Shown: piece after piece, positions 1-64,000 of the stretch | Position numbering within the stretch: position 1 is the first letter of the stretch | Layout of the letters: each line of letters begins with the position of its first letter | Origin: Archivesica marissinica | Lineage: Eukaryota; Mollusca; Bivalvia; Venerida; Vesicomyidae | NCBI GenBank assembly: GCA_014843695.1 | Contig: CM026386.1 | Coordinates: 87,749,293 to 87,813,292 of the forward strand | Reading direction: 5' to 3' | DNA: 64,000 bases | Position numbers and translations under genes: made by a program | Notes under the pieces: model-generated | The model's input: only the letters and a program-made list of their open reading frames with translations | Told to the model about the DNA's origin: nothing | Databases searched by the model: none

Positions 1-3000
1 TACATTGATAGAATACTATCCACTACTATATGATGTATGACCATACTCTGTACTACATAATACATTGATAGAATACTATCCACTACTATATGATGTATGG
101 CCATACTCTGTACTACATAGTACATTGATAGAATACTCTCCACTACTAGCTGATGTATGACCATACTTTGTATTTACATACTACATTGATAGAACACACT
201 CCACTACTATATGATGTATGACCATACTTTGTACTTACATACTACATTGATAGAATACTCTCCACTACTATATGATGTATGACCATACGTTGTACTTACA
301 TAACACATTGATAGAATACTCTCCACTACTATATGATGTATGACCATACTTTGTACTTACATAATACATTGATATAATACTCTCCACTACTATATGATGT
401 ATGACCATACTTTGTACTTACATAGTACATTGATAGAATACTCTCCACTACTATATGATGTATGACCATACTTTGTACTTACATAGTACATTGATAGAAT
501 ACTCTCCACTACTATATGATGTATGACCATACTTTGTACTTACATAGTACATTGATAGAATACTCTCCACTACTATATGATGTATGACCATACTTTGTAC
601 TTACATAATACATTGATAGAATACTCTCCACTACTATATGATGTATGACCATACTTTGTACTTACATAGTACATTGATAGAATACTCTCCACTACTATAT
701 GATGTATGACCATACTTTGTACTTACATAATACATTGACAGAATACTCTCCACTACTATATGATGTATGACCATACTCTGTACTACATAATACATTGATA
801 GAATACTCTCCACTACTATATGATGTATGACCATACTCTGTACTTACATAATACATTGATAGAATACTCTCCACTACTATATGATGTATGACCATACTTT
901 GTACTACATAATACATTGATAGAATACTATCCACTACTATATGATGTATGACCATACTCTGTACTTACATAGTACATTGATAGAATACTCTCCACTACTA
1001 GCTGATGTATGACCATACTTTGTACTTACATACTACATTGTAGAAAACTCTCCACTACTATATGATGTATGACCATACTTTGTACTTACATAATACATTG
1101 ATAGAATACTCTCCACTACTATATGATGTATGACCATACTTACTTACATAATACATTGATAGAATACTCTCCACTACTATATGATGTATGACCATACTTT
1201 GTACTTACATAATACATTGACAGAATACTCTCCACTACTATCTGATGTATGACCATACTTTGTACTTACATAGTACATTGATAGAATACTCTCCACTACT
1301 ATATGATGTATGACCATACTTTGTACTTACATAATACATTGACAGAATACTCTCCACTACTATATGATGTATGACCATACTTTGTACTTACATAGTACAT
1401 TGATAGAATACTCTCCACTACTATATGATGTATGACCATACTTTGTACTTACATAATACATTGATAGAATACTCTCCACTACTATATGATGTATGACCAT
1501 ACTTTGTACTTACATAGTACATTGACAGAATACTCTCCACTACTAGATGATGTATGACCATACTTTGTACTTACATAGTACATTGATAGAATACTCTCCA
1601 CTACTATATGATGTATGACCATACTTTGTACTTACATACTACATTGATAGAATACTCTCCACTACTATATGATGTATGACCATACTTTGTACTTACATAA
1701 TACATTGATAGAATACTCTCCACTACTATATGATGTATGACCATACTTTGTACTTACATAATACATTGATAGAATACTCTCCACTACTATATGATGTATG
1801 ACCATACTTTGTGCTTACATAATACATTGATATAATACTCTCCACTACTATATGATGTATGACCATACTTTGTACTTACATAGTACATTGACAGAATACT
1901 CTCCACTACTATCTGATGTATGACCATACTTTGTACTTACATAGTACATTGATAGAATACTCTCCACTACTATATGATGTATGACCATACTTTGTACTTA
2001 CATAGTACATTGATAGAATACTCTCCACTACTATATGATGTATGACCATACTTTGTACTTCATAATACATTGATAGAATACTCTCCACTACTATATGATG
2101 TATGACCATACTTTGTACTTCATAATACATTGATAGAATACTCTCCACTACTATATGATGTATGACCATACTTTGTACTTACATAGTACATTGATAGAAT
2201 ACTCTCCACTACTATATGATGTATGACCATACTTTGTACTTACATAATACATTGATAGAATACTTTCCCTACTATCTGATGTATGACCATACTTTGTACT
2301 TACATAGGACATTGACAGAATACTCTCCACTACTAGCTGATGTATGGCCATACTTTGTACTTACATAGTACATTGATAGAATACTCTCCACTACTATATG
2401 ATGTATGACCATACTTTGTACTCATAATACATTGATAGAATACTATCCACTACTATATGATGTATGACCATACTTTGTACTTACATAGTACATTGATAGA
2501 ATACTCTCCACTACTATCTGATGTATGACCACACATTGTACTTACATAGTACATTGATAGAATACTCTCCACTACTATCTGATGTATGACCATACTTTGT
2601 ACTTACATAATACATTGACAGAATACTCTCCACTACTATCTGATGTATGACCATACTTTGTACTTACATAATACATTGACAGAATACTCTCCACTACTAT
2701 ATGATGTATGACCATACTTTGTACTTACATAGTACATTGATATAATACTCTCCACTACTATATGATGTATGACCATACTTTGTACTTACATAATATATTG
2801 ATATAATACTCTCCACTACTATATGATGTATGACCATACTTTGTACTTACATAGTACATTGATAGAATACTCTCCACTACTATATGATGTATGACCATAC
2901 TTTGTACTTACATAGTACATTGATAGAATACTCTCCACTACTATATGATGTATGACCATACTTTGTACTTACATAGTACATTGATAGAATACTCTCCACT

Positions 3001-6000
3001 ACTATATGATGTATGACCATACTTTGTACTTACATAGTACATTGATAGAATACTCTCCACTACTATATGATGTATGACCATACTTTGTACTTACATAGTA
3101 CATTGATAGAATACTCTCCACTACTATATGATGTATGACCATACTTTGTACTTACATAATACATTGATAGAATACTCTCCACTACTATATGATGTATGAC
3201 CATACTTTGTACTTACATAATACATTGATAGAATACTCTCCACTACTATATGATGTATGACCATACTTTGTACTTACATAGTACATTGATAGAATACTCT
3301 CCACTACTATATGATGTATGACCATACTTTGTACTTACATAATACATTGATAGAATACTCTCCACTACTATATGATGTATGACCATACTTTGTACTTACA
3401 TAGTACATTGATAGAATACTCTCCACTACTATATGATGTATGACCATACTTTGTACTTACATAGTACATTGATAGAATACTCTCCACTACTATATGATGT
3501 ATGACCATACTTTGTACTTACATAGTACATTGATAGAATACTCTCCACTACTATATGATGTATGACCATACTTTGTACTTACATAATACATTGATAGAAT
3601 ACTCTCCACTACTATATGATGTATGACCATACTTTGTACTTACATAGTACATTGATAGAATACTCTCCACTACTATATGATGTATGACCATACTTTGTAC
3701 TTACATAATACATTGATAGAATACTCTCCACTACTATATGATGTATGACCATACTTTGTACTTACATAGTACATTGATAGAATACTCTCCACTACTATAT
3801 GATGTATGACCATACTTTGTACTTACATAGGACATTGATAGAATACTCTCCACTACTATATGATGTATGACCATACTTTGTACTTACATAATACATTGAT
3901 AGAATACTTTCCCTACTATCTGATGTATGACCATACTTTGTACTTACATAGTACATTGATAGAATTCTCTCCACTACTAGCTGATGTATGACCATACTTT
4001 ATACTTACATAATACATTGACAGAATACTCTCCACTACTAGCTGATGTATGACCATACTGTGTACTTACATAATACATTGGTAGAACACTCTCAACTACT
4101 ATCTGATGTATGACCATACTTTGTACTTACATAATACATTGACAGAATACTCTCCACTACTAGCTGATGTATGACCATACTGTGTACTTACATAATACAT
4201 TGATAGAATACTCTCAACTACTATCTGATGTATGACCATACTTTGTACTTACATAATACATTGACAGAATACTCTCCACTACTATATGATATATGACCAT
4301 ACTCTGTACTACATAATACATTGATAGAATACTCTCCACTACTATATGATGTATGACCATACTCTGTACTACATAATACATTGATAGAATACTATCCACT
4401 ACTATATGATGTATGACCATACTCTGTACTACATAATACATTGATAGAATACTATCCACTACTATATGATGTATGGCCATACTCTGTACTACATAGTACA
4501 TTGATAGAATACTCTCCACTACTAGCTGATGTATGACCATACTTTATATTTACATACTACATTGGTAGAACACACTCCACTACTATATGTTGTATGACCA
4601 TACTTTGTACTTACATACTACATTGATAGAATACTCTCCACTACTATATGATGTATGACCATACGTTGTACTTACATAACACATTGTTAGAATACTCTCC
4701 ACTACTATATGATGTATGACCATACTTTGTGCTTACATAATATATTGATATAATACTCTCCACTACTATATGCTGTATGACCATACTTTGTGCTTACATA
4801 ATATATTGATATAATACTCTCCACTACTATATGCTGTATGACCATACTTTGTGCTTACATAGTACATTGATAGAATACTCTCCACTACTATATGATGTAT
4901 GACCATACTTTGTGCTTACATAGTACATTGATAGAATACTCTCCACTACTATATGATGTATGGCCATACTTTGTACTTCATAATACATTGATAGAATACT
5001 CTCCACTACTATATGATGTATGACCATACTTTGTACTTACATAGTACATTGATAGAATACTCTCCACTACTATATGATGTATGACCATAATTTGTACTTA
5101 CATAATACATTGACAGAATACTCTCCACTACTATATGATATATGACCATACTCTGTACTACATAATACATTGATAGAATACTCTCCACTACTATATGATG
5201 TATGACCATACTCTGTACTACATAATACATTGATAGAATACTATCCACTACTATATGATGTATGACCATACTCTGTACTACATAATACATTGATAGAATA
5301 CTATCCACTACTATATGATGTATGGCCATACTCTGTACTACATAGTACATTGATAGAATACTCTCCACTACTAGCTGATGTATGACCATACTTTATATTT
5401 ACATACTACATTGGTAGAACACACTCCACTACTATATGTTGTATGACCATACTTTGTACTTACATACTACATTGATAGAATACTCTCCACTACTATATGA
5501 TGTATGACCATACGTTGTACTTACATAACACATTGTTAGAATACTCTCCACTACTATATGATGTATGACCATACTTTGTGCTTACATAATATATTGATAT
5601 AATACTCTCCACTACTATATGATGTATGACCATACTTTGTACTTACATAGTACATTGACATAATGCTATCCACTACTATCTGATGTATGACCATACTTTG
5701 TACTTACATAGTACATTGATAGAATACTCTCCACTACTATATGATGTATGACCATACTTTGTGCTTACATAGTACATTGATAGAATACTCTCCACTACTA
5801 TATGATGTATGGCCATACTTTGTACTTCATAATACATTGATAGAATACTCTCCACTACTATATGATGTATGACCATACTTTGTACTTCATAATACATTGA
5901 TAGAATACTCTCCACTACTATATGATGTATGACCATACTTTGTGCTTACATAGTACATTGATAGAAAACTCTCCACTACTATATGATGTATGACCATAAT

Positions 6001-9000
6001 TTGTACTTACATAATACATTGATAGAATACTTTCCCTACTATCTGATGTATGACCATACTTTGTACTTACATAGGACATTGACAGAATACTCTCCACTAC
6101 TAGCTGATGTATGGCCATACTTTGTACTTACATAGTACATTGATAGAATACTCTCCACTACTATATGATGTATGACCATACTTTGTACTTCATAATACAT
6201 TGATAGAATACTATCCATTACTATATGATGTATGACCATACATTGTACTTACATAGTACATTGATAGAATACTCTCCACTACTATCTGATGTATGACCAC
6301 ACATTGTACTTACATAGTACATTGATAGAATTCTCTCCACTACTAGCTGATGTATGACCATACTTTATACTTACATAATACATTGACAGAATACTCTCCA
6401 CTACTAGCTGATGTATGACCATACTGTGTACTTACATAATACATTGACAGAATACTCTCCACTACTATATGATATATGCCCATACTTTGTACTTACATAG
6501 TACATTGATATAATACTCTCCACTACTATATGCTGTATGACCATACTTTGTGCTTACATAATATATTGATATAATTCTCTCCACTACTATATGCTGTATG
6601 ACCATACTTTGTGCTTACATAGTACATTGATAGAATACTCTCCACTACTATATGATGTATGACCATACTTTGTGCTTACATAGTACATTGATAGAATACT
6701 CTCCACTACTATATGATGTATGTCCATACTTTGTACTTACATAGGACATTGCTAGAATACTCTCCACTACTATATGATATATGACCATACTTTGTACTTA
6801 CATAGTACATTGCTAGAATACTCTCCACTACTATATGATGTATGACCATACTTTGTACTTACATAGGACATTGATAGAATACTCTCCACTACTATATGAT
6901 GTATGACCATACTTTGTACTTACATAATACATTGATAGAATACTCTCCACTACTATATGATGTATGACCATACTTTGTACTTACATAGTACATTGATAGA
7001 ATACTCTCCACTACTATATGATGTATGACCATACTTTGTACTTACATAATACATTGATAGAATACTCTCCACTACTATATGATGTATGACCATACTTTGT
7101 ACTTACATAATACATTGATAGAATACTCTCCACTACTATATGATGTATGACCATACTTTGTACTTACATAATACATTGATATAATACTCTCCACTACTAT
7201 ATGATGTATGACCATACTTTGTACTTACATAGTACATTGATAGAATACTCTCCACTACTATATGATGTATGACCATACTTTGTACTTACATAGTACATTG
7301 ATAGAATACTCTCCACTACTATATGATGTATGACCATACTTTGTACTTACATAGTACATTGATAGAATACTCTCCACTACTATATGATGTATGACCATAC
7401 TTTGTACTTACATAGTACATTGATAGAATACTCTCCACTACTATATGATGTATGACCATACTTTGTACTTACATAGTACATTGATAGAATACTCTCCACT
7501 ACTATATGATGTATGACCATACTTTGTACTTACATAGTACATTGATAGAATACTCTCCACTACTATATGATGTATGACCATACTTTGTACTTACATAATA
7601 CATTGATAGAATACTCTCCACTACTATATGATGTATGACCATACTTTGTACTTACATAATACATTGATAGAATACTCTCCACTACTATATGATGTATGAC
7701 CATACTTTGTACTTACATAGTACATTGATAGAATACTCTCCACTACTATATGATGTATGACCATACTTTGTACTTACATAATACATTGATAGAATACTCT
7801 CCCTACTATCTGATGTATGACCATACTTTGTACTTACATAGTACATTGACAGAATACTCTCCACTACTAGCTGATGTATGACCATACTTTGTACTTACAT
7901 AGTACATTGATAGAATACTCTCCACTACTATATGATGTATGACCATACTTTGTACTTACATAGTACATTGATAGAATACTCTCCACTACTATATGATGTA
8001 TGACCATACTTTGTACTTACATAATACATTGATAGAATACTCTCCCTACTATATGATGTATGACCATACTTTGTACTTACATAGTACATTGACAGAATAC
8101 TCTCCACTACTATATGATGTATGACCATACTTTGTACTTACATAGTACATTGATAGAATACTCTCCACTACTATATGATGTATGACCATACTTTGTACTT
8201 ACATAGTACATTGATAGAATACTCTCCACTACTATATGATGTATGACCATACTTTGTACTTACATACTACATTGATAGAATACTCTCCACTACTATATGA
8301 TGTATGACCATACTTTGTACTTACATAGTACATTGATAGAATACTCTCCACTACTATATGAGTATGACCATACTTTGTACTTACATACTACATTGATAGA
8401 ATACTCTCCACTACTATATGATGTATGACCATACTTTGTACTTACATAATACATTGATAGAATACTTCCACTACTATATGATGTATGACCATACTTTGTA
8501 CTTACATAATACATTGATAGAATACTCTCCACTACTATATGATGTATGACCATACTTTGTACTTACATAGTACATTGAAAATACTCTCACTACTATATGA
8601 TGTATGACCATACTTTGTACTTACATAAACATTGATAGAATACTCTCCACTACTATATGATGTATGACCATACTTTGTACTTACATACTACATTGATAGA
8701 ATACTCTCCACTACTATATGATGTATGACCATACTTTGTACTTACATAATACATTGATAGAATACTCTCCACTACTATATGATGTATGACCATACTTTGT
8801 ACTTACATAATACATTGATAGAATACTCTCCACTACTATATGATGTATGACCATACTTTGTACTTACATAGTACATTGATATAATACTCTCCACTACTAT
8901 ATGATGTATGACCATACTTTGTACTTACATACTACATTGATAGAATACTCTCCACTACTATATGATGTATGACCATACTTTGTACTTACATAATACATTG

Positions 9001-9990
9001 ATAGAATACTCTCCCTACTATCTGATGTATGACCATACTTTGTACTTACATACTACATTGATAGAATACTCTCCACTACTATATGATGTATGACCATACT
9101 TTGTACTTACATAGTACATTGATAGAATACTCTCCACTACTATATGATGTATGACCATACTTTGTACTTACATAGTACATTGATAGAATACTCTCCACTA
9201 CTATATGATGTATGACCATACATTGTGCTTACATAGTACATTGATAGAATACTCTCCACTACTATATGATGTATGTCCATACTTTGTACTTACATAGGAC
9301 ATTGCTAGAATACTCTCCACTACTATATGATATATGACCATACTTTGTACTTACATAGTACATTGCTAGAATACTCTCCACTACTATATGATGTATGACC
9401 ATACTTTGTACTTACATAGGACATTGCTCGAATACTCTCCACTACTATATGATGTATGACCATACTTTGTACTTCATAATACATTGATAGAATACTCTCC
9501 ACTACTATATGATGTATGACCATACTTTGTACTTCATAATACATTGATAGAATACTCTCCACTACTATATGATGTATGACCATACTTTGTACTTACATAG
9601 TACATTGATAGAATACTCTCCACTACTATATGATGTATGACCATACTAAGTACTTACATAATACATTGATAGAATACTTTCCCTACAATCTGATGTATGA
9701 CCATACTTTGTACTTACATAGGACATTGACAGAATACTCTCCACTACTAGCTGATGTATGGCCATACTTTGTACTTACATAGTACATTGATAGAATACTC
9801 TCCACTACTATATGATGTATGACCATACTTTGTACTTACATAGTACATTGATAGAATACTCTCCACTACTATATGATGTATGACCATACTTTGTACTTAC
9901 ATACTACATTGATAGAATACTCTCCACTACTATCTGATGTATGACCAAACTTTGTACTTACATACTACATTGATAGAATACTCTCCACTA
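1..9990. repeat. 61-bp satellite array, about 164 monomers, truncated by left edge
   Basis: Tandem copies of a 60-61 bp monomer run from the first base to the edge of an Ig exon. The plus-strand monomer contains gatagaatactctccacta and tgaccatactttgtacttac. Most copies differ by only a few substitutions (ATATGATG/AGCTGATG/ATCTGATG, CTTTG/CTCTG, TAATAC/TAGTAC), plus occasional 1-bp losses. Read on the minus strand nearly every monomer carries ATGTAAGTAC, a strong match to the animal 5' splice-site consensus, preceded by codons for SSGEYSIN. Short open frames on the minus strand are by-products of the periodicity, not genes. Variant blocks recur at long distances (see findings), so the array has higher-order structure. 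Confidence 0.97.
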
Positions 9991-10267
9991 CTATCTGACG
10001 TGTAACCATTTGTAACGACTTCTGTAGAAGTGCAGGTAAACTTCAAATCCTTGTCTATTTTTGCAACATTAGAGACTACAAGTGTGTTTCCCGATAGCGA
10101 GTATCGTCCACTTGAAGTGACTGCAGAATTGTCCACGTTCCAGTTGTACGATCGACTCAGACTGTGATTTGTTGGTACAGTAGTGGATGTACTTTCACAT
10201 GTAAGTGTAGCATCTTCTCCAACTGACGGATCATTAATAGATGAAATGTTTGGCTGTGTCGGGATAC
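9962..10267 (-). CDS. Immunoglobulin-domain exon (phase 1-1), 102 codons
   Basis: Internal exon of a cell-surface or secreted Ig-superfamily protein. On the minus strand an acceptor (CTATTGAAG) is followed by an open frame with a complete Ig fold pattern: first Cys in ATLTC (about residue 24), core Trp in YNWNV (about 43), strand E NTLVVSNV, and second Cys in LKFTC (about 79). The reading frame leaves by TAT|GTAAGTAC. With that donor the exon is 306 bp and starts and ends in phase 1, as do the other Ig exons in the window. The last ~45 bp of the exon and its donor are the first monomer of the 61-bp satellite, so the array begins inside the exon. Neighbouring exons were not located; it could belong with the Ig exon at 17 kb. 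The domain call is firm and the exact 3' end is an inference. Confidence 0.8.
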
Positions 10268-10615
10268 CTTCAATAGATCGAAGATTTAGAATGAGTTTTA
10301 GCTGTGAATATGTATTATTAATAACAATAATAACTAATGGTCATAGGTAGAGTTTTATTAAATCAAGTTATTAAAATAGATTGACTTATTAAACAGATAC
10401 ATTAATATATTTCCTTTATTTTAATATATAATCCAATCTTTATATTAATTGAGTTCATGACCATGCTATTTTAGAGCCACGCCTTCTGTCAATGAGATAC
10501 AGCCACTTCGGTATTACAGTGCCTTGGCCCTGTTTTAATAGTATTCGATAGGTCGATAGTGGTGTGTCCAGCCAGCCGATGGATATACTTACCTGTTAGT
10601 TTGTATATACGACAT

Positions 10616-10945
10616 ATATACAGGATCTTACATGAGTGGTGATTTCATACCATATTTCACGAAATGAGTAATGGTATTGTGATATCAAGCGATTCTTTTG
10701 GCGAGCGTAACATCAACATTCAAAAACGAGTTTCATACACTATTGTATGAAATCATCATCAATGTAAGATCCGTTTTATCGCATTGCCATAGCGCGCTCG
10801 TTTTAATAAGTAACGCTGTAACTTTCATTTTGGCGCACATTGTCGTGATGTCATTAAGTTGTCACGACGTCACTACGCAAGGCAGCGTTATATTTATGAT
10901 TTCAAACAACGTTAGCATTGCGTTGAGACCTCCTTGAATCGTAGT
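10616..10945. repeat. Dispersed repeat, copy 1 (related copy near 22975)
   Basis: The sequence from GGATCTTACATGAGTGGTGA to the stretch around GTCACGACGTCACTACGCAA recurs in diverged form at 22975-23240. Both copies hold internal inverted segments around a TTTCATAC/GTATGAAA-type hairpin and end with similar TGCGTTGAGAC/TGCGTTAAGAC sequence. No coding capacity is convincing. It is probably a non-autonomous element or MITE-like repeat, but its termini are not defined. The rest of 10268-11004 is AT-rich and shows no other recognisable feature. Confidence 0.55.
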
Positions 10946-11004
10946 TCGTCTTATCGTTAACGGTGTGTATCAATTCACCTAGATATATGCATATTTTACA
11001 TAGA

Positions 11005-11335
11005 CGGGTCAATATATGAAAAATAATGGCCTTACCCCAAAAATATTTCAACAAAAGGTTTTATTGTTTTAAATGCATTGGGGGGTCATACTGAACCTCA
11101 GAAAAAAAGTCTTCGAAAATCCCACCACGGGAAAGGGGTTAATTAGCATAAATTCAAAATGGCCACGCCCTGAAATTTCAATGTACTACAAACTTTTTTA
11201 TGGATGGAATTAGACCCTATAAATGTATTACCAATAGATAGAAACATGATACCTCTTAACCAAATAAGCATGTTTAAAATGTTCTATGATGTCGCTGTGA
11301 TGTAGAAATGACGTCACCATGACGTCACAGGTACC
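11005..11335 (+). repeat. Left terminal inverted repeat of the 4.3-kb transposon
   Basis: Starts CGGGTCAATATATG and is complementary, with indels, to 14984-15278. The inner end holds two TGACGTCA-type motifs (AATGACGTCACC and CATGACGTCACA). Confidence 0.75.
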
Positions 11336-11649
11336 GTATTGTAGGCCTACGCAAACATGGACAAAAAAGTTGAAACAGAACGTTAATTGAATAATTTTCA
11401 TAAGAGTTATTGTCTGATATTAACTCTTGCTGATGGTGATTGATTCTTGTCTTTATTTTATTAATTTTCAAAACGAATAAAGTAGGGTAGGGTGGGGCAA
11501 GATGCCCACATGAGGTAAAAGGCCCACCCCTCATAGCTTGTGTTTACAAGCATTGTCCACCAGGGTTTGTTTTTCACATTGGTGCTGCCACCTTGTAGAT
11601 CAAACAGTCAAAACATCCTGCAAGTGCAAGTGCAGACAACAGTAAGTAC

Positions 11650-14895
<3,246 letters not shown>

Positions 14896-14983
14896 TCTAT
14901 CGTATTTGGCAATGTGGCAATGTGGCACTACTATTGCTCATTTTCATTGGTATTTGAAAATTTAGTGCAATATATTAGCCGTG

Positions 14984-15278
14984 ACATCATTTCTACGTCA
15001 TGGTGACGTCATTTCTACGTCACAGTGACGTCATAGAAAATTGTCAACATGCTTATTTAGTTAAGAGGTATCATGTTTCTATCTATTGGTAATACATTTA
15101 TAGGGTCTAATTCCAACCATAAAAAAGTTAGTAGTGTAGTACATTGAAATTTCAGGGCGTGGCCATGGTGGGATTTTCGAAGACTTTTTTTCTGGGGTTC
15201 AGTATGACCCCCCAATGCATTTAAAACAATAAAACAATTTGTTGCAATTGTTTGGGGGTTAAACCGTATATTGACCCG
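14984..15278 (-). repeat. Right terminal inverted repeat of the 4.3-kb transposon
   Basis: Inverted match to 11005-11335, ending CGTATATTGACCCG. The inner part has three TGACGTCA/TACGTCA-type motifs in about 50 bp (14984-15035), more than the left end. Confidence 0.75.
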
Positions 15279-17080
15279 GCTAACAATTTAAATTACAAAT
15301 TATAGGATCATATTCTATCAACCAATCAAAATCATTCCAGGTGTGTACATTAAATTGTGGCCCAATATGTTTGCTCGCAATTAGAGATCGTGTATACCAA
15401 ATGTCATAAATGTACCCAATTTGCACTATTATCCTGTAATTTTCTTGGCTAATATATATTGCATTAAAATTATGAGATTTGAAAAAATATAGAGTTAGTC
15501 CTCGGATATTGATGCGAAATGTCACGGATATTGCAAATTTATTGAATGTTTTGACGTAGCAAATATTTGAGAAATTCACACCATTATTTTGAGGGTAATA
15601 CCTGTTAATGGAGCAAGGAACAACCACTATCTAGAAACAATTGCAACTAATCAAAGTATTATATTTTAATGTTTTTAGCTATATGCAATTGTTGACAGCC
15701 ACCGTTGTTGTTATTGTTGTTGTCGTTGACATTGCATGAGAAGTGACTACTTAGTCTCGCCTACCACTACAGTGGGCGAGATAAAACAAAATGAATACCA
15801 TGTTCATAGAGATACTCTTTAATATCACATATTGACCTGGTCCTTCGACGAAAATGGCCATATGATTAATTATAGATATGATCAAATATCAAAGAGTATA
15901 AGAGAGATCACGTATTTCGCATGTACAGACTAATTCGAATTGCGGCCGGTCATCAGTCTTCTAGATAAACTAGAATAGCGGATATACTTTCTCGCTGGCA
16001 CTGAAACATCAGATGTTCTTTGTAGAATCTAGACTTTTGCCACCGGATGAAATTTACGTTGAAGACATTTTGTGAACAACTGGTAAAATGAACAGAAAAT
16101 TAGTCAATGGCCAGAATGTACCTATACGCAATAGCAAACAAATCGTCCTTAATACACATGCACGTATCTGCTAATTGGTTTTGTATTTAACGTGTACCTC
16201 AAATTAGGTTTAATTATTTATGTTTCATATTTTTGTTTCATTATGATTAGCTAGGTTTCATTTCTTATGAATTAATCTGATTCCCCTTTATGTTATATAC
16301 AGATTCTATTTCATGATCGCTCTGCAGTTTTGAAAACGGAATTAATGTATATCCAAAGAGATGTCAATGATCCAGAAAGCTATGCCATGCCTTCATTAGG
16401 CCGTGATGATGCTTGATTTTATTTTAATGTTAGTGTGGCTGGCGAGATTATTCACTGCTTTGTAATTGGACTTAGGATTGTTATTTAATTATCTTAAGGG
16501 GTCTGACACAGTAATGATTCAGGTTGCCGCAAGCGTATCGGATTCTCTGATTGATCTGTAGTGGCAGATGTTTTGGCGGTTTTCGGCAATGACGTGTTTG
16601 TGCCATGACGTATTCGATATTTAACCATTCTAGTATTGTTATACACTGTAATAGCTCGCACGTCGCGGGTACTAATCGCGCAAGCTTCATTATTAAAATG
16701 TTATTAAATGTAAAACATATTTCAGCGTTGTTGTTTGAGCTTTAGTTATATATGTTTCGTTAGATTAGAATTACATTTACCTAAATATATATATGCCGAC
16801 ATCCCCAGCAAATAGTATCCTGGTTAATTGCTTCAAGTTTCAGGAGTTCTGAGCAATTAATACAGAAATACAGTAATTAGAAAGACGTTAACAAAGTTTT
16901 ATCAACAGATAAATAATCGAACACATAAACGGAAACCATCAATTCATACACAGTTATTTTATAACCTGGCTAGACATTGTAAGCCCATTATGCAATATAC
17001 AAATCCTATTTTGACAGATTATGCGAACACACACCCTGTATGTCTGAGAAACCAATGAAAATATTGTAAATTTTACTTAC
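15279..17080. other. Non-coding, AT-rich; no gene seen
   Basis: Nothing beyond short simple repeats (GTTGTT-rich tract near 15700-15730) could be supported. The longest open frame (15280-15627, minus) has no recognisable motif. Confidence 0.6.
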
Positions 17081-17422
17081 CTAATATATACAAAGTAGAA
17101 CATTGTTCAGTAGTAGCGACTGATGATACTGTATACCCGAGCATGTAAACACCCGCATCCATTGTCTGTAAATTGTTAGTTTGTATTGTAAAGTTTCCAG
17201 TGGTAGCATCTCCAATAAACATTGAATCAAGGCGCTCCCGCTCACTTTTGAATTCTCCATTGTAAAATGTTGATGTATATAAGATAGATCCATTGGAAGC
17301 TGCTATGTAATATGTACTGGCTCCTGATGCTGATTGTATGGAGGTCTGAAATGATATCACTGCCCTACTGCCAGGTCTTGCATAAACACGTGTAACATCT
17401 TGAGGACACGACCAACAATATA
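17081..17422 (-). CDS. V-type Ig-like exon without the canonical disulfide (phase 1-1)
   Basis: Ig-superfamily exon on the minus strand. The acceptor is probably GCTGTATTTCAG (exon start 17422), with a second phase-1 acceptor CCTCAAG (start 17398). The donor is TATATTAG|GTAAGTAA, exon end 17081. Length is 342 or 318 bp, both multiples of three. Motifs in order: RVYARPGSRAVISF (strands A'-B), a C' region YYIAASNGSILY, strand E FTIQTNNL, and MDAGVYMLGYTV (strand F). The usual strand-B and strand-F cysteines are absent; cysteines lie instead at CWSC near the start and in EQCSTLY in strand G. A 20-bp satellite begins 40 bp upstream of the acceptor. The lack of cysteines resembles the Ig exon at 58 kb. 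The partner gene is unknown. Confidence 0.7.
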
Positions 17423-17461
17423 CTGAAATACAGCACAATTTGAAATTAGAGCCAGCTTCAA

Positions 17462-19110
17462 TAAAATAATATGGCTGGTAATAACACGATATGGCTGGGA
17501 ATAACACTATATGGCTGGGAATAACACAATATGGCTGGGAATAACACAATATGGCTGGGAATAACACAATATGGCTGGGAATAACACGATATGGCTGGGA
17601 ATAACACAATATGGCTGGGAATAACACAATATGGCTGGGAATAACACAATATGGCTAGGAATAACACAATATGGCTGGGAATAACACAATATGGCTGGGA
17701 ATAACACAATATGGCTGGAGGAACACAATATGGCTGAGAAAAACAATATGGCTGGGAATAACACAATATGGCTGGGAATAACACAATATGGCTGGGAATA
17801 ACACAATAGATGGGAATAACACAATATGGCTGGGAATAACACAATATGGCTGGGAATAACACAATATGGCTGGGAATAACACAATATGGCTGGGAATAAC
17901 ACAATATGGCTGGGAGGAACACAATATGGCTGGGAATAACACAATATGGCTGGGAATAACACAATATGGCTGGGAATAACACAATATGGCTGGGAATAAC
18001 ACAATATGGCTGGGAATAACACAATATGGCTGGGAATAACACATAGTGGATAACCCATATGCTGGGAATAACACAATATGGCTGGGAATAACACAATATG
18101 GCTGGGAGTAACACAATATGGCTAGGAATAACACAATATGGCTGGGAATAACACAATATGGCTGGGAATAACACAATATGGCTGGGAATAACACAATATG
18201 GCTGGGAATAACACAATATGACGGAATAACACAATATGGCTGGGAATAACACAATATGGCTGGGAATAACACAATATGGCTGGGAAAAAACAATATGGCT
18301 GGGATAACACAAATGGCTGGGAATAACACAATATGGCTGGGAATAACACAATATGGCTGGGAGGAACACAATATGGCTGGGAATAACACAATATGGCTGG
18401 GAGGAACACTATATGGCTGGGAATAACACAATATGGCTGGGAGGAACACAATATGGCTGGGAATAACACAATATGGCTGGGAATAACACAATATGGCTGG
18501 GAATAACACAATATGGCTGGGAATAACACAATATGGCTGGGAATAACACAATATGGCTGGGAATAACACAATATGGCTGGGAATAACACAATATGGCTGG
18601 GAATAACACAATACGGCTGGGAATAACACAATATGGCTGGGAATAACACAATATGGCTGGGAATAACACAATATGGCTGGGAATAACACAATATGGCTGG
18701 GAATAACACAATATGGCTGGGAATAACACACTATGGCTGGGAATAACACAATATGGCTGGGAATAACACAATATGGCTAGGAATAACACAATATGGCTGG
18801 GAATAACACAATATGGCTGGGAATAACACAATATGGCTGGGAATAACACAATATGGCTGGGAATAACACAATATGGCTGGGAATAACACACAATCTCTGG
18901 GAATAACACAACATGGCTGGACATAACACAACATGGCTTGGAATAACACAATATGGCTGGGAATAACACACCATGGCTGGGAATAACACAATATGGCTTG
19001 GAATAACACACCATGGCTGGGAATAACACAATATGGCTGGGAATAACACAAGTTCTGTGAATAACACAACATGTTCTGTGAATAACACAACACGTTCTGG
19101 GAATAACACT
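17462..19110. repeat. 20-bp satellite array, about 82 copies
   Basis: Unit ataacacaatatggctggga, mostly identical, with GGAGGAACAC variants and a few shortened units. The right end (18890-19110) decays into diverged units such as AACATGGCT and ACGTTCTGGG. On the minus strand each unit reads TTGTGTTATTCCCAG, which resembles an intron 3' end. The very long open frames here (CYSQPYCVIPS repeats) are artefacts of a 20-bp period that closes every 60 bp. Confidence 0.97.
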
Positions 19111-19598
19111 ACAGGGATTGGCCCAAAATACAATAAACTATTCACTTAGATTCAGGATAAATATAGCAATTAGTCCAACAGACGCCCACACATTGAAGCA
19201 GGCACATTTTATAGATAAAACCGACTCAATGTTGTTCGTTGTTTGTTATTGAAATAACCAACCAATGCTTAATCTTATTAGTTCATAATAGAAGAAATAT
19301 TGCAATTATTTCCGAGAAGGGAGAACATATATACGTTTTATTTCGTTCTAATCCCTTTCAGTCTACTGCTGTTAAATCATATATAATATATTCATGTCTT
19401 AAATACATGTAAAAATACTGAAATAAAGAACGTCTAAACTAATTATTTCCGACAAAATATGTTTTCAATGGACCCTTTTTGTCGGATAAAACATTTATAT
19501 TCTCAAAATATCATTATTGAAACATGGTCAAACACCCTTACTGATAATGATATTATATTTGTTTATTTTGTATGGGTTTGGGGGCGGTAATGTAGGTC

Positions 19599-20112
19599 AC
19601 ACAGCTCAGGTTTACAATTGTACAACATGTATTGGTGGATACTGAATCCGGTGACCTTCCTAGCAATATTACATCTATATATACGGATGTACGGGTAGAA
19701 CCACAGCTCAGGTTTACAATTGTCCAACATGTATTGGTGGATACTGAATCCGGTGACCTTCCTAGCAATATTACATCTATATATACGGATGTACGGGTAG
19801 AACCACAGCTCAGGTTTACAATTGTCCAACATGTATTGGTGGATACTGAATCCGGTGACCTTCCTAGCAATATTACATCTATATATACGGATGTACGGGT
19901 AGAACCACAGCTCAGGTTTACAATTGTCCAACATGTATTGGTGGATAATGAATCCGGTGACCTTCCTAGCAATATTACATCTATATACGGATGTACGGGT
20001 AGAACCACAGCTCAGGTTTACAATTGTCCAACATGTATTGGTGGATAATGAATCCGGTGATCCTTCCTAGCAATATTACATCTATATATACGGATGTCAG
20101 GGTAGAACCACA
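19599..20112. repeat. 102-bp tandem repeat, five copies
   Basis: Units start CACAGCTCAGGTTTACAATTG at 19599, 19702, 19804, 19906 and 20006 and are nearly identical; one has lost 2 bp (TATATATACGG to TATATACGG). Because 102 is a multiple of three, open frames run through both strands; they carry no recognisable domain. Confidence 0.95.
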
Positions 20113-20175
20113 GACCAACAGGAAAGTTTCCTCAATTGAAAAATGTCGACACTCCCAGTTTTAATAACATTAAAT

Positions 20176-20290
20176 TAATCGCTCTCGAGACCTCATTCAT
20201 GATGGAATTCATCGCCATACGGGAGATAGATGAGGCAAAATAGAATTTAATTACTGGGTGCGAACTCCGAGCCTCTCACACCAGAAGACT
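20176..20290 (-). repeat. SINE family B, 3'-part fragment
   Basis: Matches the segment CTCTCGAGACCTCATTC...GAATTTAA found at 29372, 35567 and 54747, diverged and without the tRNA-like head seen at 29372. Confidence 0.6.
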
Positions 20291-22974
20291 TCCCCATATT
20301 GTTTTATAGAACATGATGCGACACAATACATGTACACTCAGCAACATTCATAATCGGTCACCTTGTTTTTTATAATTATTTGGACCAATTAATAATCATA
20401 CAATATTAATATTTATTCCAGATTATTATACTGCGATTCATTGCATAACGATAGGTAAAAATATGTAATAAATGGCATTAATAGTATTGATATTATATTG
20501 TTATTAGTTTTCTCCAACTATTGTAAACAGGTGACCGAATAGGAATTGTGTTGAGTGCATACTACTATCATATCATTTTCAATATGTTTTACCTATGGTC
20601 ACAGGATTAATGTCATTTTCATTTCAACAGCAACAAGTATATAGAGAATATTAGGTTAATGTCTTATAAATTAAAATATATAAGACAGTAACCTAATATT
20701 ATATTTATCCTACATTCTGAGTGTGCACCCGACACAAAAACAAACAAACTAGCCATGACAGCTTACAAACTCGCTACGCACTTGGTAATATGTTGCGCAT
20801 TGATATTTCTATTTATAGATAAATGATAAATGACATTTCTCTGACAACAGTAGTTTCCAGAGTGGTCTCATCGAGTGCTGTTCATTCATCCCAAACAGCC
20901 AGAAAGTTTGCCTGTACACGACTTTCTTCTTGGGACATTTTCCAAACTCAGCAGACAACACAATGTTACGACAGACGCTTTGTTTATTTACAAACCGTAA
21001 TCTGTCTCATAAAAGTAGTCCGTCACGAAAGCTTTATTAGGCACTGACTAATAAAGCAACATTTATTAGGCAGGCCGTTTTTGTACGTTATTTCGCATGA
21101 AGGTAGAATAAACATGTATTTGTATATCGGTACGCTATGAGTATGTGTCAGATATAAACGTTGACGGAATAGTATCCTACAATCGACCTTCCGCAAGCCA
21201 GTCGGATATATTCCTCACACGAAATAATGCTGCAACAGTGAGCTGAAAGTGATGTATATAGAATTCTTGTTTATGTCAGATTATCAAGTATGTGATGGAT
21301 CGATCCCCATTTAAATACTAACACATATTCATGCATGTCAGAGGTCTTGCTATCAAGCTCCATTTGTCAGCATGTTTATATCTAGTAGATGCACATTTTG
21401 TATATACAATTTGGGAGTCATTTATTGATATAGTGACTTCAATTTCATAACTAATAATTAACCTTTTTCAACCTTACTAATTTTGGAAGAGTTTATACAA
21501 TTATGATTTAGATTATTTGTAACATTTCAAATATGTTATACATTTACGCAGACAATAGTTGCCTTTCGTGCTAGATAATTAGTAGGGGCTGTTAACTGGT
21601 ATCGCAATTTAGATTATTAACAATTGCGCATACTATTACGCAGCTTATCACCAACATTTATATATTATAGGCGGTCCTGGTTAAGAAAATTCCAAACATC
21701 GGTTCACCCATTGGCTGCCAAATCTTGGCAGGTGTGTTTTCGAACTGCGCATGTGTATATCCAATTTGGGATTAGTTTAAACAATATTTTATTGAAGAAT
21801 GGTACATAACATAGTACTAGTTGCAAAGTACAATTAGGATTGGGAAACAAGCTACATAGTAACTTAATATTGGAATACCGTTCCTTGGGATTATTTTGAT
21901 TGTTTAGATGATGGTGTCACACTTATCTCCAGACTGTTGAACCAGATGCACGCATAAATAAAAATAAACATTTTGTAAATTTCAGTTATGAATTGGATCT
22001 TTTAATCATACAGTGTCTATTAATTTATTTATATTTGTTAGATGACAGCTAACTTAAATATTAATTGTATTGTTGTATGTATAGTGTCAAGCCTATAGTT
22101 TATCAACATGTATGACAACACGAAAGTTTGTCGGGGAGTGAGATATAATTATACGGAGATCCCATGGCAATATTAGGAAATTGTTGTAACAACCTATTTG
22201 GTACCATGAGTTCTTGACAGGGATTCACAGGACGACATGATATGTTAATTAAGATAATAATTCTATTTCCCCCGATATTTGATTAGTTCTCTGTGGATGC
22301 GAAGCACCATAATGGCGATTACTAAGTTGGTGTGCATATCTTATAGGTATAAACTATTATACTGGGATGAAATGTTGCACGATTGCATTATGTTGCAATG
22401 AGCACATTGCTTTATAGATATTAAGCAATTGTATATGTTTTGTAGCATTACTTGAATAATCTTTGTTGATTATTAACATATTCATATTTAATTTATGACA
22501 TAAGCTCACATTTCACACATTTATGATATGAGACAACACAATGCAGGGGGAGCGGGAATGTTAATTCAAGTGTCCTTGGCCGAGGTCAACATCATCGTGG
22601 TTATAGTGGGGTTCGAATTCACGGTCACTTGGTTACATGGCGGATAAAGTATCCATTTCCATATATAAGTCTATGTAAATTATGTGACCCCACTTTGGAG
22701 TCAAATATGACCCCAGGATCACAACGTCATCAATCTTGGTAGAGGTTCACTAACTGATGCTGGATATCAAGTATCCAATATCTGGACATTGTGGTTTCTG
22801 GGAAGAATAATGTTTAAACATGTGTGCTATAATTATGTATATATATATTGATAGCGTTTAGAGTGTGGAATGTATCTTATAATTGAATAATGACGAACAA
22901 TGCAACTCAACTTTCAACCTCTACATCTTTAATGCATTCGTTAAATACATTAATGTCCAAGGAGATCGTAATAC
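20291..22974. other. Non-coding interval with one perfect-looking hairpin and old repeat fragments
   Basis: No exon was recognised. At 20647-20700 two arms, AATATTAGGTTAATGTCTTA and the inverted TAAGACAGTAACCTAATATT, form a 22-bp stem with one mismatch and a ~10-nt loop. 21190-21370 (AAGCCAGTCGGATATATTCC, TATGTCAGATTATCAAGTAT) is a diverged relative of 25320-25690. A GGGGTTCGAATTCACGG motif at about 22610 resembles a tRNA B box and probably marks an old SINE. Confidence 0.5.
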
Positions 22975-23240
22975 ATATCGGATCTTACATGAGTGGTGAT
23001 TTCATATCATATTTTATGAAACTCGTTTTGGAATTTTGCTATCAGGGAGCCTTTTAGAAACGAGTTTCATAAAATACGAGTATAAGTTCTTTAAATTGTC
23101 ACATTACCAAAGAACTCTCTGTAATAAATAATGTAGCAACTTTCAATTTGGCGTCAAGTGTCATGTTAAATTGCCATGACGTCACTAAACAAAGCAGCAT
23201 CATATTTTTTTTTTAACTGCGTTAAGACTACTGTTAACTC
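22975..23240. repeat. Dispersed repeat, copy 2 (related copy at 10616)
   Basis: Begins GGATCTTACATGAGTGGTGA like 10616 and ends near ACGTCACTAAACAAAGCAGC. It contains an internal inverted pair, TTTTATGAAACTCG and CGAGTTTCATAAAA, about 40 bp apart, giving a strong hairpin. Confidence 0.6.
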
Positions 23241-23252
23241 GTAGTATTAAAT

Positions 23253-24005
23253 ACCATTAAGGTGCCATTAACGTACCATTAACGTACCATTAACGTACCA
23301 TTAACGTACCATTAACGTGCCATTAACGTACCATTAACGTACCATTAACGTACCATTAACGTACCATTAACTTACCATTAACGTACCATTAATTTACCAT
23401 TAACGTACCATTAACGTACCATTAACGTACCATTAACGTACCATTAACTTACCATTACCGTACCATTAACGTACCATTAACGTACCATTAACGTACCATT
23501 AACTTACCATTAACGTACCATTAACGTACCATTAACGTACCATTAACGTACCATTAACTTACCATTAACTTACCATTAACGTACCATTAACGTGCCATTA
23601 ACTTACCATTAACTACCATTAACGTACCATTAACGTACCATTAACGTACCATTAACTTACCATTAACGTACCATTAACGTACCATTAACGTACCATTAAC
23701 TTACCATTAACGTACCATTAACGTACCATTAACGTACCATTAACGTACCATTAACTTACCATTAACGTACCATTAACTTACCATTAACTTACCATTAACT
23801 TACCATTAACGTACCATTAACGTGCCATTAACGTACCATTAACGTACCATTAACGTACCATTAACGTACCATTAACGTACCATTAAATTACCATTAACTT
23901 ACCATTAACTTACCATTAACTTACCATTAACGTACCATTAACTTACCATTAACGTACCATTAACGTACCATTAACGTACCATTAACGTGCCATTAACGTA
24001 CCCAT
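23253..24005. repeat. 11-bp satellite (TACCATTAACG), about 68 copies
   Basis: Almost pure tandem taccattaacg, with TTACCATTAAC and TGCCATTAACG variants that recur every few units. Many variants are C/G to T at the CpG-containing position. Confidence 0.97.
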
Positions 24006-24492
24006 TCAAATACAGATATGCATACTTTAAAGTTTAATTTACTGCGTATAAGGATTATTCTCTCAATCTTTCAGGTGTTATTAAACGGGTGTACCTTAAG
24101 AAATTATGCGATGACTGTATTACACTGAATATAAGTAATGTTATGTGACAAAACAATATATATAAAATTCCCCAACTTCAACTCTCTATCCCTGATATTT
24201 TAAAGAAAACTAATCTTCTATATCCTCGTATATAACTTGACTGTCAACCTGGCAGGTAAACAAAGCTTAATCCTAAGCTGGAAGTATCACCAATTCCAAA
24301 CAACCCCCAGAGCAGACATCGCATTAACATATGCATACCTTTGTACACTTATATAGCTAGATGTTGCTGCATATGTATGTATATGAACGGCTCTGTGTGG
24401 GATCCAGGTAGATTGTGAAAGTGCATTTGCAACAAAGTAGATATGTCAGATATATCTGAGCTTGGAATTGTATTTGCATCCAACGATTTAAT
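24006..24492. other. Non-coding interval, no feature recognised
   Basis: AT-rich sequence between two tandem arrays. The short minus-strand frame that ends here is continued from the 44-bp repeat and has no domain. Confidence 0.5.
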
Positions 24493-24890
24493 GTTCTCTA
24501 GCCACCCTTCCTGGCTATCCATATCATGTGTGTAATGTTCTCTAGCCACCCTTCCTGGCTATCCATATCATGTGTGTAATGTTCTCTAGCCACCCTTCCT
24601 GGCTATCCATATCATGTGTGTAATGTTCTCTAGCCACCCTTCCTGGCTATCCATATCATGTGTGTAATGTTCTCTAGCCACCCTTCCTGGCTATCCATAT
24701 CATGTGTGTAATGTTCTCTAGCCACCCTTCCTGGCTATCCATATCATGTGTGTAATGTTCTCTAGCCACCCTTCCTGGCTATCCATATCATGTGTGTAAT
24801 GTTCTCTAGCCACCCTTCCTGGCTATCCATATCATGCGTGTAATGTTCTCTAGCCACCCTTCCTGGCTATCCATATCATGTGTATAATGT
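24493..24890. repeat. 44-bp tandem repeat, nine copies
   Basis: Units begin GTTCTCTAGCCACCCTTCCT, end CATGTGTGTAAT, and are essentially identical except one GCGTG and one GTATAAT change, which implies recent expansion or homogenisation. Confidence 0.95.
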
Positions 24891-25375
24891 TGCATGTTAC
24901 CTCTCAAATATGGTGGTTATGTTGTCCAACCTTGTGTCATGTATTTGTATCCTATATGTGACTATGGTTGCTATTTCACGAATTAACATCTTGGTGTTTT
25001 ACAAATAAACGCTTAGTAAAGCCATACATTGTCAATGCATATATTATTAATTTACCTGGCCGATATATGCATTCACGTATGCTTAAGTGGAGCTCTTCGC
25101 AAACATAGTTCGAAAGAAACAGTAGTAAAATGCCAGTGCAACCGTCGCTTCCGGGAGTAACCCTACCCGGGAATGTTGATGTATTGTCTGTTTGTTATTA
25201 TTAACTGCAAGTTGCACATACAGGTTAGGTTGACGACTCTCCATAAGTATGCTTTGGGAGTGGAAGACCACGGACGCCCATTATGGCAGAATTTCAGAAA
25301 CGGGCATGCGAATCACTGACATTTCCACAAGCCAGCCAGATATATAGCATCACCACATGCAATAATTCGACACCC

Positions 25376-25455
25376 AGTGGTATTCGATCCTTCAACGCTG
25401 AGGGGCAGGTGAGTTGACTACAACGACCGTAATCACTCGGCCACAGAGGCTCAAT
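25376..25455 (-). repeat. tRNA-derived SINE head, family L (Leu/Ser-like)
   Basis: On the minus strand GCCTCTGTGGCCGAGTGATT (box A region) is followed about 50 bp later by GGATCGAATACC (box B-like). Related heads occur at 30735, 38185 and, complete, at 41456. Confidence 0.65.
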
Positions 25456-27060
25456 CGTTCATGTTGCAATAACAACGAGTGATGGATTGGTAGGTAGTAT
25501 ACCGCATCTTCGCTTTTCTATAGAAGTCGTCACGGTTTATGTCATATGGATCGATGCCTGTTATTAAATAGCAACACATGTATACCTTCGCTCTTCTATA
25601 GTCATGTTTATGTCAGATTATCAAGTATTCAATCATATAGATCGATGCCCGTTATTAAATACCAACATATGTATACATGTATGTCAGTCTTATTTCTGAT
25701 AAGTTATATATATATATATATATATATTTCAAAATGTGTCCATTATCTTACAACAAGAAATATCAAATATGAAAATATTACCAAGTGAATAGCATAATCC
25801 ATATATAAATAACACAATCTGAAGTTCCATACTCGTTATTGTGTTTAAATGCGTTGTAATTAATCGGTAACTTCCTATATGTAGGTATCTAAACTTCCTT
25901 GTCGCTGGTACCCAGCATAATGCATAATGTATATAGTATAATCAGTCAGTTAACATTTCAACGATCTGGTATACACACTATATATCAATATATCAGTTTA
26001 TTTAACATCGATACAGGTTGCTCATATGGGCGGCGGGAGGTTTAACTAACATCACCTTCCTCAGCAGACTCCAGCGCGTTTAACCAGTACATTGTGCACC
26101 GACCTCCGTAAGAAACTAAAAACTGGTTTATATAAAGAGACAATGTCTCAGCTGGGCTCGAATCTGTGGCCATCGGTGAGGAGGCGGACTAGCAGTATAT
26201 AGCCGGGTACCCACTTACTTAAGCATCCTTAAGTAGACCCTGGTTACTAGTGGTATGGATCTCAAATATTCATATAATTAAGGAATGAATCGTGGGCTAA
26301 TAGTTTCCATCTGGGTATGAACTACAGTGGGCATGGAAACGTAGCTCATACAGTTCATTACTTGTATTTACGTTAATTCCTTGTTCTACGACACTGGTTT
26401 AAAATCCAGTATTGCAACCTTGTGCCATAACAAGTAAATAGAATATCATTGAAACAATGTAAACTGTAAGACACGCTTTTCTCACGACGAATTTTGCCTA
26501 ACAATGTGAATGTGCACTGCCGTAGCTTACAATCAGGGCACATAGTTCATATAAGGAAATGCAATAGGGATATAAATATTTATCTTCTTGTGATCCTCCC
26601 ACAACTTACATAGACAGAGGTAGGGATTATAAACGAACCCCGACATTAACGCATACTTACTATGTAATGGCTATCGGGGTAGTACCAAGAACAAGACTAT
26701 TGTAAGATATTATTTTAGTACCAGTCCATTTCTTGTTCTATTTACGCAGCGGTGTTTCCCTCCTGTCCCATATATATCTAATATATCAAAGTCCATGCTC
26801 ACATTGATCCGTTCCCTATGGCCATGTACATCGGACACGTCTCGAAATTACTTAGCTACCGAGGTACCGTCACGAGACCCGTCCCCAGCGTTTTAAAACA
26901 TTGTTCTAACACCACATAATCTTCCCTATATCTATATCAGCCCTTCGCAACACACCCAGGTCATTATAGTATATTTAGTTAACACTGATCCCAACAAGGC
27001 CCTTCCATAGTCTATGTATGTACTTAGATGCCCCTATTAAGAAATTGTGCTAGCACAGGA
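25440..27060. repeat. Diverged copy of the end of the tandem segmental duplication
   Basis: Shares, in the same order, blocks with 30790-31603 and 38240-39056: GATGGATTGGTAGGTAG, GATCGATGCC(T/C)GTTATTAAA, a CGAACCCCGACATTAA region, GGGGTAGTAC, and a final CATTGATCCGTTCCCTAT. Divergence is clearly greater than between the other two copies. It places a third, older unit end immediately before copy A. Confidence 0.7.
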
Positions 27061-27082
27061 TGGCATTACCTATTCAAATTAA

Positions 27083-27415
27083 AGCAGTATGCTACCACAC
27101 TAGGCATTTCCCTAGACTATGCAAGCAGTATGCTACCACACTAGGCATTCCCTAGACTATGCAAGCAGTATGCTACCACACTAGGCATTTCCCTAGACTA
27201 TGCAAGCAGTATGCTACCACACTAGGTATTTCCCTAGACTATGCAAGCAGTATGCTACCACACTAGGCATTTCCCTAGACTATGCAAGCAGTATGCTACC
27301 ACACTAGGTATTTCCCTAGACTATGCAAGCAGTATGCTACCACACTAGGCATTTCCCTAGACTATGCAAGCAGTATGCTACCACACTAGGTATTTCCCTA
27401 GACTATGCAAGCAGT
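27083..27415. repeat. 41-bp tandem repeat, eight copies (copy A)
   Basis: Unit starts GCAGTATGCTACCACACTAG, contains GTATTTCCCTAG and ends ACTATGCAA. The internal CTAGG...CCTAG is an imperfect palindrome. The array precedes duplicated segment A. Confidence 0.95.
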
Positions 27416-28276
27416 GCATTATTGTCCATAATGTCCTTCCGTGCGTTATTTCACTATATGTATTCTTCAAAAACCCATACCATAGTCTACGTACTGTACA
27501 TGTTTTATATTTATTTTACAATGATTGCGAAACAAGCTTTAGCAACTTATATTAATCACTATTGTTGGCGGGCGGGCATGCAAGCGTACATGTGGTAATT
27601 AGTGTGTGGGGAATCGGAGTACCCGGAAATTACCAGCTGTCCGATCAGGCGACCTCCCTAATATATCACACTCGTAGAATCGAGTTACATTGGTGAGAAA
27701 CGATCGCGCTAACAACTGCGCTAATAATATGCGTATACGTATTGTAGTCAGCCATGACATTCTTCTGCAGAATGATTCCATAACTATTTATTTTACTATT
27801 TACAACTATGGACTCCCAATACGAGACGAATTATATAAGACTCTGTCTTTAAAATAGTTCCTGTATTTTAATATGTGTAAACCAGGTCCTTCTCAAGTAT
27901 ATATAAAGCATTGTGGTAACCCACCAAACCCTACGCTGTTCTACACAAGTATGGGATACTGCATCACGAACATTTACGCATTTCGCAGCACACACTTTAG
28001 TTTATTCAATACTGGGGACACTAGCCTTTTCTAGTATATATATATATGCGCCTGCATCAGCACCAGTATGGGCCATTTCCTGGGCAGGCTCCAGCGGTTA
28101 CCCTATACTTGATGCACAAACATCCGTAAGTAACTGCCAACTTTTTCAAATAAATGAGACACGGCCTTCTCGAATCTGGTGACCATCAGTGATGATAGGT
28201 TACAGTGGTATTCACATCATCGGTGACTTCGGGGAAAGATAATACACCAACCCGAAACGAGGTTCAATCGATCCTT

Positions 28277-28307
<31 letters not shown>

Positions 28308-28515
28308 GAAAACAGGGAGACCTGCAATATAATAATATCACAGATATACACACATATACTAAAATCTAATCCACGCGGAACATAACTAACCACTATCACA
28401 TAAATATCAAATTCTCCAAATACTAATATTGCCAATAAAAGGGTCTTACCAGAATCGACAATGATTACTGTGTATATTATACTAAATTAGATCAGAGGTA
28501 AGTAGTAGTATATAC

Positions 28516-28888
28516 GTCTCTTTGGCATCATGGACTGCGCATGCGTGGCGGCCATTTTGGAACGAGATCATTCATCATCGGATGACAGTTGACAGGTCAT
28601 TAACATAATAAGTGTTCATCAAAATAAAGCAATTTAATGTCTCTTTGGCATCATGGACTGCGCATGCGTGGCGGCCATTTTGGAACGAGATCATTCATCA
28701 TCGGATGACAGTTGACAGGTCATTAACATAATAAGTGTTCATCAAAAGAAAGCAATTTAATGTCTCTTTGGGGTCATGGACTGCGCATGCGCGACGGCCA
28801 TTTTGGAACGAGATCATTCATCATCCTCGGATGACACTTGACAGGTCATTAACATAATAAGTGTTGATCAAAAGAAAGTAATTTAATG
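28516..28888. repeat. 123-bp unit in three tandem copies with NRF1-like and YY1-like motifs (copy A)
   Basis: Units start GTCTCTTTGGCATCATGGAC at 28516, 28639 and 28762. Each holds TGCGCATGCG(T/C)G, close to the NRF1 palindrome, followed after a few bases by GGCCATTTTGG, close to a YY1 site. Known consensus sites support a promoter-like reading; no transcript start or gene is evident nearby, so function is inference. Confidence 0.85.
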
Positions 28889-29371
28889 TCTCACGTACAC
28901 ATCCATATCCTTTGTATATATGATGAAGTATGATTGAATTGATGCTATAGCTTATCACTACAAATAAATGGCTCAAACTTTATATATAAAAAAGCATAAG
29001 GCTTTCATAGTCACTCTGTATTTTTACAGTGACATGATCAGTATATATCTTAGACAATACTATAAAATATATTTCTGTGTCATTGTTTTATAATATATAT
29101 ACATTACGTATTTTATATAAACCGCCATATAATTCTGAAGTTATATTAATGTTTAAGCAAACTAGTGTATTTGGAATAAATAAAACAAGTAAGTCTTTTT
29201 GTTCAATTGTATACCACCCCTAACATTTTATTCAACTTTGCAGTCAGACTGTAAAACCGTCTAAACCAACATTGCATAAAGACATGGCTCCAGGTGTGAA
29301 CAAACAAATTAATCCAGTCAAAATTGACAGGTCACACTTGATTGCGAAACAAGATCTTTAAACTTATATAA

Positions 29372-29545
29372 ATCACTCTCGAGACCTCATTCCTGATGGA
29401 ATCCATCGCCACGAGGGAGAGAAGAGGCAACGTGGAATTTTAAATGCCTTGCCTAAGGGCACAATCGTTTGCGGCTCCAGCGGGGCTCGAACGCCAGACC
29501 TTTCGCACCTGAAGCGAACGCGCATCCACTGCACCATCACGACTT
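29372..29545 (-). repeat. SINE family B, tRNA-derived, with head
   Basis: On the minus strand GTCGTGATGGTGCAGTGGAT (box A region) leads to GGCGTTCGAGCCCCGC (box B), then a tail through GGCAAGGCATTTAAAATTCC to GGTCTCGAGAG. Duplicated at 35567. Confidence 0.75.
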
Positions 29546-30379
29546 TAATATGTTGTAAACATCCTTGAAGCTGTGTAAAGCCTGTATCATTCCGAAGTTT
29601 TGACTTTCAAACGTTTTTGAAAGAAGTAAAATACATATGATTGTAGTCGTAGTCGGATATGTACATATTTCGGACACATTTATTTAACTGAATTACTATT
29701 GCCTTTTTTTTCCAAACTAATCATGCACGTACTACTATTGATGCTTAATGATTTTGTGTGCATGTTACATGTACATGGTATGCTTTTTTGGATTTATTTG
29801 TTCTGGATTGGGTAGGGGGTAAATATTTAATATATGGTACATTGTGCTATTAGAAGTTATCTTCTGAGACAATTTTGGGTAGTCCAAAACATGAATTGTT
29901 ATCAGTTAGGTCTGCTTGAAAAGTGAAGAAGTTAATTATTGTGATTGGTATCAAGAAGACAAGTCTGACAAATGGCATTGCACACACTATATGTAGATTT
30001 AAAGTGAAATGTGTATCATGTGAAATGCACACTTCCCCCTGAATTCCCCTCACTTCCCCCTAAATTGGCTGGAGGGGGAAAGTGACTTCCCCCCTAAGTT
30101 TTGGACCAAAGTTGAATCCTGTCAGTAATTGTATAATGCTAGAGCATCCAACCATGTCTCTGTGATTTGTGCCACTTTCGAATATATGTGTTAATTTCGA
30201 ACCCGCCATTATATGGGTTCTAAGGCGTTTTATAGTCTAAGAAGTTTAATTTCATAGTACATGACCTTCTGAATTAAAGAAGCACCTGCAACTATGAGCA
30301 ACTTGTGATCACCAGCCTGTGTTAATTGGAGCCTGGTGATATGATAGGTTAGCGACTCTCCGGTTGTTATTGATTCAGG

Positions 30380-30672
30380 AAGACCCATTAAGACAGTATA
30401 TCTGACGCGAGCGGGTATCCTAGTAGAACATGGATCGCAGGTTCGATCCCCCGTCTGACCCTAGTCTTTCGGATGGGACTTTAAACCGAGGTCTAGTGTC
30501 GGTGTTTTACATCGTGCACATAAAATAACCAGAGGAGACACTGGAATGGGTCACTGTCTGTGTCATTGCACTATCATCCAACAATCTAAAATGACTAATC
30601 TCTTTAGGATGCGTCGCTCATATGGGCAACCGGTAGCGACGATAAAAATAAACGTAACAAACACTCCTAGTA
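30380..30672 (+). repeat. SINE family A, tRNA-derived, degenerate head
   Basis: Box B is clear (GCAGGTTCGATCCCCCGTCT). The body has GGGACTTTAAACCGAGGTCT and GTGCACATAAAATAACCAG and ends CAACCGGTAGCGACGATAAA. The same family occurs at 37838, 39640 (minus) and 53650. Confidence 0.8.
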
Positions 30673-30734
30673 GAATCACCGATCGTTCACAACCCATCAG
30701 GATAACACCAGTACATGAACTAATTAGACACTAA

Positions 30735-30812
30735 CAGTAGCATCGAACCTGTAGCGCTGAGGGGCATGTGATTTGATGTCAAAAACCATAGCCAGTCTGC
30801 CTCGGGGACTAC
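30735..30812 (-). repeat. SINE family L head fragment
   Basis: Minus-strand CGAGGCAGACTGGCTATGGT to GGTTCGATGC corresponds to the tRNA-like head at 25376; diverged. Confidence 0.5.
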
Positions 30813-31603
30813 GTCGTTGATGTTACAATAACAACACTTCATGGATTGGTAGGTAGAATACCGCATCTAGAATATGGATCGATGCCCGTTATTAAATAGC
30901 AACACATGTATACGTGTATATGTCAGTCTTATTTCACTAAGTTATAATATGGGGAAAGGGGCACATTTCTTTCAACATGAAATATCAAATATGATATATA
31001 TTACCAAGTGAATAACATAATCCATATATAAGTAACACAATCTGGAGTTCCATACTCGTTAATTTGTTTAAATGCATTGACATAAATTGATAACGTTTTA
31101 CATGTAGGTATGCATATTCTATACTATCTAAACTTCTTTGTCGCTGGTACCCACACCAAACAATACACATATAGATTGTATTCAATGCAATCTTTACATC
31201 AGTGATTTAAAGTTTGAACGGTTTTGTTGGTACAGTATTGGAAATAATCTGCTTTAGGAGTATATGACCGGGTACATACTTACTTAAACATCATTGAAAA
31301 GAACTGGTATAAAACTGGTATAGTACTATAATATTCATACTTGTATAGACGATGGCAGGATCTGGTTGTGATCCTCCCATAACACACATATACTGGGGTA
31401 TGAATTGTTAGCGAACCCCGACATTAAAGCAGCATACGTAATTGCGTTTGGGGTAGTACATAGCGCAAGGGTATGGTACGATATTATTTAAGTACAGTGA
31501 TGCCTCAGAAGTCCCTAACGTATATGCACGTACCGATGTTTCCCACAACGTCCCATTTCTAATCTACCTATTAAGTACATGTTCACCATGATCCATTCCC
31601 TAT

Positions 31604-32603
31604 NNNNNNNNNNNNNNNNNNNNNNNNNNNNNNNNNNNNNNNNNNNNNNNNNNNNNNNNNNNNNNNNNNNNNNNNNNNNNNNNNNNNNNNNNNNNNNNNN
31701 NNNNNNNNNNNNNNNNNNNNNNNNNNNNNNNNNNNNNNNNNNNNNNNNNNNNNNNNNNNNNNNNNNNNNNNNNNNNNNNNNNNNNNNNNNNNNNNNNNNN
31801 NNNNNNNNNNNNNNNNNNNNNNNNNNNNNNNNNNNNNNNNNNNNNNNNNNNNNNNNNNNNNNNNNNNNNNNNNNNNNNNNNNNNNNNNNNNNNNNNNNNN
31901 NNNNNNNNNNNNNNNNNNNNNNNNNNNNNNNNNNNNNNNNNNNNNNNNNNNNNNNNNNNNNNNNNNNNNNNNNNNNNNNNNNNNNNNNNNNNNNNNNNNN
32001 NNNNNNNNNNNNNNNNNNNNNNNNNNNNNNNNNNNNNNNNNNNNNNNNNNNNNNNNNNNNNNNNNNNNNNNNNNNNNNNNNNNNNNNNNNNNNNNNNNNN
32101 NNNNNNNNNNNNNNNNNNNNNNNNNNNNNNNNNNNNNNNNNNNNNNNNNNNNNNNNNNNNNNNNNNNNNNNNNNNNNNNNNNNNNNNNNNNNNNNNNNNN
32201 NNNNNNNNNNNNNNNNNNNNNNNNNNNNNNNNNNNNNNNNNNNNNNNNNNNNNNNNNNNNNNNNNNNNNNNNNNNNNNNNNNNNNNNNNNNNNNNNNNNN
32301 NNNNNNNNNNNNNNNNNNNNNNNNNNNNNNNNNNNNNNNNNNNNNNNNNNNNNNNNNNNNNNNNNNNNNNNNNNNNNNNNNNNNNNNNNNNNNNNNNNNN
32401 NNNNNNNNNNNNNNNNNNNNNNNNNNNNNNNNNNNNNNNNNNNNNNNNNNNNNNNNNNNNNNNNNNNNNNNNNNNNNNNNNNNNNNNNNNNNNNNNNNNN
32501 NNNNNNNNNNNNNNNNNNNNNNNNNNNNNNNNNNNNNNNNNNNNNNNNNNNNNNNNNNNNNNNNNNNNNNNNNNNNNNNNNNNNNNNNNNNNNNNNNNNN
32601 NNN
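31604..32603. other. Assembly gap of exactly 1000 N
   Basis: The run length is a round number, so true size is unknown. It lies between the end of duplicated copy A and the 41-bp array of copy B. Open frames that cross it are meaningless. Confidence 0.99.
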
Positions 32604-33622
32604 ATGCTACCACACTAGGTATTTCCCTAGACTATGCAAGCAGTATGCTACCACACTAGGCATTCCCCTAGACTATGCAAGCAGTATGCTACCACACTAG
32701 GTATTTCCCTAGACTATGCAAGCAGTATACTACCACACTAGGTATTTCCCTAGACTATGCAAGCAGTATGCTACCACACTAGGTATTTCCCTAGACTATG
32801 CAAGCAGTATGCTACCACACTAGGTATTTCCCTAGACTATGCAAGCAGTATGCTACCACACTAATCATTACCCTAGACTATGCAAGCAGTATGCTACCAC
32901 ACTAGGTATTTCCCTAGACTATGCAAGCAGTATGCTACCACACTAGGCATTTCCCTAGACTATGCAAGCAGTATGCTACCACACTAGGCATTTCCCTTGA
33001 CTATGCAAGTAGTATGCTACCACACTAGGCATTTCCCTAGACTATCCAAGCAGTATGCTACCACACTGGGTATTTCCCTAGACTATGCAAGCAGTATGCT
33101 ACCAAACTAGGTATTTCCCTAGACTATGCAAGCAGTATGCTACCACACTAATCATTACCCTAGACTATGCAAGCAGTATGCTACCACACTAGGTATTTCC
33201 CTAGACTATGCAAGATGTATGCTACCACACTAGGTATTTTCCTAGGCTATGCAAGCAGTATGCTACCACACTAGGTATTTCCTAGACTATGCAAGCAGTA
33301 TGCTACCACACTAGGTATTTCCCTAGATATGCAAGCAGTATGCTACCACACTAGGTATTTCCCTAGAATATGCAAGCAGTATGCTACCACACTAGGTATT
33401 TCCCTAGACTATGCAAGCAGCATGCTACCACACTAGGCATTTCCCTAGACTATGCAAGCAGCATGCTACCACACTAGGTATTTCCCTAGACTATGCAAGC
33501 AGTATGCTACCACACTAGGTATTTCCCTAGACTATGCAAGCAGTATGCTACCACACTAGGTATTTCCCTAGACTATGCAAGCAGCATGCTACCACACTAG
33601 GTATTTCCCTAGACTATGCAAG
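32604..33622. repeat. 41-bp tandem repeat, about 25 copies (copy B)
   Basis: Same unit as 27083-27415, but three times longer and cut off by the gap. Two copies share the variant CACTAATCATTACCCTAG 8 units apart, suggesting block duplication within the array. Confidence 0.95.
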
Positions 33623-34715
33623 GCAGTGCATTATTGTCCACAATGTTCTTCCATGCTTTATTTCAGTATATGTATTCTTCAACAACCCATACCATAGTCT
33701 ACGTACTGTACATGTTTTATATTTATTTTACAATGATTGCGAAACAAGCTTTAGCAACTTATATTAATCACTATTGTTGGCGGGCATGCAAGCGTACATG
33801 TGGTAATTAGTGTGTGGGGAATCGGAGTACCCGGAAATTACCAGCTGTCCGATCAGGCGACCTCCCTAATATATCACACTCGTAGAGTCGAGTTACATTG
33901 GTGAGAAGCGATCGCGCTAACAACTGCGCTAATAATATGCGTATACGTATTGTAGTCAGCCATGACATTCTTCTGCAGAATGATTCCACAACTATTTACT
34001 TTACTATTTACAACTATGGACTCCCAATACGAGACGAATTATATAAGACTCTGTCTTTAAAATAGTTCCTGTATTTTAATATGTGTAAACCAGGTCCTTC
34101 TCAAGTATGTCTAAAGCATTGTGGTAACCCACCAAGCCCTACGTTGTTCTACACAAGTATGGGATCCTTCAACACGAACATTTACTATCGCAGCACAGCC
34201 TTTAGTTTATTCAATACTGTGGACAATAGCCTTTTCTAGTATATATATATATGCGCCTGCATCAGCACCATTATGGGCCATTTCCTGGGCAGGCTACAGC
34301 GGTTACCCTATACTTGATGCACAAACATCCGTAAGTAACTGCCAACTTTTTCAAATAAATGAGACACGGCCTTCTCGAATCTGGTGACCATCAGTGATGA
34401 TAGGTTACAGTGGTATTCACATCATCGGTGACTTCGGGGAAAGATAATACACCAACCCGAAACGAGGTTCAATCGATCCTTTATATAATATATATATATA
34501 TATACAGAAAACAGGGAGACCTGCAATATAATAATATCACAGATATACACACATATACTAAAATCTAATCCACGCGGAACATAACTAACCACTATCACAT
34601 AAATATCAAATTCTCCAAATACTAATATTGCCAATAAAAGGGTCTTACCAGAATCGACAATGATTACTGTGTATATTATACTAAATTAGATCAGAGGTAA
34701 GTAGTAGTATATACG

Positions 34716-35083
34716 TCTCTTTGGCATCATGGACTGCGCATGCATGGCAGCCATTTTGGAACGAGATCATTCATCATTGGATGACAGTTGACAGGTCATT
34801 AACATAATAAGTGTTCATCAAAAGAAAGCAATTTAATGTCTCTTTGGCATGATGGACTGCGCATGCATGGCGGCCATTTTGGAACGAGATCATTCATCAT
34901 CGGATGACAGTTGACAGGTCATTAACATAATAAGTGTTCATCAAAAGAAAGCAATTTAATGTCTCTTTGGGGTCATGGAATGCGCATGCGCGACGGCCAT
35001 TTTGGAACGAGATCATTCATCATCGGATGACAGTTGACAGGTCATTAACATAATAAGTGTTCATCAAAAGAAAGTAATTTAAT
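34716..35083. repeat. 123-bp unit in three tandem copies (copy B)
   Basis: Counterpart of 28516-28888, units at 34716, 34838 and 34961. The first two units carry TGCGCATGCATGG, so the NRF1-like core is weakened there; the third keeps TGCGCATGCGCG. Confidence 0.85.
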
Positions 35084-35566
35084 TTCTCACGTACACATCC
35101 ATATCCTTTGTATATATGATGAAGTATGATTGAATTGATGCTATAGCTTATCACTACAAATAAATGGCTCAAACTTTATATATAAAAAAGCATAAGGCTT
35201 TCATAGTCACTCTGTATTTTTACAGTGAGATGATCAGTATATATCTTAGACAATACTATTAAATATATTTCTGTGACATTGTTTTATAATATATATACAT
35301 TACGTATTTTATATAAACCGCCATATAATTCTGAAGTTATATTAATTTTTAAGCAAACTAGTGTATTTGGAATAAATAAAACAAGTAAGTCTTTTTGTTC
35401 AATTGTATACCACCCCTAACATTTTATTCAACTTTGCAGTCAGACTGTAAAACTGTCTAAACCAACATTGCATATAGACATGGCTCCAGGTGTGAACAAA
35501 CAAATTAATCCAGTCAAAATTGACAGGTCACACTTGATTGCGAAACAAGATCTTTAAACTTATATA

Positions 35567-35741
35567 AATCACTCTCGAGACCTCATTCCTGATGGAATCC
35601 ATCGCCACGAGGGAGAGAAGAGGCAACGTGGAATTTTAAATGCCTTGCCTAAGGGCACAATCGTTTACGGCTCCAGCGGGGCTCGAACTCCAGACCTTTC
35701 GCACCTGAAGCGAACGCGCATCCACTGCAACATCACGACTT
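35567..35741 (-). repeat. SINE family B (copy B of the duplication)
   Basis: Duplicate of 29372-29545 with a few substitutions, such as CTGCAACATCACGAC for CTGCACCATCACGAC. Confidence 0.75.
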
Positions 35742-35930
35742 TAATATGTTGTAAACATCCTTGATGCTGTGTAAAGCCTGTATCATTCCGAAGTTTTGAC
35801 CTTCAAACGTTTTTGAAAGATGTAAAATACATATGATTGTAGTCGTAGTCGGATATGTACATATTTCGGACACATATATTTAACTGAATTACTATTGCCT
35901 TTTTTTTTCAAACTAATCATTGATGCTTAA

Positions 35931-37199
35931 AGGCCTGCAGTTTGACCCCGTCCAATTGTAAAGATTTATACTTTACTACCTGTTCCATGTGATTAGTGGC
36001 TTGTAACGGTTAATATGCACGATCACTCTGTGAGCTGAGAATTAGTCAAAATGAGGCCCTGACAATTTAAGTAAACTTATATTATTGATTGTAAAGAAAA
36101 TTGATAGTTATGAGTATTCAAACTACATAATCCAGATCAGCCCAGGGACATAGATTACATGTTATGTAGGTGCCTGATCAGCCGTAGCGTAATTACTGAG
36201 ACTGATAATTTGTATGCATGTATATAATATGTATGTATTTATATGAATAAACTATATGTGTTCGTTATATGGTAACCTTCATACTTCATTTAATTATATA
36301 TCTACAGTATTATTCGCAAGTTTTCTGTTATATTTTAAATATTTCTCTGTGTCAGTGTGTGCTTACCGATATTGATGCTACATAATAATCACAGTGAATG
36401 CTATGAGTACATGTATAATATTATAATTATAATCTCTTGAACATACGAGTATTACACATATTCTGCCGATTTCTACAAGATGCCATTGAGTAAAATAACA
36501 ATGTATGTAACTGATGAGCAGAGAAAAGAATTGCTGACTTTCTTGCAAAATAAGAACTGGGACGTAGAGATGGTAATAGAAGAAACAGCCACCGCCATGC
36601 CCGTTGCAGAGGCTGCTTACGTACCTCCCCCTATGCCTCAGCATGCTGAAGGTGTTGCTGAGTGTCCACTGTGCTTGTGTTCCCCTTGCATAATAAATGA
36701 ACAGAACAAACAACTTTGGTGGCCTGCTAATAATCGTCCACCGCATAATCTAAATTCACATGAGAGAAAGCTTCTATACAGGAGGTTTTGGGCAATGCTA
36801 TATAATTGTGGCGCATGGAAAGATGTCAGCTATATAGAGAGAAAAGTAGCGGCTAGAAGAGGAGACTGTACATGGCATAAGAGGGAACTGATGCCTGAAT
36901 GTGTGGTACAGCAATGCAGGAACTGGCTGCCTAACCCGCGCAACCAGCCTTATTTGGGCCATAAGTGGAGTTGAATTGTTTATACCAGTTGTAAGTACTA
37001 TAAAAATACAGAACTTCAATTTCAGCAATTTATAACCTCTGATATGTACGTGGGTCATAATAGATATAAGTGGTGCTCATGTATTAGATGTATACCATGC
37101 AGGGCCTCGCATGTGGCAAATACGATGTGCGTCGACCGTCACATTTGTACCGCTATTCCTCGTGTGTTTAAGGTCAAATATAGGTCAAACTGCAGGCCT
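35931..37199 (+). mobile_element. TTAA-flanked DNA transposon with 17-bp terminal inverted repeats and a P2X7 C-terminal-like gene
   Basis: The element starts AGGCCTGCAGTTTGACC and ends with its exact inverted copy, and both sides are flanked by TTAA (35927-35930 and 37200-37203). The paralogous segment A at about 29747 reads GATGCTTAATGATTTT with a single TTAA, that is, the empty site. Length is 1269 bp. It holds one 164-codon gene (36480-36974) and no transposase, so it is probably non-autonomous. TTAA target duplications are made by the piggyBac and Kolobok superfamilies; the AGG terminus fits Kolobok better, but this is inference. Insertion after the segmental duplication is the simplest reading; precise excision from copy A is the alternative. 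Confidence 0.85.
36480..36974 (+). CDS. Single-exon protein with P2X7 C-terminal 'ballast'-like domain
   Basis: 164 residues, ATG to TGA, no intron. Residues 1-58 are a short lead (TDEQRKELLTFLQNKNWDVE) and a Pro-rich linker (YVPPPMPQH). The rest shows CPLCLCSPC (cysteines 62, 65, 67, 70), a WW pair at 80-81, RKLLYRRFWAMLY (about 97-108) and, near the end, MPECVVQQCRNWLPNP then PYLGHKW. The order Cys cluster, aromatic-basic helix, L/MPxC, R, FP/LP, Y-x-G matches the zinc-binding cytoplasmic ballast domain of P2X7 receptors as I know it. No membrane segment is present. Such stand-alone single-exon genes are known to be numerous in some invertebrates; here the gene lies wholly inside a TTAA transposon. 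Its cellular role is unknown. A stray methionine upstream was not preferred because this ATG is the first in frame. Confidence 0.75.
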   Translation: MPLSKITMYVTDEQRKELLTFLQNKNWDVEMVIEETATAMPVAEAAYVPPPMPQHAEGVAECPLCLCSPCIINEQNKQLWWPANNRPPHNLNSHERKLLYRRFWAMLYNCGAWKDVSYIERKVAARRGDCTWHKRELMPECVVQQCRNWLPNPRNQPYLGHKWS

Positions 37200-37837
37200 T
37201 TAATGATTTTGTGTGCATGTTACATGTACATGGTATGCTTTTTTGGATTTATTTGTTCTGGATTGGGTAGGGGGTAAATATTTAATATATGGTAAATTGT
37301 GCTATTAGAAGTTATCTTCTGAGACAATTTTGGGTAGTCCAAAACATGAATTGTTATCAGTTAGGTCTGCTTGAAAAGTGAAGAAGTTAATTATTGTGAT
37401 TGGTATCAAGAAGACAAGTCTGACAAATGGCATTGCACACACTATATGTAGATTTAAAGTGAAATGTGTATCATGTGAAATGCACACTTCCCCATGAATT
37501 CCCCTCACTTCCCCCTAAATTGGCTGGAGGGGGGAAGTCACTTCCCCCCTAAGTTTTGGACCAAAGTTGAATCCTGTCAGTAATTTTATAATGCTAGAGC
37601 ATCCAACCATGTCTCTGTGATTTGTGCCACTTTCGAATAATTTCGAACCCGCCATTATATGGGTTCTAAGGCGTTTTATATTTTAAGAAGTTTAATTTCA
37701 TAGTACATGACTTTCTCATTTAAAGAAGCACCTGCAACTATGAGCAACTTGTGATCACCAGCCTGTGTTAATTGGAGCCTGGTGATATGATAGGTTAGCG
37801 ACTCTCCGGTTGTTATTGATTCAGGAAGACCCGGGAG

Positions 37838-38128
37838 CCCATTAAGACAGTATATCTGACACGAGCGGGTATCCTAGTAGAACATGGATCGCAGGTTCGA
37901 TCCCCCGTCTGACCCTAGTCTTTCGGATGGGACTTTAAACCGAGGTCTAGTGTCGGTGTTTTACATCGTGCACATAAAATAACCAGAGGAGACACTGGAA
38001 TGGGTCTCTGTCTGTGTCATTGCACTATCATCCAACAATCTAAAATGACTAATCTCTTTAGGATGCGTCGCTCATATGGGCAACCGGTAGCGACGATAAA
38101 AATAAACGTAAAACACACTCCTAGTAGA
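37838..38128 (+). repeat. SINE family A (copy B of the duplication)
   Basis: Duplicate of 30380-30672, with a small insertion (CCGGGAGCCC) near its start. Confidence 0.8.
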
Positions 38129-38184
38129 ATCACCGATCTTTCACAATCCATCAGGATAACACCAGTACATGAACTAATTAGACA

Positions 38185-38268
38185 CTAACAGTAGCATCGA
38201 ACCTGTAGCGCTGAGGGGCATGTGATTTGATGTCAAAAACCATAACCACTCTGCCTCGGGGACTACGT
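38185..38268 (-). repeat. SINE family L head fragment (copy B)
   Basis: Duplicate of 30735-30812. Confidence 0.5.
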
Positions 38269-39081
38269 CGTTGATGTTACAATAACAACACTTGATGGAT
38301 TGGTAGGTAGAATACCGCATCTAGAATATGGATCGATGCCCGTTATTAAATAGCAACACATGTATACATGTATATGTCAGTCTTATTTCACTAAGTTATA
38401 ATATGGGGAAAGGGGCACATTTCAAACTATGGTCCATTATCTTTCAACATGAAATATCAAATATGATATATATTACCAAGTGAATAACATAATCCATATA
38501 TAATTAACACAATCTGAAGTTCCATACTCGTTAATTTGTTTAAATGCGTTGACATAAATTGATAACGTTTTACATGTAGGTATGCATATTCTATACTATC
38601 TAAACTACCTTGTCGCTGGTACCCAACATACACATCTAAATTGTATTCAATGCAGCCTATTCATCAGTGATTTAAAGTTTGAACGGTTTTGTTGGTACAC
38701 TATTGGAAATAATCTGCTTTAGGAGTATATGACCGGGTACATACTTACTTAAACATCGTTGAAAAGAACTGGTATAGATACTATAATATTCATACTTGTA
38801 TAGACGATGGCAGGATCTGGTTGTGATCCTCCCATAACTCACATATACTGGGGTAGGAATTGTTAGCGAACCCCGACATTAAAGCAGCATACGTAATAGC
38901 GTGTGGGGTAGTACATAGCGCAAGGGTATGGTACGATATTATTTAAGTACAGTGATGCCTCAGAAGTCCCTAACGTATATGCACGTACCGATGTTTCCCA
39001 CACGTCCCATTTCTAATCTACCTATTAAGTACATGTTCACCATGATCCATTCCCTATTCTATGTGTGTACCTATTAGTACA

Positions 39082-39229
39082 GTTATACACACCAAAACCA
39101 AAGTGTGAAATTTCGTATTTTGCATTTTCAGGATCATCTATTTGGAATTCATTGCCTCACTCAGTGCAGAATACTCCAACTACCCAACAGTTCAATAGTC
39201 TATATTTAGGTGAACAAGAAACAATATAA
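39082..39229 (+). pseudogene. 3' end of a LINE reverse-transcriptase ORF
   Basis: Open frame ending TAA at 39227-39229 encodes KCEISYFAFSGSSIWNSLPH followed by SVQNTP and a short tail. The IWNSLP motif near the C-terminus is typical of CR1/jockey-type non-LTR retrotransposon ORF2 proteins. Only the last ~48 codons remain. The fragment begins about 25 bp after the end of duplicated copy B. Confidence 0.65.
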
Positions 39230-39639
39230 ACTAATCACAAATGTCTACTAGTTTTACTTCAGATGATATTGTACACAGTCTTTGTCCGACGTGTGTGCAT
39301 TGCCATTGCTATATTTACTAGATTCTGTGAATAGCTGCCTTTAAGCTGAGTTCATAGAAGATACACGAAGCCTATAGTCATATTGCACATAGTTATATAG
39401 ATTTATTGTCATAAATTGTCTTATTCCCGTTTTCCAGTCTACTAGACATATATTCCATATATCATTATATTTCATATGATATTATATATAGTGTTTCTAC
39501 TGTTCAGCATTAACATTACTATATAATTCCACAGTCCTGACCTATATATTTATCTGTTGATTGAATTTGATTTGTATATATGTTAAGGATCTCATGGATG
39601 ATTCACTTTTGTTTAAACATTAATTCCCTCGTATTTTTT
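39230..39639. other. AT-rich, possible LINE 3' UTR; nothing else seen
   Basis: Follows the LINE fragment directly and is very AT-rich; no further coding or repeat signal recognised. Confidence 0.4.
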
Positions 39640-39914
39640 ACGTTTATTTATCATTGCTACCGGTTACCCATATGAGCGACGCCTCCTGAAGAGATCAGTC
39701 ATTTTATATTTTGGATGATAGTGCTTGATACAGACATAGACCCATTCCAGAGTCTCCTCTGGTTATTTTACGTGTACGGTATAAAGCACCGACACGAGAC
39801 CTCGGTTTAACGTCCCATCTGAAAGACTGTTAATTTTATTAGGGTCAGACGGGGGATCGAACCTGCGATCCCTGGATTACCAGTCTAGTGTGTTACCACT
39901 GAACTACAGATCAG
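39640..39914 (-). repeat. SINE family A, near full length
   Basis: On the minus strand GATCTGTAGTTCAGTGGTAA (box A) leads to GCAGGTTCGATCCCCCGTCT (box B), then GGGACGTTAAACCGAGGTCT and a tail ending CAATGATAAATAAACG. Confidence 0.8.
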
Positions 39915-40639
39915 TCTGTGTGTTCTCTCGTAGTTTATATTCTTATTATTTATAATGATATTTACGCATCGCATGGATAACAAACTAAAGGATATACTGC
40001 TACCAGACTAAACTTGTATATTACTTACATAATTATAGTAACGGCAATGATGCGAATAATGCTATTTTAGAGGTATGCTTTCAGAGAAGTGTATGTATCA
40101 CGTGAGTACATGAATGGCGTGAAGCAATGAAGAGCTACCGCTTGGAATATAGCACCACATAATTATACAGTAGTACAGCATTAGGTCCAGCCTTTAAGGT
40201 TCTTATGTGTGATAAAGCCGCTTAGCTGTGTTTTATGTCTTTGTAAGTATTATATGAACATAGTGCATGTCTATTGACCATAAACAATTACTGTCCCCAT
40301 ATAAGAACTATCATATACGTATGTTTAAATCCACAATATTATAACGCTTAATTAGTCATGTTGTTAAATCTGGCACTAATAAAAGTAATTGTTGTTGTTG
40401 TTATTGTAGTAGTATAATATGAACATAAATTTCCCCACAGCACTGAAGCAGGTATTGTTTTGTGAACTATTGCGTGTGGACACTTCACAAAACGTAAATC
40501 AAACACATAACTTCTTCATATTATCCAAACTTATGTTTTCAAACTATAACTATAATACAAATACCTTCGCAAAGTTCTTAAAGCTTTTTTCTCAAATCGT
40601 TGTAATATAAATAAAGTTTAATGTTACACGTGTAATTAC
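39915..40639. other. Non-coding interval, simple repeats only
   Basis: AT-rich, with a GTTGTTGTTGTTATTG tract near 40392. The 63-codon plus-strand frame at 40419 has no recognisable features. Confidence 0.5.
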
Positions 40640-40930
40640 ACCAGTTTGGCACATCGCTACCATGCGTTGGTGTATGATTACATGCTGAACCGCACGAGTT
40701 TGGTTTATGAATGCATGCATAACTGCACGAGGTTTATTTGTCGGTAATGCTTAACTACACGAGTTTGGTTATGAATGCAGGTTTAACTGCACGAGGTATA
40801 TTTATCGGTGCATGCCTAACTGCACGAGTTTGGTTTATGAATGCATGACTAACTGCACGGGTTTGGTTTATGAATGCATGACTAACTGCACGAGGTTTAG
40901 TTATCGGTACATGCTTAACCACATGAGATT
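40640..40930. repeat. Degenerate ~32-bp tandem repeat, about nine copies
   Basis: Units alternate between AACTGCACGAGTTTGGTTTA(TGAATGCATG) and AACTGCACGAGGTTTATTTA(TCGGTGCATG), with substitutions; the two subtypes indicate an old dimeric unit. Confidence 0.8.
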
Positions 40931-41233
40931 TTAGTTTCATGAATTTATTTCATTGTCTAGAATTTCGATAATTTACGAAATATAACAACAGCGATGTTAA
41001 AACACTATTAAATTTGCTCTTGCATGACGGACTATCGATGTGTGGGGGGGGGTATGGTAAAGGCATATTGAGTTATTAAATTACTATCAATAATTCCAAC
41101 TCCTTAGGATTTGCGGAAAAACCAAGGTCTTTCACCTACCGGAAATAGTATTATAAATGAGGAAGGTCAATTATTGATATTTGAATGGCAATTTACATGT
41201 GGTTACGTGCTGCTTAAACAATGAAATATTTAT

Positions 41234-41397
41234 TTATAATAAATTCTCGCCACGTCTTATGGGCCGCATACATGTATTACCACATCCATTACTGCAACAC
41301 TTCTGTATCCCAGGGCAACTGGAATCGCTGGTACATCGGTCGACACATGCACCAAATTGAAACAGCCGCCGTCGTGGACACCGACCGGACTTTACTG
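41234..41397 (-). CDS. Terminal exon of a WAP (four-disulfide core) protein
   Basis: WAP domains are small secreted protease-inhibitor or antimicrobial modules. On the minus strand TTTTACGCAGCAG is a tandem (NAGNAG) acceptor leading in phase 1 into KSGRCPRRRLFQFGACVDRC, followed by SCPGIQKCC and CGNTCMRP. All eight cysteines occur in WAP order, including the KCC pair and final CGxxC. The frame ends RRGENLL-stop at 41234-41236. An AATAAA overlaps the stop codon, so either the 3' UTR is extremely short or the true poly(A) signal lies elsewhere. The signal peptide and earlier exons were not found and should lie at higher coordinates on this strand. Its link to the Ig genes is unknown. Confidence 0.8.
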
Positions 41398-41455
41398 CTG
41401 CGTAAAATGTACTATAAATCAGCACATTGGCCACATCGTATTTAATTTATAGATG

Positions 41456-41702
41456 GTCTCCGTGGCCGATTGGTTAAGGTCGCTGACTTAAAATCACTTG
41501 TCCCACCTATCACTATATGGTGCTTTCGAATTATGCAGTGCATGGAAGCTATCCAGCCGGTTTGCTGGAGGTCAATGGTCTATATGGGCGTCCGTCCGTG
41601 CCAGAGATAGTGCGCGAGGGACCATCCGATATCTACCTCCACCAATAACAGCTGGAGAGACGCCACATGACATAAGCTGTTAGTGCGACATTAAACACAC
41701 AG
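41456..41702 (+). repeat. Full-length tRNA-derived SINE, family L
   Basis: Head GTCTCCGTGGCCGATTGGTT (box A), a degenerate box B around GGTGCTTTCGAATTATG, an internal AGCTATCCAGCCGG motif, and a tail ending AAGCTGTTAGTGCGACATTA plus AAACACA. The head and the GACATTAAA tail resemble tRNA-Leu/Ser-type SINEs of bivalves (from memory). Confidence 0.75.
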
Positions 41703-41754
41703 CCAAATCATATTCATTTAGAGTAACTTGTTGGCCACGTCACAAAATAGAGGG

Positions 41755-42495
41755 TGTCCTCGTCCTTGTTGTTATGGTTATGGTTGTTGACTTCAAATCA
41801 TTTGCTCGTCAACATTATAGATTCGAATCCCACTAGGGATGTCAAATTATGCCATGGACGTTATCCAACGGAGTTATCCAACGGAGTTATCCAACGGAGT
41901 TATCCAACGAAGTTATCCAACGGAATTATCCAACGGAATTATCCAACGGAATTATCCAACGGAATTATCCAACGGAGTTATCCAACGGAGTTATCCAACA
42001 GAGGTATCCAACGGAGTTATCCAACGGAGTTATCCAGCAGAGGTATCCAACGGAGTTATCCAACGGAGTTATCCAACGGCGTTGATCCAACGGCGTTGAT
42101 CCAACGGAGTTATCCAACGGATTAACGGAGTTATCCAACGGAGTAACGGAGTAACGGAGTTATCAAACGGAGTTATCCAACGAAGTTATCCAAGGAAGTT
42201 ATCCAATATAGGTATCCAACGAAGTTATCCAACGGAGTTATCCAACGGAGTTATCCAACGAAGTTATCCAACGGAATTATCCAACGGAGTTATCCAACGA
42301 AGTCATCCAACGGAATTATCCAACGGAGTTATCCAACAGAGGTATCCAACGGGCATACGGAAGGTCGGTGGTACTATCAACCCGTACTTGAAATAGTGCT
42401 CGGATGGGACCCAAAGTCTTCCATCACCAATTACAGCTTGATAGTCCTCATATAACTTAAGCTATTCGGATTTAAACCCTACATTAAAATAGGTC
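41755..42495 (+). repeat. Second family L SINE, split by an internal minisatellite
   Basis: Left part: GTTGACTTCAAATCATTTGC, then box B TAGATTCGAATCCCACTAGG, then TTATGCCATGGACG. Right part: GCATACGGAAGGTCGG, CACCAATTACAGCTTGATAG, and TAAGCTATTCGG...ACATTAAAA. The two parts align to the SINE at 41456 on either side of its AGCTATCCAGCCGG motif; between them lies the 13-bp array. Confidence 0.7.
41870..42347. repeat. 13-bp minisatellite (GTTATCCAACGGA), about 36 copies
   Basis: Period 13, with variants GAGGTATCCAAC, GTTGATCCAACGGC, GAATTATCC and GAAGTTATCC. Plus-strand open frames (ELSNGVIQRSYPT) are artefacts. Confidence 0.95.
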
Positions 42496-42687
42496 TATGG
42501 AACTTGTTTCATATGGACACACTCTAGATTTAAGCATCAATGGTTGTCACACAATGTAACCCAGCGGATCTCGTGAGGTCGCATAGTGATGGTCTCAATG
42601 ATCAGTTACTACTCCCTTCATATAGTTTTATTATTCAATATCCATATCCCAGAATATATCAACAACGTGTCAGTCCCTTTAGCCCCA

Positions 42688-45600
42688 TGAGTTCCCAGTA
42701 CATATCTCCCCATCACACACTAGGCGAGTTGCCCGTGAGCTCCCATACATATCTCCCCATCACACACTAGGCGAGTTGCCCGTGAGCTCCTAGTACACAT
42801 CTCCCCATCACACACTAGGCGAGTTGCCCGTGTACTCCCAGTACATATCTCCCCATCACACACTAGATGAGTTGCCCGTGAGCTCCCAGTACATATCTTC
42901 CCATCACACACTAGGCGAGTTGCCCGTGAGCTCCCAGTACATATCTCCCCATCACACACTAGGCGAGTTGCCCGTGAGCTCCCAGTACATATCTTCCCAT
43001 CACACACTAGGCGAGTTGCCCGTGAGCTCCCAGTACATATATCTCCCATCACACACTAGGCGAGTTGCCCGTGAGCTCCCAGTACATATCTTCCCATCAC
43101 ACACTAGGCGAGTTGCCCGTGAGCTCCCAGTACATATCTCCCCATCACACACTAGACGAGTTGCCCGTGAGCTCCCAGTACATATCTCCCCATCACACAC
43201 TAGGCGAGTTGCCCGTGAGCTCCCAGTACATATCTCCCCATCACACACTAGGCGAGTTGCCGTGAGCTCCCAGTACATATCTCCCATCACACACTAGGCG
43301 AGTTGCCCGTGAGCTCCCAGTACATATCTCCATCACACACTAGGCGAGTTTCCCGTGAGCTCCAGTACATATCTCCCCATCACACACTAGGCGAGTTGCC
43401 CGTGAGCTCCCAGTACATATCTCCCCATCACACACTAGGCGAGTTGCCCGTGAGCTCCCAGTACATATCTCCCCATCACACACTAGGCGAGTTGCCCGTG
43501 AGCTCCCAGTACATATCTTCCCCATCACACACTAGGCGAGTTGCCCGTGAGCTCCCAGTACATATCTCCCCATCACACACTAGGCGAGTTGCCCGTGAGC
43601 TCCCAGTACATATCTCCCCATCACACACTAGGCGAGTTGCCCGTGAGCTCCCAGTACATATCTCCCCATCACACACTAGGCGAGTTGCCCGTGAGCTCCC
43701 AGTACATATCTCCCAATCACACACTAGGCGAGTTGCCCGTGAGCTCCCAGTACATATCTCCCCATCACACACTAGGCGAGTTGCCCGTGAGCTCCCAGTA
43801 CATATCTCCCCATCACACACTAGGCGAGTTGCCCGTGAGCTCCCAGTACATATCTCCCCATCACACACTAGGCGAGTTGCCCGTGAGCTCCCAGTACATA
43901 TCTCCCCATCACACACTAGGCGAGTTGCCCGTGAGCTCCCAGTACATATCTCCCCATCACACACTAGGCGAGTTGCCCGTGAGCTCCCAGTACATATCTC
44001 CCCATCACACACTAGGCGAGTTGCCCGTGAGCTCCCAGTACATATCTCCCCATCACACACTAGGCGAGTTGCCCGTGAGCTCCCAGTACATATCTCCCCA
44101 TCACACACTAGGCGAGTTGCCAGTGAGCTCCCAGTACATATCTCCCCATCACACACTAGGCGAGTTGCCCGTGAGCTCCCAGTACATATCTCCCCATCAC
44201 ACACTAGGCGAGTTGCCAGTGAGCTCCCAGTACATATCTCCCCATCACACACTAGGCGAGTTGCCCGTGAGCTCCCAGTACATATCTCCCCATCACACAC
44301 TAGGCGAGTTGCCAGTGAGCTCCCAGTACATATCTCCCCATCACACACTAGGCGAGTGCCCGTGAGCTCCCAGTACATATCTTCCATCACACACTAGGCG
44401 AGTTGCCCGTGAGCTCCCAGTACATATCTTCCCATCACACACTAGGCGAGTTGCCCGTGAGCTCCCAGTACATTCTTCCCATCACACACTAGGCGAGTTG
44501 CCCGTGAGCTCCCAGTACATATCTCCCCATCACACACTAGGCGAGTTGCCCGTGAGCTCCCAGTACATATCTCCCCATCACACACTAGGCGAGTTACCCG
44601 GGAGCTCCCAGTACATATTCCCCATCACACACTAGGCGAGTTGCCCGTGAGCTCCCAGTACATATCTCCCCATCACACACTAGGCGAGTTGCCCGTGAGC
44701 TCCCAGTACATATCTCCCCATCACACACTAGGCGAGTTGTCCGTGAGCTCCCAGTACATATCTCCCCATCACACACTAGGCGAGTTGCCCGTGAGCTCCC
44801 AGTACATATCTCCCCATCACACACTAGGCGAGTTGCCCGTGAGCTCCCAGTACATATCTCCCCATCACACACTAGGCGAGTTGCCCGTGAGCTCCCAGTA
44901 CATATCTCCCCATCACACACTAGGCGAGTTGCCCGTGAGCTCCCAGTACATATCTCCCCATCACACACTAGGCGAGTTGCCCGTGAGCTCCCAGTACATA
45001 TCTCCCCATCACACACTAGGCGAGTTGCCCGTGAGCTCCCAGTACATATCTCCCCATCACACACTAGGCGAGTTGCCCGTGAGCTCCCAGTACATATCTC
45101 CCCATCACACACTAGGCGAGTTGCCCGTGAGCTCCCAGTACATATCTCCCCATCACACACTAGGCGAGTTGCCCGTGAGCTCCCAGTACATGTCTCCCCA
45201 TCACACACTAGGCGAGTTGCCCGTGAGCTCCCAGTACATATCTCCCCATCACACACTAGGCGAGTTGCCCGTGAGCTCCCAGTACATATCTCCCATCACA
45301 CACTAGGCGAGTTGCCCGTGAGCTCCCAGTACATATCCCCATCACACACTAGGCGAGTTGCCCGTGAGCTCCCAGTACATATCTCCCCATCACACACTAG
45401 GCGAGTTGCCGTGAGCTCCCAGTACATATCTCCCCATCACACACTAGGCGAGTTGCCCGTGAGCTCCCAGTACATATCTCCCCATCACACACTAGGCGAG
45501 TTGCCCGTGAGCTCCCAGTACATATCTCCCCATCACACACTAGGCGAGTTGCCCGTGAGCTCCCAGTACATATCTCCCCATCACACACTAGGCGAGTTGC

Positions 45601-46655
45601 CCGTGAGCTCCCAGTACATAATCTCCCCATCACACACTAGGCGAGTGCCCAGTGAGCTACCAGTACATATCTCCCCATCACACACTAGGCGAGTTACCCG
45701 TGAGCTCCCAGTACATATCTTCCCATCACACACTAGGCGAGTTCCCGTGAGCTCCCAGTACATATCCCCCATCACACACTAGGCGAGTTGCCCGTGAGCT
45801 CCCAGTACATATCTCCCCATCACACACTAGGCGAGTTGTCCGTGAGCTCCCAGTACATATCTCCCCATCATACACTAGGCGAGTGCCCAATGAGCTCCCA
45901 GTACATATCTCCCCATCACACACTAGGCGAGTTGTCCGTGAGCTTCCAGTACATATCTCCCCATCACACACTAGGCGGGTTGTCAATGCGTTAACAGTAC
46001 ATATCTTCCCATCACACACTAGGCGAGTTACCCGTGAGCTCCCAGTACATATCTCCCTATCACACACCAGGCGAGTTGCCCGTGAGCTCCCAGTACATAT
46101 CTCCCCAAAACACACTAGGCGAGATTCCCGTGAGCTCCCAGTACATATCTTCCCCATCACACACTAGGCGAGTTGCCCGTGAGCTCTCAGTACATATCTC
46201 CCCATCACACACTAGGCGAGTGGCCCGTGAGCTCCCTGTACATATCTCCCCATCACACACTAGGCGAGTTGCCCGTGAGCTCCCAGTACATATCTCCCCA
46301 TCACACACTAGGCGAGTTGCCCGTGAGCTCCCAATACATATCTCCCCATCACACACTAGGCGAGTTGCCCGTGAGATCCCAGTACATATGTCCCCATCAC
46401 ACACTAGGCGAGTTGGCCGTGCGCTCCAAGTACATATCTCCCCATTACACACTAGGCGAGTTGGCCGTGCGCTTCCAGTACCTATCTCCCCATCACGCAC
46501 TAGGCGAGTTGCCTGTGAGATCCCAGTACATATCTCCCTCATCACACAGTAGGCGAGTTGCCCGTGAGCTGCAAATACATATCTCTCCATCACACACTAA
46601 GCGAGTTGCCCGTGAGATCCCAGTACATATGTCCCCATCACACACTAGACGAGTT
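42688..46655. repeat. 48-bp satellite array, about 82 copies
   Basis: Unit contains GTTGCCCGTGAGCTCCCAGT, then ACATATCTCCCCATCACACA and CTAGGCGA. The centre (about 43540-44370 and 44640-45300) is nearly invariant, with single-base indels concentrated at both ends, as expected when exchange homogenises the middle. Because 48 is a multiple of three, both strands are open over hundreds of codons (LPVSSQYISPHH, VCDGEICTGSSRATR). None of these has a domain or initiation context that argues for a gene. Confidence 0.97.
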
Positions 46656-46944
46656 GCTTTTATCATGCATCTATTCAAGCTATTGAGTGTGGTATGCCAC
46701 ATAGCAATCATAACTCTTCTAAAGTTATACGATTTGTGTTACAGAACACAGTTTCAATGATCTCTTGTTGAATTGTCAAACTGCCTATTCCAATCTTATA
46801 AATAAGTATCATACTGTATACGTTATTATAACCGTTGTCTAAAATTTGCTAACATTATGTTTACATCTCCTACTCCTTGAACAATTCATATGTGATTAAA
46901 ACCTAATGTCTGTAATAATTGCAGTTCGTGCCCGAGAGTGCTTG

Positions 46945-48175
46945 TTTGGATACCAGTCGGGTTATATGGCATGTGCATATTCGGCATGTACATCTATCTA
47001 CCTGCAGTTGTGTTGGTATACCAGCGGGGTTATATGGCATGTGCACATTCGGCATGTACATCTATCTACCTGCAGTTGTGTTGGTATACAAGTGGGGTTA
47101 TATGGCATGTGCACATTCGGCATGTACATCTATCTACCTGCAGTTGTGTGGGTATAACAGTGGGGTTATATGGTATGTGTACATTCGGCATGTACATCTA
47201 TCTACCTGCAATTATGTGGGTATACCAGTGGGGTTATATGGCATGTGCACATTCGGCATGTAAATCTATCTACCTGCAGTTGTGTGGTATACCAGTGGGG
47301 TTATATGGCATGTGCACATTCGGCATGTACATCTATCTACCTGCAGTTGTGTGGGTATACCAGTGGGGTTATATGGCATGTGCACATTCGGCATGTACAT
47401 ATATCTACCTGCAGGTGTGTTTGTATACCAGTGGGGTTATATGGCATGTGCACATTCGGCATGTACATCTATCTACCTGCAGTTGTGTTGGTATACCAGT
47501 GGGGTTATATGGCATGTGCACATTCGGCATGTACATCTATCTACCTGCAGTTGTGTTGGTATACCAGTGGGGTTATATGGCATGTGCACATTCGGCATGT
47601 ACATCTATCTACCTGCAGTTGTGTTGGTATACCAGTGGGGTTATATGGCATGTGCACATTCGGCATGTACATCTATCTACCTGCAGTTGTGTTGGTATAC
47701 CAGTGGGGTTATATGGCATGTGCACATTCGGCATGTACATCTATCTACCTGCAGTTGTGTTGGTATACCAGTGGGGTTATATGGCATGTGCACATTCGGC
47801 ATGTACATCTATCTACCTGCAGTTGTGTTGGTATACCAGTGGGGTTATATGGCATGTGCACATTCGGCATGTACATCTATCTACCTGCAGTTGTGTGGGT
47901 ATACCATTGGGGTTATATTGCATGTGCACATTCGGCATGTACATCTATCTACCTGCAGTTGTGTGGGTATACCAGTGGGGTTATATGGCATGTGCACATT
48001 CGGCATGTACATATATCTACCTGCAGTTGTGTGGGTATACCAGTGGGGTTATATGGCATGTGCACATTCGGCATGTACATATATCTACCTGCAGTTGTGT
48101 GGGTATACCAGTGGGGTTATATGACATGTGTACATTCGGCATGTACATCTATCTACCTGCAGTTGTGTGGGTACT
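46945..48175. repeat. 68-bp satellite array, about 18 copies
   Basis: Unit contains GGTATACCAGTGGGGTTATA, TGGCATGTGCACATTCGGCA and TGTACATCTATCTACCTGCAG. CTGCAG recurs every 68 bp from 47002. Units alternate between TGTGTTGG and TGTGTGGG. Open frames up to 415 codons are a periodicity effect. Confidence 0.97.
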
Positions 48176-49184
48176 TTGGTTATGAAACCTGCTATCACAC
48201 CTGCTACTGATGTTGATGGAATGTCAGGCACATGTATGCATAACACTGATAGTAACTGAAGCAGTGATGAACTGACACATTCCTCATTGGCATCCTATTG
48301 AGTATTGCATTAAGACTATATAACATAATTACAGTAGATTTCATCAACGTATTTAAAACATGACACCAAGAAGTAGTTTATTAAAATCTTAATAAATATA
48401 GATATAAAGATATAAAATACATATGTGTCGAGCACTGACATGAAAAAAGGGAACTACTGTGCAGATTAGGATTAATATTTTAAAAGATCAGATCGAGAGT
48501 GAAGTGAACTAAACATACATTATTTACATTACATTAGTACGAATAGCTTCGTTGACGTATATTAACAGGATTAGGCATCTTGCTCATTAGGGTAAGGATA
48601 AGCAGCACAATAAGTTGATCGCTTAATTGTGTTCATATACTTAGACAGTTCTAATGTATAAATGGCACATTGTAACTTGGACGTTCATACCTTCCAGTTT
48701 CTATGCGAATTGGGGGCAATTCCACTCCTAAATATACTATATACAGATATATGTAAAATTAGTTTAAAATATTCATCAGGTACATTGGTTTTAATGGCTG
48801 TGTTGCAACCTATTCCATATGTACAAGTACAGTTAGCATTAAAGGGCGATCACTCAGTCACATATAGTATCATATTACCAGGTCTTATTTTTCTACACGA
48901 TATACAAATGGGTATCTAGATAGAGTTAGACATATTACAAAATTCAACAAAATTGTGATTAGGAAAATGAACCTTGACGAAATAAAGCAATATGTATAAT
49001 CAGCAGATGTATTGTATTGCCAAGAGTGTAATGCGTTTATTCATTGTAGAATAGTATGGAATCCGATGTAAAATACAACAATATTACATGTGTCATACAT
49101 ACAATAAGTTTAAACATTAAAAAGAAAACATTAAAATCTCGAGTAATGAAGTGTTCTCATTTGGTCCCGTTTTTTGACGACCAG
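48176..49184. other. Non-coding interval, no gene recognised
   Basis: The plus-strand frame 48662-48919 (85 codons) has some hydrophobic stretches but no Ig, FN3 or other pattern I recognise. Otherwise AT-rich sequence. Confidence 0.45.
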
Positions 49185-49276
49185 TGACGACAACACATAA
49201 CATTATGCTACAGATACATATAGTAATGTTGATTGCTGCAGTTTTATTCATTGGAATACGTCTTTCTTCCCATTCA
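49185..49276 (+). CDS. Candidate transmembrane exon (plus strand)
   Basis: A pyrimidine-rich acceptor (CCCGTTTTTTGACGACCAG) is followed in phase 1 by TTTHNIMLQI and a hydrophobic segment HIVMLIAAVLFIGI, then RLSSHS and a GTGAGG donor (92 bp). A signal peptide starting at the internal methionine is the other reading. The exit phase (0) does not match the tail exon at 50453, so at least one linking exon would be needed and none was found. Confidence 0.25.
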
Positions 49277-50452
49277 GTGAGGACTTAGGTAGACAACTGG
49301 TGAAGCTGCAGATTATTGTAAGCCACAGTTTCCTCATGCCTTTCTGTTGGTAGAAAATAGAAAGAATCAACATAAGCCATGTTATTATTAAATACTATTG
49401 TTTTATCATTCACATAGTATACTTAGTCTAGTAGCGTTCATTCAAAGTTAATGACACATTATTGAACGTACATACAATATGTACTAAATGAAGTATTATC
49501 AATTTAGTCCATTATGTATTATGCATTACGACATGTAAGAGCAGTTTGTATCGCCACATTTGTAAATGTGATGGTAGTGCATGCATAGTTATGTATACAT
49601 TGAACATATGCCTCATATCATATTTATGGTGTGCATATTTTGATGCTACGCCTCTCATATACATGCGAACATCGATTGCTCTAAGGATAACATGCGACAG
49701 ACATTTAACATCATATATAATGTGCTATTTCAACTATCTCACCAAATTACATGCTGTCCCAAACATATGGATTTTCATCCAAAGCTATCGAATCATATAT
49801 GCTATAACTGGATGCATAATACACTTACTGGACTTGACAGAACAGCACATGACGTGTGATCATGTCTGAAACAATCAGCATTAACTAACTTGACACTCTT
49901 TGTTAAAATAAATAAAGTTTGAACATACTTGACAATATTGGGTATTTCTTTAATTTGAGTTACTGCTGAAGTATTTAAAACTGTAGACCCTTAAGTAGGA
50001 AAAGCGTTCAAGAAAGAGGTGGCTAAATTTATCATAATAGTATCTGAGTGAAGTTTCCATAATATAAATATATGATAATCTAATAGTAACTTCCAATAAT
50101 TATGTTTGCAAATAATATACTATTATATTACACTGAAATGCTAACATAAAGTCCTAAGTAGCAGTCACTATGCACGCACACATTATTTTATTATGAGATA
50201 TCTAAGTCATATTATTTGCTACATCATAATAAAGTTTCACTAACACCTAACTATGAAGTACATCGTGTAGCTAAGTCAAAGGTAACAGTTACAAAGTCAT
50301 TAGAACTAACTTGTCAACGCCAATGTATATACGACGCAACTAGAACATGATGGTTGGGAAACAATTTCCTCTTTGATTGCTACTTGATTAGTTGTCGATT
50401 AATCGTTTGAGAGTCAAAGTAAACGGTAATAATTCGAACAATCTCAAAACAG

Positions 50453-50547
50453 ATACGCACCTACTGCCGGTGTAAGGGATGAATATGTCGACACTGCTTC
50501 ATTGCTTACATCGAAAGCTTCATATGTCGAACTAAGACAAATTGACA
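50453..50547 (+). CDS. Candidate cytoplasmic-tail exon with two phosphotyrosine-type motifs (plus strand)
   Basis: After the acceptor CTCAAAACAG the frame reads YAPTAGVRDEYVDTASLL then TSKASYVELRQID and leaves at A|GTATGT; length is 95 bp, entry phase 2, exit phase 1. EYVDT and SYVEL are candidate SH2-binding sites; SYVEL is ITIM-like except for Ala at -2. The next exon candidate accepts phase 1. A clear transmembrane partner on this strand is missing. Confidence 0.4.
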
Positions 50548-50626
50548 GTATGTATTGTATTATATGTATAGTCTTTACAAGTTTAATATTATATGTTTAT
50601 AATGAATAATAATTATTAATGTCCAG

Positions 50627-50763
50627 TACCTGTTGTAGCTGTGTCAGTGCCATCAGTTGTAATTAGTATGCCGGTCACAGTTTACTCGCATCCATTTGTA
50701 AGTATTACCTCAATTCAGTCAGTTGTGAGTATTAATGCGTATATTCGAGGTCGTTCAATATAA
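50627..50763 (+). CDS. Candidate terminal tail exon (plus strand)
   Basis: Acceptor TTATTAATGTCCAG leads in phase 1 into PVVAVSVPSVVISMPVTVYS, HPFVSITSIQSVV and NAYIRGRSI-stop (TAA 50761-50763). It joins the exon at 50453 without breaking the frame (A|TA gives Ile). An internal GTAAGTATT would offer a donor, but the frame stays open past it. VTVYSHP and AYIRG add two more tyrosines. No poly(A) signal was confirmed. Confidence 0.35.
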
Positions 50764-51514
50764 CAATATAAATGTGTTTTTATAGGAATCACTTTCAATT
50801 ATGAATTATGAATGCTGGCTTTGACAGGAGTAGTTTATATTCGTGATCTCGTTGTATCGTTCTACCTTTCTTCCTGATATGACGTATTCATGGAAACTAC
50901 TGCATGTATGTATATATTCTAGTATTGTCTAACTCTGGAAATAATCCAATTTGATACCCTTTGTGTTATTCAATACAATATATTATGAAGACAAACTATA
51001 TTGCCATCTTCAGGGATACCTTTTAATTCGTTATGTTCCTATTCCAAATAGTTCAATATTAGTCTCCATAAATATGAAAGAATTGAATAAATATTTGAAA
51101 ATTTGTTTCGTCTCTTAGCACACGCAAAATAAAGCAAGCATGCCTAACACCCCTGTACAACTCTGTATTAGGAATAAGAACATGGGGAATTTACTGAATT
51201 CAGTTTCAGAAACTATGTTATCTTATGCGCATTTATCGTCCAACGAAAGTATTAACTATTAATAATTTATTATCTCAGATTTCTAGAAAACTAGATAGGG
51301 TGATTTTAAGCGACTAAACACCTATTTAATCAAACACTATGTTAAATATCGTGCTATATTTTTATATTTTCTAGTTTTATTCATATGAGGGAATTGTATG
51401 ATTAAATATGTTTTTAAAGTGTCGTTACAATTAGTCTTTTATTATTATTAATAATAATATTATTCATCAATAATATAACAGTATATATATAACAGTTCCA
51501 AAGTTTGTACTTAC
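50764..51514. other. AT-rich interval between convergent candidate genes
   Basis: No further exon of either the plus-strand tail or the minus-strand receptor could be supported; contains ATTATTATTAATAATAATAT-type runs near 51440. Confidence 0.45.
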
Positions 51515-51533
51515 ACATCTTGAAGAACGTGCT
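51515..51533 (-). CDS. Candidate 19-bp cytoplasmic microexon of the minus-strand receptor
   Basis: TTTTGCAG|AGCACGTTCTTCAAGATGT|GTAAGTAC. Entry phase 1 matches the exit of the exon at 51753 and gives EHVLQD plus a split codon; exit phase is 2. The next exon on this strand was not found. Confidence 0.4.
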
Positions 51534-51752
51534 CTGCAAAATACAAAGCAAATAATTCAATTTAAAATGTAGTATTGGTCAGTTATCGTTGCGGCTAGAA
51601 GATAATACGATTCGTTCAATCAACGTATTATTTTTTGACAATACATATGTTTGATATATTTGGATGAGTCTAGCATGCCGAGAGCATTAACATATAATTA
51701 TACTTTAGCTTTACTTCTACGTATACATACGTTAGACAATATAGAACATTAC

Positions 51753-51820
51753 CTTGAACAGTTCCACTCTTGATATGCAATTCTGACACTGCTGACTGCT
51801 GTGTATTGGTGTCTCCTTGG
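51753..51820 (-). CDS. Candidate cytoplasmic exon of the minus-strand receptor
   Basis: ATCGGATTTCAG acceptor, 68 bp, donor CAAG|GTAATG. In the frame dictated by the preceding exon (phase 2) it reads QGDTNTQQSAVSELHIKSGT then VQ and exits in phase 1. Polar and Ser/Thr/Gln-rich, as expected for a receptor tail. A longer open frame upstream contains a hydrophobic stretch and was considered as a signal peptide, but lies in intron sequence under this model. Confidence 0.5.
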
Positions 51821-52782
51821 CTGAAATCCGATAAAGTCATACATAAAATAACAACATAAACACGAGTGTAGAGTGTATATGAAACGTCCGACTTCTCCAA
51901 AGTATTAATACATTTTACCAACAGCAGAACATATATTTGGATCGCTATTTTGTTGCAGAGCATTCTAAAACAAATATTAATACTACAAGCTATAAATGGC
52001 AATATTCGGGGTGTATGTAGAACAAAATGTTCAATGGGGGAGTACATAATACCTTTTCCATACTGTCAATACATTGTGTTCATTACCAATAACTATACAG
52101 AACGAATACTTACTTCGCAACATTATAATATGAAGTTTTTTCTACTGTTGTGCTGTGACTATTCCTGTAAAGATACATTTAGTAGGGTGTTATTAATCTG
52201 GAAGTGAAGTCAAATGTTTATATATCTCACCATATTAAGTTGTCAGGTCTATGCCGATAAAAGAACAACTCAAGTGTGTGTTTATTAGTCTCATAAGATC
52301 ACAAAACCAGATTGGTTGTTATTGACGACAAAGGTAGGCCACGTCATCATGAGAGACGTGTAGATTACAGGTAGAACATGTTCAGTGTGAACTCTCTTCC
52401 AACAGTTAAAGTAAAAGTAGGATAAAGTCATGTTTGGTATTTATAATGTGTACGTATCAATGTTAAATGGGACAAACTACTAACAATAATGTATATGAAA
52501 TTGAAAATGTTCCGATTCAAATTCGGATTAGAACTGCTAATTAAATTCACGAACAACATTGATTAAGTTGACAGTATGCATATATGCCATGGCTTTGACT
52601 TCGACACAATCAAACTAATCACTGGCAGCTATCCCTCACTGACATTTCTAAGCGTCGTTTCATTCCTTATTATAGTTCACTTGATTAGTTTTTGTTATGA
52701 GAGCAATGCCCACTACCTAATTGCACTTTACCGGTATGCCATATATACATTACAACCTAATAGTATATAGAGCGGGTACTAC

Positions 52783-52810
52783 CTGTTAGCAGATCTTGAA
52801 GAATGTCTGT
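52783..52810 (-). CDS. Candidate 28-bp cytoplasmic exon of the minus-strand receptor
   Basis: CTTGTTTTCAG acceptor, then codons for RHSSRSAN, donor CAG|GTAGTA. Entry phase 1 follows the transmembrane exon; exit phase 2 fits the exon at 51753 (AG|C gives Ser). Confidence 0.45.
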
Positions 52811-53649
52811 CTGAAAACAAGAGGAAGGTCAATAATGAAATGGCCTAATACTTTAGCATATTTTGCCAAATAGTAATTGATGTGTGTGGGACATGCTATT
52901 GTCCAATTTACTTGACCTCCAAATTTGACAATATGTTAACTATATGTTCGCTCCTCGGACCATAGCGTATTTGAGATGTTAATTTCCAGAGTACCCCTTG
53001 TCTCATTCCCTCACACACAATATTAGCATGAAGGCCTTCATTCACGCCAGTGATGATGATTATTATACGTTATTAAAGCTTGTTTCGCGAAATCGTTGTA
53101 TAATGATGAGGTATGTGAAGGTCTGATAATAAAACGTTGTTCTGTTCTGCTAAATTCCATACCAAATGTTATACTCTTTCGGTCGGTTCCCTTTACTCGG
53201 GGGCCCCTGCCTGAATTGCGTATCTGAGAGGCAATATGGGTCTTCCTCCATCAATAGCCCATGAATAGTCGCCATGGTACCTGAGCTGTTGGTGCAACAT
53301 TAATTATCTTGGTCCATAATGCAAACATAGTGATATATCTTGACCTATGCTTATGTATGCCAGTAAACCAGCTCCAAGCGGCTCGGTGGATGGCGATCGC
53401 AATATCACCCACCCTGGTTAACTGCGTATGGTTATGGTTCATCACCGAACATTTGGCTCATACATAGAACATGGTGGGCTAGATTTATATTTGATTGAAA
53501 CAGACTTGTATTGTTCAACTACCGTAAAACAGAGTAATCATTGATGACATGTGAACTTGGTATAGCAACACACTTAACACACTACAGGCTTTGCTATATG
53601 CATACACTTTCTTTAAAGCAAACACAGATGTATCATCGTAGTCACAGAC
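52811..53649. other. Intron of the minus-strand receptor, no other feature seen
   Basis: Lies between the tail exons and the transmembrane exon; no repeat or open frame worth naming outside the SINEs listed separately. Confidence 0.45.
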
Positions 53650-53935
53650 GGATATGTAGTCCAGTGGTAGCACGATGGACTGGTAATCCAGGGATCGCAC
53701 GTTCGATCCCCCGTCTGACCCTAATAAAATTAACAGTCTTTCAGATGGGACGTTAAACCGAGGTCTCGTGTCGGTGCTTTACACCGTGCACGTAAAAGAA
53801 CCAGAGGAGACTCTGGAATGGGTCTCTCTCTGTCTCATTGCACTATCCTCCAACAATCTAAAATAACTAATCTCTTCAGGAGGCGTTGCTCATATGGGCA
53901 ACCGGTAGCGACGATAAATAAACGTAAAACACACA
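53650..53935 (+). repeat. SINE family A, best preserved copy
   Basis: Head TGTAGTCCAGTGGTAGCACG (box A) and GCACGTTCGATCCCCCGTCT (box B). The body contains GGGACGTTAAACCGAGGTCT and GTGCACGTAAAAGAACCAGA; it ends CAACCGGTAGCGACGATAAA and TAAACGTAAAAC. It lies antisense in a receptor intron. Confidence 0.85.
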
Positions 53936-54746
53936 CCACATCGTAGTCAGGCAATAATGGTAATGTTGAAGACATACGGAGAAGTCCATACCGATATGAT
54001 GCATACCAGTGTACGGAGAGTGTGAGCCAAATGTGCACATTGGATGAATAGGTCACATATAATCCATCAGCCACACCAATTGGTCAGTAAATACCTATTT
54101 GCTCACGAAACGTTGAATTATGCACACATTACTACTTGGGAAATATGAAGATCTTAGCCCAAACAGATACATAGGTATGTCGATAGTTCATTGAGACAAT
54201 TGGATCGTCAGGACGAATATGGTACTTGCTCATGTTATTGGATCAGACCATGAATTGGAGCAAATAAATCGGATGATGCAAGTAGATGGAGGCCTTATTG
54301 GGGTAACATTAAATACATTACTGTTTCCTGGTTGCACTAGTAACATGGGATGACCATGCAGAAGCCACCCACCGGCAACTATTCAGGAAGCAGAAGACAA
54401 AAAGCTAATTGTTCATTATATGATGCCACATCAAATGGGACCACCTCAATTAAGATTTATTCTACAGATACTGACGTTATTGTGCTAGCTATCCGACGTT
54501 ATCCAAATATATTGAATACACCTTTCACACATTAACCCCACTTGGCTGACATTCACTGAAATTACGGCTTTCCGCTATCGCATTAGTTGATTTCACCTGT
54601 CGATGCGTATTTCGAGACTGTTAGATTCGGGGAACAGTGCATTATTCGTTATTGCTGCAATCAACTAAACACAGAATAGTACTAAAGTCATGTTTGTACA
54701 AATTTATTTTAGCTCGATTACGAAACAATTTATTTCAACTTATATA

Positions 54747-54846
54747 AATCACTCTCGAGACCTCATTCCTGATGAAATCCATCGCCACGAGGGAGAGAGA
54801 AGAGGCAACGTGGAATTTAAATGCCTTGCCTAAGGGCACAATCGTA
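54747..54846 (-). repeat. SINE family B, headless fragment
   Basis: CTCTCGAGACCTCATTCCTG through GCCTAAGGGCACAATCG, as at 29372 and 35567, but the tRNA-like head is missing: the match stops at ACAATCG. 53936-54746 otherwise holds no recognisable feature. Confidence 0.7.
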
Positions 54847-55066
54847 AAGTCATACATCGTTGGAAAGCTCAGGATATCTTATAAGTTCTATCAATTTATG
54901 TAGACATTTTAAAAATGTTTGTTAAATTGTTCAGTTAATTACATATTTAAACTACTAATGTGGGGGCCCCTAACTATCGGTGGACCCTGGCTTAAACCCA
55001 GTCAGCCCCATTTAATCCGTCACTGACTTTAAACATTTGTTTTTGTTTGCAGATTGTTTATATTAC

Positions 55067-55186
55067 CTTTGTGGCCGTTCCTGCACTTGCAAAATACAAC
55101 TACTCCGGCAGTTAGCATCAACACGATAATAACTGTTGAAACTCCACCAACAACTACTGCTACTGGAAATGTTGGTGTTTCTGGAT
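55067..55186 (-). CDS. Transmembrane exon of an Ig/FN3 receptor (phase 1-1)
   Basis: Single-pass membrane anchor. The acceptor TTTTGTCAATTCAG opens in phase 1 into PETPTF, then a hydrophobic run from about residue 8 to 32 that starts PVAVVVGG and ends AGVVVF, then the stop-transfer CKCRNGHK and donor CAAAG|GTAATA. Length is 120 bp, exactly 40 codons. Extracellular N-terminus is implied by the Ig and FN3 exons upstream on the same strand and the basic residues on the C-terminal side. The phase matches the FN3 exon before it and the 28-bp tail exon after it. Confidence 0.8.
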
Positions 55187-56579
55187 CTGAATTGACAAAA
55201 TACATTGAATGACATATTGCAGGTTTTCAGCGTTTTGTTCTATTTGAATTATTGAAGCGCGCATTACTTACATTAAAGTAAATGCATTCAGTGCTCAATG
55301 AGTGAACTATTTTTGCATACGAATATTATGTGTGACATATGCATATTGTTTGAATGATGGTAAAGTGCAGCTTGTGTACTCGATTATTTCATATACACAA
55401 GTAATTTAGTTCATCTGTTCGTCGGTCCGTGTGTCTGTTACGATATGTGTACCATATTGTGATAACTTATTAATGCTTGCTGCTCAATTTACACGAAACA
55501 AGAGAGTTGCTCAGACGCATATCAATACAAATGATGAATGTTGAACGATACGCAGGACAACCAGTGCTCACACAGAACATTGTTTGCAAAATCTGGTCCA
55601 TGTCTGCCATTTGTGTAATACAACATTTCCAAAATATATCGCTTTTACCCAGTGCACATCAGAAGGATCAGATATGACAATGGCTACTGGTTAAATAGCT
55701 TACTGCTTGCAATTATTAAGTTGTGCTTCAGGTCTGACTCAGCTACATATGCGATATGTAATGCAATCATGCATCAGTGTTCATCTGTGTGCGAACTTAT
55801 TATTGCACAGATGTAAGTCATTATATTTACATGACAGTTTAGATTGTGTTTTGCACATGTACATTGACAGCTACTTTTAATACCTGGTCAGAAATGAAAG
55901 GACATGGCAATTAGAATTATTGTAAACAGTTAACATCCGTCCTTAGAGAGCATACACTCTGTACATTGCGATGGTCTTGAACCTTGAAGAATGGAGAAAA
56001 ATCATTGATATCCCTTGCATGTGACAGGTATATAAAGGCGGAAACTAAATACACGTTATGTCACTGTGTATATATAACGCTATTATAGCACAATATAATC
56101 TCAGTATTGTAGTTGAACTTATGTAATGCTAGCGATATTCATAACGATGGAAACACTATATAGTCTTACTAACGTCCTCGGATAACTCAGTACCATCAGT
56201 AATTATTTAATATAATACAATATGACCTGGGCTACAGTAAGAATAATAGATTGGATAACTCCTTGTCCCATATGGCGTTCCACTAGTCTATGAGTCTATG
56301 TAGCATAGTAGTATATGTGATTGTCTAATGTAAAGTGTTGTACATCAGGAAACCTGTAGTGTTCAGGTTGATCATTAATATAGATAAGAAATGGTGAAAG
56401 AATAACGACAGTAAACATTTGTTATATTGTGTGAACACTTATATTGCATAGTAGATTATAATATAATTGGATTTTTCATTTGTAAGTAAAATGACAGAGC
56501 ATTGGGAATTTGCTTGAATCAATGTGAATAGAACAAGAAAGTTATTAAAATGTCGATGGACAAATAAAATAGCACTCAC
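55187..56579. other. Intron between FN3 and transmembrane exons
   Basis: AT-rich; no exon or repeat recognised. The plus-strand frame 55477-55677 has no motif. Confidence 0.5.
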
Positions 56580-56882
56580 CTGGAGGTTTGATCGTGAATG
56601 TTACATTTAGGTTAACATCGTTTGTCCTTCCTTTCGTATTCCAAGAATATATTCTAGCAGTATATGTGCCAGGTTGTAGATTTGATATATTTGCACTATA
56701 CTGTAAATATAGGTCCTCACGTTCAGCTATTGTAGTTATGTTAACCCATTCTTCTGTACCAACAATAGATGTCTGAAGCAAGAATGTATGGCTGTGTCCA
56801 CCATTAAATCACCCAATCCAGGAAAATATGTGAGCATTATCTTTATACAGATACGTGAACTGTGTTGGTTTATCCGGCTTGC
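56580..56882 (-). pseudogene. Fibronectin type III exon with in-frame TGA
   Basis: Membrane-proximal FN3 domain, phase 1-1, 303 bp. Acceptor TTTGTTTTACACAG, donor CCTCCAG|GTGAGTGC. The frame reads KPDKPTQFTYLYKDNA, FSWIG, then TGA (56809-56811), then FNGGHSHTFLLQTS, EEWVNIT, NISNLQPGTYTARIYSWNTK and VNLNVTFTIKPP. The Pro start, core Trp, L-x-PGTxY and N-x-x-G features are those of FN3. Everything except the one stop codon is intact. The stop could be a disabling mutation, an allele, an assembly error, or a recoded TGG (Trp); the sequence alone cannot decide. Confidence 0.75.
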
Positions 56883-58019
56883 CTGTGTAAAACAAATAAG
56901 TAACATAATAAAGAAGTGATGACAATACGATGTGATAAGAAAGGGATTGATGTAAACAGACAAGAAAACGAACCAATTGATATCATGTCAGATTAGAGAA
57001 AATATAGATGACACAGCGACGTCTAGAATTATTATCAGATGGTATAAAGGAGTGTAGACGATTATCAGCTGATATGAAGAACATAGAGAAATGTATTAGA
57101 TGATTAAATGGCATACACATCAATAAAAGATTATCAGATAAGAAACAACAATCGGTGTTGACAATCGTCAACATGACTATTGCAATGGTCCTGAGTCATT
57201 TACCTGCAATGATGGTCATCTTGAATTTCAGATGAGCAATATTTTAGATGTGTTCATTTACAGTATCATACATAACGGGGTTGTGACTCCGCATGCATAC
57301 ACTATCCCTAAAGATAAAGCCACATACTATACAACCATAACCATTGGTTATGTCAGTAACGTTCCCAGCAAAAACAGTTGATCATATAGCCTCTTCCATA
57401 AGCTCATAATATACAACTGAGAGCTATTTCCGTCAACCAATGCCATGATACCCCGATAGTTCTTGGCGAAACCAGTGCGGAAATACTCGTTCCGCATGAG
57501 AGAGGAATATTTGAAAAATCCGGGCCAATACCGTCAGATTGATGGAAGCGTCCTGGTCCGACGGAGTACCAATATGCTTTACGTCAATCTATCTTAACCA
57601 ACAGCACAATAGTGCGTGTAGTAACATCAAGTATATATTCACATATGGCTCCTATTGACTCCATGTGTTTATTTCCGCTTTGTATGTAGTCTACGAGCTG
57701 ACAATAACTGAGGACAGTATGTTGTGATGGAGAGACAAACAACCTTCCAGCCAGCGGACATTAGTATACATATTACAAATGTGCGTATAAAAATAGAGTG
57801 CACGTTTCTAAAATAAATTTACTTCATGTGGATATATTATTGGCCACATTTATGTGCAGCACTAATTCCATTTTCAAACCGATTTTCATCGTTTGTATAG
57901 CAGTACGGTTCAACCGGAGGTCTTCTCGACATACTTCTGTTATGAAATTAAGCGTATCCTATATTTCAAGGTGTAGATATTCATTAAGTTCATTCACTGA
58001 AGGGAATAACAAAACTTAC
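56883..58019. other. Receptor intron, no feature recognised
   Basis: Contains only short unsupported open frames and AT-rich sequence. Confidence 0.5.
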
Positions 58020-58328
58020 ATAATATAGTGTTGTTAATAATATTGAACTTAATTTCTGTAACTAATATAACTTTTGCATCTGTGGAATTAAGTTGATTAG
58101 AAAGTGTCAGTGTGTACACGCCAACATCCTCTGTATTCAAATCTGATATAATAAAGTTAGCCTGACTTCCACTTAAAGTGACATCTGTGCCATGGAACTT
58201 ATCTGATACTTTAGTTCCATAATGGGATACACTGTACTTGCCGTCATTTGTTATATCAGACCCATCGTATCCTTTAAATGTAACAGTCAGTATGTCCGGA
58301 TAACTGTAGAATTCCACATGAATATTGG
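58020..58328 (-). CDS. Ig-like exon without canonical cysteines (phase 1-1)
   Basis: 309 bp between acceptor GGTGTTACCGGTGGACAG and donor TATTAT|GTAAGTTT. Motifs: YSYPDILTVTFKG (strands A'-B), GKYSVSHYG, NFIISDLNTEDVGVYTLTLS (strands E-F) and DAKVILVTEI (strand G). The E-F motif D-V-G-V-Y is diagnostic of the Ig V/I set, but both disulfide cysteines are absent (LTVTF and YTLTL). This parallels the exon at 17 kb. Fourth Ig domain counted from the right edge, directly before FN3. Confidence 0.75.
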
Positions 58329-58888
58329 CTGTCCACCGGTAACACCAGTAAATATTAAGGAGTGTGTAATTATCTTCGGCGGCACTGTAGTGTAAGTAAG
58401 AACAACTTCAAAGGCAATATGTGACAAGTTATGTAGTATTATGCATTACAGATATTCAACAATAGACACACCTAAAACTGCGTCCATAAGAACCTAATGC
58501 CGACACATATGTCCAAGAAAGTAATTGCAACCTAACATCACACAATACCCTGATGAATGTCATACATGTGAAGTGATTTACCTTTACTGTTATATTTATG
58601 ACTTCAAACTGATCATCAAAATGTCCTAACATGTTGCTGTAATACAATTGATGTCCTTATAAAACAAATATAATTCTCAAGTATTACAGTAATGAAACCC
58701 GTCAGTGTTAACATTTGCAAGAATTAATTGTACAACTGGTCGCTCATGTTGGCAGTATCTTACGGAGGTGGTCCGCTGGAACAGGTAAGGTGTTGTTAGG
58801 TAAACTGCCAGTGATAGAGCCCACACTGGTGCCGCTGAAAGCGTAAAACTCGAACAAGCAAACGCACATATTCGACTTGTGACAGCTG
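58329..58888. other. Receptor intron up to the LINE insertion
   Basis: No exon recognised. The 5' end of the LINE is not sharply visible and may lie in the last ~100 bp. Confidence 0.4.
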
Positions 58889-61494
58889 TTGAAATACAGG
58901 TATATGTCGGCTTATCAATGTTCGCATATTAAAATTGACACCGTATTTGCAATCATTTATAATAGTTGTATATGTAACTTAATATCTAGTCATAGTGTCT
59001 CTAATCAGTTTGAGAATATATGTTATAATCTTTCAATGGCTGAAAACAGAGCAGATGTAAATGAAAACCTACATTCATTTTGTAATATTTTAGAGGATGT
59101 TTGTGCACCATTATTTAAAAAATATATCAATAGAAATACATGTAGATCTAGTAGTATAGGAAATTGTAGTAATGAAAAAAAACTACCGTATTTTGATGCA
59201 GACTGTATGCAATTAAGATGTAATTATTATAAATGTTTAAATAGTTATAGAACAAACGTTTGTGATCAAACTAGAATTGCTATGGTGCAGGCTAGAAGTG
59301 TTTATAAAAATACTTTAAGGAAAAAGAAATTTATATATGATAAAGATCAAACAAAAACACTTGAGGCTGCACGACTGTCAAATGCTAAAGCATATTGGAA
59401 AATGTTAAAAGGTACAAATGTTACAAACAATTCATGTTCTCTATCAACTAATGATTTTCAAACTTATTTCAAGTCCATAAATGACCATGGATCAAGGTTT
59501 TATCAACCTGAAGAGGATATAAAATATTTTAATGACCGGTATTTAAATGGGGAACTGTGTGTTATGTTTTCTGAATTAGATGTACCTTTTTATGTTGAAG
59601 AAATTATAAAAGCATGTAAACACTTAAACATTGGAAAGTCAGCAGGGTCAGACTATTTGTTAAATGAATTTTTTAAATATGGATCATGTTGTGATAATTT
59701 TGTATATGTATTACTTACTCTGTTTAATAAATTGTTTGATATGCGATATTTCCCCTCTGAGTGGACTGAAGGTTTTATAGTGCCATTACATAAAAAAGGT
59801 GATATTGATGATGTTGGTAATTATAGAGGTATTACTTTATTAAGTACATTTGGTAAATTATTCTCAAAAGTTTTAAACGAGAGATTACATAAATGGGCAG
59901 AAAAATACCATGTTTACATTGAAGCACAAGCTGGTTTTAGACAACATATGGGAACTGTAGATAATATATTTGTTTTACATGGGGTTATAGCACATTTGTT
60001 AAATAATAATAAAAGATTATATGCGGCCTTTGTTGATTATACTAAAGCGTTCGATTTTCTAACCAGGGATGTGATTTGGTACAAGCTTATAAAGTATGGA
60101 ATTAGGGGGAAGATGTTGGATATTATTAAATCTATGTATGAAAATGTGCGTTCACGGGTTAAGTATAAAAACATGCTAAGTGAGAAATTTGAATGTCTAT
60201 TGGGGGTACGACAAGGGGAATCGTTATCACCTTTTTTATTGTCGATGTATATTAATGATATAGAGGAGTATTTTATGTTAAATGGATTTAATGGACTAGA
60301 TTTAGGCATGTTGAAATTATTCTTGTTGCTATATGCAGATGATATTGTAATTATGTCAGAAACAGAGGAGGGTTTGCAGAAAGGTTTAATTTTATTAGAA
60401 GAATATTGTGATAAATGGAAATTGACTGTTAATACGATTAAAACTAAAGTAATGATTTTTAAAAAGGGTGGGAGAATTAGAAGAAATGTTAATTTCTTAT
60501 ATAAGGGCGAAATTATTAATATAGTTAATAAATTTACATACCTGGGTATTCTTTTTACTACGGGTGGCTCTTTTAATACATTTTTTGACACTTTATCTGG
60601 ACAGGCTTCTAAAGCACTATATAGACTTCAGTCTGAACTAGTAAAATATCCTGGTATTACTGTTAAACACAAATTAGATCTTTTTGATAAATTAATTTTA
60701 ACTATTCTTAATTATGGTTCAGAGGTTTGGGGGTTAAATGAAAGTAAAAAAATAGAAACAGTCCATTTGAAGTTTTGTAAGAATTTATTAGGGGTTAGAC
60801 ATCAAACCCAAAACAATTTTATTTTTGGAGAACTAGGTAGAACAACCTTAAGAAATAGAAGAGCTCTAAATGTTTTAAAATACTGGTTAAAAATTGTTCA
60901 ATTAGATAGTGTTAAGTATGTTAAAATTGTATATGATATGATGTATAGTGAAATAGAAATTAGACCAGATTATAGTAATTGGGCTTCAGGTATTAGAAAG
61001 TTATTACAAACATTAGGATTTAATGATGTATGGTTAAACCAAGGAGTCGGAAATGATATTTTTATGCAAAATTGGTTTTCAGAATTGAGTAACTCCACAA
61101 GGGCTAGAACTTATGTTTTATATGCAGACTTCAAGTTTCAGACATATATGAACGGTGTAATATTGATAAATTTAGAATAGCATTGTCACGTTTCAGAGTA
61201 TCATCTCATAGACTTGAAGTAGAAACTGTTCGATGGCATAGACCCTTAGCAATAACATATGAAGAAAGAAAATGTAGATATTGTTTAACTTTAGAAGATG
61301 AATTTCACTTTGTTTTAGAATGTCAGCCATATACCGATTTAAGAAAAACACATATTAAGAAATACTTTTGGAGAAACCCAATTGTTCCTAAATTTATTGA
61401 ATTGATGACCTCAAAAAATGTTATAATAATTAAAGATTTGGCTATGTATATAAACAAATCATTTCAAGTCAGAAACAACCTGTTCTATGACTAG
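58889..61494 (+). mobile_element. 5'-truncated non-LTR retrotransposon with reverse transcriptase, one frameshift
   Basis: A 763-codon frame (to 61180), continued in another frame from about 61150 to 61494, encodes a LINE ORF2 without its endonuclease. Reverse-transcriptase motifs in order: FIVPLHKKGD and NYRGITLLST (about residues 300-320), EAQAGFRQHMGT, AFVDYTKAFD (about 380), GVRQGESLSPFL, LLLYADDIVIM (catalytic YADD about 481), then FTYLGILFTTGG and LNYGSEVWG. The second frame has RYCLTLEDEFHFVLEC, a CCHC-type knuckle. A one-base frameshift near 61150-61180 splits the protein. The 3' region runs to about 61715 (AATAAACTCTTGAAACTCTTG). It lies antisense in a receptor intron. Clade is CR1/jockey-like at best; not assigned more finely. 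Confidence 0.9.
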
Positions 61495-61845
61495 TGTTCA
61501 TATCTCATTATACCTTATACGCTAGCCAATCGTAAACGTTTTGTATTTGCACGTGTTTTTATTTGCACATTTGTTCTATATAATTATATTATATATTTAC
61601 ACAAGGCACGCAGTGCCAATGTTCACGTTTGTAAGTATGTAATGTGTATATAATGTGTACTCATGAGCATATTGCCCATTGTATTTCGAAATAAACTCTT
61701 GAAACTCTTGTATATATGTGTACGAGAACTAATAAATAATGCTTAAACTAATAATGTATTTACAAATCTAACAGTCCACTAAGTGTATCAGTTTGTTAAA
61801 GATATGCATGTAACAGAGGTAATCATGTGTTGCAAGTCAACTGAC

Positions 61846-62154
61846 CTTTGACTTTAATGAAAACTAAATCAACAGAGTCCTCCATAACTCCCTGTGTATC
61901 TGTGATTCCATTGTTAACACGACATGTATATGTACCCGAGTCCTGCAGCTGTAGAGCTGGTATACGTAGGGAGCTGTACATTGGTGTACCACTTACAGGA
62001 GAGTGTGTATTATGTATAATAGAACGACCCCACTCATGGGATAAAGAAGTGTAGCTGTACACAGATGGAACGCCTTCCGCATCACATGTCAATATCAGCT
62101 AATTTCCTTCAGATATAGCAGTAGTTGAAAGTAACACGTTAACATCAGGTGGAT
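61846..62154 (-). pseudogene. Ig exon with in-frame TAG
   Basis: 309 bp, phase 1-1: acceptor GTCTTACTAACAG, donor AAAG|GTCAGTTG. The frame reads PPDVNVLLSTTAISEGN, then TAG (62099-62101), then LILTCDAEGVPSVYSY, HEWGRSI, SLRIPALQLQDSGTYTCRV and VDLVFIKVK. First Cys (LILTC), core Trp (HEW) and second Cys (DSGTYTC) are intact, so the domain would be a normal C2/I-set Ig apart from the one stop, which lies just before strand B. It is the second nonsense codon in the gene. Confidence 0.8.
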
Positions 62155-62762
62155 CTGTTAGTAAGACGATAAGACAACTATTATTACAGAGCATTATGTT
62201 TGTTTGTGTGTTCGGGTTTGAAACCTTCATAAGCACTATGTTGGGCTATATAACTGGCGGGCAGTTTAGCTAACAACACCTTTCATGGGCAGGCTTCAGC
62301 GAATCAACATTTAATATCATTGGTTCATAAGAAAATGCAGTGTTATTATTTTCCTGTATATATATATACTTATATATTCTTCTGAACTATGTCGAATGCT
62401 TATCTACAATCAGTTAATAACTGCATACACACGCACACTCAAGAATGAAAGTTTGCGATAATGGTCACCCACACCTAAGAAGTTGCATGCATTTGGTATT
62501 CAACTGTTCAGGGGAGGATAACATGAGATACTGTCATTCAAGGCTAATACAATTAAAAGTATCGATAAATAGCTATTGGTAGTGTGCATAGTGTGTATTG
62601 TAGGAAATATTCACCACAACTGGTTGCTATACTTGAGCATAGTTTTAATCAGGATACATACATTGCTTTGAGTCTAAACATGTTGGATGCACTAATCATT
62701 ATACACTTCCTTAATAAGTATTATATTATTAGTTCTGATAATTTCGAAATAATACAACTTAC
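62155..62762. other. Receptor intron with an old SINE-like fragment
   Basis: GGCGGGCAGTTTAGCTAACA to CAGGCTTCAGCG (62260-62300) resembles 26030-26085; otherwise nothing recognised. Confidence 0.4.
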
Positions 62763-63038
62763 ACTGAACAACCACATGAAAGATGTTGACGAGTGAATTT
62801 TCATAATACCCTTGAACCATGTTTCTGCAAGTACACGAGTAATATTCGGCCTTTGATCTTGTCACCAGTCCAAGAGAGAGATCACCATCAGAACCAACTG
62901 GATATTTTGTATTGACATGTTCCCATCGTTGTGAACATGCAGGATAACAGGCAGATTGACACGTGATTGTAGGAATGCTGTTTCCTTCTCTCACTGTATA
63001 TGGAGATTCAACACTGATGTCACATCCATCAGGTCCAT
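62763..63038 (-). CDS. Ig exon with extra cysteines (phase 1-1)
   Basis: 276 bp: acceptor AATTTCAAATAACAG, donor GTTCAGT|GTAAGTTG. Reads GPDGCDISVESPYTVREGNS, then IPTITCQSACYPACSQRWEHV, SDGDLSLGLV, AEYYSCTCRNMVQG and a strand G ending FHVVVQ. The C-x3-C-x-x-x-C-x4-W spacing and the CTC at strand F indicate an additional disulfide beside the canonical one. The same CYPxC pattern occurs in the exon at 63755, so the two domains are a tandem duplication of one type. Confidence 0.85.
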
Positions 63039-63754
63039 CTGTTATTTGAAATTAAACAATTGTTGTATATTGCATATTTTTCAGGTTCATCTGTTATTTG
63101 AAATAAAACAATTTAGTGTATATTGCATAGTTTGTTTACACATTGATACTTTCATAGCAGACGGATAAACAAACGGACAACGCTACAATATATCACTCCA
63201 TGTTCGGTGTGGAATAAAAACGATGGTGTCTCATGTAATAGGCCATGATTGGTTGTGATGTTAATGGGACACATTGCATGTGATCGTCTTGCCATATATT
63301 AGTCATCCTGGTGCCACATTAACAGATGAGGTCAAACCACGCAAAGGTATTGGTATATCATTTGTAAATACATGTAGATTTGCAAGATGACCACCATGGC
63401 TGTCACAAAATGGTTATCATTAAGATCATATTGGATTTCAGATCAGCAGTCTAGTAGCTATTGTCCATATACAAGTCACTAATATGTCAGCTTTGGGAGG
63501 GACGAGAAGTTAAAACAGGTATATAGTCAATGTTATTTAATAGCAAACGCATCGTGACTTGCACTACTATTATACGATCTAATTGGGAGAACACATTGGT
63601 GTATATGTCAACGTAAAATATAAAAGTAGCTAACTTAACCTAGGGACTTATTTTTGGGACGGAAATAGTCCATAAGTACATGTATGTACTAATTTGTCAA
63701 TAGCTACATTATATATATATATATATTTATATAACAGTAATTATATACACTTAC
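63039..63754. other. Receptor intron, short local duplication
   Basis: CAGGT(C/T)CATCTGTTATTTGAAAT(T/A)AAACAATT occurs twice about 50 bp apart (63030-63115), copying the acceptor region of the 62763 exon; a (TA)n tract lies at 63710-63730. Confidence 0.6.
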
Positions 63755-64000
63755 ATCTCACAAAGATATCTACATGCTTTGTAACAGTTGCGCTCGTCCC
63801 CGGGTTAGATACTGTACATGTGTATGTTGCTGCATCATTCTTGTCCAATGTTCCCAGCGATAATACTCCAGTATTGTTAATAACTGATCCAGACGTTGTC
63901 CATTTAATATTACAGGTGGGATAGCAATCAGAAGCGCACGTAATGTCAGGTAGCACGGTGCTTGCATTACGTGTATATGATGATGTTGCGGGAGTCAATA
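63755..64000 (-). CDS. Ig exon, cut by right edge of window
   Basis: The minus-strand frame enters from outside the window with LTPATSSYTRNAST, then VLPDITCASDCYPTCNIKWT, GVLSLGTLDKNDAATYTCTV and TKHVDIFVR, and leaves through GAGAT|GTAAGTGT in phase 1. Canonical Cys, Trp and DAATYTC are present, with the same additional CYPTC cysteines as the next exon. The gene therefore starts beyond 64000. Confidence 0.85.

Follow-up and report, generated by a model that had tools for sequence, protein, structure and literature searches.

The insertion and its empty site

The 64,000-nucleotide stretch of Archivesica marissinica DNA analysed here (the window) contains a 1269 bp element at 35931-37199 that has 17 identical bases at either end and a TTAA beyond each. 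It encloses one open reading frame, which we call KolX-like after the protein that Kol0 elements of the Kolobok superfamily encode beside their transposase, as described in the text of Kojima & Bao (2022, PMC9587614). The features of the locus are:

35927..35930: TTAA, left copy of the target-site duplication
35931..35947, plus strand: left terminal inverted repeat, 17 bp, AGGCCTGCAGTTTGACC, 1191 exact places in the genome
35931..37199, plus strand: transposase-less, KolX-keeping Kolobok element, deletion class 1
36480..36974, plus strand: 164-aa KolX-like (ballast-related) ORF, CxxCx4C ... PxC ... R ... YLGHKW
37183..37199, minus strand: right terminal inverted repeat, 17 bp
37200..37203: TTAA, right copy of the target-site duplication
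29745..29748: single TTAA, the empty site in duplicated copy A

This bears out the insertion proposed in a sequence-only reading of the window, whose limits of 35927 and 37203 count both TTAA copies. The same reading had pointed to an empty site in a paralogous copy of the surrounding DNA, and this too is sound: the flanks of the element, joined with one TTAA, align to copy A at 96% over 1223 columns, 23 of them gap columns. The 14 bp immediately left of the site, which lie outside the element, are present in copy A and absent from copy B. The two copies form a segmental duplication of 95-97% identity, the left part of which pairs 27082-29724 with 33293-35920 (97.1%) and the right part 29745-31603 with 37200-39057 (95.2%). 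The window element differs from the consensus of its family by 0.71%, so it would have landed in copy B after this local duplication, exact excision from copy A being a conceivable alternative. A run of exactly 1000 N occupies 31604-32603 inside the duplicated region. Elsewhere the window holds a 429-aa single-exon ORF (12608-13897) with no Pfam match at E<=0.01, and a 763-aa reverse-transcriptase ORF (58889-61180; PF00078, 1.6e-30) that by eye is of a non-LTR-type retroelement.

A high-copy family with a transposase-bearing long form

Searching the 1.54-Gb assembly for the terminal 17-mer gives 1191 exact matches, 588 forward and 603 reverse; the same 17-mer written backwards gives none, so the matches are not due to chance. 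We read 40 loci from the first 100 listed places, all on contigs C1 and C2, in a sample that is not random, its first 20 members having been picked partly for two close-set ends. Within it TTAA adjoins 91 of 93 repeat ends (up to two mismatches). The common short form has a 1366 bp consensus; the window copy is shorter by 97 bp, since some 53 bp are gone close to its left end and the 44-bp direct repeat is present once instead of twice. Divergence from this consensus is 0-0.71% in 17 of the 18 copies aligned, and the 16% of the eighteenth (L023b) belongs to a misaligned copy of other deletion structure. A search with the 164-aa protein gave 1484 candidate places in the genome, the best 150 of which were scored at 99-100% identity with no stops, a choice of the best that is no measure of intactness.

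The sampled copies include several unusual arrangements. At L019 (C2:22787400-22792900) two complete short elements, 0 and 1 base from the consensus, stand in tandem in the same direction at 1726-3091 and 3096-4461, separated by a single TTAA. Copies at L010, L011, L012, L013, L014 and L015 are composites in which two left-type ends are inverted relative to each other, which suggests aberrant transposition or nested insertion, and one copy at L046 (1486-1749) has about six units of the 44-bp direct repeat that lies near the right end.

The search for an autonomous relative with a transposase, advised in the sequence-only reading, leads to a long form carrying one, although none of the transposase-bearing copies read has all parts intact and TTAA on both sides. 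The most complete, L053, is 3547 bp long and has both repeats with both ORFs open between them, in the order left repeat, transposase on the minus strand, 164-aa KolX-like frame on the plus strand and right repeat; TTAA is present on its right and absent on its left. Its KolX-side sequence is 99.9% identical to the short consensus. L012, which has a transposase-like ORF between the same repeats, is bounded by TTAA on both sides, but its transposase is frame-shifted and its KolX rearranged. L050 retains both frames and the right end and has no left end; likewise L051, L052, L054 and L055 are each without one end, L051 and L052 also running into N. A genome search with the transposase gave 420 candidates, 96 of them scored, and a 517-aa frame without stops in 15 of the 100 places listed.

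The ends of the window element, 5'-AG...CT-3', fit the 5'-RR ... YY-3' rule given for Kolobok in the text of PMC9587614, and the TTAA duplication that characterises Kolobok is present in the window as well as at the sampled ends. PF20700 (Mutator-like transposase) is the only Pfam family over the cut-off for L012 and L050 (E 2.4e-14 and 5.1e-14, respectively), and a DTWH sequence, read by eye in the transposase ORF, corresponds to the C/DxxH motif. By this family and motif the enzyme is assigned as putatively Kolobok/MuDR-like. Because it joins 5'-RR/YY-3' ends to a PF20700 transposase, the element is Kolobok-type and not piggyBac, which keeps the first half of the earlier description of it as Kolobok/piggyBac-like and discards the second, the transposase domain being PF20700 rather than a piggyBac-type DDE domain and the ends AG...CT. 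KolX beside the transposase, a trait that places the family putatively in the Kol0 lineage, is seen in L053 and L055.

Aligned to L053, the short form of the window (class 1) joins 1-361 to 2517-3547, a net loss of 2181 bp, mainly transposase, with the breakpoint inside a 13-bp stretch shared by both sides. The 40 loci together with the window contain 29 examples of it, and its junction lies at 334 + 313 = 647 places genome-wide (up to two mismatches). Class 2 (347|2433) is a separate deletion that also keeps the gene; it is found at 76 + 90 = 166 places genome-wide (up to one mismatch) and seven times in the sample, a second count of eight probably including the uncut L012 sequence, two mismatches away. 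Classes 1 and 2 have their left breakpoints within one AT-rich stretch, 14 bp from each other. In a third class (1301|1847) the deletion is internal to the transposase, and the one copy read (L063/L064) has the whole gene; its 279-aa transposase frame and score are common to ten of the places listed, itself included, e.g. C6:24291165. Single examples in the sample represent two more gene-keeping deletions (252|2607 and 305|2751) and the forms without an intact gene (737|3275, 740|3104, 1126|3247, 1124|3367 and 24|2910), of which 737|3275, the one gene-less class counted, occurs at 7 + 4 = 11 places genome-wide. The uncut left junction is found at 146 + 114 = 260 places, a figure that includes the long forms and some deletion forms.

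With 1191 places for the 17-mer and junctions at 647 and 166 places, the proposal that ballast-like genes have multiplied by transposition in this genome holds. The window element is very probably a young, high-copy, non-autonomous derivative of a two-gene Kolobok element that has kept the KolX-like gene. The 2181-bp deletion, between short AT-rich matching stretches, would have taken out the transposase while sparing the KolX-like gene and the two ends; the short copies, whose insertion at TTAA is seen directly, would then have been moved by transposase made elsewhere, and the 0 to 0.7% distance of aligned copies from the consensus points to a very recent spread. The idea that the gene is cargo does not survive the long form. 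Capture of a host ballast gene by an unrelated TTAA element would suit a gene that is complete and single-exon, but since this very gene lies next to the transposase in the long form, inside the same repeats, and since Kol0 elements have KolX for their second gene according to the text of PMC9587614, we consider it highly improbable. The gene is rather the element's own second gene, left after the transposase deletion.

The KolX-like protein and the P2X7 ballast domain

The likeness of the 164-aa protein to the P2X7 ballast domain, also noted from the sequence, is one of homology at the profile level, a Pfam search with the window ORF alone finding no family at E<=10. The refutation set for it beforehand, the lack of a P2X7-C profile match, applies to the single sequence and is overcome only by comparison of profiles. 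A search for relatives returned three proteins, and a second round with their alignment 44, those three included; one is from Ixodes scapularis, the others being unnamed or 'hypothetical protein'. A protein 99% identical to that of the window (P0001) occurs in the wider collection (jgi, ena; longest contig 1660 bases). Among 13 relatives scanned, two (P0002 and P0008) match PF20478, the P2RX7_C family, below its cut-off (E 0.15 and 0.17). In alignment A2, the 45 rows of which are the relatives and the window ORF, C62, C65 and C70 are present in 42/42, C141 in 98% of the 45 and C67 in 76%; the family has four near-invariant cysteines and not the seven zinc-binding cysteines of the ballast.

Compared by hhalign, the family gives a probability of 2.4 (P 0.019) against human P2X7 alone, 16 (P 0.0016) against four ballast sequences and 87.9 (E 3.2e-6, score 43.9) against 29 of 61 PF20478-bearing proteins, the controls for this last score being 21.4 for the best of 200 column shuffles and 15.6 for the reversed profile. 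The match covers the pieces by which the ballast is defined: P.C....IR..(F/Y)P...Y.G, N..R..AYR.F and the CIT motif are all shared at profile level with the P2X7 ballast/ZCD (PF20478; main text of PMC7016195). Unlike the P2X7 ballast, the KolX-like family is missing the first cysteine motif, WCxCxxC, so one zinc site is predicted where P2X7 has two. An AlphaFold model of the protein has a pLDDT of 82.3 and a pTM of 0.62, and no P2X7 structure is listed by Foldseek (three weak matches) or VIA (eight chains), nor do PDB sequence searches return P2X7, whether the query is the protein, one of its relatives or the family profile. Homology to the ballast is supported by sequence profiles, without confirmation by fold. 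On the same profile evidence the family appears to be a branch of the ballast proteins with four cysteines, which the Pfam model misses and which is new as far as we have searched.

PF20478 itself has 30 matches in this genome, all above the cut-off, and none in 14 control genomes. Common to 18 of the 30 is a 77-aa last exon without stops, and one further match has a stop in it. Four such loci were read (L058-L061, on C14, C13, C1 and C9, respectively) and contain elements of about 2.8 kb, the inverted arms of which are 164 bp long and 97% alike in L058 and begin AGGGAGGGAC in L059 and L060. TTAA is present at both ends in three of the four; L061 has N on one side and an altered sequence on the other. 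Their Pfam score covers the last exon, and by eye the protein is encoded in two exons with WCxCxxC, CC, CIT and PSC, the classical ballast set. No transposase was recognised by eye in the ORFs of these four loci. Further groups are formed by L056/L057 and nine degraded PF20478 matches. Two TTAA families in this genome carry ballast-related genes, with different ends. The Pfam-positive genes lie in a TTAA element of their own, between inverted repeats that differ from the 17-bp ones.

Retention of the gene and comparison with known systems

Mutations were compared in 45 loci, comprising the 40 sampled, four further loci with transposase and the window. Full-length KolX frames are intact in 33 of 41, an openness explained by the youth of the burst. 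Of the changes in the gene that are singletons, 30 are non-synonymous, 11 synonymous and 3 nonsense, which fits the fractions expected from the non-coding mutation spectrum (.729/.198/.073; p = 0.69), and shared changes are too few (3, 3 and 1) to compare. Strong selection on KolX in each copy is not supported, as the singletons look neutral. Distinct changes number 51 at 21605 coding bases against 119 at 35776 non-coding bases (p = 0.04 overall, 0.16 for singletons and 0.10 for shared changes), and this lower density hints at some constraint; weak constraint on KolX in the source lineage is possible.

The gene has most likely been retained because the deletions spared it by chance and the burst is too young for decay. 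Alternatively KolX acts for its own copy, as a transposition factor in cis or near its source, so that gene-keepers transpose better, a reading we regard as possible but unlikely. The copy numbers lean towards such a role: the two gene-keeping classes counted are large, at 647 and 166 places, against 11 for the gene-less class counted, the gene is also present in the single copy of the third class that was read, and other gene-less or gene-damaged types appear once each among the 40 loci. The lower density of distinct changes inside the gene points the same way. The gene-less class has nonetheless reached 11 places, so KolX in cis is not strictly required, and this form and the neutral singleton changes lean against strict need; moreover, the gene-sparing deletions 252|2607 and 305|2751 are also present once each in the sample, and with left breakpoints 14 bp apart a deletion hot spot could explain both class 1 and class 2. 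That KolX helps its own element move, and that KolX-keeping transposase-less copies outcompete the losers, we think unlikely. If true, the ballast of P2X7 would have started out as a factor for transposition, and its action could be read from these natural elements with and without the gene.

Short KP elements repress or titrate P elements, and KolX from the short copies might similarly be a repressor or titrating factor acting on full elements. The 1484 candidate KolX places (the best 150 scored, all without stops) set against 15 open 517-aa frames in the 100 places listed from 420 transposase candidates would suit this, but such numerical excess is usual for non-autonomous elements and KolX contains no transposase part, making this reading improbable. 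Chance sparing in a young burst remains our preferred account. The role of KolX bears on what the domain distinguishing P2X7 first did, and this one genome has closely matched natural elements of three kinds, some with both transposase and KolX, some with KolX alone and some that have lost KolX. The genome also suggests that some invertebrate genes annotated 'P2X7-like' are high-copy transposon genes.

The wider meaning drawn from the window, that ballast genes multiply as transposon genes and that the P2X7 tail came from one, is right but was already published in 2022: according to the text of PMC9587614 KolX has the ballast fold and its fusion to a P2X4-like gene gave rise to P2X7, and both Kolobok elements carrying KolX genes and this origin of the P2X7 tail are already known. 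Ballast genes had earlier been found across animals (Rump et al. 2020, PMC7016195), in a paper whose main text does not contain the stem 'transpos'. The literature covered was not found to state a function for KolX.

The present family resembles Kol0, as the text of PMC9587614 describes it, in its TTAA duplication, 5'-RR/YY-3' ends, DDE-type transposase and ballast-related second gene, and differs from it in that the window copy is without transposase and in having four near-invariant cysteines where that text gives seven in the ballast fold. A few piggyBac families, by the same text, encode a KolX-like protein in which most of the cysteines are missing; the family described here is set apart from these, by description, through its Mutator/Kolobok-like transposase and AG ends. 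KolX-only derivatives are not described in the text of PMC9587614, and such elements were not found among the article texts listed on Kolobok, KolX, P2X7 and transposons. Xenopus Kolobok ends start with AG at the TTAA (text of PMC6004289), and a close parallel to the short copies is offered by the Xenopus T2-MITEs of the same text, which are high-copy, transposase-less, TTAA-flanked and presumed Kolobok derivatives with an AGGRR terminal motif. Unlike the T2-MITEs, for which that text mentions no coding gene, the elements in this genome have kept their accessory gene, and transposase-less derivatives that keep the gene, in bulk and from separate deletions, are new as far as we have searched.
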